Positions 1 to 64,000 of a stretch of 64,000 nucleotides of DNA are shown in pieces. Numbering within the stretch: position 1 is the first letter of the stretch; each line of letters opens with the position of its first letter. The DNA lies in the NCBI GenBank assembly GCA_001804705.1, contig MHAY01000034.1, positions 62,001 through 126,000 of the forward strand. Direction: 5' to 3'. The stretch is from Ignavibacteria bacterium RIFOXYC2_FULL_35_21. Its GTDB lineage: Bacteria; Bacteroidota; Ignavibacteria; Kapaibacteriales; UBA2268. Under the pieces are notes generated by a model. The model saw nothing but the letters and a program-made list of their open reading frames with translations. It had not been told where the DNA came from and did no database searches. Both the position numbers and the translations under genes were made by a program.

Positions 1-1259
1 TTTGCAAGCACAGCAAGGCTGACAGGCTCTTTTAGAATAAATGTATCATAATTATACTCATCATCAAATTTAATATCGGCGAGTTTTATGCCATACTCTT
101 CGGGATTCAGAGCAATCTTAGCAGCAGCAATATAAAGAGGCACATAGTTGCGTGTTTCCCTCGGGAGTTTTTCGCGAATTGTCCAAAAGTCGAGAGGTAT
201 TGAATCATTCGCAAATTTTTTCATGGCACGCCTGACGCCGCCATTCCCGCAGTTATAAGCCGCCAGAGCCAGATGCCAATCTCCAAATTCACTGTATAAA
301 TCCCTCAAATGCCTCATAGCCGCCCGTGTGGATTTTTCGGGTTCACGCCTTTCGTCCATCCATACGGATGGTGTATCATTTAGTCCATAAAGTTCACCTG
401 TCGTTCTGATGAACTGCCATAAGCCGACTGCCTGAGCCCTCGAGACAGCATTTGGGTTCAGGCCGCTTTCTATCATCGAAAGAAATATCAGTTCTTCAGG
501 TACTTCTTCCTCTTGAGCAATTCTCTTCATCATCGGGAACCATTTCCCGCTTCGTTCCAGCCATTTTATGAAAAATTTTCTGCCGGGATTTTCTGTGAGG
601 AATGTAAGAGATTTCTGTACGTATTCATTGTCAACAAGAGGAATAGTTAATTCTTTAATTGCATTAGGATTGATAACGCTTTCCCCTGCAATTGTTTTTC
701 CGTCTTTTGTTTTTGTTTCACGTTGCATGTCAAGCTGTTTGAATTTAGGAAAAATTTTGGGCTCGATTTTTTCCACCTGGCGGAAAAACCTGTCGCGGAT
801 AATGAAAAGCTGAGACTCGTCATCAAGGTTATCGAGATTTTTAATAAATGCTTCATAGTCTTCGGTTATGGCATGTACAAGTTCTGTGAATGTACTGTTT
901 TTTGTAATGTTAGGATAGCTCGACAAATTATTTAAATATTGAATAGCGTCTTCAAATCTCTTGACGGCATTAACTGTATCTTTAGCTTGTACAAAAGCCA
1001 AAGCCTGAATATATTTCTGACGGGATTTTTCGAGATTATTCCTTACTCTCTCATCATCTATCGTTGAAGGCAGAGGCACTTCATCCAATTCGGAATATTC
1101 ATCCGGGAAAATATAAAAGCTTTCCGTTTCGACTTTTGACTTTTTTATTGATTTTGTTTTGGCAGACTGCGAATGTAAATCAGTTGCAATAAAACAAAGT
1201 ATAATCGTAAGGCTGACAAAAATCAATAATATATTTAAATTTTTACTATTCAAATTCAC
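1..1259 (-). CDS. Membrane-bound lytic murein transglycosylase, MltD-like (3' end cut by window edge)
   Basis: This gene cleaves peptidoglycan glycan strands in the periplasm. The reading frame is open from a GTG at 1259 to base 1, about 419 residues, and continues beyond the window. An in-frame TAA lies just upstream of the GTG (1271-1269), and the GTG start gives a clean signal peptide (hydrophobic residues about 10-25, ending near LHSQS). The SLT domain lies at about residues 255-380. It shows the catalytic Glu in FLSMIESGLNP (about residue 264), then AVGLWQFI, the LALAAYNCG motif and the family-typical RETRNYVP near residue 375. LysM repeats, common in MltD, would lie in the missing C-terminus. 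The first 200 residues are a charged helical region I do not recognise. It is divergent from the ABC importer to its right. Confidence 0.88.
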   Translation of the reverse strand, partial: MNLNSKNLNILLIFVSLTIILCFIATDLHSQSAKTKSIKKSKVETESFYIFPDEYSELDEVPLPSTIDDERVRNNLEKSRQKYIQALAFVQAKDTVNAVKRFEDAIQYLNNLSSYPNITKNSTFTELVHAITEDYEAFIKNLDNLDDESQLFIIRDRFFRQVEKIEPKIFPKFKQLDMQRETKTKDGKTIAGESVINPNAIKELTIPLVDNEYVQKSLTFLTENPGRKFFIKWLERSGKWFPMMKRIAQEEEVPEELIFLSMIESGLNPNAVSRAQAVGLWQFIRTTGELYGLNDTPSVWMDERREPEKSTRAAMRHLRDLYSEFGDWHLALAAYNCGNGGVRRAMKKFANDSIPLDFWTIREKLPRETRNYVPLYIAAAKIALNPEEYGIKLADIKFDDEYNYDTFILKEPVSLAVLA

Positions 1260-1696
1260 TCTAATTCTTTAACCATTATTTTCAGAAACAAACAATATAA
1301 AATATATACTCTATACAGACAAATAAATTTTAATTAAAAAAGATTAATCGTTTGTTTTCAAATATGGAAATGATTAATATGAAACTCATGTTATTCATTA
1401 ATCCTAAATTGAACTTTTTACATTCAATCCCTTTTAGAATGGAGTGGTGATGCGGCATTTGTTACAGATGTTCAATCTCTCTGTGATTGTATGTAACATT
1501 TTAGGGACAGAACATAGTTCTGTCCATGCAATTGAATTTGTAATTGTTTTTTTAACCGGGTAATAAAATTATTTTTGAGTTGTTAATAATCCTTCGGAAA
1601 AAATTATTTCTTTTATTATTGCTGAAAATTTTATTAATTAATTTTTTTTAATATGTAAAGTTGTGAAAATAATTTTATCTTTTGTATTAATAAGAT
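1260..1696. other. Intergenic spacer with one perfect hairpin
   Basis: This spacer lies between two divergent genes and should hold both promoters. No gene is visible. The one clear structure is a 9-bp perfect inverted repeat with a 3-nt loop at 1505-1525 (GGACAGAAC-ATA-GTTCTGTCC). The stretch from 1620 to 1690, just before the ABC ATPase start, is strongly AT-rich. No convincing -35/-10 pair or ribosome binding site could be assigned. Confidence 0.5.
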
Positions 1697-2587
1697 ATGA
1701 AGGTTGTAGTTGATGATAATATGAATTATCTCCAGAGCGGAGATGATATAATTAGTATTAAAGATTTGCACAAACATTTCCCAAAGATTCATGTGTTGAA
1801 GGGAATAGACCTGCAGGTCAAAAAAGGACAGCTCATCTCAATCATAGGCAGGTCCGGATGCGGAAAGACAACATTACTCCGCTGCTTAAACTGCCTTGAA
1901 TTTTTTGATTCGGGAACTCTCCGTATAGCAGGTATAACCCTTTCACGTGTAAAATCCGAAGCTGAGATTTCGAAGTCATTCAGAAAAAGAACCGGCAATA
2001 TCAGGAAAAGTTTTAAAACTCCTTTTAAACGTACCGACGATGAAGCAGAATTAGATGAAGATTTCCATATCAAAGTCCAGATACTTCGTTCGAGAGTTGG
2101 AATGTTATTTCAGAACTTAAACCTTTTTCCACACCTTACGGTGTTGGAAAACGTAGCCAGGGCACCTATTGTCGTTAAGGGCGAAGAAAAAGAAAAGTCA
2201 ATACGCAGGGCTATTCAGCTTCTCGATAAAGTCGGCTTGAAGGATTTTATGAAACGCTATCCTTACCAGCTTTCCGGCGGACAGGCTCAGCGTGTGGCTA
2301 TTGCACGTGCGCTTGCCATGTCCCCACACGTCATGCTTTACGACGAGCCAACTTCTGCTCTTGACCCGGAGTTAGTCGAGGAAGTGCTGCAGGTAATGAG
2401 AAATCTGCACAAAGAAGGGATGACTCAAATAATCGTAACTCATGCCATGCACTTTGCCCGTACTGCATCTGATATGGTTGTTTATATGGAAGACGGAAAA
2501 ATTATCGAGTCAGGGCGTCCTGAAGATATATTTTCAAACGCAAGAGACCCGAGAACAAAACAGTATTTAAGTATTGTTAAAGATTAA
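1697..2587 (+). CDS. Polar amino-acid ABC transporter ATPase with internal insertion
   Basis: This is the ATP-hydrolysing subunit of a polar amino-acid (GlnQ/HisP-type) importer on the cytoplasmic face. The Walker A motif is GRSGCGKTT (about residue 52), the Q-loop is MLFQNLNLFPHLT, the signature is LSGGQAQRVAIARA, and Walker B is HVMLYDEPTSALDPE followed by the H-loop VTHAMHFA. At 296 residues it is about 50 longer than typical GlnQ proteins. Most of the excess is a charged segment at about residues 90-135, between the first beta domain and the Q-loop. The ATG at 1697 is used, but an in-frame ATG at 1721 gives a more usual N-terminus. The permease/binding-protein gene follows after 3 nt, so the two form an operon. 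The substrate cannot be read from the sequence. Confidence 0.9.
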   Translation: MKVVVDDNMNYLQSGDDIISIKDLHKHFPKIHVLKGIDLQVKKGQLISIIGRSGCGKTTLLRCLNCLEFFDSGTLRIAGITLSRVKSEAEISKSFRKRTGNIRKSFKTPFKRTDDEAELDEDFHIKVQILRSRVGMLFQNLNLFPHLTVLENVARAPIVVKGEEKEKSIRRAIQLLDKVGLKDFMKRYPYQLSGGQAQRVAIARALAMSPHVMLYDEPTSALDPELVEEVLQVMRNLHKEGMTQIIVTHAMHFARTASDMVVYMEDGKIIESGRPEDIFSNARDPRTKQYLSIVKD

Positions 2588-2590
2588 ATT

Positions 2591-4129
2591 ATGCAAATGT
2601 ATAAGGTTGAAAAGAGATTAATAAAATTTTGGATAGTTACAAGCCTTATCGCCTGCCTGACAATAACCATTCAGGCACAGCCGAGTAAGAAAATCCTGAG
2701 ATATGGAGCTGATGCCTCAAGCGGTGCTCCTTATGTATTTCAGAATCCTAAAAACATTAACCAACTGATAGGATTCGAAGTTGATATAATAAACGAAATC
2801 GCTAAGGACCTTGGCTGGAAGGCGAAACACGTGCAGAACGAATGGGACGGCTTAGTACCCGGACTCGACAGAAATGACTATGATGTCGCAATCAACGGTA
2901 TCGAGATAACTGAGGACAGAATGGATGCCGTCAATTTTTCAATTCCGTATTACAGCACCTTTGAGCAAATTGTCGTTAGGCGTGACCAGGAAGATATCAA
3001 TACCATGTCCGATTTAGTCGGAAAAGTTGTTGGTACTCTGGATGGCTCTCTTGCTCAAAAAATTCTTGAGGTTCAAGGCGGAATTGATATTCGTGCTTAT
3101 GATGACGAGGCAAAATCTTATAAAGACCTCGAATTTGGCAGGCTCGATGCCGTACTTATTGACGAGCCTGTCGCAAAGTATTATGCAGGATGGAATCCTC
3201 AACTAAAACTTACCGGCCAGCCAATAGGTGAAGTTACTTATGGAATTGTTACTAAAAAATCAGACACACTTTTACTCGATAAGATTAACAGGTCAATTGA
3301 TAGATTGAAGAAAAGCGGAAAGCTAAGAGAAATTCTCGAACATTGGAATATGTGGAATTTCATGATGGCAGGATTCATGAATGACCACAAAGTAACAAAT
3401 ATTCCGCATATATATTACGACGACTTTCTTGAATCAATGGGCAAGCATACCACTTTTTTTGACCTCCTCCGGCGCTATATTGGATTTATGCCGATGCTCG
3501 GGGAAGCAACGCTTGTTACAATTGGCTTGTCCATTTTGTCAATGCTTGTGGCTGTTACTGTGGGTTTATTTGTTGTACTTTTGAGAGTATATGCTCCACA
3601 GCCATTTTCGGGAATGGCAGTAATTTTTATTGAAACGATAAGAGGAACTCCATTACTTATTCAATTATATTTTATATTCTATGCTTTACCGGAACTGGGA
3701 ATTTTAATTTCACCATTCTTAGCCGGTATCATAGGCTTGGGATTTAATTACGGTGCTTATGAAGCTGAGAATTACAGGGCTGGGCTTTTCTCCGTGCAAA
3801 GGGGGCAGATGGAAGCCGCTATTTCTCTCGGTATGACCAGAAACCAGGCTTTGAGGCATATTATCCTGCCACAGGCATTCAGGCTGGTTATTCCGCCTAT
3901 GACAAATGATTTTATATCTTTGCTCAAAGATTCTTCACTTGTGTCTGTGATTACAATGGTTGAATTAACTAAAGTATATAATCAGATATCAAATACATAT
4001 TTCGATTATATAGGCACAGGTATTCTCGTTGCAGGAATTTATCTCCTGATAGGACTGCCCTTCGTTAAGCTTGCCAAGCTTGCAGAAAGAAAGTTCACCG
4101 TTGACAAGAGAAAAATAATTAAAAGGTAA
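2591..4129 (+). CDS. Fused amino-acid binding protein and ABC permease
   Basis: One polypeptide of 512 residues carries both the substrate-binding and the membrane parts of the importer. Residues about 10-30 form a signal/anchor segment. Residues about 35-265 are an SBP_bac_3-type periplasmic binding domain (GFEVDIINEIAKDLGW, then DAVLIDEPVAKYY). Residues about 295-505 are a BPD_transp_1 permease with several membrane helices and the cytoplasmic EAA loop ISLGMTRNQALRHIILPQA that docks the ATPase. Fused SBP-permease proteins are known in this transporter class. It starts 3 nt after the ATPase stop, and no separate binding protein is present. A His/Gln/Arg/cystine-type substrate is likely but unproven. 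Confidence 0.9.
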   Translation: MQMYKVEKRLIKFWIVTSLIACLTITIQAQPSKKILRYGADASSGAPYVFQNPKNINQLIGFEVDIINEIAKDLGWKAKHVQNEWDGLVPGLDRNDYDVAINGIEITEDRMDAVNFSIPYYSTFEQIVVRRDQEDINTMSDLVGKVVGTLDGSLAQKILEVQGGIDIRAYDDEAKSYKDLEFGRLDAVLIDEPVAKYYAGWNPQLKLTGQPIGEVTYGIVTKKSDTLLLDKINRSIDRLKKSGKLREILEHWNMWNFMMAGFMNDHKVTNIPHIYYDDFLESMGKHTTFFDLLRRYIGFMPMLGEATLVTIGLSILSMLVAVTVGLFVVLLRVYAPQPFSGMAVIFIETIRGTPLLIQLYFIFYALPELGILISPFLAGIIGLGFNYGAYEAENYRAGLFSVQRGQMEAAISLGMTRNQALRHIILPQAFRLVIPPMTNDFISLLKDSSLVSVITMVELTKVYNQISNTYFDYIGTGILVAGIYLLIGLPFVKLAKLAERKFTVDKRKIIKR

Positions 4130-4191
4130 TTTAGTCTCTTAGCTTGTGAATACGGCAAAAATTTGCTTGTATGGTTATATAATTAACAGCT

Positions 4192-5562
4192 ATGAGACAA
4201 TACATATTTTACATAATATTTTTCTTTTGCTTGAATGGCATTTTAAGTGCCCAGGGAAAAATATATTCTGAAAGTCTCGAAATACAAATAAAGACAGGAA
4301 AACCACTTCCTCTTAACACAAAATCATCTGCCTCGGTAGATGAACTTAAAAAAGATGCCTCCAAAATTACAAGGCTAAACCTGACAAACAGCAATTTATA
4401 TGAAATACCAACAAACATTGCTTCTTTCACCAATCTCGAAGTTCTTGACCTAAGCGATAACAAAATAAGCTTTATTCCGAGTGAGCTTTGGAATTTGAAG
4501 AACCTGAGAATACTTAATCTATCAAATAATAAATTTAAATCAATTCCTAAAGAAATATCTGTACTGAAAAATTTGGAGATTCTTGATTTAAGCAATAATT
4601 TATTGAATGAACTGCCGGAAGAAACCGTGTATCTAAGAAAGCTGAACACATTGAAACTCTCAGGTAATAATATTTCTCAATTGCCTCAAAACGTTCAACT
4701 ACTTAAATTTCTAAAACATCTTAACATGGAGGAGAACAATCTGACAGCTATTCCGGAAAGTGTTTATAAAATTAAGTCACTTGAAATTCTGATTTTAAAT
4801 CAAAACAGGATTGCAGAGTTTCCTATTAGAATACAAAGTCTGAAGGCTCTGAAAATTCTCAACCTGAATGATAATAAAATTTCAAAGATTCCAAAGTCAA
4901 TTAATAAACTTACATTACTTCGCTCACTTGATTTAGGTTCAAACAACATTTCAACACTTCCTCCGGAAATATCGGGGCTTAAGAGTTTAATCTATCTGAA
5001 ACTCGATAATAACTCGATTAGCTATATTCCACCAAGCGTTTCGAATCTAAAAAATCTGCAGACACTCGATTTCAATTTTAACAAAAGTATAAGCTTTCCC
5101 GAAGAAATTTTTACACTTGCTAATCTTATGACTCTGAATATCAGGGGCAATAAGCTTAAGCAAATTCCATCTTCTATTGTCAATTTATCCAACTTGCTTA
5201 ACCTCGATGCAGGGATGAACGAGCTTAATAAGTTCAGCACCGATATCTGTTCGCTGACTAAGTTAATGAATCTGAATTTTTCGAATAACAAGATAGGAGC
5301 TATTCCGCAAGAGATATCAAATCTACAGCAGTTACAGGTGCTGAATCTTGAGAACAATATTTTGAGTTACATCCCTTACGAAATAACATATTTGAAAAAT
5401 CTGCAATACCTGATATTAAACAATAACAGAATATCGAAACTTCCTCCTGATATGGACCGACTCAGCAATCTCAAACTGATTCAACTCCGGCAAAATCCCG
5501 TGACCGATACCGAAAAGAAAAAAGCTAAACAATTGCTGAAACAGACTAAGTTTGTTTATTGA
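4192..5562 (+). CDS. Secreted leucine-rich-repeat protein
   Basis: The product is 456 residues with an N-terminal signal peptide (about residues 3-20, ending GILSAQG). Seventeen consecutive 23-residue leucine-rich repeats follow, of the type LxxLxLxxNxIxxIPxxIxxLxx, from about residue 60 to the end. The early repeats are close copies of one another. There is no lipobox, no membrane anchor and no Por-type sorting domain, so it is probably periplasmic or released. LRR solenoids usually bind proteins; the partner cannot be guessed. The ATG at 4192 comes 62 nt after the ABC permease stop, so it may be co-transcribed with the importer, though the function looks unrelated. Confidence 0.85.
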   Translation: MRQYIFYIIFFFCLNGILSAQGKIYSESLEIQIKTGKPLPLNTKSSASVDELKKDASKITRLNLTNSNLYEIPTNIASFTNLEVLDLSDNKISFIPSELWNLKNLRILNLSNNKFKSIPKEISVLKNLEILDLSNNLLNELPEETVYLRKLNTLKLSGNNISQLPQNVQLLKFLKHLNMEENNLTAIPESVYKIKSLEILILNQNRIAEFPIRIQSLKALKILNLNDNKISKIPKSINKLTLLRSLDLGSNNISTLPPEISGLKSLIYLKLDNNSISYIPPSVSNLKNLQTLDFNFNKSISFPEEIFTLANLMTLNIRGNKLKQIPSSIVNLSNLLNLDAGMNELNKFSTDICSLTKLMNLNFSNNKIGAIPQEISNLQQLQVLNLENNILSYIPYEITYLKNLQYLILNNNRISKLPPDMDRLSNLKLIQLRQNPVTDTEKKKAKQLLKQTKFVY

Positions 5563-5658
5563 CATATTCCAAGCCGAGGTTTGGTGATGTTCTTAACAGT
5601 ACAATTATCCCCGTCCTTCCTCATAGTTAGGATTAAGTTTCGCACAATTTTTTTTTCA

Positions 5659-7752
5659 TTAGTAATTTGAAATTAGTAATTGCTGTTTCAGCCTATCGGC
5701 ATCATTAACGGGTTCCTGACATGTGTTGTTACGGCAGAAATATGCTGTCGGCTGATTGTTGAGCATTGTTTTTAATTTTGTCAATTCTGAGAATTCATCA
5801 ATCGCTGAATCATTTGAAGGTTTATGCATCAGCACCGCGTTAGGGATGAATAATTCTCTGGCTTTATTAATGAGTGCGGCTGTTCTTTCATCATGCAAAT
5901 CGCCTACGATTACAATTTCAACAGATTCATTTACTAAGGAATCATAGCCGCAGAGGAAGTGTGAATATGCAGTTGGAGCTTTATTTACGGATTCGGAAAA
6001 AGATTTGGTGAGCAGTCCGGCTTTTTCTATATATTTATTATTACCGGTCATCCTTCCAAGTTTTATGAGATTGTCAAATTGGACTGAGTTACCTGATGGT
6101 AATGCCCCATCGAAAAATTCTAACTTTCTTGTAATCAGGTTTTCGGAATCACTTGCTGTTTGATAAAAGCAATAGTTTTCTTCAGGCCAGTAGTAGTCTA
6201 TGCTTATGTTCATTAATTCTATTGCAGATTTCAGATAAGATAAATCAAAGCAGGCTTCGTAGAGTTCAATTAATCCCCAAATGAAGAAAGCATAATCATC
6301 CAACATCCCATCAATACCTGCATTGCCCTGCCTAAACCTGTGTAACAGTCTGCCATCAATGGTTCTCATATTATTCATGAAAAATGTTGCGGTGGTTTTA
6401 GCAGTTTTCAAGTAACTGTCATCTCTGAAAACAGCGGCAGCCCTTGCAAAAGAGGCGAGCATCAATCCGTTCCAGTCTGTTAGTACCTTATCGTCAAGAT
6501 GTGGATGTATTCTTTTCTCTCTTGCATCAAAAAGGATTTCTCTCATCTGTTCAAGTTTTTTATTGAGTTCGGTTTTGTTAATACCATTATATGATTGAAT
6601 TTCAACGAAAGTGGTTTTAAGATGAGGAATATTCTGTCTGTTTTCTGACTCACCGGTCTCAGCGAAGAAATTACCGGTTTCATTAATATTATATATTGCC
6701 TTCCAAATAGTGCTGTCGGAGCCGAGCAGTTCATCAATTTCATTGGTTTTCCATAAATAGAATTTCCCTTCCCCGCCCTCGCTGTCGGCATCTTCTGCTG
6801 AGTAGAAAGCTCCTTCAGGTGAGGCCAGCACCCTTTGAACATAATCTAATATTTCAATGGTTGTCTTTTTATACTCATCCTTTTTAGTAACCTGATATGC
6901 TTCTGTATATGCAAGTGAGAGAAGCGCCTGGTCATAGAGCATTTTTTCAAAATGTGGTACAAGCCAGCGTTCGTCAGTCGAGTAGCGGTGGAAACCAAAA
7001 CCAATATGGTCAAATATTCCTCCTTTTCTCATTTCCTGAAGTGTCTTTTCAACCATCTTGAGGGATTCAATATTGTTGTTTCTACTGTAGTCCCTCAAAA
7101 GATAGAAAAGGTAGGAAGGCATCGGGAACTTAGGCATTTTGCCGAATCCGCCGAATGCGGTATCGAAAGAGAAGCTCAATTCTTTGAATGCCCTCTCAAA
7201 TATGCTGTTATTTATCGGAGCATAGTTATTTATCTTGTTTCTCTGATTCAGCAATGTAAGAATTTCGTCAGTTGAATCATCAACCTGGTTTCTATTATTC
7301 TGCCAGTAGTCATTAATTCTGCTAATCAGCTCATCCATGCCAATGCGATTTCGGACGGTTTGTTTTGGAAAGTATGTGCCTGCAAAGAAAGGTTTTTTGT
7401 CTGGTGTCATTATCACAGTCAGGGGCCAGCCGCCGCCACCTGTGAACATCTGGCAGGCCTGCATATATATAGAATCAATATCGGGCCTTTCCTCCCTGTC
7501 AACTTTGATATTGATAAAACTGTCGTTCATCAGCTTTGCAATTTCTTCATCTTCGAATGACTCGTGAGCCATTACATGGCACCAATGGCATGTCGAATAG
7601 CCAATTGACAGGAATACCGGTTTATCCTCTTTCTTTGCTTTATCGAAAGCCTCATCGCACCAGGGGAACCAATCCACAGGATTATTCGCATGTTGCTGTA
7701 AATAAGGACTGCTCTCGTTTATTAATCTATTTGTATTAGTTTTTATTTCCAT
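5659..7752 (-). CDS. Thioredoxin domain-containing protein, YyaL/DUF255 family
   Basis: This is a large cytosolic protein of the YyaL / spermatogenesis-associated protein 20 family, about 697 residues. The N-terminal thioredoxin-like DUF255 domain covers about residues 1-165 and includes the family hallmarks [15 protein letters not shown], the CxxC-type STCHWCHVM and GGGGWPLTV. The rest is an (alpha/alpha)6-barrel-like region ([44 protein letters not shown]) that resembles N-acylglucosamine epimerase/glycosidase folds. The biochemical role of the family is poorly defined. The frame is open to 7770, but the ATG at 7752 (MEIKTNTN) matches the usual family N-terminus better. It is convergent with the LRR gene and divergent from the small gene at 7818. 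Confidence 0.92.
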
Positions 7753-7817
7753 ACTTTTATGTTTGTACAATTTTTCTTCTTAATTTTGATTCAGGACAAT
7801 TTAATCCGTTTTTTATT

Positions 7818-8048
7818 ATGGTAAATATGAAATCAAATAACATAAAAATTAAAAGGGTTGTTAAACCCCTTCCTGAATATACATATCTCGGATGCCCGAT
7901 GACTCGCAACCGTACACCGTGGTGTTTCAGGTTATGCCAGCCTGATTCAAGCGGTACAGGACAGTGCGGCAGAGTGGCACCTCATTCATTCAAAGGCAGA
8001 ATTCAGCTCGGAATAATAAATCATGAGACAGAGAACAAAGTAGCCTGA
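7818..8048 (+). CDS. Small conserved Cys-motif protein of unknown function
   Basis: This is a 76-residue basic protein with four cysteines arranged around MTRNRTPWCFRLCQP and GQCGRVAPHSFKGRIQ. The TRNRTPWC...CGR.APH pattern looks like a conserved signature that I have the impression recurs in small uncharacterised proteins of several phyla; I cannot name a family. The Cys spacing (C-x9-C-x3-C-x8-C) suggests metal binding or a structural disulfide. No signal peptide or membrane segment is present. The start may be the ATG at 7818 or the one at 7827; neither has a strong ribosome binding site. It stands alone, divergent from the DUF255 gene. Confidence 0.65.
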   Translation: MVNMKSNNIKIKRVVKPLPEYTYLGCPMTRNRTPWCFRLCQPDSSGTGQCGRVAPHSFKGRIQLGIINHETENKVA

Positions 8049-8258
8049 AATTTAAACTGCAACACGCAAAAACACAACACATAATAATTACTTGCTGTTA
8101 CTGATAAATTCAATAAATTAGTATTGCTATAATAATAATGACTATGTCAATTTATTGTATTGATGAGTGTATAAACACTTCGTTTGAGTTTACCCTGAAC
8201 AATGTTAAAGGCTCAGTGTGACATTATATAATAATTATAAACATAAACAGGAAAAATT

Positions 8259-8741
8259 ATGAGTGAAATGACTGTAAAGAGAGCTATTGAAACAGCAATT
8301 AAAGCTGAAGAATTAGGTATTACTTTTTATTCAGAGCTTGCCCGGAAATTATCAGCTAATCAGGAACTGAAATCTGTATTTGAATTACTATCAAAAGATG
8401 AGGTTGAGCATAAACGGCAGTTCACCGACTTGTTGAAAGGAATTAAGGGGGATGTGTCAATCAGCAAGCTTGATAGTGCTTTTATGTCCGGAGTTGATAT
8501 AGCATCATATTTCCCGGCGATGGAAACCGTGAATATGAATCTGAAACCTTCGGAAATATTAAAGTCTGCATATGATTTCGAAAAAGATTCTGTGCTTTAT
8601 TATTCAGCAATCAGGGATATAATCGGCACTAATCCTGTGATTGATGAAATCATTCGTATGGAAAAACTGCATATGACTCAATTGTTCAAATATATCTCGA
8701 CTGAAAGAAAGTTCAGAGGCTTGTCCGATAGCTGGGACTGA
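8259..8741 (+). CDS. Ferritin-like (rubrerythrin-type) diiron protein
   Basis: The product is 160 residues and predicted to be an all-helical four-helix bundle. Candidate diiron ligands are the Glu in ETAIKAEELG, the E..H pair in LSKDEVEHKRQF, the Glu in SAYDFEKDSVLYY and the E..H pair in IRMEKLHM. This is the ferritin/rubrerythrin pattern of two E-x6-Y-like and E-x2-H helices. The C-terminal rubredoxin-like Cys4 domain of classical rubrerythrin is absent. A role in peroxide reduction or iron handling is plausible for the family. The gene stands alone and is followed by repeats and a strong hairpin at 8826-8865. Confidence 0.82.
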   Translation: MSEMTVKRAIETAIKAEELGITFYSELARKLSANQELKSVFELLSKDEVEHKRQFTDLLKGIKGDVSISKLDSAFMSGVDIASYFPAMETVNMNLKPSEILKSAYDFEKDSVLYYSAIRDIIGTNPVIDEIIRMEKLHMTQLFKYISTERKFRGLSDSWD

Positions 8742-8779
8742 CCTTTTTGTCATTCTGAGTGTAACGAAGAATCTTATTA

Positions 8780-8807
8780 GTGAACAGTGAATAACGAATA
8801 GTGAATA
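8780..8807. repeat. 7-bp-period tandem repeat
   Basis: Four head-to-tail heptamers are present: GTGAACA, GTGAATA, ACGAATA, GTGAATA. This is one of several tandem arrays in the window that share the 7-bp period but not the unit. Confidence 0.75.
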
Positions 8808-8825
8808 ATTAAGGTTAAAAAAATC

Positions 8826-8865
8826 TTAGCCGCATGTTCGCTCTCCCAAACGAACCTGCGGCTAA
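8826..8865. terminator. Bidirectional-looking intrinsic terminator
   Basis: A 15-bp stem (8826-8840 with 8851-8865, one mismatch) and a 10-nt loop are present. A run of A stands on the left and TTTTTT on the right, so it could act on either strand. It lies 85 nt after the ferritin-like gene. Confidence 0.75.
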
Positions 8866-8943
8866 TTTTTTGATGATTGCTTAGAGGACTCATTCTCTTT
8901 TACGTAAGAATGGGAAAAAGGTTACAAGAAAATATCATTTCTT

Positions 8944-9233
8944 TAAATAATTTCATTGTTGTCCAAAAAAAATTCTCCCTTAAAAAAGGGGGTTAGGGGG
9001 TTGTTTTGTTTTTATTTTCGTCTTAGATTAATAAATCAAGATTAGTACTTGCGTTCCATAATTTTTTTGTCCCTTTAGTAATGTGTTAAAATCTCAAAAA
9101 TTTAATTTTGTTAGGAGCCTTAACAAAATTGAAAAACTACCCCCTAACCCCCTTTTTTAAGGGGGAACTCTATGAAAATAATACTATGTCTTATTAATAA
9201 TATTTTTATATCGGACAATAGTGAAATAATTTA
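8944..9233. repeat. MITE-like 290-bp inverted-repeat element
   Basis: The outer arms 8944-8964 and 9213-9233 are inverted repeats, matching at 18 of 21 positions and ending in TTGTCC/GGACAA. Nested inside is a second inverted pair of about 30 bp, built on CCCTTAAAAAAGGGGGTTAG (about 8972-9001 and 9136-9168). A small central hairpin lies at about 9101-9130. No open reading frame is inside. The structure suggests a non-autonomous mobile element. Confidence 0.65.
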
Positions 9234-9322
9234 TTTTTATATAGTCATCCTTACCTTGTCGAAGGATTAATGCCTATTGAAATGCATGACTTCGATTGAT
9301 TCAGACTAACATTCTTAAAAAT

Positions 9323-9484
9323 TCACTTCACCACTGGAAATAATGTCCTGCTGAGAATTACAAGAACAGCTAATAACAGCACACCAAGAGATATGCTATA
9401 TATGATTAGCTTTTTTTCTATTGGCAAAAGCGGTTCGTATTCCATCATTTGCATTTCATCCGAGATTTTTGGTTTTTCTTCCAT
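9323..9484 (-). CDS. 53-residue single-pass membrane peptide
   Basis: A short frame starts at the ATG at 9484 with a good upstream AAAGGA, 7-8 nt before the start. It encodes an acidic N-terminus (MEEKPKISDEMQMMEYEPLL), a lysine pair, then a hydrophobic helix (about residues 25-46) and ends FPVVK. It lies 28 nt downstream of the YeiH-like transporter on the same strand, so the two are probably co-transcribed. The small peptide may be an accessory subunit of that transporter. I do not recognise a family. Confidence 0.55.
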   Translation of the reverse strand: MEEKPKISDEMQMMEYEPLLPIEKKLIIYSISLGVLLLAVLVILSRTLFPVVK

Positions 9485-9512
9485 TTTATTTTCCTTTCAT
9501 TATAATATTCAA

Positions 9513-10952
9513 TTATGGCATTAGCGGCGGTTTTGCACCCTGGAAAAACAGCCAGGAAATCAGCAAGCCAATCCAGATAATGAATCCGAAAAGGCAGAGA
9601 ATATAGATTAAAGCAAGCTTTCCGATACCTTCCTCCATCAGCTTTTTGAAATTCGATACGACACCGATTGTGAAAAAAGTAAACACAAAAAACAGTTTCC
9701 TGAAGATATCAGCTTCATCGGTAACTTTTTTTGCAGTGTCAATTATTTTTGGCTCGCTTAGGCAAAGAGCAAGGAATAGTATGAAAGTCAGCATGTATCC
9801 AATCACAAATTTTGGAAATCTCTGCCATATCTCGGAGGCACGGAGCTTGTCTCCTTCTTTCCTTTTCTCGATTTTCGCCGCCCAAACGTATGCAAGTATA
9901 AATGCCCAGATGCCGATGAATACATCAATGAACACTTTTACAGTAGTGGAGGTCATCAGAATCCATCCTTCCTGGTACTTCACACCCTCCATAGCCATAG
10001 CTTTAGCTCTTATGAGCCCGTCGGTGATTGCACCGCTTGCAATTGCGGCTCCGTCTGTCTTTACGACAAGCCCCATCCAGGAACCTGCGACGAGAGGTTC
10101 CTGCCATAGAAATGTCTGTGCAAGAAAAGGGAGTACGAGAAGCTCGACTACAGCAAAGATGACAACGAGTGATGAGACCATAATCGGTATAATAGGCCTT
10201 GCCCTGATTGCACCACCCGTGGCGATTGCCGCAGATACGCCGCATATTGATATTCCGGATGCAAGTGGTGCCGACCATTCCCTGCTAAAGTGAAAAAATC
10301 TCCTTGCTATGAAATACACCATTGCCCAATAGATAAGGTATGCACATACGATTGCACACAAGCCAACGAACATAATGGTTGATGCCAGTCCTGCCTTTTC
10401 TGCCGCTTTCAAACCTAATCCTGCACCCATAATAACTATTGCAGTCTTAATATAAAGCTCAGGTTTGATTGCTTCTTTGATTAATTCCGAAAATTTAGGG
10501 AAAAAGTTACCGACAACTAATCCTACGATTAATGCAATTATATAACCTGCTTCGCCTGTCAGGTTCAATGACCAGGATAAGCCGAATTTTGCCCATTCGT
10601 CCTTAGTTGCGGCAATCCAAGCCCAATGCCCTGCCAGCCAGCAGAGAAACGAAATAAAGAAAACGAATGTGAATCCGATAAAGAACTTTTTTAAATCACC
10701 ACCGAGAAGCTTGTTTCCGATTCCGACCATGACCAGCATAAATACATAGGTGAGCAAAACAGAAAAAATACCCGAAAGCCCGGAATAATTTTTTGAGACA
10801 GGGGATAAAGATTTGGAAATGTCAGTCCAGACGCTTGTCTTAATGCCCCATCCGAGAAGGTCGAGCCCGGCGAAAACACCGAGGGCAAAAAGGAAAATCA
10901 CCAGTCCGAGCCAGAATGAAAGCCAGTCCTCGCTTAGCACCTGCTTTTTCAT
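9513..10952 (-). CDS. YeiH/UPF0324-family membrane transporter
   Basis: The product is a 479-residue polytopic membrane protein with about 11-13 hydrophobic helices. It shows family sequence blocks such as GAGLGLKAAEKAG, SGISICGVSAAIATGGAIRA and VVKTDGAAIASGAI. YeiH-type proteins are annotated as putative sulfate exporters, but the substrate is not firmly established. It is about 130 residues longer than E. coli YeiH because of extra N-terminal helices. The small membrane peptide at 9323 follows on the same strand. No regulatory gene (such as a LysR-type) is next to it. Confidence 0.85.
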   Translation of the reverse strand: MKKQVLSEDWLSFWLGLVIFLFALGVFAGLDLLGWGIKTSVWTDISKSLSPVSKNYSGLSGIFSVLLTYVFMLVMVGIGNKLLGGDLKKFFIGFTFVFFISFLCWLAGHWAWIAATKDEWAKFGLSWSLNLTGEAGYIIALIVGLVVGNFFPKFSELIKEAIKPELYIKTAIVIMGAGLGLKAAEKAGLASTIMFVGLCAIVCAYLIYWAMVYFIARRFFHFSREWSAPLASGISICGVSAAIATGGAIRARPIIPIMVSSLVVIFAVVELLVLPFLAQTFLWQEPLVAGSWMGLVVKTDGAAIASGAITDGLIRAKAMAMEGVKYQEGWILMTSTTVKVFIDVFIGIWAFILAYVWAAKIEKRKEGDKLRASEIWQRFPKFVIGYMLTFILFLALCLSEPKIIDTAKKVTDEADIFRKLFFVFTFFTIGVVSNFKKLMEEGIGKLALIYILCLFGFIIWIGLLISWLFFQGAKPPLMP

Positions 10953-11620
10953 AATGCCGTCCTTTTAATCAATTGTTAAAATGAGTTTATTTACAATTTA
11001 TGTAATATTAAAATAATTTTATGAGAAAAGGAAATGGAATTTGTAATTTAGTTAATTGGTGTGTTTTTTATAATATAAAATATACTGTCGGGAGTAACTC
11101 CCGACAAAAAAGACGGATTTATAATATTTGTTCCCAATTCAAATCGAAAACGATGTTCAAAATGACAAACCACGATAATAATCATTCCCGTAGATTGTAC
11201 ACCGCCGCTTTATAATAAAACATCTTGTCGCCGGACATATAAGATTGACTATTAATAAAAGTATATATAAGAAACCGGTTTATTTGAGTTGTACAGCCTG
11301 AAAGAAAAGGTAATTGACGCCAAAATTGTTATCGTCAAATTAAAATTTACAAGAAATAAAATCAAAGTTTAATATAATGCCTAACGATATAAGCAAATGG
11401 AGGTTTTTATTTTTTTCTTGATTTTCAACATAAAAGGGATTATATAAAAAATTACCAATTTTTTTTTATTCTGAATTTATTTCAGAATCCATAGCCCGTA
11501 AAACAAATCAACATTACTAATTAATCATTGAGTTTCTCTAATTATCAATATTTTCCTTTTCTTTATTTATTTTTGAATAAACTTTACATTCTTTTTTCTA
11601 ACATTGTTAATATAAAAAAT
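10953..11620. other. Long AT-rich spacer between divergent genes
   Basis: About 670 nt separate the YeiH-like gene from dut. A 64-codon frame at 11021-11215 crosses the palindrome at 11086-11106 and does not look like protein-coding sequence. The only strong structure is that palindrome. The rest is low-complexity AT-rich DNA that must hold the promoters of both neighbours; none could be assigned. Confidence 0.5.
11086..11106. repeat. 21-bp perfect palindrome, family TGTCrGGAGTwACTCCyGACA (copy 1)
   Basis: TGTCGGGAGT-A-ACTCCCGACA forms two 10-bp arms around one central base. Two sister copies lie at 21005-21025 and 24712-24732 with a G/C to A/T compensatory pair change in both arms. Confidence 0.85.
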
Positions 11621-12070
11621 ATGAATATAAAAATTACAAGACTTTATGACGGGTTCGAGGATTTGCCCCTGCCAAAATATGCTACGGATGGCTCGGCAGG
11701 TATGGATATTTATGCTGCAGTAAATGAACCTCTTGAAATTGCTCCGGGTGCAGTCGTACTCGTTCCGACCTCACTCGCAATATCGTTGGAACATGGCTTT
11801 GAATGCCAGGTACGCTCCCGAAGCGGCTTGGCAATCAAGCATGGTGTGTTTGCATTAAACTCACCCGGTACTATAGACAGCGACTATCGCGGCGAAATAA
11901 AGATAATTCTTGCTAATTTCGGCAAAGAACCATTTATCATTCAGCGTGCTGACAGGATTGCACAACTGATAGTAGCAAGGTATGATAAGATTGATTGGGA
12001 GCTTGTTGATGAGCTACCTGATTCTGAACGTGGCGAAGGAGGTTTCGGAAGTACAGGTATAAACCATTAA
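11621..12070 (+). CDS. dut: dUTP diphosphatase
   Basis: The enzyme hydrolyses dUTP to dUMP and pyrophosphate, keeping uracil out of DNA and feeding thymidylate synthesis. The product is 149 residues and carries all five trimeric dUTPase motifs: TDGSAGMDIYA, RSRSGLAIKHG, GTIDSDYRGEIK, RADRIAQLIVA and the C-terminal arm RGEGGFGSTG. The frame is open from 11528, but the extra 31 residues are hydrophobic and unlike the family. The ATG at 11621 (MNIKITRL) is the expected start. fmt follows after a spacer of two copies of a G-rich repeat. Confidence 0.95.
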   Translation: MNIKITRLYDGFEDLPLPKYATDGSAGMDIYAAVNEPLEIAPGAVVLVPTSLAISLEHGFECQVRSRSGLAIKHGVFALNSPGTIDSDYRGEIKIILANFGKEPFIIQRADRIAQLIVARYDKIDWELVDELPDSERGEGGFGSTGINH

Positions 12071-12078
12071 CCATAAAT

Positions 12079-12185
12079 TTCCCCCTTTGTAAAGGGGGAT
12101 TAAGGGGGATTTGATATAATTACGAATTACGAATGAAAAAATAAAGTGTTTTCCCCCTTTGTAAAAGGGGGATTAAGGGGGATTT
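12079..12185. repeat. Two direct copies of a C-run/G-run dispersed repeat
   Basis: Copies at 12079-12111 and 12151-12185 read TTCCCCCTTTGTAAAGGGGG followed by ATTAAGGGGGAT. They are 72 bp apart. Related inverted copies lie inside the element at 8944-9233, and a looser one at about 63185-63225. The second copy runs into the fmt leader and supplies a purine-rich stretch 8 nt before the likely fmt start. Confidence 0.8.
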
Positions 12186-12190
12186 TTAAA

Positions 12191-13123
12191 TTGACTGGAA
12201 AAAAATATAATATCATTTTCATGGGGACGCCTGAATTTGCAGTTCCGGCACTCGAAAAACTGCACAGTGAATTTGGTGTAAAATGTGTCGTTACCGTCCC
12301 CGACAAACCCCGTGGGAGAGGGCAGGTGCTTGTTCCTTCTGCAATAAAACAAAAAGCTGTTGAACTATCTTTACCTGTTCTTCAACCTGGTTCTCTGAAA
12401 GATGAAAATTTTATTGCAGAATTATCAACATATCAGCTTGATATTATTGTTGTCATTGCTTTCCGGATACTACCACCTGCAGTGATTAACCTCGCAAAAC
12501 TTGGTGCTTTCAACATACATGCAAGCCTGCTTCCTAAATACAGAGGTGCCGCACCGATTAACTGGGCTATTATCAACGGAGAAAAGCAAACGGGCATTAC
12601 ATCATTTCTCCTCGAAGAAAAAGTTGATACGGGAAAAATCATTTTGCAAAACCCGATTAATATTCCGGAAGGAGCAACAGCAGGAGATTTACATGATTTG
12701 CTCATACCAATTGCCGCAGAAATTGCGGTTGATACATGCAGACTTATCATTGACGGAAATTACAAACCGATTATTCAGGCTCATACCCAGGCAACACCTG
12801 CACCCAAGCTGTTCAGGGAGCAGTGCAGGATAAACTGGGAACAACACGCTGAGAACCTTCGGAATTTTATAAATGGTGTTTCACCCATTCCCGGAGCATG
12901 GTTCGACTGGTATGGTAAAAGATATAAAGTTCTCAGGACTGAGTATTCAGCTCATGATTCAGACTTACCCGGCAACTTCTACATTGAAAATTCTCAATTG
13001 AATATTTATTGTGAAAAAGGAATTATCACAATTCTCGAAATACAGCCTCAGGACAAGAAGCCAATGAAGATTGAAGATTTCCTTCGTGGTTACAGAGGCA
13101 ATATATCAGGAGTGATAAAGTAA
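12191..13123 (+). CDS. fmt: Methionyl-tRNA formyltransferase
   Basis: The enzyme formylates the initiator Met-tRNA using 10-formyl-tetrahydrofolate. The N-terminal Rossmann domain begins IIFMGTPEFAVPALE. The formyltransferase signature is HASLLPKYRGAAPINWAI, with TGIT just downstream. The C-terminal OB-like domain starts near residue 205. The frame is open from an ATG at 12146, but those 15 codons translate the dispersed repeat (a peptide like SPFVKGGLRGIF) and are not part of the family. The TTG at 12191 gives a 310-residue protein of normal length with an AGGGGGA stretch at the right distance. There is no def gene next to it. Confidence 0.93.
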   Translation: MTGKKYNIIFMGTPEFAVPALEKLHSEFGVKCVVTVPDKPRGRGQVLVPSAIKQKAVELSLPVLQPGSLKDENFIAELSTYQLDIIVVIAFRILPPAVINLAKLGAFNIHASLLPKYRGAAPINWAIINGEKQTGITSFLLEEKVDTGKIILQNPINIPEGATAGDLHDLLIPIAAEIAVDTCRLIIDGNYKPIIQAHTQATPAPKLFREQCRINWEQHAENLRNFINGVSPIPGAWFDWYGKRYKVLRTEYSAHDSDLPGNFYIENSQLNIYCEKGIITILEIQPQDKKPMKIEDFLRGYRGNISGVIK

Positions 13124-13126
13124 TAC

Positions 13127-13267
13127 TAATAGAAACATCTGAAAAATATTCTCAATATGTCATACCCGCGAAAGCGGGTATCCATAATGTTGCTCCAGAA
13201 CTGGATTCCTGCTTTCGCAGGAATGACAATCTAGCATAATATTCCAATTTTTCAGAAGTTTCTAATA
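13127..13267. repeat. MITE-like 141-bp inverted-repeat element
   Basis: The left arm (13127-13147) and right arm (13247-13267) form a 21-bp terminal inverted repeat with two mismatches, built on AGAAAC(A/T)TCTGAAAAAT. Inside are two hairpins, GTCATACCCGCGAAAGCGGG and TTCCTGCTTTCGCAGGAATG. It fills most of the spacer between fmt and ppk1 and has no coding capacity. Confidence 0.7.
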
Positions 13268-13459
13268 ATAAAATTAATTATCAAAGAATGTAATATCGCA
13301 ATTTTTAATTTAAAATTCTTTAATAAGCATTCATTGAAAAATTGAAAATTCTACTCCGTATTACCTCATCCATTTTTCTAATTCAAATATTAACAATATA
13401 TTTGGCATAAATCTTGTAGATTTTATATTTTTGTTATTTAGTTATTATTTGATTGTTAT

Positions 13460-15583
13460 ATGCTTCCGAAGAAAAACGGAAAAAAGCTTGTTGACCTGGC
13501 AAATCCCGAATATTACATCAACAGGGAATTGAGCCTTATTGAATTTCAGGAGAGGGTGCTTGCCGAAGCTGAACTGGACACACACCCCTTGCTCGAGCGG
13601 TTGAAGTTTATTTCAATCTTCAGCTCTAACATGGATGAATTTTTCATGATTCGTGTAGCCGGACTTAAAAGCCAGATTGCTGCAGGTGTTGCCGAGCTAT
13701 CCGTTGACGGAATGACTCCACAGGAACAGCTTAAAGAAATACGAAAAAGAATTATACCGCTTTTCGACAGGCAGGAAAAACTACTCAACACAGAAATATT
13801 ACCCGCGCTTGAAAAAGAAGATATTGTTATTCATTTTATTGACGACCTGACGGATGATGACAGGTCATACCTCGGGAAGCATTTCGATGAGTGTATAATG
13901 CCCCTGCTGACTCCACTCAGCTTGGACCCTGCTCATCCGTTTCCGAGGCTGATAAACAGGAGTTTAAATATTGCGTTTGTTCTTAATGATGCCACGAAAA
14001 AAGTGCCTGTGCGAAAAGTTGCCTTTCTTCAACTTCCTACTACTCTTTCGCGTTTTGTACTTTTGGAGAGACAAACCGGGCATCATTTTGTCCTGCTGGA
14101 AAATGTAATAAAAATGTATGCGGATGCACTATTCCCGGGTTTGAATATCGAAACATCAAATACATTCCGAGTAACGAGAGATGCCGACATCGAAATTGCA
14201 GAGGACGAAGCCGAGGATTTGCTTACTGAAATAGCCGAGCAAATCAAGCATAGAAAATGGGGCACAGCGGCTGTCAGGCTCGAGGTAAGCACCAACATGC
14301 CTGATTACCTGCTGAAGCTCTTGATGGAATCCCTCGATATCGAGAAAGATGATGTATATGTCGTCAACAGGCCACTTCATCTTCCCGATTTCATGCAGTT
14401 GCAAAAAATTGACAACAGGCACCTGAAAGATAAGCCTTTCAAAACCCGCATTCTCCCTGAGATTGCAAGAAACGATTCGAATATTTTTGATATAATAAAT
14501 AAACATGATTTTATCGTTCATCACCCTTACGACTCATTCACAAACAGCACATTGAAACTGATGAATGAAGCCGCTGCTGACCCTGACGTGCTTGGAATGA
14601 AAATTACCTTGTATAGAACCGGCATGAATTCTCCTGTTGTTGCGGCATTGAAGAGGGCGGCGGAAAACGGGAAAAGTGTTACTGCATTTGTTGAATTAAA
14701 GGCGCGCTTCGACGAGGAGAATAATATCATCTGGGCAAAAGAGCTTGAGCAGGTAGGCGTTCACGTTATTTATGGTATGCTGGGATTAAAGACCCACTGC
14801 AAGATTGCTATGATTATCCGCCGTGAAGGTAAAAAGCTTAAAACATATCTTCACCTTGCAACTGGAAATTATAATTATGTAACCACAAGGCTCTATACCG
14901 ATATTGGCTTCTTCACATCCAATGAAGACTTCGGCCATGATGCTATGCACCTGCTGAATTATCTGACAGGATACTCTCATAAGGCTGACTGGAAGCATTT
15001 CATAGTAGCTCCGATTAATTTAAGGCGTACATTAATCGAATACATTTACAGGGAAGCAGAACTTTCGACTCCTGAAAACCCCGGATTTATTTTTGCGAAA
15101 ATGAATTCTCTTACACATGATGAAGTTATTCAGGCATTATACAAAGCATCGCAAAGAGGGGTAAAGATACAACTTCTCGTCAGGGGTATCTGCTGTCTGA
15201 AGCCGGGAATTAAAAATGTGAGTGATAATATTGAAGTACGAAGTATTCTTGGACGATTCCTCGAACACAGCCGTGTTTTTTATTTCAAATGCAGGGGTAA
15301 GGAAGAAATTTATTTATCGAGTGCCGACTGGATGACACGCAACCTTCAGAATAGGGTAGAATTGATGTTTCCCATAAACGACCCGCGAATAAAAAATCAA
15401 TTGAAAGAAATGCTCGATACATACTGGAAGGACAACTGTAAAACCTGGAGGCTAAAGTCGGATGGTTCTTATGAAAAAATTAAACCCGGCAATAATGAAA
15501 AAAATTTCTCTGCCCAGCAGTTTTTCTTAGATGAAATCAGGAAGTCAGGAAAGAAATCAAACCGGAACAGTTTCTTAGTCTGA
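13460..15583 (+). CDS. ppk1: Polyphosphate kinase 1
   Basis: The enzyme reversibly polymerises the gamma-phosphate of ATP into polyphosphate at the inner membrane. The product is 707 residues, normal for PPK1. It has the N-terminal domain (YYINRELSLIEFQERVL), the head domain (ISIFSSNMDEFFMIRVAGL) and two PLD-like C-terminal domains. The autophosphorylated His is in GLKTHCKIAM (about residue 440) and the second conserved His in LEHSRVFYF (about residue 603). The LYRTGMNSPV and DWMTRNLQNRVE blocks are present. No exopolyphosphatase or pho regulator is adjacent. Confidence 0.96.
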   Translation: MLPKKNGKKLVDLANPEYYINRELSLIEFQERVLAEAELDTHPLLERLKFISIFSSNMDEFFMIRVAGLKSQIAAGVAELSVDGMTPQEQLKEIRKRIIPLFDRQEKLLNTEILPALEKEDIVIHFIDDLTDDDRSYLGKHFDECIMPLLTPLSLDPAHPFPRLINRSLNIAFVLNDATKKVPVRKVAFLQLPTTLSRFVLLERQTGHHFVLLENVIKMYADALFPGLNIETSNTFRVTRDADIEIAEDEAEDLLTEIAEQIKHRKWGTAAVRLEVSTNMPDYLLKLLMESLDIEKDDVYVVNRPLHLPDFMQLQKIDNRHLKDKPFKTRILPEIARNDSNIFDIINKHDFIVHHPYDSFTNSTLKLMNEAAADPDVLGMKITLYRTGMNSPVVAALKRAAENGKSVTAFVELKARFDEENNIIWAKELEQVGVHVIYGMLGLKTHCKIAMIIRREGKKLKTYLHLATGNYNYVTTRLYTDIGFFTSNEDFGHDAMHLLNYLTGYSHKADWKHFIVAPINLRRTLIEYIYREAELSTPENPGFIFAKMNSLTHDEVIQALYKASQRGVKIQLLVRGICCLKPGIKNVSDNIEVRSILGRFLEHSRVFYFKCRGKEEIYLSSADWMTRNLQNRVELMFPINDPRIKNQLKEMLDTYWKDNCKTWRLKSDGSYEKIKPGNNEKNFSAQQFFLDEIRKSGKKSNRNSFLV

Positions 15584-15897
15584 AATATTACTTAATTTTT
15601 GATGTTACCGAAAGTAATAATATTTACAAAAGGATAAAATTTTCAATTAATTTTAATATTTTGTTTCTCCTAATAATAAATTGGTAAAATGCCCTACTCC
15701 TGCAGGACAATCCCTGATTGTGAAATGGGGCAACCTGATTGGTTTTTGGGCAAGATACCGGGACTTTAAGATAAAGATAAATTACTGACTCATGTTAAGA
15801 ATAAGTTATTATTTCTCTTTGATATAATTTTTAATTTTCTATTTTGCAATTTTCTATTATTATTTCATGTTACGCATAAATTTTACAAACCTTAATC

Positions 15898-16063
15898 AAA
15901 ACCTTATTTCACCCTTTTTTCCTTAGTAACAAAACTTATTATTCAACAAATCAAACCTTATTACCTTATTTTGATTTTGATTTTTGGTTGAATAAGCTAA
16001 TAAGGTTAATATAGCCGGTTACTTTACTTTTTACTAAGGTTAAATGTACTTGATAAGGTTTTT
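15898..16063. repeat. Large palindromic element, copy 1 (family of three)
   Basis: The element begins AAAACCTTAT and ends GATAAGGTTTTT. Internal blocks CCTTAGTAAC, AACCTTATTACCTTATT, AATAAGCTAATAAGGTT and TACTAAGGTT pair across the centre. Copies 2 and 3, with the same order of blocks but diverged between them, are at 33001-33148 and 44887-45030. Confidence 0.65.
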
Positions 16064-16254
16064 AAAATTACAAAGGTGTAGAATAAAGTTTTCAATATTG
16101 CGTAACGTGAGTTAATATTTCAATTTTCAATGTTCAAATAGAAATGAACTTTACTACATTTTACCAATTTATTACTTTGAAAAAGAAAAATAATTGAATT
16201 AACCCGGATTATTCATTGAAAAATAAATTATATGCGAAAGGTAAGTATAGCACG

Positions 16255-16326
16255 GTCATTCTGAGGAGTGTAGCGACGAAGAATCTCTTATAATGGTGTG
16301 AGATGCTTCGACTTCGCTCAGCATGA
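16255..16326. repeat. GTCATTCTGAG-type inverted repeat
   Basis: GTCATTCTGAG...GAAGAATCTC pairs with GAGATGCTTCGA...CTCAGCATGAC. Similar full or half copies stand at about 8750-8776, 24614-24684 and 46508-46589. These are intergenic REP-like units. Confidence 0.7.
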
Positions 16327-16481
16327 CATTATTAAGATTTTCTTGCATTTCTAATGAATAATTTTGAATTAATTAAGTGGTTTGAAAATTTATTTATTGA
16401 AAATTCAATGAAAATTGAAAATTTAATTCTTTATAAGTACTCGTAAGTTGAGTAACATGTGTAATTTATTATTGGAATTTC

Positions 16482-18458
16482 TTAAAATTCCTGCTGTTGG
16501 ACTATCGTATAGCCTGCCGTGCTGTTACCGCCGAGTATGAATGTGAAGTTTTTTCCAAATGGGAGCGATAAGCCGTCTATTCTTTTTATGGCCTTGCCGT
16601 CTGCAGGATTGATAAACATAAAACTGCTTGTACGTTCAAGTGTAACCACATCTACCGGTGAGGCTTTGCCATACTCAATATCCTTTGCTATAAAACAAGT
16701 ATCGCAGTTTAGAGCCACGTGTACCGTCGAAAACTCCTTGCAGGCATTGATGAATCGCCTTTTGTTATTGTCTTTTTCAATAGTTAAAGGTGAGTACTGG
16801 AAAACGAGCAGGTCTTTACTTTGTGAAATGCCAGTTGCTATAATCAGATTTCTTTTCGTTACATCTACGTCTATATTTAATTGACTGCCGCTGATTGTTA
16901 TGTTTGCATTTCCGCCGTTCATAATAGTTGCAAACGAACCAGAAAGGTAAAGCTTCGCCTGGCTTAATACGGGTGGAATTGCTACCGAAATTGTTTCGGC
17001 ATCGGGGAGCAGGTGAACCACCTGTGTGAAGGCTCCTTCGGTGAGGTAATCGGGAGTTTTATCCACATCATTTTCTTCGACAAGTGATATCTTTATTTTT
17101 CCCGGATTAGACGGGTCATCCAAAATAAATATGAGATAATTCCCGTCAGGTTTCATGTCTGCCAATGCGTTATATATAAGTCTGGTCGGGTCCTCTATGG
17201 TATAAACCGAGAGCGGTGCTAATCCCGAGGGTATTATGACAAACTGCGAAATTTCACCGTATTTTATCGCAGGAGAAATAAGGTCGCCTGAACGATAACC
17301 TGTTGTTGAATTTTTATCGTCCATTGCTCCGACGGACAAAGTAAAACCCGGATAATTTACAGATGAATTGATTACCCGAACAGCAACTCTACCGCTTAAT
17401 GGTTCGCTCAATCGGACAGGAGGAATAGCAATTGTAAGTTTTGCGGGAATACCTGCAGAATCGAAGACTGCAACAGTAAAATTTTTCAAAACCTCAAGCG
17501 ATGCATAAGCTGTGCTTATTTCATCGGTGCCGATAATCGAAGTGAAAGTATCACTGCCTTGTGACTTGCATGCATTTATATCTGAGTACTCTGTTATTTT
17601 ATATGGTGTTACATTATAAGCAAATATTGTATCGTTTGGCTGTTTTTTTACAGATATAGTCTGTGAAGAAAAATTAATTGTCCGTACTTTTGAATATTGT
17701 TCATTTTGTGGAATGGAAATTACATCTGATAATGCATTCAATCCCCCAAATTCATCGAGCAATCTTAAAGCCGGTTTACCGGAATTTAAACTGTAAATAA
17801 TAATTGTATATTGACCGCCTGCATTGAAATGTAAATTATATAAATTATAATCAGGTGCATTGCCATATGTCTCTGTCAGAACAGATATTGCCTCATCCCC
17901 TGCCGGTAACTCTATCGGAGCTCCTAAGCCCCTGTATCCCAAGCCCTGTACAATTGGTTTGCCGTTCGGACAGCCGAGTATTACCGAAAATCTGTAAGTC
18001 GTATCGGGATTTGCGTTCAGCACTTTAACATAAGCCGTGTTGTATCTATCCGTGAAGCTCGAAATAGTTCCGATTGAAATTATGGAATCAACAGTCCGCT
18101 GAATTGAATCTCCCGGAGCAGAGGGCAGTGCAACCAGGGAATAATAAGTGTTTCTGATGAACCTTACTTTGTATTTCTTCTGGTATTTGATTGTGCCGTC
18201 AAGGGTGATTGCAGCGACGGCCGAATCGGCAGGAGGATGCAGTGTATCTGAGCAGGCTGCATAAGGAGTCAGGCTCGATTGAGTAGTGTTGTTCAGGGTC
18301 AGCCTTAGAGCAGGCTCATCTTTAATCATGTTAATAAACCTGACATACATAGTCGAAGTCTCCTGCGGTGGATTCAGCAGGGCAGGATTTTCTTCGATAC
18401 AGCTCATGAACACCGACAAAGAAATAAACAGTGAAAATATAAAGATTTTTCTTATCAT
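16482..18458 (-). CDS. DUF4397-like repeat lipoprotein
   Basis: The predicted outer-membrane or periplasmic lipoprotein has a signal peptide and the lipobox VFMSC (Cys at about residue 20 from the ATG at 18458). The frame opens at a GTG at 18473, but the ATG at 18458 gives the standard signal. The body holds repeated immunoglobulin-like segments of the type V.xVxNa.P....l.l.lg: VRFINMIKDEPALRLTLNN, AYVKVLNANPD, VRVINSSVNYPGFTLSVG and VVHLLPDAETISVAI. This is the pattern of DUF4397 proteins, which are surface lipoproteins of unknown function common in Bacteroidota. The length is about 658 residues. It is convergent with ppk1. Confidence 0.7.
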   Translation of the reverse strand: MIRKIFIFSLFISLSVFMSCIEENPALLNPPQETSTMYVRFINMIKDEPALRLTLNNTTQSSLTPYAACSDTLHPPADSAVAAITLDGTIKYQKKYKVRFIRNTYYSLVALPSAPGDSIQRTVDSIISIGTISSFTDRYNTAYVKVLNANPDTTYRFSVILGCPNGKPIVQGLGYRGLGAPIELPAGDEAISVLTETYGNAPDYNLYNLHFNAGGQYTIIIYSLNSGKPALRLLDEFGGLNALSDVISIPQNEQYSKVRTINFSSQTISVKKQPNDTIFAYNVTPYKITEYSDINACKSQGSDTFTSIIGTDEISTAYASLEVLKNFTVAVFDSAGIPAKLTIAIPPVRLSEPLSGRVAVRVINSSVNYPGFTLSVGAMDDKNSTTGYRSGDLISPAIKYGEISQFVIIPSGLAPLSVYTIEDPTRLIYNALADMKPDGNYLIFILDDPSNPGKIKISLVEENDVDKTPDYLTEGAFTQVVHLLPDAETISVAIPPVLSQAKLYLSGSFATIMNGGNANITISGSQLNIDVDVTKRNLIIATGISQSKDLLVFQYSPLTIEKDNNKRRFINACKEFSTVHVALNCDTCFIAKDIEYGKASPVDVVTLERTSSFMFINPADGKAIKRIDGLSLPFGKNFTFILGGNSTAGYTIVQQQEF

Positions 18459-18829
18459 AAAAATTTGTCTCACATTTGATTCTTTTATAATGATATAGTC
18501 AAAAAAATAGGAAAAATATTGTTATTTGTAATTCTGAATTATGAACGCTGAATGCTGAAGTCAAAAATAAATTAATATAACAAATTTATCGCGTAGCGAT
18601 TAAATATCGGTAACATAATCAGTAACAACTCACACAATTTTCCCGTAGGGAATAAATATTTTTACCACATAGGACACAAAGGGAAGACCCGAAGAACATA
18701 AAGAAAGAATGTCACCCTAAGTTTATCGAAGGGTCAAATGGGGGCTGTCTCAAAAGGGCAGCCCCTTGGTTGTAGTGCAACGGAAATCCCGATTCATCGG
18801 GTGGGCGAGGTTATTTCAGAATTTTATTT
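18459..18829. other. Spacer with several repeat families
   Basis: No gene is visible. Contents: a 7-bp-period array (18530-18557), a TATC-GCGTAGCG-ATTAAATATCGGTAAC unit with its partner CCCGTAGGGA-ATAAATA (about 18585-18655, also seen at about 26936-27010 and in part near 46620 and 46760), and a GGGGCTG...CAGCCCC hairpin (about 18739-18764). Confidence 0.55.
18530..18557. repeat. 7-bp-period tandem repeat
   Basis: Four heptamers are present: AATTCTG, AATTATG, AACGCTG, AATGCTG. Confidence 0.7.
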
Positions 18830-19231
18830 TTACTTCGCCTTTAATATATCCCTAATATCAGTCAATAGCAATTCCTCTTTAGTCGGCTCAGTCGGAGGGG
18901 TGGGTGCTTCTTCGGCTTTACGCTTGAATTTGTTGACTCCTTTGATTAGCAGGAAAATGGTGAAAGCTACAATGACAAAATCAATAATTTGGTTGATGAA
19001 TAATCCATATTTCAAAGCAACGGCTGGAGTTTTGTCAACAGCATCCTTCAAAATGATTGAAAAATTACTGAAATCAAGCCCGCCTAATAGGAGACCTATC
19101 GGCGGCATTAGCACATCATTGACAAGTGATGAAACGATTTTTCCGAATGCGGCTCCTATGATTACACCGATTGCGAGGTCGAGTACATTGCCCCGCATTG
19201 CAAACTCTTTGAATTCTTTGATAAAGCCCAT
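18830..19231 (-). CDS. mscL: Large-conductance mechanosensitive channel
   Basis: This is an inner-membrane pentameric channel that opens under membrane tension and protects cells from osmotic downshock. The product is 133 residues, as usual for the family. The N-terminal helix is [22 protein letters not shown]1 contains [22 protein letters not shown]2 lies at about residues 75-97, and the C-terminal amphipathic helix is preceded by a Pro/Thr/Glu linker. It stands alone and is read away from the flagellar cluster. Confidence 0.96.
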
Positions 19232-19257
19232 AAATTTTCCTAAATGTTAACATGATA

Positions 19258-19436
19258 TTCTATAAATATAACGCTCCAATGGAGCTAAATTAATTTACAA
19301 AACATTTCTATAAATATGACGTTCCGATGGAGCTAAATTAATTTACAAAACTTTTCTATAAATATGACGCTCCGATGGAGCTAAATTAATTTACAAAACT
19401 TTTCTATAAATATAATGCTCCGATTGAGCCTTGAAT
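19258..19436. repeat. 48-bp tandem array, about 3.7 copies
   Basis: Copies start at 19258, 19306, 19354 and 19402, an exact 48-bp period. Each holds TTCTATAAATATrACGCTCC and a small palindrome GCTCC-GAT-GGAGC followed by TAAATTAATTTACAAAAC. The last copy is diverged and incomplete. It lies between mscL and the flagellar operon. There are no unique spacers, so it is not a CRISPR. Confidence 0.88.
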
Positions 19437-19714
19437 AAATTTTAAATTAGAACAATAGAAAGATATTGGAAAAAGATAATTCTGATATTTAAAGCTAATA
19501 AAATACATTCTGGTTAAAAAAAACCAATGACTGAAGATTATTCTTTTTTTTGATTTTTATTATGAAAAATTAAAACAGAATAATATCATATATTCTTTCT
19601 AATCCTTCTAATTTTAACGATTTAGTCCGAATGAACATTATTTCATTGTTTTGGCACTCAAATTGTTATAATAACTTTTAATTTAAATATAGTAACAGTA
19701 TTAACGGTGAATAA
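19437..19714. other. AT-rich leader of the flagellar cluster
   Basis: With the 48-bp array, this spacer totals about 480 nt upstream of flgB. It has no gene and is very AT-rich. The only motif I can point to is the sigma-54-like site at 19652-19666. Confidence 0.5.
19652..19666 (+). promoter_or_regulatory. Possible sigma-54 promoter for the flagellar operon
   Basis: TGGCAC, 5 nt, then TTGT matches the -24/-12 layout TGGCAC-N5-TTGCW except for the last C. It is about 49 nt before the flgB start and points at the cluster. Sigma-54 control of flagellar genes is common in other phyla. A TATAAT at 19667-19672 offers an alternative sigma-70 reading, without a good -35. Confidence 0.35.
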
Positions 19715-20140
19715 TTGATATACCGTCAGTATTTGTTTAGGAACAGGCTTCCCGTGCTGAACAGGGGGCTTGATGCCTATGCTTTACGGCAGAGAACGAT
19801 AGCGAAGAACATTGCTAACGTAACGACACCGGACTATAAACCTGAAAAGGTGAAGTTCGAGGAGTTGTTCGGGAAGGCTGTGTCTTCGGCTGTGGGTGAG
19901 GTTTCGAATGAGAAGCACATACCCATCGGAGTCAACAACGAAGACAATGATGTTGTTCCGGAGGTGGATGTGCCTGAAGTTCCTCAGCCGCAGGTATATA
20001 TGTCGGGCGAGAGCCATGTCAGTATTGACAAGGAAATGGCAGAGCTTGCCCAGAACCAGATACGGTACAGGTTTGCCGCCCGTGCCGTTAAGTCGTATTT
20101 TCAGGGAATGCAGAATGCAATTTCGGGATTGAAGTTTTAA
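19715..20140 (+). CDS. flgB: Flagellar basal-body rod protein FlgB
   Basis: This proximal rod protein is exported through the flagellar type III system. The product is 141 residues. The N-terminal rod motif is LDAYALRQRTIAKNIANVTTPDYK, of which the stretch AKNIANVTTPDYK is diagnostic. The C-terminal helix ends in SYFQGMQNAISG. The start is a TTG at 19715 preceded by GGTGA; no upstream ATG fits. It opens the cluster, with flgC 12 nt downstream. Confidence 0.93.
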   Translation: MIYRQYLFRNRLPVLNRGLDAYALRQRTIAKNIANVTTPDYKPEKVKFEELFGKAVSSAVGEVSNEKHIPIGVNNEDNDVVPEVDVPEVPQPQVYMSGESHVSIDKEMAELAQNQIRYRFAARAVKSYFQGMQNAISGLKF

Positions 20141-20152
20141 TAGGTAAGGAGT

Positions 20153-20638
20153 ATGCCGGAAAACATATTTTCTACATTTGAAATAAGCGGCAAGGGCATG
20201 AGCCTCCAGAGAATGAGGCTGAATGCCGTTGCCAACAACATTGCAAATGCAAACACGACAAAGGGTCCCGACGGACAGCCTTACAAGCGTGATGTTGTGA
20301 TTGTCAATGCACTTCAAGCTAATTCTTTTGAGGATGAACTTGACAGCCAGATTGGAATGACGGGTGGCGATAATATGCATATAGGCAATGCTTTTGATTC
20401 GCCTGATAATCCTGTTTCAAATGTATTGGAAGCACATTTGGCGAAGGATAATTCTCCGCCAAGAATGGTATATGACCCTTCACATCCGGATGCTGATGAG
20501 GATGGATATGTCTCTATGCCGAATATTAATATCGTAACAGAAATGGTGGAGATGATTTCTGCACAGCGAGGATTTGAAGCAAACGCCGCAGTGATTGAAT
20601 CGGCAAAAAATATGGCGAGGGATTCACTTGATATTTAA
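20153..20638 (+). CDS. flgC: Flagellar basal-body rod protein FlgC
   Basis: This second proximal rod protein has 161 residues. It carries the N-terminal GMSLQRMRLNAVANNIANAN rod motif and a C-terminal block (VSMPNINIVTEMVEMISAQR followed by a helix ending ARDSLDI). A good ribosome binding site (AAGGAG) precedes the ATG. It follows flgB directly, the standard order. Confidence 0.96.
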   Translation: MPENIFSTFEISGKGMSLQRMRLNAVANNIANANTTKGPDGQPYKRDVVIVNALQANSFEDELDSQIGMTGGDNMHIGNAFDSPDNPVSNVLEAHLAKDNSPPRMVYDPSHPDADEDGYVSMPNINIVTEMVEMISAQRGFEANAAVIESAKNMARDSLDI

Positions 20639-20707
20639 TTGATTTTTATATATTTTAATTATAATAAATTAAGTCAAATATAAAAAAAGGGGTAGTTCGG
20701 ATACATA

Positions 20708-20992
20708 ATGAAAATTAACGGAGTCAATCCATATCGCGATTTCATTGTTGAGCCTCAGGAGAGGCAAAGCAGGATTGATGGCAACGTTAAGCTGAAAATT
20801 GAGAATAAGAATCTCAATCAACATAAGCTTAATGGGGACACTATTACCCTGTCCCAAAACGAACGTGAATTTTTCGCTAACATGTTTCCCGAAAACTCCG
20901 AACTGATTAAAAAGCATGTACTCTTCAACAGGCAGGGAAGAATCGAAACACCGGCAACCAGCAAGGGTATATTGTTCGATGGTTTGGCTTAA
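20708..20992 (+). CDS. Unknown 94-residue protein inside the flagellar operon
   Basis: I do not recognise this family. The protein is hydrophilic, rich in Asn and Lys in its first half. It has a more conserved-looking C-terminus (SQNEREFFANMFPENSEL, then HVLFNRQGRIETP). There is no signal peptide, no membrane segment and no cysteine. It sits between flgC and fliE, where these genes are usually adjacent, and has the same strand and similar codon use. It may be a flagellar assembly factor or an export substrate. A 270-nt spacer full of hairpins separates it from fliE. Confidence 0.7.
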   Translation: MKINGVNPYRDFIVEPQERQSRIDGNVKLKIENKNLNQHKLNGDTITLSQNEREFFANMFPENSELIKKHVLFNRQGRIETPATSKGILFDGLA

Positions 20993-21004
20993 TACATAAG
21001 TTTA

Positions 21005-21025
21005 TGTCAGGAGTAACTCCTGACA
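21005..21025. repeat. 21-bp perfect palindrome (copy 2)
   Basis: TGTCAGGAGT-A-ACTCCTGACA lies 13 nt after the stop of the unknown flagellar gene. It is the same family as 11086-11106 and 24712-24732. Confidence 0.85.
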
Positions 21026-21054
21026 TGGTTTATTAAGAAAATTGCAATATATTT

Positions 21055-21184
21055 GAATAGCCACGACTTTTAAGTCGTGGAAAAAAATTTATACAAGGTT
21101 CGGGATTTATCCCGGAATAAATAAGGGACTAAAGTCATAAGGTGGTTGAGAAATAATCCCACTATCTGAAGATAGTGGCTATTC
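21055..21184. repeat. 130-bp element with inverted hairpin ends
   Basis: Perfect 10-bp inverted ends (GAATAGCCAC and GTGGCTATTC) flank the element. Each end runs into its own hairpin: CCACGACTT-TT-AAGTCGTGG at 21061-21080 and CCACTATCT-GA-AGATAGTGG at 21159-21178. It lies inside the flagellar transcription unit, between the unknown gene and fliE. Confidence 0.75.
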
Positions 21185-21260
21185 AATTAAGAATTAAAAA
21201 AAAGCAGGACAGGATGTTTACCTGCATCACGGATGAAGTAAAATTAGAAGGGATTCACAA

Positions 21261-21569
21261 ATGATAATTAACGAATTAGACCGCGCTAAGCCTTACCTGC
21301 CGCTGATTCAGCAGCAGGCAAAAAACCAGGCTCCCGATGAAATCCAGGGCGAAAAATTTTCTGATACACTCAAAGAGCTTATTTCCGACACTAATACTTT
21401 ACAAATTCAATCTGCAGATTTAACAGAACGCATGATAAAAGGCGAACCGGTTGATTTGCATGATGTGATGATTGCATCCGAAAAAGCAAAAACTTCATTC
21501 CAGTTACTGATGGAAATCCGTAACAGGTTTTTGGATATGTACCGCGAAATTTCGCGTATGCAGACATAA
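21261..21569 (+). CDS. fliE: Flagellar hook-basal body protein FliE
   Basis: FliE joins the MS ring to the rod. The product is 102 residues, as usual. The C-terminal family block reads DVMIASEKAKTSFQLLMEIR followed by NRFLDMYREISRMQ. The N-terminus is variable. It precedes fliF, the normal order. Confidence 0.93.
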   Translation: MIINELDRAKPYLPLIQQQAKNQAPDEIQGEKFSDTLKELISDTNTLQIQSADLTERMIKGEPVDLHDVMIASEKAKTSFQLLMEIRNRFLDMYREISRMQT

Positions 21570-21619
21570 CATTAATTATAATTGAAATTAGGAATTAACA
21601 AAACATATAATAGAATTTT

Positions 21620-23404
21620 ATGGCAAAACTTGACGTAGTATCGCAGACAAGGAATTTCTTTAACAGGCTGTCCATCATGCAGAGAATCATGATTGGCTTA
21701 GTCTTTATCGCCGTTATCACAGCCTTGTATATGATTGTTGCATCTGTTACAGCAAAAGAAAAGGGTGTCCTTTTTACAGGATTGGATGAAAAAGAAGCAT
21801 CCAAAATAGTTGAAAAGCTGAAGGATGATAAAATCGAGTATGACCTGAAAGACAACGGCTCCACCATCATGATTGAAAAAGATAAGGTTTATGACACAAG
21901 ATTAAGCCTTGCAAGCGAGGGATTACCCGAATCGGGAATGATTGGCTATGAGCTGTTCGACAAAACTAATCTCGGTATGTCCGAATTTGTTCAAAAGTTG
22001 AACTACCGAAGGGCTTTGGAAGGTGAACTTGCAAAGACAATTTCTTCAATTGAAGATGTCAGTAAAGCAAGAGTGCATATTGTTATACCCGAAAAAGCCT
22101 TGTTCGATAAAGACCAAAAACCTGCCACTGCATCGGTTTCCCTGCACATGAGGAGCAACAGGGGGCTTGCAAAAGCCAGCATCGAAGGAATTCAGAACCT
22201 TGTATCGGGAAGTATTGAAGGAATGAAGCCTGAAGACGTGATTGTCGTTGACCAGAGAGGAAAAATCCTGTCGGAATCGCCCCAGGAAAGTGCTTCGATT
22301 GCAGGCATGTCTGCCACACAATACCAGCAACAGATGAAAGTAGAGCATTACCTTTCGGATAAAGTTCAATCCATGCTTGATGGTGTACTTGGCGAAGGTA
22401 ATTCTGAAGTCAGGGTAAATGCAGAGCTTGACTTTGACCAAATCGAAAGCACGACAAAAACGTATGACCCTGAAAAACAGGTCGTCAGAAGCGAGCAATC
22501 AATAAGCGAATCGAGTTCATCGGCTGATTCCTCTTCACGAAGCGATTCCTTGATTTCTTACGTTTCGCCAAGTTCAAGTAATAGCCGTTCTAAAACAAAT
22601 ACAATATCAAACTATGAAATACCTGAAACAATCGAGAGAATAATAAAAGGGGTTGGTAATATTAAAAGGTTATCAGTTGCAGCATTAATCAATGGTACAT
22701 TTGATAAAAAGAGCATAGCCGGCAGGGATACAACGGTTTACAATCCAAGAGCAGACAGCACAATGCAAAGCCTAAGGATGATTGTTCAAAACGCTGTGGG
22801 CTATGACCCCTCGAGGAACGACCAGGTTTCGGTACTTAATGTAAGATTTGACACAACCCCGATTGAGGAAACAGGTGTAGCCGAAGAAGTAAAGTGGTAT
22901 AACAACCCGGATTACAGGATTTTCTTTTTGCTTGCCGCAATCCTGATAACAATGTTCCTGATGTACCGCCTGCTGCAATCGAATCAGATAAAGGAAAGAC
23001 TGAGAATAGCATTCTCATTGCCTGAAAAAATATCGGTTGAAGAAGAAGAAGAGGAGGTGCAGGAGCAGGCTGAAAGGCTCGAAGAAATTGCAATGGGAGA
23101 AGAGCAATTGCTTTTGACACCGGGTGAATTGCCCGAACAACTCCTGCTTGAAGGAGAACGGGGAGCCGAGATTGATGTGTATGATGAAGAAGAATTCGGA
23201 AAGCCTTTGGATAAGGAAGCTTTGTCTTCAATCGCACGTGCAAGGCTCGAGCAGGAAGAGCTTTCGGGCTTCACAGAAGACGTTATGCTAAAAATGGAAT
23301 TAAAGAATAAAGTTCAGGAATACATTGAAGGCCAGACTCCGGATGCTGTCAGAATGATTAGAATGATGCTTATTCAGGAACCGGAAGAAAAACAGGGAAA
23401 ATAA
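21620..23404 (+). CDS. fliF: Flagellar MS-ring protein FliF
   Basis: FliF forms the MS ring in the inner membrane, the base of the flagellum. The product is 594 residues. TM1 is at about residues 19-42 and TM2 at about 434-456. The ring-building domains between them include GLPESGMIGYELFD and YRRALEGELAKTISSIEDV. A serine-rich linker (about residues 295-330) is followed by SNYEIPETIER. The acidic cytoplasmic tail ends with a helix (TPDAVRMIRMML) of the type that binds FliG. Confidence 0.96.
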   Translation: MAKLDVVSQTRNFFNRLSIMQRIMIGLVFIAVITALYMIVASVTAKEKGVLFTGLDEKEASKIVEKLKDDKIEYDLKDNGSTIMIEKDKVYDTRLSLASEGLPESGMIGYELFDKTNLGMSEFVQKLNYRRALEGELAKTISSIEDVSKARVHIVIPEKALFDKDQKPATASVSLHMRSNRGLAKASIEGIQNLVSGSIEGMKPEDVIVVDQRGKILSESPQESASIAGMSATQYQQQMKVEHYLSDKVQSMLDGVLGEGNSEVRVNAELDFDQIESTTKTYDPEKQVVRSEQSISESSSSADSSSRSDSLISYVSPSSSNSRSKTNTISNYEIPETIERIIKGVGNIKRLSVAALINGTFDKKSIAGRDTTVYNPRADSTMQSLRMIVQNAVGYDPSRNDQVSVLNVRFDTTPIEETGVAEEVKWYNNPDYRIFFLLAAILITMFLMYRLLQSNQIKERLRIAFSLPEKISVEEEEEEVQEQAERLEEIAMGEEQLLLTPGELPEQLLLEGERGAEIDVYDEEEFGKPLDKEALSSIARARLEQEELSGFTEDVMLKMELKNKVQEYIEGQTPDAVRMIRMMLIQEPEEKQGK

Positions 23405-23527
23405 TTAATAATACTTTGCAAAAAAATTGTTTAAATTTAACTGAAATTTATTGCAATATTAAAATTGACTTAAACGTTGTTAAATGAAATAAATTAAGAT
23501 ATTAAAGCCTATTTAACAGATAAAGAT

Positions 23528-24550
23528 ATGAAAAAGAAAACAGTAACAACCTCGGAGTTAACGGGCAGACAAAAAGCTGCTATTCTGTTGATGTCTCTCG
23601 ACGTTGAAGTAGCCGCAAAAGTCTTTAAGGAACTCGATATGCACGAAGTCGAACAGATTGCAGTTGAAATCACAAACCTGAAAGACCTGAGTTCTACTAT
23701 AATCGAGGAGGTCATCGAAGAATTTTATCAGTTGATGACAGCTCAAAGCTATATGGTCGAGGGTGGTATCGATTTTGCCCAGGTTCTGCTCGAAAAATCT
23801 TATGGGATGGATAGAGCTAAGGATATTATTGAAAAAATAAGGGTTTTAACAACCGTCAGAGGCTTCAACATTCTAAAAAAGGCAGACCCGCAGCAGCTTG
23901 CAAGCTTCCTGTCGAAAGAACATCCGCAGACAATAGCCTTGATTCTCTCTCATCTTTCTCCTGACCAGTCTGCTGATGTGCTGAATGAATTCAAAGAGGA
24001 TTTAAGAATTGATTCTATACACAGAATAGCTAAACTTGGCAAAGTTTCGCCAACACTATTATCACAAATTGAACATGTTGTTGACGAAATTGCCGAAACG
24101 ACACTTTCACAGGATATGGCTATTGCCGGCGGTGCACAGCTTGTTGCAAATATACTTAACAGAAGCACCAATGCTTCCGCTAAGGCTATGCTAGAGAGTA
24201 TAGAAACTAGAGATTTTGATATGGCTACCCAAATTAAAAGATTGATGTTCCTCTTCGAAGATATTGTTACAATTGACGACAGGGGTATTCAGAGAATTTT
24301 GCGTGACGTTGACAAGCGCGACCTTGCTCTTGCACTTAAAATATCAGACGACAAAATCAAACAGAAGATATTTAAAAATATGTCCGAACGTGCGTCTGAA
24401 GTCGTTAAGGAAGAACTTGAATTTATGGGTCCCGTCAAGCTTAAAGAAGTCGAAGCCGCCCAGATTAGAATTGTTGATATTATAAAACAGCTCGAGGACC
24501 AGGATGAAATTTCTATAGGCGGTAAAGGCAAAGAAGATGTTTTTGTTTAA
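23528..24550 (+). CDS. fliG: Flagellar motor switch protein FliG
   Basis: FliG forms the torque ring that contacts the stator and sets rotation direction. The product is 340 residues. The N-terminal domain is TGRQKAAILLMSLDVEVAAK. The middle domain contains the EHPQTIALILSHL motif. The C-terminal charged torque helix lies around IDDRGIQRILRDVDKRDLAL. The length and all three domains are normal. It is separated from fliH by 230 nt that hold two repeats. Confidence 0.97.
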   Translation: MKKKTVTTSELTGRQKAAILLMSLDVEVAAKVFKELDMHEVEQIAVEITNLKDLSSTIIEEVIEEFYQLMTAQSYMVEGGIDFAQVLLEKSYGMDRAKDIIEKIRVLTTVRGFNILKKADPQQLASFLSKEHPQTIALILSHLSPDQSADVLNEFKEDLRIDSIHRIAKLGKVSPTLLSQIEHVVDEIAETTLSQDMAIAGGAQLVANILNRSTNASAKAMLESIETRDFDMATQIKRLMFLFEDIVTIDDRGIQRILRDVDKRDLALALKISDDKIKQKIFKNMSERASEVVKEELEFMGPVKLKEVEAAQIRIVDIIKQLEDQDEISIGGKGKEDVFV

Positions 24551-24613
24551 ATAGTAAATTGATAATTATTTAGAATATCATTTGGAACAAAGAATGCGAA
24601 AAAATTGATTATG

Positions 24614-24684
24614 TCATTCTGAACTCGGTTCAGAATCCATATAAACAACTGGTCACTGGATGCTGAAACAAGTTCAGCGTGACA
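24614..24684. repeat. GTCATTCTGAA-type inverted repeat
   Basis: GTCATTCTGAACTCGGTTCAG... pairs loosely with ...CTGAAACAAGTTCAGCGTGAC. It stands between fliG and fliH. Confidence 0.6.
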
Positions 24685-24711
24685 ATATTAAAAAAAAATT
24701 GTTTTTGACTG

Positions 24712-24732
24712 TGTCAGGAGTTACTCCTGACA
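24712..24732. repeat. 21-bp perfect palindrome (copy 3)
   Basis: TGTCAGGAGT-T-ACTCCTGACA is present; the arms extend by one further pair (24711-24733). It lies 46 nt upstream of fliH. Confidence 0.85.
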
Positions 24733-24778
24733 CAGATTGTGTGCCGGAAATTGTCATTATTAAAAGCAGGTATAAATC

Positions 24779-25600
24779 GTGACTAAATATGTATTGAAAA
24801 TTCCAAAAAAGCTGACAAGGCTTGAAATATTAGGCGGCGGCGAAATAGCATCTAAAGGAATAAGCTATTTAAAAAACAATATACTGACCGATGAAAAAGA
24901 TGTTGTTTCCAGAGCTGTGTTCTCTCAGGAATTTTCATTCTCAGGCTCAAACGAACCAGTCGAAATTTTGCTCAAGGACCTTCCCACTCACTTTATGCCC
25001 ATTGAGGTTGCAGACAAGCAAAAAAAAGATGCGTATGAAACAGGATTTGCCGAAGGCGAGGATTACGCCGTTAATGTTTATAAAAATGAAATTGAATCTT
25101 ACCAGCACTGGATAAGAAATATCGAGAATGTTATCAGAGAGCTAAGAACCCAAGTATCGAATGAACTATCGCTTCTCGAAGAATCATTGCCTGAACTTGC
25201 TGTAATCGTTGCCGAAAAAATCATTGAAAAAGAGATAACAGAAAATTCAAAGACTGTAATCGAACAGGTTCAAAAGGCTATACATGCACTTGATAATGAA
25301 ATTATATATAAAATACACCTCAACCCTTCCGATATTGAAATACTAGAAACCGTGAAAAGTTCATTAGTTGATGATTCCTCGCGGATACAGGATGTACAGC
25401 TTGTACCAAACGACTCCATAGAACAGGGTTTTTGCATGCTCGAAACATCTGTCGGCAGTGTGGATGCCCGAAGAGCATCACAGCTTGAAATTATTAAGGA
25501 TGTATTATATAATGCCCTCCAAAAAGACAAACCCGGCAGAAATGTCGAATTACTGAAAAAAATGGAAGAAGAATCGGAAAGGCCCGATGATAACGGCTGA
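24779..25600 (+). CDS. fliH: Flagellar assembly protein FliH
   Basis: FliH binds and regulates the export ATPase FliI. The product is 273 residues from a GTG start with AGCAGG upstream. The family features are the KKDAYETGFAEGEDYAV segment (GxxxG-like region), a helical middle and a C-terminal FliH/HrpE domain (LPELAVIVAEKIIEKEI, HLNPSDIEIL, EQGFCMLETSVGSVDA). The 3' end overlaps fliI by 14 nt, implying translational coupling. Confidence 0.93.
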   Translation: MTKYVLKIPKKLTRLEILGGGEIASKGISYLKNNILTDEKDVVSRAVFSQEFSFSGSNEPVEILLKDLPTHFMPIEVADKQKKDAYETGFAEGEDYAVNVYKNEIESYQHWIRNIENVIRELRTQVSNELSLLEESLPELAVIVAEKIIEKEITENSKTVIEQVQKAIHALDNEIIYKIHLNPSDIEILETVKSSLVDDSSRIQDVQLVPNDSIEQGFCMLETSVGSVDARRASQLEIIKDVLYNALQKDKPGRNVELLKKMEEESERPDDNG

Positions 25601-26909
25601 TGCTATTAGGGATACTTTAGGGCAGGCTGTTGGCACTAAGAACACACTTACACTTAGCGGCAGAATAACTAAAGTTATCGGACTGATTCTCGAAAGCGAT
25701 GGGCCCAAAGCACCAATCGGAGAAGTGTGCATTATCAGAAACAGGAGTGGCAGGGAAATATGCAAATCCGAAATCGTAGGATTCCGTGACAATAAAATTC
25801 TGTCAATGGTTCTTGGCGACCTGAAAGAAATATCACCGGGAACAGAAATTGTTGCATCAGGTGAATCGCTTAGTATAAATGTTGGAGACGAACTGCTTGG
25901 AAGAATACTCGGAGGCATGGGCAACCCGATTGACGGACTCGGCGAGATAACAGCAGGTGAACGACGTTCTATTTATGCACTTCCACCTGACCCTCTTAAA
26001 AGAAAAAGAATCTTCGAGCCTGTTGCAACAGGTATCAAGGCTATTGACACAATGCTTACTCTCGGCAAAGGACAGAGAATGGGTATATTCTCAGGCTCAG
26101 GCATCGGGAAATCCACTATTATCGGTATGATTGCAAGAAATACTTCGGCAGATATAAATGTTATAGCACTTATCGGTGAACGAGGCAGGGAAGTAAGGGA
26201 ATTTCTTGAAAAAGACCTCCGGGAAGAAGGATTGAAACGTTCGGTTGTTATAATAGCACCCAGCGATAATCCTCCTCTTGTCAGGGTTAAAGGTGCATTA
26301 GTGGCAACTACGATTGCAGAGTATTTCCGGGAAAAAGGGCTTGATGTCATGTTCATGATGGACTCAGCAACAAGGCTGGCGATGGCTCAGCGAGAGGTCG
26401 GACTGGCAATCGGCGAGCCTCCGACAACAAAGGGATATACTCCATCGGTGTTTTCATTATTACAAAGAACAATGGAAAGGGCAGGAACTTCAATTGACGG
26501 CTCTATAACAGCGCTCTACTCAGTTCTTGTCGAAGGTGATGATATAAATGAACCTATTTCCGATGCTTCGAGAGGTATTCTTGACGGGCATATTGTGCTT
26601 GCCCGCAGGCTTGCCAATTTGGGCCATTATCCTGCGATTGATGTGCTTCAAAGCATCAGCAGGGTGAGAAATGACGTTATAAGCAAAGAGCATTTCGATT
26701 CTATTTTAAAAGTTCAGGAGCTTATGGCGGCTTACCGCGAAGCTGAGGATTTAATCAGCGTGGGTGCTTATCAGAAAGGGACTAATCCTGTGATTGATAA
26801 AGCCATGTCATTGAACGACAGGATTAACGCCTTTCTCAAACAAGGAATATATGAATCTACCGAATACGAAGAATCTGTCGAACAGTTGAAAGCAATTGCT
26901 TCGAGTTAG
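25587..26909 (+). CDS. fliI: Flagellum-specific ATP synthase FliI
   Basis: This is the ATPase of the flagellar type III export apparatus. The product is 440 residues. Walker A is GSGIGKST (about residues 168-175), Walker B is DVMFMMDS (about 251-258), and ERGREVREF is present. The export-ATPase block is EGDDINEPISDASRGILDGH. The start overlaps the end of fliH. All catalytic elements are intact. Confidence 0.97.
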   Translation: MITADAIRDTLGQAVGTKNTLTLSGRITKVIGLILESDGPKAPIGEVCIIRNRSGREICKSEIVGFRDNKILSMVLGDLKEISPGTEIVASGESLSINVGDELLGRILGGMGNPIDGLGEITAGERRSIYALPPDPLKRKRIFEPVATGIKAIDTMLTLGKGQRMGIFSGSGIGKSTIIGMIARNTSADINVIALIGERGREVREFLEKDLREEGLKRSVVIIAPSDNPPLVRVKGALVATTIAEYFREKGLDVMFMMDSATRLAMAQREVGLAIGEPPTTKGYTPSVFSLLQRTMERAGTSIDGSITALYSVLVEGDDINEPISDASRGILDGHIVLARRLANLGHYPAIDVLQSISRVRNDVISKEHFDSILKVQELMAAYREAEDLISVGAYQKGTNPVIDKAMSLNDRINAFLKQGIYESTEYEESVEQLKAIASS

Positions 26910-27052
26910 TGTTGAGTGTTAGAATTTTAATAATAATTTTTCACGTAGTGAATAAATATCGGTAACATTGATAATAAAAGAACAATTTTATCCACTAGGG
27001 ATTAAATATAAAAGCCTTATAATTGCATAATAAAATTAAAATAATTTGATTT

Positions 27053-27499
27053 ATGGCGAAAAGTTTCAAATTCAGGCTCGAACCGGTTTTAAAACTGAGA
27101 GCTCACAAGGTTGAGGAATCAAAGCGTGAACTTAGGAATGCCGCAAACAAACGCCGTAGAAAAGAAGAAGAAATCGAAGAAAAAGAAACTTATTTAACAG
27201 GGATTTTAAAGTCTCAGACAGGCTTGACAAAGGCATCGAACCTGCAGGCGGGCCATTTTCATAAAACATACATAAGAGATGAAATAAAAAAACTTGGCAA
27301 AGAAAAGCTAAAGTTAATTGATATAGAAACCGAAAAAAGAGATATATTAAATGTAGTTATGAAAGATGAAAAAATTCTTATTAAGCTGAAGGAAAAACAA
27401 TTGAAGGCTTATGAGTATGAAGCCGAAAGAGAAGATGTCATAAGACTTGATGAAATAGCCCGAAACCTCAGCGGAACTGTGGATGTTTTAAAGGTATAA
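27053..27499 (+). CDS. fliJ: Flagellar export protein FliJ
   Basis: FliJ is a coiled-coil stalk of the export ATPase complex. The product is 148 residues, almost entirely charged helix. It begins KSFKFRLEPVLKLRAHKVEE, the typical FliJ N-terminus (F.F.L.VL.lR...E). A CGTAGTG/CACTAGGG repeat fills the spacer after fliI. Identification rests on this motif, the coiled coil and the position between fliI and the MotE-like gene. Confidence 0.85.
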   Translation: MAKSFKFRLEPVLKLRAHKVEESKRELRNAANKRRRKEEEIEEKETYLTGILKSQTGLTKASNLQAGHFHKTYIRDEIKKLGKEKLKLIDIETEKRDILNVVMKDEKILIKLKEKQLKAYEYEAEREDVIRLDEIARNLSGTVDVLKV

Positions 27500-27512
27500 A
27501 ACCGGTGAATTG

Positions 27513-28217
27513 ATGAGTACAAAATCGTTGATGATGATATTGATGTCCCTTGTAATCGCATTTGTGATTGTAGTGGGAGGTTTTGTCGTTGTTTATAAGT
27601 TTTTCCCCGGTATGATTGGTATTGACAAGAAGTCCCAACAATCAAGGACAATGGCTTTAAGAGCAAAAGGAAAAATTAAAGTACCAAACCTGCTCATATC
27701 AAAGACGGATTTTGACGATATGCAAAAGGCTGTCGTAAGAAATAAGCTCCTTAAGATGGAGAATATACAATTAAATGCCGAAAAGAAAAACCTTCTCGAT
27801 TCTATAACAGCAAAGAATGAACTTTTAAGTACAGGGAAAACATCTTATCCCAGAATGCTCGATTCAATAAGTAAAATCCATAAAACAAATGCGAAAATGA
27901 AAGACACACTTTCAAAAATAACTTTACTCTATAAGCAGGTATTATCCGACAGGGAAAGAGTTGCAAAAATGACTGAAGAAAAAGAAAAATTACTTATCGG
28001 GCAGCTCGATTCACTAAAAAATAAGAACCTGTCGGACTTTGCAAAAATATATGATAATTCCGAACCAAAGGAAGTAGCAAAAATCCTCGAAAAAGTAGAT
28101 TCAAAAGATGCCTCCAAAATTCTTAAACTCATGTCGAAGAAAAAAGCTGGCAAGGTTCTTGATATGATTTCAACCGAAAGAGCCGCCGAAATAATGCGGC
28201 AGGGTAGCCTTAGATAA
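27513..28217 (+). CDS. MotE-like flagellar protein (MgtE-N/FliG-M-like C-terminus)
   Basis: The product is 234 residues with one N-terminal membrane helix (about residues 6-29), a long coiled coil, and a C-terminal helical repeat domain (about 160-234). That domain reads DFAKIYDNSEPKEVAKILEK then SKDASKILKLMSKKKAGKVL, the MgtE-N/FliG-M-type helical repeat found in MotE, the MotC chaperone of alpha-proteobacteria. A gene of this type often follows fliJ. The frame opens with a TTG at 27510, but the ATG at 27513 is better placed after GGTGA. The exact role here is inferred. Confidence 0.78.
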   Translation: MSTKSLMMILMSLVIAFVIVVGGFVVVYKFFPGMIGIDKKSQQSRTMALRAKGKIKVPNLLISKTDFDDMQKAVVRNKLLKMENIQLNAEKKNLLDSITAKNELLSTGKTSYPRMLDSISKIHKTNAKMKDTLSKITLLYKQVLSDRERVAKMTEEKEKLLIGQLDSLKNKNLSDFAKIYDNSEPKEVAKILEKVDSKDASKILKLMSKKKAGKVLDMISTERAAEIMRQGSLR

Positions 28218-28248
28218 TTAATAATTAACAATTGATAATTAATAATTA
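28214..28248. repeat. 7-bp-period tandem repeat
   Basis: Five heptamers are present: ATAATTA, ATAATTA, ACAATTG, ATAATTA, ATAATTA. The array overlaps the stop of the MotE-like gene. Confidence 0.75.
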
Positions 28249-28300
28249 ATTGAACAAGTTAGGATGGCTTGTCCGATATTAAAAGTGCAGGAGGCACCAA

Positions 28301-29959
28301 ATGGCTGATTCAATCTCAATTCTTAAGGGTTCGCTTAAAGCAGGCGTCATTGAACGCCCGGTTCTGCAAATCTATAAAACCATTAGTGATTACTTCGAAC
28401 GCAGTCTCAAAGAAAGACTAAACGATTATGATTCTGCAAACCCAGGACAGTTATCGAATGATTATTCTGATAGCAGCCTGAGCAATCAGGCTGCAAGACA
28501 CTCTGTAAGTAATTACAATCCGGTTGAACATAGGGAATACAACTCTGCTTATGCGAAGAATAATGAATCCTACAATGATGGACAATCCACAAACAATGCC
28601 TCTGGCTCTGAGGTTCAGGCAAGAGACACGGCAGTTCAAAAGAATACCAATAATACTGTTTCCCCCAAGGATGAAACGGTAAAAATTGATAACAAGAAAG
28701 CCGAAAATTCAGGTGAACTGACTGCTAATAATAACCAAAAGAATAAATCTGAACAAGTTGAAAGCAAAGCTGAGAACAAGGCTGACACTCAACAAAAAAC
28801 AAAAATTTCAGGTGATATCGCTGTAAAAACCAAAGCTGAAGCCAAATCTTTAGCGGGCGAATTACAATTAGTAAAAGATGGAAAAACGAACATTTCAAAC
28901 TTGATAATTGGAAAAAATTCCGATGAAATTACTGTAAAAAATAATGTAAAATTAAATGAAAATGTAAAAGATTCAGCTGATGCAAACATCATTAAATCAA
29001 ATATAACTAATGCAAAATCGGCTGATGCAAACATCATTAAATCAAATAATGTTAATGTAAAGAATGAGCTTGCTAATATCAAAATTAATCCCGGATTTGT
29101 TACTACTTCTGCCGAAATTTTACAAGAAGTTAAACAAGGTGATAATTCAATAAAAACAAATGAGCAGGGTGTTTTGCAAAACAAAGACATCTCCGGTTTA
29201 TTTATTAAGCAGAATGAAGTAGCAAGTAAAAATCAATCAATGAATGAAATTGATAACATCAAACCCGGTATAACGAATATTGAACAAGGTAAAATTGCCG
29301 AAAATTTAAACGGCAAAGCAAAAAATTCAGAAAATACACTTTTACCGAAAGATGATAAAGCTCAAATTGCTTCTGCAAAATATGTTACGGATAATAATGC
29401 ACAGGCGAGCCAAAACCTAAGCAAAACAGGAATTGCCGAGAGGGTTTACAATACACCAAAGATTGCAGGCAAAGAATTTGACTTTACAAATTCAGTTGGC
29501 CTGAGAAGGGTAAAGCTTGAAGAAATTGCTGACAAAACATTACAGCTTGCGAAGAATATTCAAAGCAATACAACTCAAACAGCAAGGTTATATCTAAATC
29601 CTCCGTCACTCGGCACTGTTTATGTTGAAATATCAATGAAAGAAAATCTGGCTAAGATTGTGATGAAAGCAGACACCAGAGAAGTTATGAAAAATCTTGA
29701 GAACCAATTAATAACTTTGACAGAAAAACTTAATCAACAGGGAATAAAAACCGAATCCATCAAAATTGAAGTTCGCCAGGTCGAAAACGACGTTACCGAC
29801 AGGCATGCATTCTTCGAGGGTAGCAATGCACGCCAGAAAGACGGTAAGGCAAATAGGGAATTTATCGGAACTCTTCAACAACTAAGTAATGAGGATGAAC
29901 TTGTTAGCTCTGATGAATTAAATGATGATGGTATTTCAATAAATACTAATTTCTTATAA
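28301..29959 (+). CDS. fliK: Flagellar hook-length control protein FliK
   Basis: This is the molecular ruler that ends hook growth. The product is 552 residues. The N-terminal 400 are low-complexity, rich in Asn, Lys and Ser, as expected for a FliK ruler. They contain a 15-residue direct duplication (SADANIIKSN...) at about residues 225-255. The C-terminal Flg_hook domain (about 435-520) has LYLNPPSLGTVYVEISMKEN and KIVMKADTREVMKNLE. A strong GGAGG precedes the ATG. It is followed by flgD, the usual order. Confidence 0.88.
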   Translation: MADSISILKGSLKAGVIERPVLQIYKTISDYFERSLKERLNDYDSANPGQLSNDYSDSSLSNQAARHSVSNYNPVEHREYNSAYAKNNESYNDGQSTNNASGSEVQARDTAVQKNTNNTVSPKDETVKIDNKKAENSGELTANNNQKNKSEQVESKAENKADTQQKTKISGDIAVKTKAEAKSLAGELQLVKDGKTNISNLIIGKNSDEITVKNNVKLNENVKDSADANIIKSNITNAKSADANIIKSNNVNVKNELANIKINPGFVTTSAEILQEVKQGDNSIKTNEQGVLQNKDISGLFIKQNEVASKNQSMNEIDNIKPGITNIEQGKIAENLNGKAKNSENTLLPKDDKAQIASAKYVTDNNAQASQNLSKTGIAERVYNTPKIAGKEFDFTNSVGLRRVKLEEIADKTLQLAKNIQSNTTQTARLYLNPPSLGTVYVEISMKENLAKIVMKADTREVMKNLENQLITLTEKLNQQGIKTESIKIEVRQVENDVTDRHAFFEGSNARQKDGKANREFIGTLQQLSNEDELVSSDELNDDGISINTNFL

Positions 29960-29983
29960 CATTAATTAAAGGAGGCTACCCTC

Positions 29984-30673
29984 ATGACCGAAGGAATAAC
30001 AAATACTGCATCAAATAGCTATGAAGGCTATACTCAGCCTGCAAAGAGCGGGAACGATATTGGCAAAGACCAGTTTCTTAAGCTATTGACATTTCAGCTT
30101 AAATCGCAGAACCCTTTGAAGCCGTATGACAACCAGGAATTTGCATCCCAGCTTGCACAGTTTTCCCAGCTTGAAACGTTAACAGATATACGCTCTTTAC
30201 TCGAAGGGCAGGTAAATTCAAACTTGTTATTGACTCAAACAATCTCTAATTCGGCATTACCGGGATTGTTGGGCAAACACGCAAAGGCAATTTCTAATTC
30301 CACTCATTATGATGGCAATAATGCTGTTCAGCTTGGTTATAAGCTTGATATAAGTGCCGCAAGCGGAGAGCTTACTATAAAGGATTCAGGCGGCAAAGTT
30401 GTCAGGACAATTCAACTTACGGGTACCGACCTCGAAAGCGGTGACCATAAACTCAGTTGGGATGGGAAAGACGACAACGGCAACACATTGCCTGCCGGCG
30501 AATACTCATTTCAGGTTACAGCCAAAGATAAAGCAGGAACCTCTTATACACCGGACTGCTATACCTATGGTATTATTGAGGCTGTCAGGTTCAAAGCCGA
30601 AGGCACAATGATTGTGATTAACGGATTAGAAATACCGTTAGGAAACATAACAGATATTTCAACGGAAAGTTAG
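29984..30673 (+). CDS. flgD: Flagellar hook assembly scaffold FlgD
   Basis: FlgD caps the growing hook. The product is 229 residues. The N-terminal motif is GKDQFLKLLTFQLKSQNPLK followed by DNQEFASQLAQFSQLE, the diagnostic block of the family. The C-terminus holds a FlgD Ig-like domain (LSWDGKDDNGNTLPAGEY). A strong AAAGGAGG ribosome binding site is present. Confidence 0.96.
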   Translation: MTEGITNTASNSYEGYTQPAKSGNDIGKDQFLKLLTFQLKSQNPLKPYDNQEFASQLAQFSQLETLTDIRSLLEGQVNSNLLLTQTISNSALPGLLGKHAKAISNSTHYDGNNAVQLGYKLDISAASGELTIKDSGGKVVRTIQLTGTDLESGDHKLSWDGKDDNGNTLPAGEYSFQVTAKDKAGTSYTPDCYTYGIIEAVRFKAEGTMIVINGLEIPLGNITDISTES

Positions 30674-30897
30674 TTGATAATTTTGAATTTTCAACTTTAC
30701 AATTTTCAATAAATTTATAATTTTTAATTTAAAATGAAAATAAGTTTTAAACAGATAATGAACATAAATCTTAAAGATGGATTAAATATTTATAATTTCT
30801 ACATTGAAAATTCATTGAAAATTAGAAATTGAAAATTGAAAATTTAATTTAATAACAAATTTTTTAAATAATATGATTAGTATAGGAGGTGAATAAT

Positions 30898-31284
30898 TTG
30901 CCGGAAATTAACGGAGTAATGCTGCCCTTTCTTCCTGCGGGAGGCGTCAACGAACTGAAGAAACAGACTCTTCAGCCGCCACAAAACCGCATGGACACTT
31001 CGTTTGAGGAAATCTTCAGGCAGGAGCTCGATAAGGTTAAATTTTCTTCTCATGCTCAATCACGGTTGATGAGCAGGGATATTGACCTTGGGGAAGAAGA
31101 ATTGAGCAGGCTTGAAAATGCAGTAACAAGGGCAAATGAAAAAGGTTCGACTGAATCAGTCGTAATGATGGATGAAAAAGCATTCATCGTCAGCGTGCCG
31201 AACAAAACAGTAATCACTGTCGTTGACAGCAATGAAATGGATGAGAGAGTCATTACTAACATTGACTCGGTGGTATTTGCATAA
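30898..31284 (+). CDS. Flagellar operon protein (TIGR02530-like)
   Basis: This 128-residue protein lies between flgD and flgE, where the flagellar operon protein of the TIGR02530 type is found in many bacteria. The core HAQSRLMSRDIDLGEEELSR, then AVTRANEKGSTESVVMMD and a conserved tail NKTVITVVD fit that family. The frame opens with a GTG at 30889, but that codon overlaps a perfect AGGAGGTG. The TTG at 30898 lies 5 nt after it and is almost certainly the real start. Its molecular role is unknown; it may help hook assembly. Confidence 0.85.
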   Translation: MPEINGVMLPFLPAGGVNELKKQTLQPPQNRMDTSFEEIFRQELDKVKFSSHAQSRLMSRDIDLGEEELSRLENAVTRANEKGSTESVVMMDEKAFIVSVPNKTVITVVDSNEMDERVITNIDSVVFA

Positions 31285-31407
31285 TTTTTTGGGATTGGAC
31301 CTCGTCCAATGCAAGGACAGGAGATCCCCGGATGAACGACTCCGAATGACAGAGGAGTTAAAGAAAAAGAAAATAATATTTGTTTTTAAACCAAGGAGGG
31401 TTCATAA

Positions 31408-32721
31408 ATGGGCTTAAGTAGAGCTTTATCAATCAGCGCCAGTTCGTTAAGAATAAATCAGAGGCGTTTCGATGTCATATCAAACAATCTCGCAAACGTT
31501 AATACCTACGGATACAAATCCAGCAGGATGACATTTGCAGACCTTTTCAGCCAGACTTATGGTTATGGCAGTCCGCCGGAAATAGCAGGTTCAAGAGCAA
31601 TCGGCGGTATTAATCCCTTGCAGTTTGGTTTGGGTGTAAAAATAGCATCAGTTTCAAACAACATGTCACAGGGGTCGCTTGAATATACAGACAGGCCTCT
31701 TGACCTTGCCTTACAGGGTGAAGGATTTTTTGTTTACAACCTGAATAACCAGAGAATGTTCTCGAGAGCCGGAATGATTGCACTCGACAAGGAGGGATAC
31801 TTTGTTGACAGTACAACAGGTGCTTTTCTTCAGGGCTACAGCGTTCAATTGGATGCGAGTAATAATCTTGTAAGGAATACCGAAGGAATGACTATTCTTG
31901 ACCGTAACGTAAAAAATCTTCAGATTCCTTCGACAATGATTTCCCCGCCACAGCAAACGCATAATGTGGAGGTAACAGGTAATCTCAATGCAAACATGCC
32001 ATTGACGTTTCCGGACAATACGAGGTCAACGACAATCGTTGTCTATGACCAGCGTGGCGGAACGCATACATTGGACGTTACATTTGAGAAAGTAGCCGAC
32101 GCTCAGTTTAACGTTACTGTTACGTTAGATGGAGACGCTACAGACCTTGTTGCAGGTGCATCGCCCGAAATAACTTTTAATGCAGACGGTACTCTAAACA
32201 CACCATCTACATTAACGGTTGCAGTTAGTACTAATCCTACATTCCAGAACCTCTTTCCGGATGATATTACAATTAATCTTTCGGGGCAGGCTGGAAACGG
32301 ATTGACCAATTATGCAGGTTCAAGTTCTGCAACTGCGATTGACCAGGACGGATTCCAATCAGGTGAGCTTTCAGGCTTTTCGATTGATACATCAGGAAAA
32401 GTGTGGGGAGCATTTACAAACGGTAAGAACGAGGTTCTCGGGCAAATCGTTATGGCAAAGTTTTCGAATCCCGGAGGATTGATGAAAGACGGCTCCAATA
32501 TGTTCAAAGCGGCACCAAACAGCGGTTCTGCATTCATCGGTACAGGCGGCGAGGACAATCCCTCGACATCTATGGTCAGCGGTGCATTGGAAATGTCAAA
32601 CGTGGATTTGACAACAGAGTTCACAGATATAATCACAACACAGAGGGCGTTCGAGGCATCAGCCCGGACAATTTCCGTCAGCGACCAGATGCTTCAGGAA
32701 ACGAACAATTTGAGACGGTAA
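31408..32721 (+). CDS. flgE: Flagellar hook protein FlgE
   Basis: FlgE builds the hook. The product is 437 residues. The N-terminal rod-type block is INQRRFDVISNNLANVNTYG, followed by KSSRMTFADLFSQ. The hook-specific GEGFFVYNLNNQRMFSRAG follows. The C-terminus is DLTTEFTDIITTQRAFEASA. AAGGAGG precedes the ATG. The 120-nt spacer upstream holds a GGATTGGACCTCGTCCAAT hairpin. It is the last flagellar gene in the window; flhA/B, fliPQR and the filament genes are elsewhere. Confidence 0.97.
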   Translation: MGLSRALSISASSLRINQRRFDVISNNLANVNTYGYKSSRMTFADLFSQTYGYGSPPEIAGSRAIGGINPLQFGLGVKIASVSNNMSQGSLEYTDRPLDLALQGEGFFVYNLNNQRMFSRAGMIALDKEGYFVDSTTGAFLQGYSVQLDASNNLVRNTEGMTILDRNVKNLQIPSTMISPPQQTHNVEVTGNLNANMPLTFPDNTRSTTIVVYDQRGGTHTLDVTFEKVADAQFNVTVTLDGDATDLVAGASPEITFNADGTLNTPSTLTVAVSTNPTFQNLFPDDITINLSGQAGNGLTNYAGSSSATAIDQDGFQSGELSGFSIDTSGKVWGAFTNGKNEVLGQIVMAKFSNPGGLMKDGSNMFKAAPNSGSAFIGTGGEDNPSTSMVSGALEMSNVDLTTEFTDIITTQRAFEASARTISVSDQMLQETNNLRR

Positions 32722-32738
32722 TTAATTTTGATTAATTC

Positions 32739-32766
32739 GTAGGGGCAATTCATGAATTGCCCCTAC
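32739..32766. repeat. 28-bp perfect palindrome
   Basis: Arms GTAGGGGCAATTCA and TGAATTGCCCCTAC are exactly complementary with no loop. The palindrome starts 18 nt after the flgE stop. Confidence 0.85.
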
Positions 32767-32903
32767 ATCTTTCAAATAATTTCTGATATTATTTCCCTTT
32801 TCTTATATCAATAAAAAGTCTGAACCGCAGATTAATCGGATTAATGGATTTCGCAGATTTTTATTTCACACTATACCTGTAAAAATATCTCAAAGCACTT
32901 AAA

Positions 32904-32930
32904 AATTGTTAATTGTGAATTGTGAATTTT
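32904..32930. repeat. 7-bp-period tandem repeat
   Basis: The units are AATTGTT, AATTGTG, AATTGTG and a partial AATTTT. Confidence 0.7.
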
Positions 32931-33000
32931 TTCTGAGACCTTTTCCCTTTTCAAGTGTCATTATATTATATTAAGGTGCAGGAAATTGAAAAATAATAGA

Positions 33001-33148
33001 TAACCTTATATAAACCTTAGATACCTTAGTAACAGTACGGTATCCGGTTCGTCCAACCTTATTAGCTTATCGGAAGAAATAAGGTAATAAGGTTGATTGG
33101 GGATTGTAACAATAGTTACTAAGGTTGAGAGGATTTGATAAGGTTTTT
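33001..33148. repeat. Large palindromic element, copy 2
   Basis: The order of blocks is TAACCTTATA, CCTTAGTAAC, CAACCTTATTAGCTTAT, ATAAGGTAATAAGGTTG, GTTACTAAGGTTG, TTTGATAAGGTTTTTA. The left and right halves are imperfect inverted copies. It ends 42 nt before the propeller-protein start. Confidence 0.65.
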
Positions 33149-33189
33149 AATAAAAAAAAAAGTTTTATTGTAAATCAAATGGTGATGCT

Positions 33190-35361
33190 ATGAAACAGGT
33201 GTACCTGACTGCATTTCTTGCTTTTATTATTATCATATCAAATGTCAAAACGCAAAATCCCGAGTGGGTGAATTATACTAATGGAAATTATATTACTTCA
33301 ATAGCTGAAGAAAGTGATTACATCTGGGTAGGAACAACCGGAGGATTAGTTAAACTTGATAAAATTTCAGGAATCCCAACTTTTTATAATAGAGCAAACT
33401 CAGACTTGCCTGTTAACGACGTCAAGTCAATAGTAATAGACAGAAATAGCTATATGTGGATTGGAACTGAGGGCGGTGGTTTGGCAAAATTCGATGGAAA
33501 GAATTGGATTATTTACGACACAACAAATTCCGATATACCTGATAATAATATATCTACAATAGCAATAGACGGAAATGACAATAAGTGGATTGGAACTATT
33601 TGGGGAGGCATAGCAAAATTTGACGGAACAAATTGGATTACTTACAACAAAATAAATTCTGGATTGCCTGCTAACCAAATCCTGTCAATAGCAATAGATG
33701 GAAACGGTAAGAAGTGGATTGGAACTTTTTTAGGCGGCTTGGCAACATTTGATGGAACGAATTGGAATATTTACGACACAACAAATTCCGGCTTGCCTGA
33801 TACTGATGTCTCTTCAATAGCTATAGACAGAAGTGGCAATAAGTGGATTGGGACTTGGAGAGGTGGCTTGACAAAATTTGACGGAACGAATTGGATTAAT
33901 TATAACTCATCAAATTCCGGATTACTTGGGAACCATGTCCGTTCTATAGTAATAGATGAAAGTGGCTATATGTGGATTGGAACTAATGGAGGCTTTACAA
34001 AATTTGATGGAACGAATTGGATTAATTATAATACATCAAATTCAAACTTGCCTTCAAACGATGTTATCTCAATATTAATAGAGATAAAAGATAATAAATG
34101 GATTGGGACTTTTAAAGGCTTGGTAAAATTTGATGGAGCGAATTGGTTCTCATACAACACATCAAATTCGGATTTGCCTAGAAACAATATCTGGACAATA
34201 AAAATAGACGGAAGTGGAAATAAGATGATGGGGTCTTGGTATGGTGGTGGCTTAGCAATATTTGACGGAACGAATTGGTCTAATTATAATACATCAAATT
34301 CAGGATTACTTGATAACTATGTCATATCAATAGCTATAGATAGTAGTGGCAATAAGTGGATTGGGACCCAGAGGTGGGGCTTATCAAAATTCGATGGTTC
34401 TAATTGGATTAATTATTACACATCAAATTCCGGATTACCTGGTAACTATATACGGTCAATAGCAATAGACAAAAGTGGCAATAAGTGGATTGGGACAGAT
34501 AGCAATGGCTTGGCAAAATTTGATGGAACTAATTGGATTACTTACAACAAGAAAAATTCAGGCTTGCCTGATAACCACATCCAGTCAATAGCAATAGATG
34601 AAATTGACAATATTTGGATTGGAACATATGGTGGCGGCTTGGCAAAATTTGATGGAACCAATTGGATTAACTATAACGCATCAAATTCAGGTTTACCTGA
34701 TAATTATATTAAGTCAATAGCAATAGATAAAACTGGCGATATCTGGATTGGAACTTGGTCATTGACAAAATTTGATGGAACTAATTGGATTAATTACAAT
34801 AAAATAAATTCAGGATTGCCTAATAACCAAGTCCTTTCAATTACTACTGATGGAAGTGTTAATAAGTGGATTGGTACTGATGGTGGTGGTTTAGCAAAAT
34901 TCGATGGAATAAATTTGATTATTTATAATACAAAAAATTCAGGATTATCACTAAACGAAGTTAGAGAAATTGCTATTGATAAATATAATAACAAATGGAT
35001 TTGTACAGACGGTGGTGGTCTCTCAGTCTTCCGTGAGGGGGGTGTTATACTTGATGTGGAGTCGGAGCAGGAGCCGGTTTCGAAAGATTTAACTTTGAGT
35101 AAATCTTTTCCGAATCCATTTCAATACGCTACAAATATTGAATATACAATGCCGAAAGCAGGTATTGTATTAATCAAAATATATGATATGCAGGGACAGT
35201 TGTTGAGGGATTTGTTTTCAGGGGCAGTTGATGCAGGTGAACACACAGCTACCTGGGACGGCAGAACAGATGCAGGAAGCGAAGCACCAAACGGTGTGTA
35301 TATGTATAGGATTCAATTTGAAGGACAGGCAATAAATGGGAAAATGGTTGTGGTGAGGTAA
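33190..35361 (+). CDS. Two-propeller surface/secreted protein with T9SS sorting domain
   Basis: The product is 723 residues with a signal peptide (about 1-22). It has fourteen consecutive repeats of about 41-43 residues of the form SIAIDxxGNKWIGTxxGGLAKFDGTNWINYN, in pieces such as NKWIGT and KFDGTNW. This is the two-component-regulator-propeller (Reg_prop) type. Fourteen repeats would make two seven-bladed beta-propellers. The C-terminal 80 residues are a Por-type sorting domain (SKSFPNPFQYATNIEYTMP, NGVYMYRIQ, KMVVVR). It is therefore exported by type IX secretion and surface-attached or released. The repeats are also very similar at DNA level, so copy number may vary. No kinase domain is present, unlike the signalling proteins that share this propeller. 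Confidence 0.85.
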   Translation: MKQVYLTAFLAFIIIISNVKTQNPEWVNYTNGNYITSIAEESDYIWVGTTGGLVKLDKISGIPTFYNRANSDLPVNDVKSIVIDRNSYMWIGTEGGGLAKFDGKNWIIYDTTNSDIPDNNISTIAIDGNDNKWIGTIWGGIAKFDGTNWITYNKINSGLPANQILSIAIDGNGKKWIGTFLGGLATFDGTNWNIYDTTNSGLPDTDVSSIAIDRSGNKWIGTWRGGLTKFDGTNWINYNSSNSGLLGNHVRSIVIDESGYMWIGTNGGFTKFDGTNWINYNTSNSNLPSNDVISILIEIKDNKWIGTFKGLVKFDGANWFSYNTSNSDLPRNNIWTIKIDGSGNKMMGSWYGGGLAIFDGTNWSNYNTSNSGLLDNYVISIAIDSSGNKWIGTQRWGLSKFDGSNWINYYTSNSGLPGNYIRSIAIDKSGNKWIGTDSNGLAKFDGTNWITYNKKNSGLPDNHIQSIAIDEIDNIWIGTYGGGLAKFDGTNWINYNASNSGLPDNYIKSIAIDKTGDIWIGTWSLTKFDGTNWINYNKINSGLPNNQVLSITTDGSVNKWIGTDGGGLAKFDGINLIIYNTKNSGLSLNEVREIAIDKYNNKWICTDGGGLSVFREGGVILDVESEQEPVSKDLTLSKSFPNPFQYATNIEYTMPKAGIVLIKIYDMQGQLLRDLFSGAVDAGEHTATWDGRTDAGSEAPNGVYMYRIQFEGQAINGKMVVVR

Positions 35362-35363
35362 AA

Positions 35364-35384
35364 GTGTTGAGTGTTGAGTGTTGA
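35364..35384. repeat. 7-bp-period tandem repeat (GTGTTGA)3
   Basis: Three perfect GTGTTGA units stand just after the propeller-protein stop. Confidence 0.8.
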
Positions 35385-35400
35385 GTTATAAAAGTAAATA

Positions 35401-35474
35401 GTCGTTAGTCGTTAGTCGTTAGTCGTTAGTCGGCAGTCGGCAGTCGTTAGTCGGCAGTCGGCAGTCGTTAGTCG
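35401..35474. repeat. 7-bp-period tandem array, ten units
   Basis: Ten heptamers of two types are present: GTCGTTA x4, GTCGGCA x2, GTCGTTA, GTCGGCA x2, GTCGTTA, then GTCGA. The two unit types differ at three adjacent positions, and the mixed order suggests repeated block duplication. Confidence 0.9.
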
Positions 35475-35770
35475 AAATATTGAATTTTGAGTGTTGAATG
35501 TTGAATTATAAAAGTCGAAAATCATTAGTCGAAAGTCGTAAGTTAAAATTTGATTTTTTTTGCGTTCTTAGCGATATCTTTGCGAACTTTGTGAGAAATA
35601 AAAAAATACCACCATTATTCCTCTCCGATACTCTGTGAAAATCTGTACGGTACTCGGTGAAAATCAGTGACATAATTTAATCATACAATCATTCCAATTT
35701 TTCCACAGAGGCTCGCAGAGTTATTAACTGAGTTTCGCTGAGTTATAAGAGAGGGTTTTTATCAATCATA
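35475..35770. other. Spacer with degenerate GCG/GAAAATC repeats
   Basis: No gene is visible. It holds loosely repeated strings: GCGTTCTTAGCGATATCTTT, then CTCTGTGAAAATCTGTACGG with CTCGGTGAAAATCAGTGAC, and CAGAGGCTCGCAGAGTT with GAGTTTCGCTGAGTT. These are non-coding repeats. Confidence 0.5.
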
Positions 35771-35872
35771 TTATTTATAACCTGTGATGTATTTATATTC
35801 CTGATAATCAGCAATTGTTCTGTCCCTGAAATCGGCATATTTTATGAAATCACGAATGAATAATATCATTTC

Positions 35873-36373
35873 CTAATTGTAATAGGACAAATATTTACAA
35901 TTACATAACCTTTTTAATGTTTGATTATCAAGTTTCTTGTATTCATCACATACCGCATTCATCATTTCTTCAAGTGAATCATATAAAAAATTATGACTAC
36001 ATTCCTTTTTTATCCACTCCCATAGCTTTTCAACAGGATTCAATTCTGGCGAATAAGCCGGAAGTATAACAATAGATATGTTTTTAAAGCTCAATAATGT
36101 CTTTGACCTATGCCAACCTGCTCCATCCATAATTAAAATTATTTTTTTTTCAATGTAGGCACTTAATTCTGTAAGGTAGAGATTCATCAATTCAGTATTA
36201 ACAGAAGGAAGAATTAGGGAAAAGCTATCTCCATCAAATGGACAAACAGCAGAATATCCATAGAAATTTTTAAAACCCTGCTGAACTTTAACCAATGTTC
36301 TTTTCCCTCTCTCAGACCAGATTCTCATTGAAGTTGACCTTAAACCAAATCTACCTTCATCAAAGAACATCAC
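35873..36373 (-). CDS. IS630 transposase, second frame (DDE catalytic part)
   Basis: The frame encodes 166 residues with the whole catalytic triad. The first Asp is in VMFFDEGRFGLRS, the second in IILIMDGAGWHRS, and the Glu is in LPAYSPELNPVEKLWEW. The frame is open upstream of the ATG and overlaps the end of the first transposase frame. It is reached from that frame by a +1 shift (loss of one A) at either of two A8 runs. The ATG at 36373 may therefore not be a real start. Confidence 0.88.
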   Translation of the reverse strand: MMFFDEGRFGLRSTSMRIWSERGKRTLVKVQQGFKNFYGYSAVCPFDGDSFSLILPSVNTELMNLYLTELSAYIEKKIILIMDGAGWHRSKTLLSFKNISIVILPAYSPELNPVEKLWEWIKKECSHNFLYDSLEEMMNAVCDEYKKLDNQTLKRLCNCKYLSYYN

Positions 36374-36401
36374 CTTTATGTCTTCTTTGTCTGCAATTCC
36401 A

Positions 36402-36905
36402 TCAATTAATTCTTGAGTTTTTTTTAAATTCTTCCCTTTTTTTTATATCAGAACTTCTATGTTGAGGGCGAGGTTTTTTCAGTCTTAAATTCATTGATAA
36501 TAAGGTTAACCAAAGTGGCGTCTTAGTTATCTCCTTATTAAATACTAATAAAATTTCTTTTCTCAATCTCTGCAATGTCCAATGCACCTGTTTGCCATGC
36601 TTGTCTTTACTTGAAAGTATCCATTTCTTAATTTTGATTTTTTCTTTATCATTTAGTTTAGATGGATTATGCCCCCTGCTCTTGTTTTTGCAACCTTCAA
36701 TTCCATATGTGTTGTAATTCGATATCCACCTTAATAGTGTTGATCGTGATATATTGAATATTGTTGCTATTTCAGATTCTTTGTGGTTGAAAGCTGCCTT
36801 AATAGCTAATAATTTGACAACCAAATACGAATCTTTGATTTCTTTTAAATCCGAATTAACTAATTGAACAAGATCATTAGTCAATAATAATTTAGGTCTG
36901 CCCAT
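36402..36905 (-). CDS. IS630 transposase, first frame (HTH part)
   Basis: The frame encodes 167 residues with a helix-turn-helix DNA-binding region: KESEIATIFNISRSTLLRWI, YGIEGCKNKSRGHNPSKL and a second winged-helix-like segment. It ends at a TGA shortly after two A8 runs (complement of 36418-36425 and 36437-36444). A +1 shift, or transcription slippage that drops one A, at either run joins it to the catalytic frame and would give about 340 residues, the normal IS630 length. A -1 shift leads to a stop in both cases. Confidence 0.85.
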   Translation of the reverse strand: MGRPKLLLTNDLVQLVNSDLKEIKDSYLVVKLLAIKAAFNHKESEIATIFNISRSTLLRWISNYNTYGIEGCKNKSRGHNPSKLNDKEKIKIKKWILSSKDKHGKQVHWTLQRLRKEILLVFNKEITKTPLWLTLLSMNLRLKKPRPQHRSSDIKKREEFKKNSRIN

Positions 36906-37547
36906 ATTTGCACCATTATTAATTTAACATAGTGCAAATATAATTATAATTTGTCTTATTTCAAATAGGAAATGATATAATGGTTCTCCTGTTTTGAATA
37001 CATGGTGCCTGAGAAATGGACCAGCCGAATTTAATACGTTAAGGTCAACTTCAATGCCGACAGCCTTGTCGAGCTTTACCATATATTCGAGCAAATCAAA
37101 TCCTTCGGGTGGTTTTATGAAATGAACTGCAACATCAACATCCCTGAACTTTTCTTTATTGAGAATAGAGCCGAATGAAACTGCAAATTCAACGTTGAGG
37201 TCAGCTTCCAAAACGCTTTTCAATGATTCGGTTATATTTTTTGCTTTATCTGTCATATTAATTATATATTAATTTAAGAATAAGATGAAGAATTTTCTAT
37301 TTTATTTTACTAACAAATGAATAATCCATTCAAATACATGATATAAACATTACCCTAAGACTTCACCACACTCAGATTACAATATGATTTGTAAACTTGT
37401 AATCCGTTGCCCTGTAATTTAATTTAGAAAGTATAGTGTTTTGAAGTAAATGGAATGAAGGAGATATTGAAGGAAAACAGCCTCGTACCTCTTACTAAAA
37501 ATACAACGATTATGAACAATATGAAATAAATTTAGAAAGAATTACTT

Positions 37548-38813
37548 ATGGAAAATAGTTCATTTAATACTGATATTCTTGTGGTTGGAGCGGGAGTTTC
37601 AGGCATTTCTACTGCATTGGAAGCAGCGGAAACGGGTTTCACCGTTACACTTATTGAAAAAAATCCATACATTGGAGGCAGAGTTGCTCAGCTTAACCAA
37701 TACTTTCCAAAACTATGCCCACCGACCTGCGGCATGGAAATTAACATCCGAAGATTAAGAGATAATCCGAGAATCACACTATATACTCTTGCTGAAGTTA
37801 AGATAGTTTCAGGTGATTCAGGAAATTATAACGTTAAAGTCAAAGTAAATCCGAGATATGTAAACAACAAATGCACTAACTGCGGAGATTGTGCCACAGC
37901 CTGTACAGTAGAGAAAAGCAACGATTTCAATTTCGGTATGGATAAAACAAAAGCGATATATCTTCCATACAACAACTGCTACCCGATGAAATATGTACTC
38001 GATAAAAGCCTATGCAGCAGGGAAGAGCTTAATTTGATTATTGACTCATGCAAGTACAATGCAATAGATGTGAATGAAGAAGAAAGAGAATTAAACATAA
38101 ATGCAAAAGCGATTGTCTGGGCTTCGGGTTGGGACCCTTATGATGCAAAGAATCTGGATACATTAGGCTACGGTAAGTTTAAGGGTGTCGTTACAAATAT
38201 GATGCTCGAAAGGCTTGCTTCTCCAAGCGGGCCAACTTGTGGGAAAATTCAAATTCCTGGTTCAGATAAACCAATCGAGAAAGTTGCATTTGTTCAGTGT
38301 GCAGGCTCGCGTGACGAGAACCACCTTGAATACTGCTCTTCAGTCTGCTGCATGGCTTCACTCAAGCAGGCTAAGTACATAAGAGAGCAGTTACCCGATA
38401 CGGAAATTCACGTGTTTTATATTGACATTCGCTCACCTGGGCCTTTAGAAGATTTTTATACAAAAGTAAAGGATGATAGTAAGGTCTTTTTCCATAGAGG
38501 CAAGGTTGCAAAAGTAATTCAAGACCCAAGTTCCACACAATTAATAGTTGAAGCAGAAGATACGATGGCTGGTGAACTGAAACAATTGGCAGTTGACCTT
38601 GTTGTTCTGGCAACAGGAATGCAGCCGACAACATCCAAGAATGGATTTCCGGATAAATCGCTTCTCGATGAAAATGGATTTATCAGAACTGATGTTGAAA
38701 AATCAATAATCGGATGCGGAGTATGCACAGGTCCAAAGGAGGTGTCATCAGTCGTACAGGAATCAACAGGTGCGGCAATGAAAGCGCTCCACATTGTGAA
38801 AGGAGGGAACTGA
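37548..38813 (+). CDS. qmoA: QmoA-like FAD/iron-sulfur oxidoreductase (HdrA family)
   Basis: This is the flavin subunit of the quinone-interacting membrane-bound oxidoreductase type. The product is 421 residues. The N-terminal FAD site is ILVVGAGVSGISTALEAAE. The HdrA-type Cys block is FPKLCPPTCGMEINIRRL. A ferredoxin-like cluster site lies in KCTNCGDCATACTVEKS. VQCAGSRDENHLEYCSSVCC is present near residue 250. Qmo normally passes electrons between APS reductase and quinones. The start codon of qmoB follows immediately. aprBA and sat are not in the window. Confidence 0.88.
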   Translation: MENSSFNTDILVVGAGVSGISTALEAAETGFTVTLIEKNPYIGGRVAQLNQYFPKLCPPTCGMEINIRRLRDNPRITLYTLAEVKIVSGDSGNYNVKVKVNPRYVNNKCTNCGDCATACTVEKSNDFNFGMDKTKAIYLPYNNCYPMKYVLDKSLCSREELNLIIDSCKYNAIDVNEEERELNINAKAIVWASGWDPYDAKNLDTLGYGKFKGVVTNMMLERLASPSGPTCGKIQIPGSDKPIEKVAFVQCAGSRDENHLEYCSSVCCMASLKQAKYIREQLPDTEIHVFYIDIRSPGPLEDFYTKVKDDSKVFFHRGKVAKVIQDPSSTQLIVEAEDTMAGELKQLAVDLVVLATGMQPTTSKNGFPDKSLLDENGFIRTDVEKSIIGCGVCTGPKEVSSVVQESTGAAMKALHIVKGGN

Positions 38814-38814
38814 G

Positions 38815-41049
38815 ATGGCTATAGAAACAAAAGTCGGAATGTATTTATGCTCGGGATGTGAAATCGGAAATTCAGTTAATTGCCAGACGATTTGCGAAAC
38901 AGTTCAAAAAGAAACCAAAATCCCGGTATGCAAGCTCAACTCCTGCCTTTGCGGAGACATCGCAATCCAGGAAATAAAGAAAGATATTGAAACAGAAGGC
39001 TTAGACAGGGTTGTCATTGGTGCCTGCTCGCCAAGATACATGACAGATGTTTTCAAATTCGGCGAAAATGTTCTCGTTGACAGGGTGAATATCAGGGAGC
39101 ATGTAGTCTGGTCGCACAAGCCGAATGAAGAGGAAACGGACGCTCTCGCAAAAGATTACCTGAAAATGGGTATCGTTAAAATGCAAAACTCAGCTATACC
39201 CGAACCGACGATTCTCGATATAAACGACACTGTGATGGTAGTTGGAGGCGGTGTTACGGGAATGAATGCTGCACTCTCATCAGCCAAGGCGGGATATAAT
39301 GTAGTTCTTGTCGAAAAGGAAAAAGAACTTGGCGGCTTTTATAAGAAGCTATATAAATTGACTCCACGAAAAGCTCCTTATTCTGAACTTGAATTAAATC
39401 CATGTGATGATTTGATTGCAGAAGTAATGTCATACGATAAAATCAAAGTCATGACTAACTGCACATTGGAAGAGACTGCCGGACAGCCGGGAGCTTTCAA
39501 TGTTACAGCAAAAATTAATGGCGATATACAAAACTTCGTTGTCGGTACAATCATACAGGCGACAGGCTGGAAGCCTTACGAACCCGAGAAGCTCTCATAT
39601 CTCGGCTATGGCTCTTCGAAAAATATTTTAACAAATGTCGAATTTGAGGAATTGGCAAAAAATAATAAGCTGAAAAAACCAAGTGATAATACTGATATTA
39701 AGAGCATTGTTTTTATTCAATGCGCAGGTTCACGAGACCCGGAACATCTTCCCTATTGCTCTTCAATTTGCTGTATGACATCATTGAAGCAGGCATTATA
39801 TGTTCAGGAAAAATACCCGGATGCAAAAATATATATCATATATAAAGATATTCGCACACCTGCGAATTATGAATTGTTCTTAAAACATGTTCAAAACGAA
39901 GATACAATCTTCCTTACAAAAGGTGAGATTGCTGGTATAAATGTCAACAATGGAAGTATAGCTGTTGATGTTGACGACACATTCGTCGGTGAGAAGATAC
40001 GGATTCAAGCCGATATGGTGGTGCTCGCCGCAGGAATGGTACCTAACTCAGCGGCTGACAGAATTAAGACAGTTAAGAAAGCCGACAGCCCAACAGCAGA
40101 GGCTCAACCCACAGAAGAACAGCCTGTTGAAGTAGTAGAACCGGATTATTCTGTATTGAATTTGAAATACATCCAAGGGAAAGATTTACCGACATTGCAT
40201 TATGGCTTTCCCGATTCACACTACATCTGCTTCCCTTATGAAACAAGGCGTACAGGCATTTATGCCGCAGGTACAGTGCGTAATCCGATGGACATAGTTG
40301 CCTGCAAAAACGATGCACTTGGAGCATCGCTCAAGGCAATCCAGGTTCTCGAAAGCATTAGAAAAGGAGTTGCCGTCCATCCCAGGTCAGGCGACAAGAC
40401 TTATCCCGAATTCTTCTTCCAGAGATGTACTCAATGTAAGCGTTGTACTGAAGAATGTCCATTTGGAGCCTTAGAAGAAGACGCAAAAGGAACACCGATG
40501 CCGAACCCGAACAGGTGCCGCCGTTGCGGTATTTGCATGGGTGCATGTCCCGAAAGAATTATCAGTTTCAAGGATTATTCGGTGCAGATTGTTTCTGCTA
40601 TGATTAAATCAATTGATATGCCGGAAGAAGATGAGGAGAAGCCGAGAATCATAGCATTCCTCTGCGAAAACGATGCTTATCCTTCACTCGATATAGCCGC
40701 AAGAAAGAGAATGCTATATACACCGAACATCAGGGTAATTCCCGTTAGATGTCTCGGTTCGGTCAACACAAGCTGGATTGCAGATGCACTCTCCGCAGGA
40801 TTTGACGGTGCTATACTTGTCGGCTGTAAATACGGCGATGATTACCAGTGCCACTTCATACGCGGAAGCGAGCTTGCGAATATCAGGATGGAAAACGTTC
40901 AAGAGAAATTGAAACAGCTTGTATTGGAACCGGAGCGTGTGGAAATTCACACTCTTTCGATTGATGAATACGACCGTCTGCCTGATATATTCAACAAATT
41001 CGCCGAACTGATAGACGAGGTGGGGCCAAATCCGTATAAGGATTTGTAG
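38815..41049 (+). CDS. qmoB: QmoB-like FAD/iron-sulfur oxidoreductase with MvhD tail
   Basis: The product is 744 residues. The N-terminal Cys motif is YLCSGCEIGNSVNC. The FAD site is VMVVGGGVTGMNAALSSAKA. The HdrA repeat is IQCAGSRDPEHLPYCSSICC. Two [4Fe-4S] sites are CTQCKRCTEECPFGALEE and CRRCGICMGACPERIIS. The C-terminal MvhD-like domain (about residues 620-740) includes LVGCKYGDDYQCHFIRGSE. This matches QmoB rather than short HdrA. The third subunit QmoC (membrane b-type cytochrome with HdrC/E parts) is absent; the next gene is an antitoxin. Confidence 0.88.
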   Translation: MAIETKVGMYLCSGCEIGNSVNCQTICETVQKETKIPVCKLNSCLCGDIAIQEIKKDIETEGLDRVVIGACSPRYMTDVFKFGENVLVDRVNIREHVVWSHKPNEEETDALAKDYLKMGIVKMQNSAIPEPTILDINDTVMVVGGGVTGMNAALSSAKAGYNVVLVEKEKELGGFYKKLYKLTPRKAPYSELELNPCDDLIAEVMSYDKIKVMTNCTLEETAGQPGAFNVTAKINGDIQNFVVGTIIQATGWKPYEPEKLSYLGYGSSKNILTNVEFEELAKNNKLKKPSDNTDIKSIVFIQCAGSRDPEHLPYCSSICCMTSLKQALYVQEKYPDAKIYIIYKDIRTPANYELFLKHVQNEDTIFLTKGEIAGINVNNGSIAVDVDDTFVGEKIRIQADMVVLAAGMVPNSAADRIKTVKKADSPTAEAQPTEEQPVEVVEPDYSVLNLKYIQGKDLPTLHYGFPDSHYICFPYETRRTGIYAAGTVRNPMDIVACKNDALGASLKAIQVLESIRKGVAVHPRSGDKTYPEFFFQRCTQCKRCTEECPFGALEEDAKGTPMPNPNRCRRCGICMGACPERIISFKDYSVQIVSAMIKSIDMPEEDEEKPRIIAFLCENDAYPSLDIAARKRMLYTPNIRVIPVRCLGSVNTSWIADALSAGFDGAILVGCKYGDDYQCHFIRGSELANIRMENVQEKLKQLVLEPERVEIHTLSIDEYDRLPDIFNKFAELIDEVGPNPYKDL

Positions 41050-41126
41050 GTTCTCCAAAGTATAATAAAATAAAATATCGCTTTATCAGTTTTTAAGAAT
41101 TAGAATTTCAAATTTGGAGCTGTAAT

Positions 41127-41372
41127 ATGTTAATTGAATATATTGAAGAAGCATTGAACCTTGCACACTATGAAATAATTAATGATGAAGAACCATATTA
41201 TGGTGAAATCACTCAACTGCAAGGTGTATGGGCTACGGGTAAAACTTTGGAGGATTGCAGAAGGAATCTAAGAGATTCAGTCGAAGGCTGGATTATTGTT
41301 AGTTTGAATAAAAATATCGAATTACCAAAACTTAAAGATATTAATATTTATGAAATGGTTTCTGCTGTTTAA
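41127..41372 (+). CDS. HicB-family antitoxin (pair 1)
   Basis: The product is 81 residues with the HicB fold: EEPYYGEITQLQGVWATGKT and LEDCRRNLRDSVEGWIIVSL. These are degenerate-RNase-H-like sequences that bind the HicA toxin. The C-terminus is short. The stop overlaps the HicA start by one base. It is 77 nt after qmoB on the same strand, so read-through is possible. Confidence 0.87.
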   Translation: MLIEYIEEALNLAHYEIINDEEPYYGEITQLQGVWATGKTLEDCRRNLRDSVEGWIIVSLNKNIELPKLKDINIYEMVSAV

Positions 41373-41581
41373 TGAAACCAATATCCTACAAAGAATTTAT
41401 CAGAAGACTAAATAATTTTGGTTTTAATGGACCTTTCCCTGGCGGTAAACATCAATATATGATAAAAGGAAATATACGGCTTACAATCCCCAATCCACAT
41501 AGAAAAGAAATTAGTGTTGACCTATTAATAAGACTTCTCAGACAAGCAGGTATATTAAAAGAGGAATGGGAAAGTCATTAA
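41372..41581 (+). CDS. HicA-family mRNA interferase toxin (pair 1)
   Basis: The product is 69 residues with the double-stranded-RNA-binding-like HicA fold: SYKEFIRRLNNFGF, the conserved His in GPFPGGKHQYMIK (active-site position) and a C-terminal helix LLIRLLRQAGI. HicA toxins cleave mRNA. It is coupled to the HicB gene upstream. It ends one base before the tail of the opposing HicA gene, so the two pairs converge. Confidence 0.87.
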   Translation: MKPISYKEFIRRLNNFGFNGPFPGGKHQYMIKGNIRLTIPNPHRKEISVDLLIRLLRQAGILKEEWESH

Positions 41582-41582
41582 A

Positions 41583-41789
41583 TTATTCAATAAACATTTC
41601 ATTAATAATTAATCTATCCCAAGTTGTTTTTTTAATTACTAAAACCATTGTCTCCTTAATTTCCCTATGCCGTGGAACCGGTGCTTTTCTTCCATTATTT
41701 TGATTCATATAAATATCATGATTTGCACCATGCCTCTTCAAAAAGCATCCATTCTTTTCAAGTAAGCGTACAAGGTCACGATGCTTCAT
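41583..41789 (-). CDS. HicA-family toxin (pair 2)
   Basis: The product is 68 residues: KHRDLVRLLEKNGCFLKRHG, the active His in GANHDIYM, then VPRHREIKE. This is a more typical HicA than pair 1. The start overlaps the upstream HicB gene by 4 nt. It is convergent with HicA of pair 1 with a 1-nt gap, so the two transcripts would be antisense if either reads through. Confidence 0.87.
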   Translation of the reverse strand: MKHRDLVRLLEKNGCFLKRHGANHDIYMNQNNGRKAPVPRHREIKETMVLVIKKTTWDRLIINEMFIE

Positions 41790-41995
41790 ATTGTAAGTTC
41801 AAGTTCTTTGAAATCTTTATTCTTAAGCATCAAATCTTCCAACTCATCTTCCATCATCAACTGATACACTTCCTTAATATTCTCCTTCAATTCCTCGAGT
41901 GTGGGTGCCTGGCTGAATACTCCCGGCACTTCCAACAGTCTGCCGACATACCAGTCATCATCGAGCCAGTATTGTAATGTGTATTGTCTGTTCAT
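41786..41995 (-). CDS. HicB-family antitoxin (pair 2)
   Basis: This is a short HicB of about 69 residues from the ATG at 41995; the frame is open to 42007. YTLQYWLDDDWYVGRLLEVP and the LEELKENIKEVYQLMME helix match the HicB core. There is no C-terminal DNA-binding domain. The stop overlaps the HicA gene by 4 nt. Confidence 0.85.
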   Translation of the reverse strand: MNRQYTLQYWLDDDWYVGRLLEVPGVFSQAPTLEELKENIKEVYQLMMEDELEDLMLKNKDFKELELTI

Positions 41996-42126
41996 AATTG
42001 TTTCCAAATAAAAATTTAATTATATATCTAATTAACGAAATTTAAAAGAAATATTTTATATAATAAAATTGAATCAATATTTTGCTAAATTACATCCAAA
42101 ATAAATCAATATGAAAGGTAAATACT

Positions 42127-42372
42127 TTGGATGAATACGAATTCAAAATTCATTCTTTTGATTTGCTCGAAGAAAGAAAAATTCCTAAAGAATGGATTTT
42201 TAATACATTGAATTTACCTGATAAGATTGAATATAATGATGATAATACAGTACATTATATAAAAACAATATTAGAATTTGGAAATCGTTACTTAAGAGTG
42301 GTTGTAAATCCGGCTACAAAACCTAAAAAGATAATTACTTTTTTCTTTGACAGAAGGATAAAAGAAATATGA
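42127..42372 (+). CDS. DUF4258 protein, candidate toxin
   Basis: The product is 81 residues: FKIHSFDLLEERKIPKEWIF, then a beta-rich half ending in KPKKIITFFFDRRIKEI. This is the DUF4258 pattern (H..r...R.I....v...l) and is often paired with DUF2283. The start is a TTG at 42127 with AAAGG 8 nt upstream; no in-frame ATG is available. The stop overlaps the next gene as ATGA. A RelE-like or nuclease role has been suggested for such pairs and is not established. Confidence 0.72.
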   Translation: MDEYEFKIHSFDLLEERKIPKEWIFNTLNLPDKIEYNDDNTVHYIKTILEFGNRYLRVVVNPATKPKKIITFFFDRRIKEI

Positions 42373-42569
42373 AATTAAAAATTGACAAAGAAAGCGACGC
42401 ACTCTATTTTCGCCTCGATGAATCAACAATAGTTGAATCGGAGGAAGTAGAAAAAGGCGTAATATTAGATTACAATAAAGACGGGAAGGTTGTTGGAATC
42501 GAACTTTTGAAAATTAGTGAGAGTACTTCACCACAACAGTTGAAAAATCTCCAGTTTGAAACTGTGTAA
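42369..42569 (+). CDS. DUF2283 protein, candidate antitoxin
   Basis: The product is 66 residues: KIDKESDALYFRLDES, then EEVEKGVILDYNKDGKVVGI and ELLKISE, the full DUF2283 signature. Its ATG overlaps the stop of the DUF4258 gene. The small size, the 4-nt coupling and the neighbourhood of other toxin-antitoxin modules support an antitoxin role. Confidence 0.82.
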   Translation: MKLKIDKESDALYFRLDESTIVESEEVEKGVILDYNKDGKVVGIELLKISESTSPQQLKNLQFETV

Positions 42570-42702
42570 TTTAGATTATTCCTCATTAAAAAAACCACAT
42601 CAGATACAAAATTATCAACATGGGATTTTATTCTATTTGCCTTTCCTTATATTTGCACAAAACAATTCTTAAAATTTATAAAATATAAAATAAGGAAAAA
42701 TA

Positions 42703-43353
42703 ATGAGATTAATCTTTTTAGGCCCTCCCGGAGCGGGCAAAGGCACACAGGCAGAGAGAATTTGTAAAGACTATAATATCGTTCAGCTTTCGACAGGCGA
42801 TATACTTCGTGCAAACCGCAAGCAGGGAACCGAACTCGGCAGGAAAGCACAATCCTTCATGGATGCAGGTGAGCTTGTACCTGACCAGATTATTATTGAC
42901 ATGATAAAAGAAGAACTGAAAAAACCTGAATTAGTGAACGGATACATTCTCGACGGTTTCCCACGAACTGTGACTCAGGCAGAAGCACTCGGCAATCTTC
43001 TTACCGATATGGGACAAAAGCTCGATACTGTACTGATTCTCGATGTGCCAAGCGAGGAGCTTGTCAAACGTCTCACAGCAAGACGTACCTGCCGTACCTG
43101 CGGTAAATCATATCATCTAATTTATAATCCTCCGAAAAAAGAAGGTGTCTGTAATGTTGACGGAGGCGAACTTTACCAGCGGGATGACGACAAGGAGGAG
43201 CCTATCCGAAACCGCCTTAATGTGTATGAAAACCAGACTAAGCCATTGATTGAATATTACACAGCAAAAAACCTTGCTGACAACATCAACGGTCTTGGAA
43301 AGATTGACGAGATTTATTCAAGCATAAAGACTGTGCTGGACAGGTATAAATAA
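42703..43353 (+). CDS. adk: Adenylate kinase (zinc-lid type)
   Basis: The enzyme interconverts ATP + AMP and 2 ADP. The product is 216 residues. The P-loop is LGPPGAGKGTQ, followed by LSTGDILRA and YILDGFPRTVTQAE. The lid holds a zinc site: CRTCGKSYH then VCNVDGGE (Cys3-Asp type, as in many AT-rich and Gram-positive adk). It lies between toxin-antitoxin pairs on both sides. In many genomes adk sits with ribosomal protein or secY genes; that context is missing here. Confidence 0.96.
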   Translation: MRLIFLGPPGAGKGTQAERICKDYNIVQLSTGDILRANRKQGTELGRKAQSFMDAGELVPDQIIIDMIKEELKKPELVNGYILDGFPRTVTQAEALGNLLTDMGQKLDTVLILDVPSEELVKRLTARRTCRTCGKSYHLIYNPPKKEGVCNVDGGELYQRDDDKEEPIRNRLNVYENQTKPLIEYYTAKNLADNINGLGKIDEIYSSIKTVLDRYK

Positions 43354-43396
43354 AGATTTATAATAATGTCACACTGAGCCTGTCGAAGTGTAATAA

Positions 43397-43600
43397 TTAA
43401 GCCGATAGAGTTTTCGATAGTTTGATATTCTCTCTGATGATAGAATTAACAACATCCTGAATGTTTTTTTTCTTTTTCTCAGCGATGTTTTCTATAAAAG
43501 TTTTTACTTCAGGCTCAAGGTAAATAGGAATATTAAAAACTGCGTCTTTTTGATAGAATTTACCTCTTTCACCTTTTGAAAAATCATATTCTCTTTTCAT
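43397..43600 (-). CDS. BrnA-like antitoxin
   Basis: The product is 67 residues: KREYDFSKGERGKFYQKD, then FNIPIYLEPEVKTFIENIA, a ribbon-helix-helix-type antitoxin. BrnA proteins share the REYDFS.a.RG.fy start. It follows the toxin gene after 2 nt on the minus strand, the normal toxin-first order of BrnTA. Confidence 0.85.
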   Translation of the reverse strand: MKREYDFSKGERGKFYQKDAVFNIPIYLEPEVKTFIENIAEKKKKNIQDVVNSIIRENIKLSKTLSA

Positions 43601-43602
43601 TT

Positions 43603-43896
43603 TTATGTACCCTTATATTGTTTGATTTCAACTTTTGTTGCTTTTCTTGCAGAAATTATTCTGATATTAATATTCTCATCATCAATTTGATGAAAAGTAT
43701 GTATTACAACTAAAAGAATTCCGTTTGAGTCTATTCCCATAGTCATCCATCTATCTTCATTCAAACTATGTTCTTCATCAAATATTGACAACGCATTTGG
43801 GTCTCTTAATATTGTAGCTGCATTTTCAAACTTAATATTATGTTTGATAATGTTTTGTCTTGCTTTCTTAATATCCCATGAAAAATTGTAATTCAT
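43603..43896 (-). CDS. BrnT-like ribonuclease toxin
   Basis: The product is 97 residues with the RelE-like BrnT core: FSWDIKKARQNIIKHNIKFE, DPNALSIFDEEHSLNEDRW and INIRIISARKATKVE (the conserved IRIISARKA block). BrnT toxins cleave RNA. The pair is read toward adk, on the opposite strand. Confidence 0.9.
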   Translation of the reverse strand: MNYNFSWDIKKARQNIIKHNIKFENAATILRDPNALSIFDEEHSLNEDRWMTMGIDSNGILLVVIHTFHQIDDENINIRIISARKATKVEIKQYKGT

Positions 43897-44092
43897 TTAG
43901 CTCCATCAATACTCATATATCAAAACTAATGTTTAATCATTAATTCAACAAACATTTTATAATTAGTAATTTATCTAATATTTTTCATTTTTCCATTTTG
44001 CCATAATCATATATTTTTTAGATTGCAGTTTATATTTGCTGACAATTAGAAATAAATTGCAATCTAATTATAAACAATAAACAGGAAAACGC

Positions 44093-44848
44093 ATGTCAGG
44101 TCATAGTAAGTGGGCAAACATCAAGCATAAGAAAGCCGCTAAGGACGCAAAGCGCGGCAAAACATTCACTCGCATAGCAAAGGAATTAACAATCTCGGCA
44201 CGCGAAGGCGGCGGGGATGCAGACTCAAACCCGAGGCTCAGGCTTGCCGTTCAGAATGCCAAAGCCGTTAATATGCCGAATGAAAACATCAAGCGTGCTA
44301 TCCAGAAAGGAACGGGTGAAATCGAAGGGGTACACTACGAAGAAATCACCTACGAAGGATTCGGTCCCTGCGGTGGTGCTGTTATGATTGAAGTAATCAC
44401 AGACAACCGTAACCGCACTCTTTCGGAACTGCGAGTATTGATTAACAAGCTGGGTGGTAACCTCGGCGAAGCAAATTCCGTTGCATGGAACTTCGACCGC
44501 AAGGGTGTCATTACCGTTAAGACTGCCGGCAGGTCCGAGGACGACCTGCTCGAGCTGGTGCTGGATTCAGGTGCCGACGATTTGGAATACGACAAAGAAG
44601 CATCACGCATCATCTGTGCTATCGAATCGCTCACCACATCAAGTAAATTTTTCGAGGGAAAGAAAGTCGAAATCACTGACAGGAAGCTCGAATACCTGCC
44701 GAGAACCAGCGTCAATATCAGGAATGTGAACGATGCAAAAAGGGTAATCAAATTCTTAGATTCCTTCGAAGAGTATGAAGACATACAGAACCTGTTTTCC
44801 AACTACGACATTGACGATGCCGCTCTGGAACAGGCGGAGAAAGAATAA
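44093..44848 (+). CDS. yebC: YebC/PmpR-family protein
   Basis: The product is 251 residues, normal length. It begins MSGHSKWANIKHKKAAKDA, with GEIEGVHYEEITYEGFGPCG and VAWNFDRKGVI downstream. It is annotated as a transcriptional regulator; recent work on the family links it to translation at proline-rich stretches. No ruvC is next to it, unlike the common arrangement. Confidence 0.96.
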   Translation: MSGHSKWANIKHKKAAKDAKRGKTFTRIAKELTISAREGGGDADSNPRLRLAVQNAKAVNMPNENIKRAIQKGTGEIEGVHYEEITYEGFGPCGGAVMIEVITDNRNRTLSELRVLINKLGGNLGEANSVAWNFDRKGVITVKTAGRSEDDLLELVLDSGADDLEYDKEASRIICAIESLTTSSKFFEGKKVEITDRKLEYLPRTSVNIRNVNDAKRVIKFLDSFEEYEDIQNLFSNYDIDDAALEQAEKE

Positions 44849-44886
44849 ATTTTGAGTGTTGAATTTTGAGTGTTGAGTTATATACT

Positions 44887-45030
44887 CACCTTATTAAAAT
44901 CCATTTTTAACCTTAGTAAAAGAGGAGCCTGGCACTCTTAAACCGTATTACCCTATTAAAATATTAATAAGGTTTGTCGGATTGGTTAAGGTACTGTTAC
45001 TAAGGTTTATTGGTTAGGATAAGGTTTTTT
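44887..45030. repeat. Large palindromic element, copy 3
   Basis: The blocks run CACCTTATTAAAAT, AACCTTAGTAA, AACCGTATTACCCTATT, ATTAATAAGGTTTG, GTTACTAAGGTTTA, AGGATAAGGTTTTTTA. This is the most diverged of the three copies. It lies between the convergent yebC and VWA/OmpA genes. Confidence 0.6.
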
Positions 45031-45063
45031 ATATTGAATAATTTGAGATTTGATTTTTCATCC

Positions 45064-46416
45064 TCACTTCGCCACAATCACAATTTCGGTGCGGCGGTTG
45101 AGTTGTCTGCCGAAGTCTGTGTCGTTTGTTGCAATCGGTTTGCGTTTGCCGTAGCCCTTTGTCTTAATCCTGTTTGCATCCACTCCTTTATTTAAAATGT
45201 ATTTCTTGACGCTTTCCGCCCTCAGCAGCGACAAGCGGTCGTTGAGTGCGTTCGAGCCGCGGCTGTCCGTATGTCCTTCCACAAGGATTACTACATTAGG
45301 CTTGTTCTTCATAAATTCATATAGGATTTCAAGCTCGTTAACTTTGCTCGATAGCTCCCAACTGTTGGTTTCGTAGAGCAGGTTTTCGATGATTAGCTTT
45401 CTGCCTAATTCAACTATCGGAATTGTCTTTCTCACGAGTTCCAGCTTTTTTTCGTTCAGCAATGCAATGTTAATCGAATCGGGAATCGCAGGCTGGTCTG
45501 TCCTGTATTTCAATGCAAACAGATTCGTAAGCTGTGATGAAAAATTATCGAGTATGGTAGAAAAAGGATAATCAATATCGAAGAAATTTCCCCTCGTGCT
45601 TTTTGCGAGTGTCAGGTAATTCTGAAGCTTCGGCTGTACGATGCTGAACACCCTCACACCATCGTTATTGAGATGTTCTATCATTGATTCCGTTGTAAAC
45701 GATGATTTTCCGTCTCCGTTTTCCCCCTTCTGGTGGTAAGGAGCGTCGGTAATCAGAACGAGAACTTTATTAGCCGAGGGCCTGAATTTCAGCTTTGTGG
45801 CTTCGTACATAGCATCGAGCGCATTTTCCTTTTCGTCTCCGCCGCCGTAAGCCCTCACTTCGTCTAACCAACCAAGAAAAGTACCGACATTATCGGTCAT
45901 CTCATTTATTCTTTCCACATAGTCGGAAAAGTAAATCAAACCAATTCGATAATCAATTCCCCTCTTTAGTAGTGAGTTAGTGAAGTTCGTAAGATTTTTC
46001 CGCACGGCATCAATATACTTTTGCATAGAGCCTGTCTTGTCAATCACAAATACGAAATCAACCGGAACCCGCTCCTTCACTGTGATTTTTTCTACAGAAA
46101 TGACTGGCTTCTCGATACCGTTTTCGAGTACGGTTAAATTATTAGCATATAATGTGTCGAGAGGAAGGCCCGCTTTGTTGTAAGCCTCGACAATAACTTT
46201 AATAACAGGAAAATTTGTTATATCAACATTGGTAATCGTAATTTCGATTTCTTTTTGTACTGATTTGACCTTAGCTTCTTTCAGCACATCACGCTTATAT
46301 TTTGTAGAATCAATCTGGTCGGGATAGTTGGGATTTTGTGCAGGGATAAAAATAGAAATAGCAATAAAAACGGCTAATGATGTAACAAACCTATTTCTCA
46401 TTTTCGATGAAAACAT
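45064..46416 (-). CDS. Secreted VWA domain protein with OmpA C-terminus
   Basis: This is an exported protein of about 450 residues. The frame opens at 46449; the ATG at 46416 (or 46401) gives a standard signal peptide (VFIAISIFIPAQ). A Fn3/beta segment (about 35-110) is followed by a von Willebrand A domain. The latter has the MIDAS motif DFVFVIDKTGSMQ and the second site LVLITDAPYH. The C-terminal OmpA domain (about 345-450) has VVILVEGHTDSRGSNALND and RIKTKGYGKRKP, which binds peptidoglycan. A VWA-OmpA design suggests a cell-wall-anchored adhesive or assembly factor. It stands downstream of the three-gene envelope operon but is separated from it by a terminator. Confidence 0.85.
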   Translation of the reverse strand: MFSSKMRNRFVTSLAVFIAISIFIPAQNPNYPDQIDSTKYKRDVLKEAKVKSVQKEIEITITNVDITNFPVIKVIVEAYNKAGLPLDTLYANNLTVLENGIEKPVISVEKITVKERVPVDFVFVIDKTGSMQKYIDAVRKNLTNFTNSLLKRGIDYRIGLIYFSDYVERINEMTDNVGTFLGWLDEVRAYGGGDEKENALDAMYEATKLKFRPSANKVLVLITDAPYHQKGENGDGKSSFTTESMIEHLNNDGVRVFSIVQPKLQNYLTLAKSTRGNFFDIDYPFSTILDNFSSQLTNLFALKYRTDQPAIPDSINIALLNEKKLELVRKTIPIVELGRKLIIENLLYETNSWELSSKVNELEILYEFMKNKPNVVILVEGHTDSRGSNALNDRLSLLRAESVKKYILNKGVDANRIKTKGYGKRKPIATNDTDFGRQLNRRTEIVIVAK

Positions 46417-46507
46417 AAAATTCAGTATCTCCTCGTAAATATGCTGCACTCAATTTTGTAAAATTAAGAAATATTTATGTTTTATTTTAGAAAATACCTT
46501 TTTGTCA

Positions 46508-46589
46508 GATGTCATTCTGAGCGAAGAGAAGAATCTCTATACACATAGAGCAGATTCTTCATTCCACTTCGTTCCATTCAGAATGTCAT
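46508..46589. repeat. GTCATTCTGAG-type inverted repeat
   Basis: GTCATTCTGAGCGAAGAGAA...ATCTCTAT on the left pairs with GAGCAGATTCTTCATTCCAC...GAATGTCAT on the right. Confidence 0.65.
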
Positions 46590-46590
46590 T

Positions 46591-46615
46591 AATTCGTAAT
46601 TCGTAATTCGTAATT
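46591..46615. repeat. 7-bp-period tandem repeat (AATTCGT)3
   Basis: Three perfect AATTCGT units and a partial one are present. Confidence 0.8.
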
Positions 46616-46692
46616 AATTATATAATCCCTACGGGATAAAATTGTTATATATTTTTGATAATTGTTTAATATCATCTCTAATTAATAAGCTT

Positions 46693-46727
46693 AATTATCA
46701 ATTGTCAATTTTAAATTATCAATTGAT
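46693..46727. repeat. 7-bp-period tandem repeat
   Basis: Five heptamers are present: AATTATC, AATTGTC, AATTTTA, AATTATC, AATTGAT. Confidence 0.75.
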
Positions 46728-46830
46728 ATATCCACCATTCGTAATTCGTAATTGATTATATAATCCCTACGTGATAAAATTGATATTTTCATATTCCCAT
46801 CTCCTAATATCAATTAATGTATATCCACCA

Positions 46831-46858
46831 TTCGTAATACGTAATTCGTAATTCGTAA
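46831..46858. repeat. 7-bp-period tandem repeat
   Basis: Four heptamers are present: TTCGTAA, TACGTAA, TTCGTAA, TTCGTAA. Confidence 0.8.
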
Positions 46859-46860
46859 TT

Positions 46861-46910
46861 AAAAAAAACCCTCTGCCAAAAATTAATTTATCAGCAAGAG
46901 GGTTTTTTCC
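46861..46910 (-). terminator. Intrinsic terminator of the three-gene envelope operon
   Basis: Read on the minus strand, CCCTCTTGC pairs with GCAGAGGG around an AT-rich loop and is followed by eight T. It starts about 14 nt after the stop of the 46924 gene, so it ends the 52.5-46.9 kb operon. Confidence 0.85.
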
Positions 46911-46923
46911 ATAAAGCTATCTA

Positions 46924-48369
46924 TTATATAGTCAGCCTCAACACCGGTGAAATCATGAAAAAGTTAGCTTTCTCATAAGGCCTGAGTCCTCTAAGCGGTG
47001 TTGCATATTTGCCTTCCAGGTAGAACCACTGCCCGAGCAAAGGAATATAAACCCTTCCGAGCAGAATCTGATTCGAATACTGGAAGCTCATGCCGAACGG
47101 AAATGCCGACTGGTTCCTGTATTCAGCCTTCAGGTATAGCCAGTCACCAACTTCATTCGGTTTGTATGTTATTAAATTTAAAACGTCCTCATTAGAAATA
47201 TGTGTTACAGGAGTTGTTGCATCATCAGCGTAAACTGCATACTCCTCTACTTCGGCATAGTTCATACCAAAATCAATCCTGATATAATTTTCAGGGCTTG
47301 CTTCGTTTAGCCACCAATGATAAAACAAAGTAGCCTGTCCCGTTGCCTTCATTATTGGTGCAACCGAGTTAATAACAAATAAATTCCTAGGGTCACCCGG
47401 TACAAATTTAACCTTATTATTCACATTTTGTGTATAACCATAAGCACCTTTATCAATTGATTCGGTTGTTACCTTTGTCAATGGTAGTTCTGTATTAAAA
47501 TGAATACCAAACTCAGGATGGAAAGGCATATGGAAATCAAGTCCGGCAACCAATTTACCTCCCGGGGTGCCGTTAAGATTTCTGCCAGTTACCCAGCTCA
47601 ACACTGATTTATTGTCATCTAAGCCGCTTGTTACCCTGTATCCTCCGCCTATATAGGCATTGATGAGATATGGGATTCTGTCTCTTGTTCTTGGTTCTGT
47701 GTTTTCATAAAGGGGCCTTTTCAGAATAACTCTTGCTTCGCCCGACTGCCAGAAATGGTAGCCGACTTCATCTGTTCCGATTGATGATTTCAGCCAAAAG
47801 CCTGAATTACCGATTTTCAGGGACTGTTCGAAAAGTGACAATGTGAAAGCATGAGTAACGTTTGTCGGCTCGAGGTAGCTCATAATGGCTGTTGCCTGGG
47901 AGCTTGAAGCAGGCACTTCAGGTTTAATCTCTTCATAGCAGTAATCCCTTATATAAAAAAAATCTTTAGCCTCGCCCCTACGGTAGCCTGAATAATATTT
48001 ATATCCATTGATATACTCAGAGAGGCTCGCCATGTTTGCTTCTATTTCGACGGAATTCATGCTCGCTTCTCCGCATGAAATCAGCAGAATGTCATAAGGT
48101 TTATATCCCGGCTCAACATCCAGCGGCGATGCCAACACAAGGATATTCTGCATATTCAACTGGCTCTTTTCGTAGCCAAGAAGTACAAAAGTTCTGTAAA
48201 CCTGAATCTGCAAATCAGGCTCGCATATCTTCCACCTTGGGAAGTACTTCATAATTTCCGGGTCAATTGATGTCAGGTTATTGACAATGCTTGTGTAATC
48301 AATTGCCTGAACTCTTGCAAATCCCAGAACCATCAAAGCTGCTATCAGTGCTGTAAAAAATCTTTTCAT
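46924..48369 (-). CDS. Outer-membrane barrel protein, third gene of envelope operon
   Basis: The product is 481 residues with a clear signal peptide (about 1-22, ending ARVQA). Residues about 23-160 form an alpha/beta periplasmic part with several Cys (KICEPDLQIQVYR, LLISCGEASMN, YIRDYCYEE). From about residue 165 to the end it alternates amphipathic beta strands with aromatic girdles, as in a barrel (YLKAEYRNQSAFPFGMSFQY, FMISPVLRLTI at the C-terminus). I do not recognise the family. It follows the 48414 gene with a 44-nt gap and ends the operon at a terminator. Confidence 0.75.
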   Translation of the reverse strand: MKRFFTALIAALMVLGFARVQAIDYTSIVNNLTSIDPEIMKYFPRWKICEPDLQIQVYRTFVLLGYEKSQLNMQNILVLASPLDVEPGYKPYDILLISCGEASMNSVEIEANMASLSEYINGYKYYSGYRRGEAKDFFYIRDYCYEEIKPEVPASSSQATAIMSYLEPTNVTHAFTLSLFEQSLKIGNSGFWLKSSIGTDEVGYHFWQSGEARVILKRPLYENTEPRTRDRIPYLINAYIGGGYRVTSGLDDNKSVLSWVTGRNLNGTPGGKLVAGLDFHMPFHPEFGIHFNTELPLTKVTTESIDKGAYGYTQNVNNKVKFVPGDPRNLFVINSVAPIMKATGQATLFYHWWLNEASPENYIRIDFGMNYAEVEEYAVYADDATTPVTHISNEDVLNLITYKPNEVGDWLYLKAEYRNQSAFPFGMSFQYSNQILLGRVYIPLLGQWFYLEGKYATPLRGLRPYEKANFFMISPVLRLTI

Positions 48370-48413
48370 ATCTTTTCTTATCTATAATTTTCTGATTATT
48401 ATTTACAATTTAA

Positions 48414-50114
48414 TTAAAATGAAACGATAATTCTTGCCATAGGAATAAACATGCTCTCTACTTCCCATGCCCTCGCGGTTTTTCTGAATGCCGGGAAGAA
48501 TGCCTTGGTGTCGAGCCTTAATGCCAGTGAGTTGCCGATTACAGGTACCTGCAGCCAGATATTACCGTACAATGCTTCGTCAAAGTATTGTACTCCTCCA
48601 CCGAATGGCGTTATCGCATTTGTTGCCATGAACTCAATTCTGCCGGAAATACCCATTACAGTTTCGTCTCCCATTTTTTTGAATACCATTTTGGATATAG
48701 CACCTGAATCGAGTACATTAAACCACTTTTCGGCAGTGTACATCGAAGCTCCGATTCCAAACCTGAACCAGTAGTCTTCATCTACCTTGACACCGAAAGT
48801 ATAATGGAATGAGCCATTACCACGAATCAGGTAGTCATTGTACAAATTATTATCCTCATAAGTATATTTTTGAGCACTTATTTTTCTTCCCTTGTATGTT
48901 GCCTGGGCGGCATCGCCGAACACATACCCAAAATTGAAATGGAAAATACCACTCTGAGGCACTACTTTGAACGGGAAATCAAATGCACCTGTAACGCCTG
49001 CACCTCCATGAGTCAATGTTCTCGTTTGGCTGAATACGTCTTTTGTCATTGATGCCCAACCGTCTGTAGGCAGAATCACACCTAATTTAACGCTCTGCCA
49101 GATTGCACTAATGGACATCCTTTCGCTCCAGAAAGACGGAAAGTTTACTTCTTCTATCCCATATTTTAATTCAAGGCCCAGTGTCGGCAGATTAGCATTT
49201 GAATTACCCAAGGAATCAATCATATATGTATCATACTCCCAATAGCCCGGCGGTTCATATTTCCTCCAGCTAATCAGGTCGGGGCTGAGTATGACCTCAT
49301 GCTGATTCAATCCGTAATTAGCAGGCTGGACATCAGAGATTCTCATGAACTGCTGTATATCGCTTGTTGAGGCATCGTTTTCGTTCATAACTATAGATTT
49401 GCTCAAGCCGAATGCCTTTGGAGCAAACTTCATATTGGTTCCCAAACCCTGTGCTTCCAAAGTTTTGTTAATCACATTAGCCTGCATGAACGAGTTCATT
49501 ACAAGGTCATAAAAATTGTTTGCAGAAAAACCTGTGTCGAGCTTTGTTGCTTTAAGTTCATCATAAGTGTAAATATAAGTCGGGCTGACAGACCTCAATA
49601 CAAGATCCATGTCCTTTGTATCATAAGAAACAATCAATGCAATAATGGTATCGGGCAGAGTCCCTTTGGTTACTCTGTTGGTGATTACAAAAGCTTTCTC
49701 CAGGCGTGTCGTTTCACCAGCCAACTGATTCTTGAAGTAATCAAATATGCACTCCATGTCCTTGGGGTCAATTGTCGTTCCCATCTGTTGCATAATGGTT
49801 TGCTGAACACTTTCGATTTCATCACCAGCACGAACTCCATCTTGAATAATAGCAACAATACTTGGGTCAGTCTTCTTAACGCACGCATCGTCAGTTTTTA
49901 CTGTGCCGGTGGCGTCGGAAATTCTTACTACTCTTTGTATTTCATTGACAGAATTCAGTTCCCACACGGAAATGTAGCCGAACCTGTAATTCTTGAACAA
50001 TCTGAGAACTGACTCAAGCTCATTTCTCGAAGCTACATCCTGAGCATTAAGCAATCCTCCACAAAAAAGGAAGCTTATTAATATGCTCAATAATATCTTG
50101 ATTTTAATCCTCAT
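48414..50114 (-). CDS. Outer-membrane barrel protein, second gene of envelope operon
   Basis: The product is 566 residues with a signal peptide (about 1-24, LLNAQ). The N-terminal half (about 25-290) is mixed alpha/beta and soluble-looking (RNELESVLRLFKNYRFGYIS, TTIDPKDMECIFDYFKNQLA). The C-terminal half is a predicted barrel with a terminal Phe (MFIPMARIIVSF), typical of outer-membrane proteins. The design (periplasmic part plus barrel) parallels the next gene, so the two may be distant relatives or partners. No known family is recognised. It starts 66 nt after the first operon gene. Confidence 0.75.
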   Translation of the reverse strand: MRIKIKILLSILISFLFCGGLLNAQDVASRNELESVLRLFKNYRFGYISVWELNSVNEIQRVVRISDATGTVKTDDACVKKTDPSIVAIIQDGVRAGDEIESVQQTIMQQMGTTIDPKDMECIFDYFKNQLAGETTRLEKAFVITNRVTKGTLPDTIIALIVSYDTKDMDLVLRSVSPTYIYTYDELKATKLDTGFSANNFYDLVMNSFMQANVINKTLEAQGLGTNMKFAPKAFGLSKSIVMNENDASTSDIQQFMRISDVQPANYGLNQHEVILSPDLISWRKYEPPGYWEYDTYMIDSLGNSNANLPTLGLELKYGIEEVNFPSFWSERMSISAIWQSVKLGVILPTDGWASMTKDVFSQTRTLTHGGAGVTGAFDFPFKVVPQSGIFHFNFGYVFGDAAQATYKGRKISAQKYTYEDNNLYNDYLIRGNGSFHYTFGVKVDEDYWFRFGIGASMYTAEKWFNVLDSGAISKMVFKKMGDETVMGISGRIEFMATNAITPFGGGVQYFDEALYGNIWLQVPVIGNSLALRLDTKAFFPAFRKTARAWEVESMFIPMARIIVSF

Positions 50115-50180
50115 CTTTAAATATCCTCAAGTTTAATTATTTATTATTGTTATTTCCATTTAATTATTAATTACATACCA

Positions 50181-52457
50181 TTATCTCGGCGGCCTTCTCC
50201 CGGGTGTTCTTCCCGGTTTTTCAGGCTCATAATTTACTGGTACGGTAACAATTTTTCTTTCAGGTTTGGAAATCTTTCCGTTCAGTTTATTCTTAGCGGT
50301 AGCACTTATTGGTATTTGTATATTCCCAATCAGTTTATCCTGGCCCCTAGGAAGTTTACCGGTTATATCAAAGTAAACAGAGTAAACTCCGCCTTCACCT
50401 TTTTCAACATTTCCCGATCCTTCAATATAATCAAATCCCTGAATGCCGCCGACATCTATTTTCCCAAGAGTAACTGTTACATCAGCTTTCTCGCGTGAAC
50501 CCGGTGAATCTCCAAGTGGAGAACCATCGGCAATGATTCTTGATATTCTAACCGAAATTTTTCTCTCTTGTCCTGAAATGCTTATCGATCTATCAGCAAT
50601 ATTCACTTTAGGTGGTTTCTGTACAATAGGGAATGTCTGCTGTGGGAAAATGTCTGTTTCTATTCCTGTGTTTGGTTGAATCCAGGTAATTCTGAGATTT
50701 AAATTATTCATGTTTGAACTCATGAATATTGCTTCTGAGAGCTGAACAGTATACCCGGTGAAAGGCGACCTTTGCTGATCAACATCGGTATTCAAATAAG
50801 TTTTGAATTGATTGGGTTTGATTTTACCACCAGAATTTGGTTCAGCATTAACAGTAACATTATTTCCGTAGGTAGCTGCAAAAGTAATAAGATTTCTCAG
50901 AACCTGTTCATTGCTCAAGCCTGCCTTGAATACATCTAATGGAATTGTCTTAATATCAGATTTGCCAGTAAGCCGATGTGTAATTTCAACATTATATTTT
51001 CCGGGTTCTAGTTTTGAATCAACATATCCATAATACTCCCGCGAACCCCCACGTGGTGGAAGTGTAGTGCCTGCTACTTCATCCCTTCCCCTAAAAGTTA
51101 CCCTTGCTACCGTTGAACCACCTTGATCAATAACTTTTCCTTCAACAACATTATTACCCTGATAAGGGCTTATTGTAAAGTCAATAACCGGTTCAATAGC
51201 ATCGAAACAAGCAAAACCTTCAGCTATGGTTATAACTGGGTTTGCTTGTGTAGGTGTCGGTGTAATAACACGTACATTGAATTCAATGCTTCCGCGGTTT
51301 TGCTCAAAGTTTGATGACTGTCCGGGAGCAAGCAGTTTGCATATATAACCGTAAAGATTAATTTTCCCATGCAGGTCTGTTGCATCTTCAGCGCTTGCAA
51401 CCCTAGAATGTGCTTCCTTTAAACTTTTATCAAATCCTTCAAGGTCCCCTGTTTTTACAAACTCTTCATAAGATGGAAGACCCCATTTTTCAAGTTTATT
51501 ATTTAATTCTTTTTTAACTTTTTTCAAGTCTCTGACTGTCAGCTGTACAGTACCGATATTGACAGTAGTCTCGTCGCTGATTTCTGCAGGCTTGGCGCCG
51601 CTCTTAACTCCAAGAATCCTGTTCGTGCGTGATGCAAATCTCAGCTTATACCACCCGGCTTTGCTCGGTGGCTGGAAGTTGACAATGAATGACCTTTTTT
51701 TCAAATCCCCCCCACCTTTGGAGCTTTCCGAAGTGGAATAGAAAAATACACTGTCATCCGGCAGACCGCTTGGTGCAAATGAAGGACCGGTGGTTTTCCT
51801 CATATTAAAAGGATAAATTGGAACTATGGTTTCCATAGTCAAATTCTCTTTAGGCATCTGAGTGAAAGTTTCTTCTTCGTCGAGATTGAGTATTCTAAAA
51901 GATTCAAATTCCCAGCTACTTCCGTCATTAGCTGTGATTGTTTGCCCAGTAGTGAATTTGGTAAAATTATATCCTTGTTTCTTGATTTCGTCTTCCGTGA
52001 AAAACATTGGTGCGTTATTCGGGTCCTGGCTGGAACTGAAAAACACCTGATACTCAATCTCCTGAACATTGGCGAGCTTGACAAGTTTTTTCTTTCTAAT
52101 CTGATAGTCTTTGTCGGCTTCACCTTCTTTCTTTTTCAATTCATTTGTTACGTCAGTAACACCAACCTCAACTATGTATCTTCTGAAAGATTTGATGTCG
52201 GCGCCCATTACTGCTTTAAGGTCAATGCCTGCCGGGGGTATTGTAATCTCATCCTGTGGGCGTGTGTTGATGCCTTCTGTGCCTGCGCCGGATTGAAGCT
52301 GTGAAAGAATACTTTCCACGATTTTCATCGTTTCTCTCTGCTTCCTGAGCAAACCCTCCTCGGCTTCGTCACGTTCAACTATGATAATCAGCAGCTCTAA
52401 TACGACTGCCAGATACAATACAAAATATACTTTACCTGCTCCACCACCTCTACTCAT
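50181..52457 (-). CDS. Inner-membrane-anchored large periplasmic protein (GldM-like layout)
   Basis: The product is 758 residues. One membrane helix at about residues 9-28 (YFVLYLAVVLELLIIIV) has a Glu inside it. It is followed by a charged helix (RDEAEEGLLRKQRETMKIVE) and a long periplasmic region of several beta-rich, Ig-like domains. These include RSFIVNFQPPSKAGWYKLRF, EYYGYVDSKLEPGKYNVEI and a C-terminal SISATAKNKLNG-like segment, ending in a basic PGRTPGRRPPR tail. One TM helix plus long periplasmic beta domains is the layout of GldM/PorM of type IX secretion. I see no clear sequence match, and GldL, GldK and GldN are not adjacent. It heads a three-gene operon with two outer-membrane barrel genes. 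Confidence 0.7.
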   Translation of the reverse strand: MSRGGGAGKVYFVLYLAVVLELLIIIVERDEAEEGLLRKQRETMKIVESILSQLQSGAGTEGINTRPQDEITIPPAGIDLKAVMGADIKSFRRYIVEVGVTDVTNELKKKEGEADKDYQIRKKKLVKLANVQEIEYQVFFSSSQDPNNAPMFFTEDEIKKQGYNFTKFTTGQTITANDGSSWEFESFRILNLDEEETFTQMPKENLTMETIVPIYPFNMRKTTGPSFAPSGLPDDSVFFYSTSESSKGGGDLKKRSFIVNFQPPSKAGWYKLRFASRTNRILGVKSGAKPAEISDETTVNIGTVQLTVRDLKKVKKELNNKLEKWGLPSYEEFVKTGDLEGFDKSLKEAHSRVASAEDATDLHGKINLYGYICKLLAPGQSSNFEQNRGSIEFNVRVITPTPTQANPVITIAEGFACFDAIEPVIDFTISPYQGNNVVEGKVIDQGGSTVARVTFRGRDEVAGTTLPPRGGSREYYGYVDSKLEPGKYNVEITHRLTGKSDIKTIPLDVFKAGLSNEQVLRNLITFAATYGNNVTVNAEPNSGGKIKPNQFKTYLNTDVDQQRSPFTGYTVQLSEAIFMSSNMNNLNLRITWIQPNTGIETDIFPQQTFPIVQKPPKVNIADRSISISGQERKISVRISRIIADGSPLGDSPGSREKADVTVTLGKIDVGGIQGFDYIEGSGNVEKGEGGVYSVYFDITGKLPRGQDKLIGNIQIPISATAKNKLNGKISKPERKIVTVPVNYEPEKPGRTPGRRPPR

Positions 52458-53020
52458 AATATCTTCCTTTTTATAAAGTGTTCATAACACATGTGAACAA
52501 AATTTTTCAAAAATAAATATATTAATGTTTATTTAAAACTTAAAGTTTGTCCTTTACGAAAATAATTCATTATAATAATTGTTATTTGAGTGAATAGATT
52601 GTTCACGTTTTTCCAATTTATAGCAATTGTTTTAAAATAACAAGAAAAAAATATAATCTTTAATGAATAAAGTTCAAAAAAAGCGGTGCAAAGTAATATA
52701 TCATCTCTTCTGTAATTATAGAATATTCAATGATTTTTTTGTAGTCTTTACGTTGAAATTTTTGTAGTCAATGTTACTACATATTCCGTCATATTAAAAT
52801 ATTGGTTGTAAGTAATATTGATACTTTGAATCAAGGAAAATTTTTAATTTTTAATTTTCAATTTTCTTTTAATATTTAATGAAGAATTTTAAAAAAAATT
52901 AAAATCATTTTCAATATGAGTATTCATTTTCGATTTTTTATTAATCGCAAATTAACATAGTCCCTTTTTTTTTAATTTTTTATATTAAAAATTTGTTTGG
53001 GTTCTAATTTCAAAAAAAAA
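52458..53020. other. AT-rich promoter spacer
   Basis: No gene was found. The operon at 52457 must start here. A short direct repeat, TTTTTGTAGTC, occurs twice (about 52736 and 52760). Otherwise the DNA is low-complexity AT. Confidence 0.5.
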
Positions 53021-53043
53021 GGCGGCATGAAAATCAGACCGCC
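53021..53043 (-). terminator. Terminator of the subtilisin gene
   Basis: GGCGG...CCGCC is a 5-bp stem that, read on the minus strand, is followed by nine T (53012-53020). It is 26 nt after the stop of the 53070 gene. Confidence 0.75.
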
Positions 53044-53069
53044 TTTATTAATTTCAAAATTGAATTATT

Positions 53070-54245
53070 TTAATGTCCCGCCATTGGGTCAGGATTGCCG
53101 TCAGGGTCGCTTGTAACGGGTCCTCTGTTTACTACTGTTCCGCCTGTAACAAGAAGAATTCCTGCAAGATGAGGAGCCGACATCGAGGTTCCGCTCATCG
53201 TTGCATACTTTCCACCTTTATAAGTTGAATAAATGCTTACCCCTGGTGTACACCAGTCAATCGGTGGATTTCCATAGTTCGAAAAATATGCAAATACATT
53301 ATTCACATCATGTGCAGATAGGGTAAACACATTGCTGTGATTCACTCTTGCAGGAGAATAATTACCTGCAAAGGCTGCACTGTTTCCTGCTGCTATTGAA
53401 ACATATACTCCATGGTTTGCAAGGTTAATTACAGCTGCGTCTAATGCATCTGATGCACCCCCGCCAAAGCTCATATTTGCTACGTCGCCTGCCGAGGCTT
53501 TAGTGGCAACGTAATCAATACCTGCTATTATTGCCGAATATGTTCCACTGCCATTTCTGTTCAATACTTTTACACCGACAACTTTTGCATTTGCACAAAC
53601 TCCAACCACACCGACAGTATTATGCCTTGCGGCAATTGTTCCTGCCACATGTGTGCCATGGCCGTGGTCGTCTTCTGCACTTTTCCTTGTATTTACAAAG
53701 TTTTTGCATAACGAAACCTGAACATTCAGTTCGGGATGGTCGAGGTCTATGCCTGTGTCGATAATCCATGCAGTTCCGGTAGAAGAAGTAGCTTCAACGT
53801 ATCCGCCTACCCTCGTGATACCCCATGGCGTTGTTTCGGCAAGAAATTTTGCTGTTTTGGGATTGTCCTCAATAACGACCGGATCGTCAAGCCTGACTTC
53901 GCGGTCTTTTTCAATTATCCTAACCCTTTTATCCATTCTTATCATCTCAGCCTGTTCGGGGCTTAATACTGAGCAAAAGCCCTTTACGGCACTGCTGTAA
54001 ACATAAACAAGTTCTGATTCCTGAATTCCATAGTTCTTCAAAACCGAAAGAACATTATTTCTCATTCCGTCGGCTGATAATGTGGCATCGCCGAATGCAT
54101 CGTCTTCGAATACCACAATATATTGATTCTGGCTCAAGTCTCCCTGGTTATCGGGAGAGGTCATATCTGTTCCTTCGCTGCAGCCGATTAAGAAAATCAC
54201 TGCGAAAGAAAGAAGCATAAGTGAGAATAATTTGATTTTTTTCAT
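53070..54245 (-). CDS. Subtilisin-family serine protease lipoprotein
   Basis: This is an exported S8 protease. The ATG at 54245 (MKKIKLF) has GGAGG 5 nt upstream and gives a lipoprotein signal with the lipobox FLIGC. The frame opens upstream at 54329, but those residues are not part of the signal. An I9-type propeptide (about 40-115, IVVFEDDAFGDATL) is followed by the catalytic domain. Asp is in AWIIDTGIDLDHPE, His in DDHGHGTHVAGTIAA, the oxyanion Asn in VSIAAGNSAA, and Ser in MSGTSMSAPHLAG. The length is 391 residues. No Por sorting domain is present. Confidence 0.9.
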   Translation of the reverse strand: MKKIKLFSLMLLSFAVIFLIGCSEGTDMTSPDNQGDLSQNQYIVVFEDDAFGDATLSADGMRNNVLSVLKNYGIQESELVYVYSSAVKGFCSVLSPEQAEMIRMDKRVRIIEKDREVRLDDPVVIEDNPKTAKFLAETTPWGITRVGGYVEATSSTGTAWIIDTGIDLDHPELNVQVSLCKNFVNTRKSAEDDHGHGTHVAGTIAARHNTVGVVGVCANAKVVGVKVLNRNGSGTYSAIIAGIDYVATKASAGDVANMSFGGGASDALDAAVINLANHGVYVSIAAGNSAAFAGNYSPARVNHSNVFTLSAHDVNNVFAYFSNYGNPPIDWCTPGVSIYSTYKGGKYATMSGTSMSAPHLAGILLVTGGTVVNRGPVTSDPDGNPDPMAGH

Positions 54246-54387
54246 TTGTCCTCCATCTATATTAAAAATGTATATAAGAAATTGCAATTTAGACAAGACT
54301 AATATTAACAATTTTTTTATTACAAACAAAACTTTTTTTTAATAGTGAAAAAAATTGTTACTATCCTTAAGTGTAATATTTTAAAGA

Positions 54388-54472
54388 TAAATAAGATTAG
54401 CACCATCCTTCAGATGGTGTAATATATTAACAATCCATAAGATTAGCGCCATCCTTCAGGATGGTGAAATAA
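54388..54472. repeat. Two direct hairpin repeats
   Basis: GATTAGCACCATCCTTCAGATGGTG and a close copy with GCGCCATCCTTCAGGATGGTG are head-to-tail, about 50 bp apart, between the subtilisin and TonB-family genes. Confidence 0.75.
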
Positions 54473-54478
54473 TCAAAA

Positions 54479-55246
54479 TCATCTCAACCTGAAATTTATC
54501 GGTATGCTCACCCACAACGCAACAGGATTGCCGTTCTGCCCTGCTGGTGTAAAAATCGAGGACATAACAGCCTTGACCGCAGATTCATTTAATAGTTCAT
54601 TCTCGGATAATTCGATAATTGATTTTAAAGGCTTGCCATCTTTGCCTACTAACACTCTGATAATCACCTTTCCTTCAATACCTGCTCTTCTTGCCATTTC
54701 AGGATAAGCAACTTTCCTCTGAAGTTCCGAAAGGTCAATATAAGGCTCCAACTCGACTGCTATAAAATCATCGGGCGGTATATCAATATCTTCAACAAGT
54801 ACCCTTGTATTACCAAGAAAAGGAGTTTCATTATTTGTTGGAATTTCTTTCGTTCCCTCTGTTGATAAAACCTTGCCAAGATTTTCAAATGAAGCAAAAT
54901 TTCCCGGTTGTTTTGTTAGTTCATTAACAGGTGTTGGAACAGGATTCCCGGCAATTGATTTGAAGCCGAAATCGGATGGAATATGTACATTGTTATATTG
55001 CGGGATTTTAATTGGCTTATTAGTGTTCACCAATTCGATTATTTCATATCCCCCGGTTATTTTTGGAATCTCAATAATTTTATCCTTTGTGATGCTCACT
55101 ATCAATGCTATAATTATTGAAACAGCCGTAATAAATGCCAAAGCATAAGCAAATGCTTTGAATGTTAATTTTTCCGATAACATTTTCAATTCATAAGCAC
55201 CGTAAGGGAAAGGATGCGGAAGTGCGATTGCTTTTGCTCTTTTCAT
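54479..55246 (-). CDS. TonB-family energy-transducing protein
   Basis: The product is 255 residues from the ATG at 55246, which has GAGGAGG 7 nt upstream (the frame is open to 55273). One membrane helix lies at about residues 33-55, followed by a proline-poor linker. The C-terminal TonB domain (about 170-255) has VAYPEMARRAGIEGKVIIRV, VGKDGKPL, ELLNESAVKAVMSSIFTPA and ALWVSIPINFRLR, the family core. The N-terminus is a short basic cytoplasmic arm (PYGAYELKMLSEK). No exbB/exbD is adjacent, so it is a stand-alone TonB-type protein. Confidence 0.87.
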   Translation of the reverse strand: MKRAKAIALPHPFPYGAYELKMLSEKLTFKAFAYALAFITAVSIIIALIVSITKDKIIEIPKITGGYEIIELVNTNKPIKIPQYNNVHIPSDFGFKSIAGNPVPTPVNELTKQPGNFASFENLGKVLSTEGTKEIPTNNETPFLGNTRVLVEDIDIPPDDFIAVELEPYIDLSELQRKVAYPEMARRAGIEGKVIIRVLVGKDGKPLKSIIELSENELLNESAVKAVMSSIFTPAGQNGNPVALWVSIPINFRLR

Positions 55247-55432
55247 TGTGTGTCCTCCTCTGTTTTTCATCACTCTGTTTACTCCGAAACAAGTATTACT
55301 CTCATCTTGTTTCTATATTGAAGACACAATGGGGGAGGGAAAAGTTACAAAGTTTAGTTTCCCATTGTTAACATGCTTGCATAAATACTTACTAAGGAGT
55401 CTGTGCTACTCTTATTTTTTTTATCGAAAATA

Positions 55433-56284
55433 TCATTTAAGAATAGAATGTTTAGCAATGTAAAGGTTGTCAGAAAAAATCATAAGTTCTTGCCCTTGTT
55501 TATTAGCACTACCTGCACTATAAAATAGCTTAAAAGTTTTCTTTCGGAAATTTGAATAAAGTTTTCTAATAGGTCTTACATCATCGTAAGTCATAATCCA
55601 TTTCTGTCTATCAACCTTATTAATTTCTTTTGCAATATTTTGGTGATCATTGTCTTTGTAGTAATTTAAATAAAGGTCTTTTCCTTTAACATAGTAGGGC
55701 GGGTCAAAGTAAAAAAGAGATTTTTGAGGAAGTTCTTTCCGTAGGGATTTCACTAGTACAACTGCGTCAGAATTGTATAACACAATTTTGTTTTTGTAGC
55801 TGGCTATTCTTTCTATACGGTTTATTAAATCTTTCTTGTTATATCGTGCGTCAATTTTCCATTCTCCAGTTTGCTGTCGGCCACCAATAATTCCAGCATT
55901 AAGAATGCCTGAACGATTTGTCCGATTTAGAAAAAAAGTTGAGAAGCCAACTTTTAAAAGTCCCTGCCGTTGTTTAACTTTTTGAATTTGTTTTTGTTCA
56001 TTCCAAGTTTTGACTGAAACTGGTGTGTCGTATATTAATTTGCAGAGTTCGTTAGTTTTATTTAGGACTGAATACCAAAAAGAAAAAATTGAACGGTCAA
56101 TATCGTTTATGATGATTTTGGAAGCATACTCATTGAATAAAAGTGAAAGAGCAACAGAAGCCCCCCCTGCATATGGCTCAACATACACACCATCATACAA
56201 CAAATTTTCCTTGAAAATTTGTTTGAAGTAATCAGCCACTTTTCCTTTTCCGCCAGGATACCGTAAAGGTGAATAAAACTTCAT
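55433..56284 (-). CDS. D12-class N6-adenine DNA methylase
   Basis: This protein transfers a methyl group from S-adenosylmethionine to adenine in DNA. From the ATG at 56284 it is 283 residues. Motif I-like FYSPLRYPGGKGKVADYF is at the N-terminus, VYVEPYAGGASVALSLLF follows (SAM binding), and motif IV is FYFDPPYYVKG. The order matches the Dam/DpnM alpha class (MethyltransfD12), many of which recognise GATC; the real target is unknown. The ATG is 2 nt after the stop of the ParB-like gene, so the genes are coupled. Confidence 0.92.
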   Translation of the reverse strand: MKFYSPLRYPGGKGKVADYFKQIFKENLLYDGVYVEPYAGGASVALSLLFNEYASKIIINDIDRSIFSFWYSVLNKTNELCKLIYDTPVSVKTWNEQKQIQKVKQRQGLLKVGFSTFFLNRTNRSGILNAGIIGGRQQTGEWKIDARYNKKDLINRIERIASYKNKIVLYNSDAVVLVKSLRKELPQKSLFYFDPPYYVKGKDLYLNYYKDNDHQNIAKEINKVDRQKWIMTYDDVRPIRKLYSNFRKKTFKLFYSAGSANKQGQELMIFSDNLYIAKHSILK

Positions 56285-56286
56285 AC

Positions 56287-57642
56287 TTATTTTATATTTT
56301 CCCAAACCTTCTCAGTAAATGATTGAATATTATCCCAACTTGTAACTAAGTGCGTTGCTATCGCTGAAAATTTCGCATTATGAACATATGCGTGTAAAGT
56401 TTCAATCCCCAACAAATCATTATGATTGTTAGCAGCACTTCTAATACCTTTACATGTGTGCTTGTCTGCAAGTTTATTTGTCTCTAAATAGTTAGCTACT
56501 TCTGTAATTTTGTTTATTAAACGACTTTCTTTATTTAAAGGCTTACCGTCTTTTGTGGTTGTGATTTTATTTTCTTCAATGAAGCAATCCATACTGTTCT
56601 CAATGAAAACACGAAATGAAATTGCTGCAACATTCACAAATTTTGATAGAGGGAGTTTTTGAAGTTCGTAATAAATAGAATTAACCTTTGGGTTTTTTAT
56701 TATCATAAGACAATTCTTGGGAATTAGAGTGTCTCTATCCTTGGGATTCGGTTTTAGTTTAGGTTTCGGTTTTTTAGTTTGAGATGATGAACCATTAAAC
56801 TGCCATGGCTTTTTTGATTTTTTCTTTATATTTGGTTTGCTTTCTTTTGGAAAATTTTTTAAATAATCTTCTCTATCTACCTTTGTGTAAATTTTCTGAA
56901 CATTAAAACTGGGGTCAAGAAGATGTTTTGCTACTTGTGTTAATCCTTTTATTACTTCTTTTTCTTCAACTTCTGATTGAATGATCCCACTGTTTATTTC
57001 TACTCCTAAAAAATCTCGAACTTGTGGATCTGAAAGTAATCTTTCAAGATTTGATATTTTTAATTTAGGTAATTCGTTTTTTATTTCATTTGGAATATCC
57101 GCAGACTTCTCTAACATTTTTATTGTTTGTAAAACAACAGATGATTTGCCTTCAATTTTTTCTTCAAATCTATCAACTTGTTGAGCATTCCATGTAACAG
57201 TTCCTGCCCCATCAAGTTGTCCAGCGTGTTTTAATTTAATCCATTTGTCAGCTTCAGCCGGACTGTCATAAACTGTGCATTCAATGTCTTTTATTATTGC
57301 AGATTTATTATCGTCATTAAGTTTTCTGAATTTATTTTTGAGTGAAGCATGACCGCTTTGATCTATTAAGTCAGGATTGTTTAAAAGTTTAAGTGAAACG
57401 CTTCTCCTATTACCTTCTAGAACATTGTATTTCGTTTTGTCGTGGTTGGAATTTACAACTTGAATTTTATCGTTTGGGTTTAAGCCATTCATAACAATAT
57501 GCTCGGCAAGATTGAAAAGTTTATTCCCCTGGTCGAAAATCATCTTGTCGATTGCTTCTTTTTGACTTGCCACAGGTTCAAATCTGTAATTCTCTGTGTT
57601 AATTTGCAAGTCAGTTAGATTGATTATTTTTGTCTTTGACAT
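56287..57642 (-). CDS. ParB/Srx-like nuclease-fold protein with helical tail
   Basis: The product is 451 residues. The N-terminal ParB-like domain (about 1-105) has INLTDLQINTENYRFEP, DKMIFDQGNKLFNLAEHIV and KYNVLEGNRRSVSLKLL, the GNRR being the ParB/Srx nucleotide-binding-type motif. The middle is helical. A basic, lysine-proline-rich linker (about 280-310, KKKSKKPWQ, KKPKPKLKPNPK) is followed by an alpha-helical C-terminal domain (about 320-450). That domain contains VNVAAISFRVFIENSM and LHAYVHNAKFSA. The tail could be a HEPN-like or DNA-binding domain; I cannot name it. It is transcribed between the nuclease and methylase genes. Confidence 0.72.
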   Translation of the reverse strand: MSKTKIINLTDLQINTENYRFEPVASQKEAIDKMIFDQGNKLFNLAEHIVMNGLNPNDKIQVVNSNHDKTKYNVLEGNRRSVSLKLLNNPDLIDQSGHASLKNKFRKLNDDNKSAIIKDIECTVYDSPAEADKWIKLKHAGQLDGAGTVTWNAQQVDRFEEKIEGKSSVVLQTIKMLEKSADIPNEIKNELPKLKISNLERLLSDPQVRDFLGVEINSGIIQSEVEEKEVIKGLTQVAKHLLDPSFNVQKIYTKVDREDYLKNFPKESKPNIKKKSKKPWQFNGSSSQTKKPKPKLKPNPKDRDTLIPKNCLMIIKNPKVNSIYYELQKLPLSKFVNVAAISFRVFIENSMDCFIEENKITTTKDGKPLNKESRLINKITEVANYLETNKLADKHTCKGIRSAANNHNDLLGIETLHAYVHNAKFSAIATHLVTSWDNIQSFTEKVWENIK

Positions 57643-57823
57643 TTTCTTTCTCTTTATAGTTATTATATAAAAATTAAGTTAGTTTCATTTGACAATTTTT
57701 GTTTAGTGACATTTAAAAATCTACAAAACTGTCTGCCAGTACAAAATTTTGGTAGAAACCTGCTGTCCAATTTTGCATGATACCCGCTTTTTCTTTAAAC
57801 CCTCTGTTAGCACCAATTGTTCT

Positions 57824-58618
57824 CTATTTAAAAAGTTTGTCCTCAATTATTTTAAGATTTTTGTTTACGAAAAACATATCAGGTTCATGTTTAACTGCTC
57901 TTGCTCTAATTTCAAAATTCGGGTCTTCAGGTTTTTTGTTGTCGAAAAGTATTAGTCCTAGTCCAAATTGTCGGCAAAGTGTGTCAAGCCGTGTTATGTC
58001 CTCAATTTGCGAATCGTTTGGAACAACAATATACGATTTATGCGAAAATATTTTGTAAGCACAAGCTTGTCCAAATGCGGTTATGAGCCCGTTAGAGTCA
58101 ATTTTAATTTCACCTGAAATAATTTCAGTCGGAAATTGAATTATATCACTTCGTTTTGATTCTCTAACACCAACAACATCCGGAGTACCCCATTTATCAC
58201 GAAAAATGTTTCCACCAAGTGCAATGGCGTTTGTACATTCTTCGAGTTCATTTACTAACCAGTCAGCAAAAGGTTTGTAAAAGTCCTCTTCGGAAATTGA
58301 TTTTGTTTTAGAAACTATTTTCGGTGTGGGTTGCTCGTCAGGTTGAGTTAAAACTTCTTCCTTGAATTTTAGAAGTCGAAATACACCTCTGACGGGTTTG
58401 TATACTTTTTCTGGATATTGAATATCTAAGTCCCAGGTAGCACCTCCTATTGTGTTTGGGTTAAATGAAGAGTTGTGTTCCAAAATATTCCTTTTTAAAT
58501 CCGAATATCTTATGCCCTCTGGTTTGTTCTCCAAAATTTCAAATGCTAATTTTCGTATTTGTCCAGTTATTGTTGTAGCAGTCTTTGTTATTTTGTTTTT
58601 TGTGTGTTGTGTAGCCAT
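57824..58618 (-). CDS. wHTH plus PD-(D/E)XK-like nuclease
   Basis: The product is 264 residues. The N-terminal winged helix (about 12-80) has QIRKLAFEILENKPEGIRYS and DLKRNILEHN, resembling HARE-HTH-like domains of restriction proteins. The C-terminal part (about 110-240) looks like a PD-(D/E)XK nuclease: EEDFYKPFADWLVNELEE, FRDKWGTPDVVGVRES (the PD), TEIISGEIKID (the ExK), then AFGQACAYKIFSHKSYIVVP. The first gene of a three-gene cassette, it is separated from the ParB-like gene by 181 nt. The assignment is by motif; no family name is certain. Confidence 0.72.
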   Translation of the reverse strand: MATQHTKNKITKTATTITGQIRKLAFEILENKPEGIRYSDLKRNILEHNSSFNPNTIGGATWDLDIQYPEKVYKPVRGVFRLLKFKEEVLTQPDEQPTPKIVSKTKSISEEDFYKPFADWLVNELEECTNAIALGGNIFRDKWGTPDVVGVRESKRSDIIQFPTEIISGEIKIDSNGLITAFGQACAYKIFSHKSYIVVPNDSQIEDITRLDTLCRQFGLGLILFDNKKPEDPNFEIRARAVKHEPDMFFVNKNLKIIEDKLFK

Positions 58619-58712
58619 ATTATTGGTATTAACTCTTATTTATGAGAAAAATAACCGCATATTAAATTAACTTAAAAAGTTATAATTTCCAAAGTTATTG
58701 AAAATTATTTAC

Positions 58713-60401
58713 CTACCTCACAGGATATCTCACAAGAAACATGAATCCGTTCTTAGCATAGAGTGGTTTTAGGTTTTCGTTTGCAAGGTATTGCCTGCTG
58801 TCCTTTGCACGGCATAAGAAATATGCGGGTTTGTCAATGTTTCCGTTTATGAGCCAGTCTTCGAATTTTTCTTTTGGTATTTTTTTGTAGTATGCTGAAA
58901 GGTGCATCGGTTTTTCAGTGTAGAAATAATGCCCATACCTATAGTTCGGAATGTTCAGAATATGCACATAACAATCCTTACCTTTAAGCTGCTTGTAAAA
59001 CTCTATGGCTGTACCCTGCGTGTAAGCGTCAATCTTAGGAGCAATTAGAGGAAGGAAAGTGAACATAACTAAAGCAGTAGAAGCAAAAAGATATATAAAT
59101 CCTTTCAGAAGTTTCCTTTTCCGGAATAAAATCAAAGCAAAAATAATTGCAACCAGATAAAATATCCCGATAATAAATTCCAATCCTCCCCAATGAACAG
59201 GAGTTTTGAGGATTTCTCTCGTGAATTCATCAGTGATTTTCGGAAGAAATGATTTTATATTCATCATTGCAAGAGGGAATGCAATTAAAAGCAATGCCCA
59301 AAAAACACCAATGAATCCGACAAACCATGAGACATATCGCTTCCATAGCATTTCCCTGTATGCAAGTGAATACATCGAGTATGCCGCAAGAAATGTCAGA
59401 GGGAAATATGCAAGTGATGAATAATGAATAATTTTTGTTTCAACGATTGTAAAAACTGCAAGCACAACACACAACAAAACGATAGCAGTTTGTTTGAAAA
59501 GTTTTTGATACGAATTGTCTTCCGGTTGATTTCTGAAACTCCGTAAAGCAAGAATTGATGCAGGAAAACAACCGAACAACAGCACAACAAAATGATAATA
59601 AAACGGTCCTCCGTGGCTTGCATCCTCAGTAGTCAGTAATCTGAACTGGTAAGATATAAATTGCTGAAAAATATTTCCACCGCTTTTCATTGATATTATT
59701 AAGTACCAGATAACAGAAGGCAGAAATGAAATTATAGAAAATAAAATAAAATTACCGAGTGGAAAGCGGACTTTCTTTCTATTGAAAAACCAGAGCAGAA
59801 ACCACGAAAGAGACACGAGCAGGTAAGCCGCAGGACCTTTTGTCATTATAGCCAATGCAATAAACACACCAGCAAGAATCGTGTATTTATATTTTGATTT
59901 AACTGCTTCCTGTTTGATATTTATTCTCTGCTCGAAAAATTCAGCCGTATAGTACATTCCAACAAATATTAACAAATTGAAAAGCGGGTCAATCAATCCC
60001 GTCTTGAAATAAAAATGCGGCAGGATGGAACCTATATATGCCAAAACCCAGAGCAGTCCGAGCCTCTCATCAAATAGCTTTTTCCCTATATGAAAAATAA
60101 ACAGAAGGGATATAATACCAATCAGAGCATTTGGAAAACGTGCGGCAAATTCATTGACACCGAATAGTTTCATGCTAAATGCCTGGCACCAGAAAAACAA
60201 TGGCGGCTTTTCGTGGAATGGCTCGTAATCAATCCGCACAGTCATATAATCACCTGTAACGAGCATCTCCCTCGCTGCTTCAGCAAAGTTCACTTCATCC
60301 CAATCGAACAGGTGAACACTACCCAGATATGGAATGAACAACAGAATGCCGATTACGGCAACAATGATGTAAGATTTCCATTTGTACTGTGTGTCTTGCA
60401 T
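58713..60401 (-). CDS. Glycosyltransferase family 39-type (ArnT/PMT-like) membrane protein
   Basis: The product is 562 residues with about 11 membrane helices in the first 450. The catalytic acidic motif in the first loop is LFDWDEVNFAEAAREM. A second block is YEPFHEKPPLFFWCQA and a third FNLLIFVGMYYTAEF. This is the ArnT/PMT type that moves a sugar from a lipid carrier to a protein or lipid. The C-terminal 110 residues form a soluble periplasmic domain. The acceptor is unknown; lipid A modification and protein glycosylation are both possible. It is read toward the defence cassette but is a separate unit. Confidence 0.88.
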   Translation of the reverse strand: MQDTQYKWKSYIIVAVIGILLFIPYLGSVHLFDWDEVNFAEAAREMLVTGDYMTVRIDYEPFHEKPPLFFWCQAFSMKLFGVNEFAARFPNALIGIISLLFIFHIGKKLFDERLGLLWVLAYIGSILPHFYFKTGLIDPLFNLLIFVGMYYTAEFFEQRINIKQEAVKSKYKYTILAGVFIALAIMTKGPAAYLLVSLSWFLLWFFNRKKVRFPLGNFILFSIISFLPSVIWYLIISMKSGGNIFQQFISYQFRLLTTEDASHGGPFYYHFVVLLFGCFPASILALRSFRNQPEDNSYQKLFKQTAIVLLCVVLAVFTIVETKIIHYSSLAYFPLTFLAAYSMYSLAYREMLWKRYVSWFVGFIGVFWALLLIAFPLAMMNIKSFLPKITDEFTREILKTPVHWGGLEFIIGIFYLVAIIFALILFRKRKLLKGFIYLFASTALVMFTFLPLIAPKIDAYTQGTAIEFYKQLKGKDCYVHILNIPNYRYGHYFYTEKPMHLSAYYKKIPKEKFEDWLINGNIDKPAYFLCRAKDSRQYLANENLKPLYAKNGFMFLVRYPVR

Positions 60402-60477
60402 TTAAGATATTACTTTAGTTGAGAAGTGATTAAGAAAAAATTTCAAATTATTAGATTTCAATCCTTTTAAGTTTTAA

Positions 60478-60771
60478 TTATTGAAAAATTCTTCTCATAG
60501 GACCTCTTTTAGGTTTTTTATCAAAATAATCTTTATCATAATATAGAATCTCTCCGCTTTCGAAATCTTCAACTACAAAATCTACATCACATTCTTGACA
60601 ATAATGATAAATAACATTTCGGTAGTCATAATGGTCGTCTTGTTGAACAACTATTATTTCCCAATATTTAACATCACAACTGCACTTTTTATATTTTAAT
60701 TCTTCTTCTGAATAATTAAAATAAAAATCATCATCCAGACAATTTTCGTTGTATATTTTATTTGGTTCCAT
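60478..60771 (-). CDS. Small acidic Cys-pair protein, unknown
   Basis: The product is 97 residues, highly acidic and rich in Tyr. It has four cysteines in two pairs (KKCSCDVKYW and YHYCQECDVDF), a likely zinc-ribbon arrangement. The C-terminus is basic (KKPKRGPMRRIFQ). I do not recognise the family. It lies between the glycosyltransferase and the Omp28-like gene on the same strand. Confidence 0.6.
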   Translation of the reverse strand: MEPNKIYNENCLDDDFYFNYSEEELKYKKCSCDVKYWEIIVVQQDDHYDYRNVIYHYCQECDVDFVVEDFESGEILYYDKDYFDKKPKRGPMRRIFQ

Positions 60772-60816
60772 TTGCTCTCTTTTTTTTACAAAGTTATTAA
60801 TTTTTTTAGAATAAAA

Positions 60817-60836
60817 AAGGGGGCTATTGCCCCCTT
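60817..60836 (-). terminator. Terminator of the Omp28-like gene
   Basis: AAGGGGGC-TATT-GCCCCCTT hairpin; on the minus strand it is followed by TTTTTTATTC. It lies 22 nt after the stop at 60859. Confidence 0.88.
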
Positions 60837-60858
60837 GTGAAAAATATACAATCTATTT

Positions 60859-63003
60859 TTACCTTGATATCGCCACAGGTGTTATCAGCCTGTCATCATC
60901 AATCAATGTTACGATATAATACGAACCTGACGCTAATACTGAGGCATCATATTCATAAGTATATTCACCCTGTGTCAATGTCCTCCTCATAATTGATGCG
61001 ACTTTCTTTCCATTCACATCAACAAGGAACATATCAACAAACATTGGCTTTTCACCAGCCAGAGTATATTTAATGTTCGTCTTGTTATTCACCGGGTTTG
61101 GCATTGCAGATACACTCAACACACCGGCACCGGTGTTGTCATCCACATCTGTTGTTTCTTCGAGCCAGTCGAGTGATTTTTTAATTAAATTGTTTCTTTC
61201 TGTCTCATCCAAAATGATTTCAGGAAGTATAGCCAAATACACTGCTTTTTTACCTTGAAAAGCATATCTGGTTGCAACTACCGTATCGGTATCTTTATGC
61301 TGCAGGATTGGATAAGCTCTAATCATGTTTGAAATCACAAGGCTTGGTGTTTTGTATTTGATTTTTTTACAGGTTTGCTCGAAATTATTTGTAACCGGGT
61401 CATTCGACATTCCTGTGAGTGTGAATTCCTCATCATTAGCCCCAATTTCAGAGTCTTTAAAATAATCAACGGCAATACCTTTATTTCCACTGAAAAAATC
61501 AATATTGGCGCCACCTGTGCTTCTTGCAATGTTTGCTCCGGTCAGCAGTATAGCTTTTCCCGAATCAAGATTATCCTTAAGCAATTGTAATTCTTCTGCT
61601 GCCAAATTTCCTTCCAAACCGCAGTTCCAAACGAGAGTTTTCATATTAGTGAATAGACTTTTATTATCTATAAACTCGCTTGAACTTAAAACAATAAAAT
61701 CATTTCTTCCCGACTGAATAATAGCAGGTTGAAGCCCATACTTATCACTTCCTGCATCGTCCAAAACCTCAAATCTCTCGATTTCGGTTGAAATAATCGT
61801 TATCGTTCTCTTTCCAACAATAGCTTCAGGGTCATCCTTAACACCGATTGTAACGGTAGCATCCCCAAATCCGAGTGTGGGGCCATGTGTAAGCTTTAAA
61901 ATGAAATCCGAGCTTTGTTGTGGAGCAAGAGTTAATTCTTCTGTCGTACCATTAATCTTTGTTTTACCCGAAACAATGCTTGGTAACTCAATGTCCACGG
62001 TCCAGTCCGCGGGTGTCCTCGTTGATTTAACTGCATCAATTGTATATGTAACTTCAGCATCCGTTATGTTTTTCAGAGTGAATGTTTTTTTAAATGATTC
62101 ACCCTTTCCGACAATTTTATTCGTCTCTGGCTGGGTTGATGTTACTGTAAACTTCGGCATCTTTGGTTCGCCGACATATCCCCATGAAGCATTTAATGTT
62201 CTCTTGCTGGATGTAAACATTTGTACTAAACCCACAAGTTTAATATCTTTAATTTTCCAGCCCGGGTCGAGTGTAAATGAAAAGTTATAAATGTAAAATT
62301 GACCTGACTCAGCCGGTATGGTAAATGAACCCTGCTCTCCATAAGTGCCGCCAAGCATCTTCCTGACCACATTCATATGTTGGTAACCGACGATAGGATT
62401 TGGTAAATCATAATATGGATTATCCTCATAACCAGCCAGCCCTGAAAGTTGATTACTCTGGTCCCATCCTGATCCGGTACCTGACACGCTGTCTTCAACA
62501 ATATAGCAGTTGAAGTGCAGTTCCTCGTTAATTGTTTCGAGCATCGTTGCTGTCAAAGTTGCGTAAAGCTCCCTTGTCTGTTCATTAATTGAATAAACAA
62601 GATTGACATCTACTTTGGGTTCTTCTGTCAATGCTATCTCGACTTTACTCATCCATAAATCACGGCCAATAATGGGTGAACTATTGGTACCTGTCCAATC
62701 AAATCTGTCAATCGAACCTTGAGGATAGCTATGAGAATTAAAATCATCAGCCAATGTATCTTCCTCAGGGATAGCCATACTATCTGGGCCATAATTATTG
62801 TGTATTTTAACACCAATAAAAGTATCCGGATATTTATTATGGATTTGCTCGACGACGTAAGAACCATCCACACACCAGCCGCACCACGCTCCGGTGTGCT
62901 GCTCGAGAAGTACTCTTTTAACAGGCTGTGAATTAACAGTTAATACAAATGTAATAACGATTACAAGCGAGGCAATAATTACTCTCGTAAATTTTGAATA
63001 CAT
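60859..63003 (-). CDS. Omp28-family thioredoxin-like secreted protein with T9SS sorting domain
   Basis: The product is 714 residues with a signal peptide (about 8-25, ending VNSQP). The Omp28/thioredoxin-like part begins VKRVLLEQHTGAWCGWCVDG (CxxC) and contains FIGVKIHNNYGPDSM and SYPQGSIDRF. It covers about residues 28-280. Two beta domains follow (FSFTLDPGWKIKDIKLVGL, then FTLKNITDAEVTYTIDAV). The C-terminal 80 residues are a Por-type sorting domain (SVSAMPNPVNNKTNIKYTLA, YDASVLASGSYYIV). It is therefore exported by type IX secretion. The CxxC suggests a redox role outside the cell, not shown. Confidence 0.88.
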   Translation of the reverse strand: MYSKFTRVIIASLVIVITFVLTVNSQPVKRVLLEQHTGAWCGWCVDGSYVVEQIHNKYPDTFIGVKIHNNYGPDSMAIPEEDTLADDFNSHSYPQGSIDRFDWTGTNSSPIIGRDLWMSKVEIALTEEPKVDVNLVYSINEQTRELYATLTATMLETINEELHFNCYIVEDSVSGTGSGWDQSNQLSGLAGYEDNPYYDLPNPIVGYQHMNVVRKMLGGTYGEQGSFTIPAESGQFYIYNFSFTLDPGWKIKDIKLVGLVQMFTSSKRTLNASWGYVGEPKMPKFTVTSTQPETNKIVGKGESFKKTFTLKNITDAEVTYTIDAVKSTRTPADWTVDIELPSIVSGKTKINGTTEELTLAPQQSSDFILKLTHGPTLGFGDATVTIGVKDDPEAIVGKRTITIISTEIERFEVLDDAGSDKYGLQPAIIQSGRNDFIVLSSSEFIDNKSLFTNMKTLVWNCGLEGNLAAEELQLLKDNLDSGKAILLTGANIARSTGGANIDFFSGNKGIAVDYFKDSEIGANDEEFTLTGMSNDPVTNNFEQTCKKIKYKTPSLVISNMIRAYPILQHKDTDTVVATRYAFQGKKAVYLAILPEIILDETERNNLIKKSLDWLEETTDVDDNTGAGVLSVSAMPNPVNNKTNIKYTLAGEKPMFVDMFLVDVNGKKVASIMRRTLTQGEYTYEYDASVLASGSYYIVTLIDDDRLITPVAISR

Positions 63004-63140
63004 AAGAACTCCATTGAATTTATTAAACTTTTATCTATAATAAAATAAGTACATTCAATGTTATAAATTCGAAACCCAAATTTCATTAATTTATACATAA
63101 AAGTCAAGTCTTATTTGAAATTTATTTTATAGAAATAAAA

Positions 63141-63159
63141 AAGGGGCAAAATGCCCCTT
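63141..63159 (-). terminator. Terminator of the partial T9SS cargo gene
   Basis: AAGGGGCA-AAA-TGCCCCTT hairpin, followed on the minus strand by TTTTATTTCT. It is about 105 nt after the 63267 stop; a related G-run/C-run repeat lies between. Confidence 0.8.
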
Positions 63160-63266
63160 AAAATTTTATCTCTATCCCCTTACTTTCCCCTCCAAAATAA
63201 GGAGGGGAATACCATTAAGGGGGGTTCTATTTTTCCCTATATCGGGTTATAAGACTAATCGGAATT

Positions 63267-64000
63267 TTAGTATTTAACAAACTTCAATATTTCATTATTT
63301 ATTTTAATGTAATATTGTCCGGTAGTTAGTTTGCTTATATCAATTTTATTATTTATGTTCATTCCATTTGCAACTATATTGCCAACAATAGAATAAATAG
63401 AGTAATTCAATCCAAGGTACTTTTCATTTCCAAATTGAATTTCTGTCGTTGCAGGATTCGGATAAAGCGAATTATCCGATGCTGTAACTTTTTCCTCGAC
63501 TGCAGTTGCTGAGGCGACTGAGATTTCATCAATATACATAGCATTACCGCCAGTACCCGGTATTCCCGTTATTCGAATTATAACACTTTTGTCTTTATAT
63601 GCATCCAAATTTGTCTCAACTAGCTTGTATTCATTAGAAGCCGGTACATACCAATTTCCGTGCTGTGCTGGTTGCCCAGTTTCAATAGGAGTAATCGTAT
63701 TAACGTCACTCCAGGTTACGCCATAATCTTCAGAAACTTGTATTTTGATTGTAGGAGTTGTTCCACCATAAGCATCATCGGAATATGCATAGTAGAAATA
63801 GAGATATGGTTTGCTAAGTTTTGATAATTCAGCTTCACCAAAAACAATATGCCCAGGTTTACCACTAGCACCCCAGCTATCATGCAGGGCAAACCTGACT
63901 GCACCTGAAGAATAATTTGCACCGCAACTTGGATTATTTGTCATTACGAAAGAAGGATTTTCATTTTTGTCGAGTGCTGAATTATCGGGCATAATACCAT
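63267..64000 (-). CDS. C-terminal part of a T9SS cargo protein (5' end outside window)
   Basis: At least 243 residues are present and the frame is open to base 64000, so the N-terminus is missing. An internal Met at 63992 is not a start. The visible part is a beta-rich carbohydrate-binding/Ig-like region (LYFYYAYSDDAYGGTTPTIK, YVPASNEYKLVETNLDAY, RITGIPGTGGNAMYIDEISV). A Por-type sorting domain (SLYPNPATTEIQFGNEK, ISKLTTGQYYIKINNE, KFVKY) follows. It is likely a surface-attached enzyme or adhesin; a choice-of-anchor-like fold is possible. Confidence 0.8.
   Translation of the reverse strand, partial: GIMPDNSALDKNENPSFVMTNNPSCGANYSSGAVRFALHDSWGASGKPGHIVFGEAELSKLSKPYLYFYYAYSDDAYGGTTPTIKIQVSEDYGVTWSDVNTITPIETGQPAQHGNWYVPASNEYKLVETNLDAYKDKSVIIRITGIPGTGGNAMYIDEISVASATAVEEKVTASDNSLYPNPATTEIQFGNEKYLGLNYSIYSIVGNIVANGMNINNKIDISKLTTGQYYIKINNEILKFVKY

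Follow-up and report, generated by a model that had tools for sequence, protein, structure and literature searches.

Two of three neighbouring genes in the window, a stretch of 64,000 nucleotides from Ignavibacteria bacterium RIFOXYC2_FULL_35_21, encode a pair of proteins, A and B, which is, judged by full-length profile matches, a new example of the already named phage-defence system PD-λ-5. The third gene encodes a nuclease-fold protein, N. It is independent of the A-B pair and judged not to be part of PD-λ-5. The locus is a known kind of system located in a species-specific defence hot spot.

Organization of the locus

The three genes and their main features are the following:

58618-57824, minus strand: N, 264 aa, winged-helix and predicted PD-(D/E)XK nuclease-fold protein
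57642-56287, minus strand: A, 451 aa, PD-Lambda-5_A by profile match; ParB/Srx fold (residues 1-153), helical region and predicted HEPN domain (residues 314-451)
ATG 56284 to 55433, minus strand: B, 283 aa, D12-class N6-adenine DNA methyltransferase (PD-Lambda-5_B by profile match)
57403..57414, minus strand: GNRR motif of A (residues 77-80) in the apparent NTP-binding region of the ParB fold, invariant in 24 + 14 aligned homologues
56380..56613, minus strand: span with the predicted HEPN set R344-X3-E348-X72-H421 of A, a PrrC/RloC-like arrangement
55350..58701: stretch absent from a congener (G409); the insertion bounds are approximate (by blastn, homology reaches up to 55349 and starts again at 58702)

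N, A and B are three intact ORFs on the minus strand transcribed in the order N, A, B. As the initial annotation had described, they lie head-to-tail, and the last two are coupled: 2 nt separate the stop codon of A from the ATG of B. A mechanical ORF caller starts B earlier, at TTG 56305. To judge by their length, conservation and full-length homologues, the three frames are far beyond chance. The gap between N and A comprises 181 nt. Since N is located on the same strand at this distance upstream of A, both genes could be co-transcribed. A scan of the insertion for promoters and terminators yielded nothing clearly above shuffles. The G+C content is 0.35 for N, 0.32 for A and 0.33 for B compared to 0.37 for the window.

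A and B match both components of PD-λ-5

In a PADLOC run, A matches PD-Lambda-5_A (PDLC03998) with an E-value of 1.4e-151 (residues 1-448 on profile positions 1-465 of 466) and B matches PD-Lambda-5_B (PDLC04018) with an E-value of 4.8e-122 (residues 1-279 on profile positions 1-278 of 291). The proposal that the locus is a defence cassette is borne out by these matches. PD-λ-5 is a two-gene system that was discovered by functional selection in E. coli, protects this host broadly against phages and was termed "compacted RM+Abi" (Vassallo et al., 2022; PMC9519451). The E. coli host lacked the mrr region, and the pair functioned there without N (PMC9519451). With the window, PD-λ-5 is now also found in a bacterial group that has been little studied.

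B was correctly recognized as a D12-class N6-adenine methylase: It matches Pfam MethyltransfD12 (PF02086) with an E-value of 1.3e-17, contains an N-terminal YAGG motif and carries a DPPY motif at residues 194-197 that is invariant in 14 homologues. Its nearest PDB sequence is 7m6b (profile E 3e-31).

A-B pairs were found at 43 loci outside the window, a few near-duplicates included, in bacterial genomes, plasmids and viral contigs. Mostly, A precedes B, and the gaps range from about -58 to 100 nt. At seven loci (L105, L106, L122, L128, L130, L140 and L144), A and B are convergent on opposite strands, with a small gap at most between them. This means, neither co-transcription nor co-translation is required for the pair. 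When viral contigs were searched with the sequence of A itself, almost no close relatives of A were detected; they were found via B instead. Vibrio phage 10N.286.54.E5_PE002 (L104:1-3284) encodes a PD-Lambda-5_A homologue without an adjoining B, and an HNH_2 nuclease gene is located on the opposite strand, hinting at PD-λ-5 variants with another partner. The genome from which the window derives contains a second, weaker PD-Lambda-5_A match (G000:C53:51240-51734; L057, L102). It covers the N-terminal ParB domain only, and an in-frame TGA is reported inside the matched stretch.

N is independent of the A-B pair

The initial annotation had put forward N as the nuclease partner of methylase B and the three genes as a candidate for an undescribed three-part restriction system. 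The distribution of the three families contradicts both claims. When about 85,000 species genomes were scanned with N, 25 loci with 46-91% identity emerged, and A or B is adjacent to N at none of them. The same holds for all of about 32 loci obtained after adding a plasmid, a viral contig and further genomes, with short flanks in a few contigs. Likewise, N is absent from all 43 A-B loci outside the window. In the same class (331 genomes), 12 genomes contain N and 13 contain A, some of the latter with N-terminal ParB-domain matches only. N and A occur together only in the genome of the window. Two of the three proteins match a named system instead.

The sister genomes point in the same direction. 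In congener G409 (L086), the PMT glycosyltransferase gene is directly followed by the TonB gene; neither N nor A-B is present, i.e. the site is empty. Congener G654, a sister species, carries N (87% identical) at the same PMT junction and lacks A-B. The intergenic DNA between N and PMT is homologous in G654 and the window (blastn 57825-58914). Between N and TonB, A-B is replaced in G654 by an unrelated 241-aa gene of no clear family (L225:9029-9754). The site can thus harbour N in the absence of A-B, and the difference between the sisters lies in the A-B pair. G654 also contains a 211-bp copy of the PMT 3' end (91% identical) that flanks an inserted radical-SAM/SPASM gene (L225:10816-11026 and 12308-12516), so that insertions have occurred repeatedly between PMT and TonB. 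N adjoins A because both occupy the same site for accessory genes between PMT and TonB. With regard to a type II R-M system, N provides a REase-fold protein with a predicted intact active site; a linkage of nuclease and cognate methylase across genomes was not found for N and B. The three neighbouring defence genes of the window are two independent modules according to the sister genomes, and adjacency alone is misleading at defence hot spots.

Relatives of N are found in several bacterial phyla and in archaea, often beside other defence genes. They adjoin type IIG-like methylases (L005, L008, L010, L027 and the similar group L015-L017), are located directly downstream of genes for an HmaB-like methylase and an HmaC-like ATPase (L229:2881-10254) or neighbour a type I S subunit with an HNH protein (L228). 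On an IMG/VR contig predicted to be viral (L060:5998-7838), an 83% identical N adjoins an AbiH gene, which might be a route for spread between phyla. At other loci, N has ordinary genes as neighbours. The most plausible view of N is that of a nuclease that acts alone in defence and is mobile. A type IIG methylase with a DUF7149 domain as a partner of N in trans was considered and dropped: the cut-off was cleared in 3 of 25 N genomes and in 37 of 395 background genomes, i.e. a general link does not exist. The window's genome encodes a 1307-aa DUF7149 protein (G000:C58:5782-9705; L200) that is also present in one congener and in another member of the family; elsewhere, the domain belongs to type IIG-like enzymes.

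N is a predicted PD-(D/E)XK nuclease

An AlphaFold model of N built from a 25-sequence alignment (mean pLDDT 83.1) comprises a winged helix (residues 17-82), a low-confidence linker (88-105) and an alpha-beta PD-(D/E)XK-like domain (105-264). The nuclease domain resembles SPO1766 (3dnx, VIA Z 12.5) and the type IIS enzyme PaqCI (8em1, VIA Z 11.5). Residues E110, P146-D147, E170-x-K172 and Q184 are invariant in the 25 aligned sequences, among them the PD and ExK residues on which the initial reading as a winged-helix PD-(D/E)XK nuclease was based. That reading stands, and N is a credible PD-(D/E)XK nuclease with an apparently intact active site. Searches of PADLOC, NCBIfam and PHROGs yielded no match. 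In Pfam, neither Mrr nor HARE-HTH nor another REase family was matched at E-values up to 1, and the only hit was a weak one to WH_Rok below the cut-off. A sequence profile search of the PDB returned weak Rok matches only, and matches among viral proteins include MmcB-like proteins. N belongs to no family in NCBIfam, PADLOC, PHROGs or, above the cut-off, Pfam and may merit a family definition of its own.

A combines a ParB fold with a predicted HEPN ribonuclease

The model of A was built from a 24-sequence alignment and has a mean pLDDT of 87.7. Residues 1-153 adopt the ParB/Srx-like fold that had been proposed from the sequence and match CDP/CTP-bound ParB CTPases (VIA Z 10.2, 95 residues, 2.8 Å). 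The GNRR motif, invariant in both homologue sets, looks like the ParB nucleotide-binding box. The "long helical tail" assigned to A has to be divided: a helical linker is indeed present, but it leads into a compact HEPN domain (residues 314-451). The matches of this domain to HEPN proteins have VIA Z values of 9.0 (4nqf; 121 aligned residues, 3.1 Å), 8.8 (MntA-HepT toxin complex, 6m6w) and 8.7 (AbiA, 8oz7), all in the range below about 13 where matches of helical bundles can be non-specific. A sequence profile search of the PDB with A gave no significant match.

Conservation supplies a candidate active site. R344 and H421 are present in 24 of 24 aligned sequences, and position 348 is Glu in 21 and Asp in 3. 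In a second set of 14 sequences that includes A of the window, Arg is found in 13, Glu/Asp in 14 and His in 14. The classic HEPN motif RX4-6H is not conserved in the homologues of A. An RX5H reading of "RSAANNH" was dropped in favour of R344/E348/H421; it is not conserved among the homologues either. The C-terminus of A is, thus, predicted to be a HEPN ribonuclease fold with a conserved Arg-X3-Glu/Asp-Xn-His set.

Proposed mechanism and alternatives

In the literature searched, no published account of the PD-λ-5 mechanism was found. A nucleotide-binding ParB fold joined to a HEPN RNase with PrrC/RloC-like residues provides a mechanistic lead. We think it probable that A and B form a PD-λ-5 anti-phage system with a methylation-gated mechanism and that N is an unrelated defence gene at the same insertion site. 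B would methylate adenine in a short motif on the host DNA and, thereby, mark self. A would engage DNA via its ParB-fold nucleotide-binding domain, which would act as a switch and restrain the C-terminal HEPN RNase as long as B or methylated DNA is there. Unmethylated phage DNA or the loss or disabling of B would release the HEPN domain, which would then cut RNA, by analogy with PrrC and RloC possibly tRNA, and stop the infection. Separately, N would cleave foreign DNA via its PD-(D/E)XK domain, while the winged helix reads DNA, perhaps including its modification state; that cleavage by N is possibly modification-dependent is a reasonable guess. The analysis itself shows the identities and folds of the proteins, the conservation of active-site residues, the A-B pairing and the independence of N; we infer methylation gating, the RNA target and the substrate of N. 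Methylation-gated abortive infection by A-B is the best-supported mode of action. Given the ParB and HEPN domains of A, methylation-gated RNA cleavage can be tested directly.

The same genes could be read as a single restriction system, with N as the nuclease for unmethylated DNA, B as the protector of the host and A in a scanning or control role. Such a system would explain the compact arrangement on one strand, the intact nuclease active site of N and the fact that exactly N, A and B fill the stretch missing from G409. It is nevertheless very improbable, as the three genes were found together at no other locus or in no other genome examined, G654 has N at this position but lacks A-B, and in E. 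coli the pair works in the absence of N. A is the core effector of PD-λ-5, whereas the ParB-like protein had been taken for a new third component of a restriction system. Hardly to be expected either is a recruitment of N into PD-λ-5 in this species, with methylation by B protecting host DNA from N and at the same time silencing A. If true, an R-M nuclease and a ParB-HEPN system would have formed a natural composite here, a layered defence with cleavage of unmethylated DNA as its first step and RNA shutdown as its second.

Other alternatives concern the A-B pair itself. PD-λ-5 might be a true restriction system whose ParB fold acts as a DNase on unmethylated DNA with HEPN as backup and N independent. 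Nuclease-active proteins of the ParB/Srx superfamily are cited in PMC10853773, and Vassallo et al. spoke of RM+Abi. We consider this rather doubtful: the model of A best matches nucleotide-binding ParB CTPases, residues 1-153 revealed no nuclease motif, and the invariant GNRR motif resembles a nucleotide-binding box. A toxin-antitoxin-like pair, in which B binds and restrains the HEPN toxin, phage inhibition of B triggers killing and methylation is not read, would agree with the tight A-B pairing and with the silencing of PrrC by its R-M partner (PMC2610378, PMC3710099). It is unlikely, though some weight has to be given to it; B keeps its invariant catalytic DPPY motif, and the opposite orientation of A and B at seven loci shows that co-translation is dispensable.

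Comparison with known systems

N shares an N-terminal winged helix and a PD-(D/E)XK nuclease with REases fused to HARE-HTH or winged-helix domains (PMC10853773; type IV enzymes with wH fusions, PMC11037411). For such fusions, sensing of DNA modification has been proposed and in some cases shown (PMC10853773, PMC11037411). In contrast to them, N matches neither HARE-HTH nor Mrr in Pfam, and DpnI-type enzymes carry their winged helix at the C-terminus, whereas it is N-terminal in N.

A resembles the anticodon nucleases PrrC and RloC in the HEPN fold with an Arg-X3-Glu-Xn-His arrangement. The catalytic set is R320-E324-H356 in PrrC and R-X3-E-X36-52-H in RloC, where mutation of any one of the three residues abolished activity (PMC2610378). 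Between E348 and H421 of A lie 72 residues compared to 31 in PrrC and 36-52 in RloC. Because of this longer spacing, the equivalence of the catalytic sites is suggested by analogy only. PrrC is an RNase coupled to the DNA-modification status, as is proposed here for A. However, the regulatory domain of PrrC and RloC is an ABC-ATPase, that of A a ParB fold, and a match at the sequence level was not found.

The domain pairing of A corresponds to that of Swt1-like ParB-HEPN fusions, e.g. Saro_3948, which were listed in 2013 and for which a function together with R-M systems has been proposed (Anantharaman et al., 2013; PMC3710099). In the sections consulted, this architecture is described without a D12 methylase partner, and the likeness to A is one of description. 

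The closest relative is PD-λ-5 of E. coli. It is located in a prophage, whereas A-B resides on a bacterial chromosome between the PMT glycosyltransferase and TonB genes, where, unlike in the E. coli system, an unrelated nuclease gene lies upstream. In both cases, A and B are adjacent in this order and a ParB and HEPN protein, as predicted here, is paired with an adenine methylase, and both proteins match over their full length.
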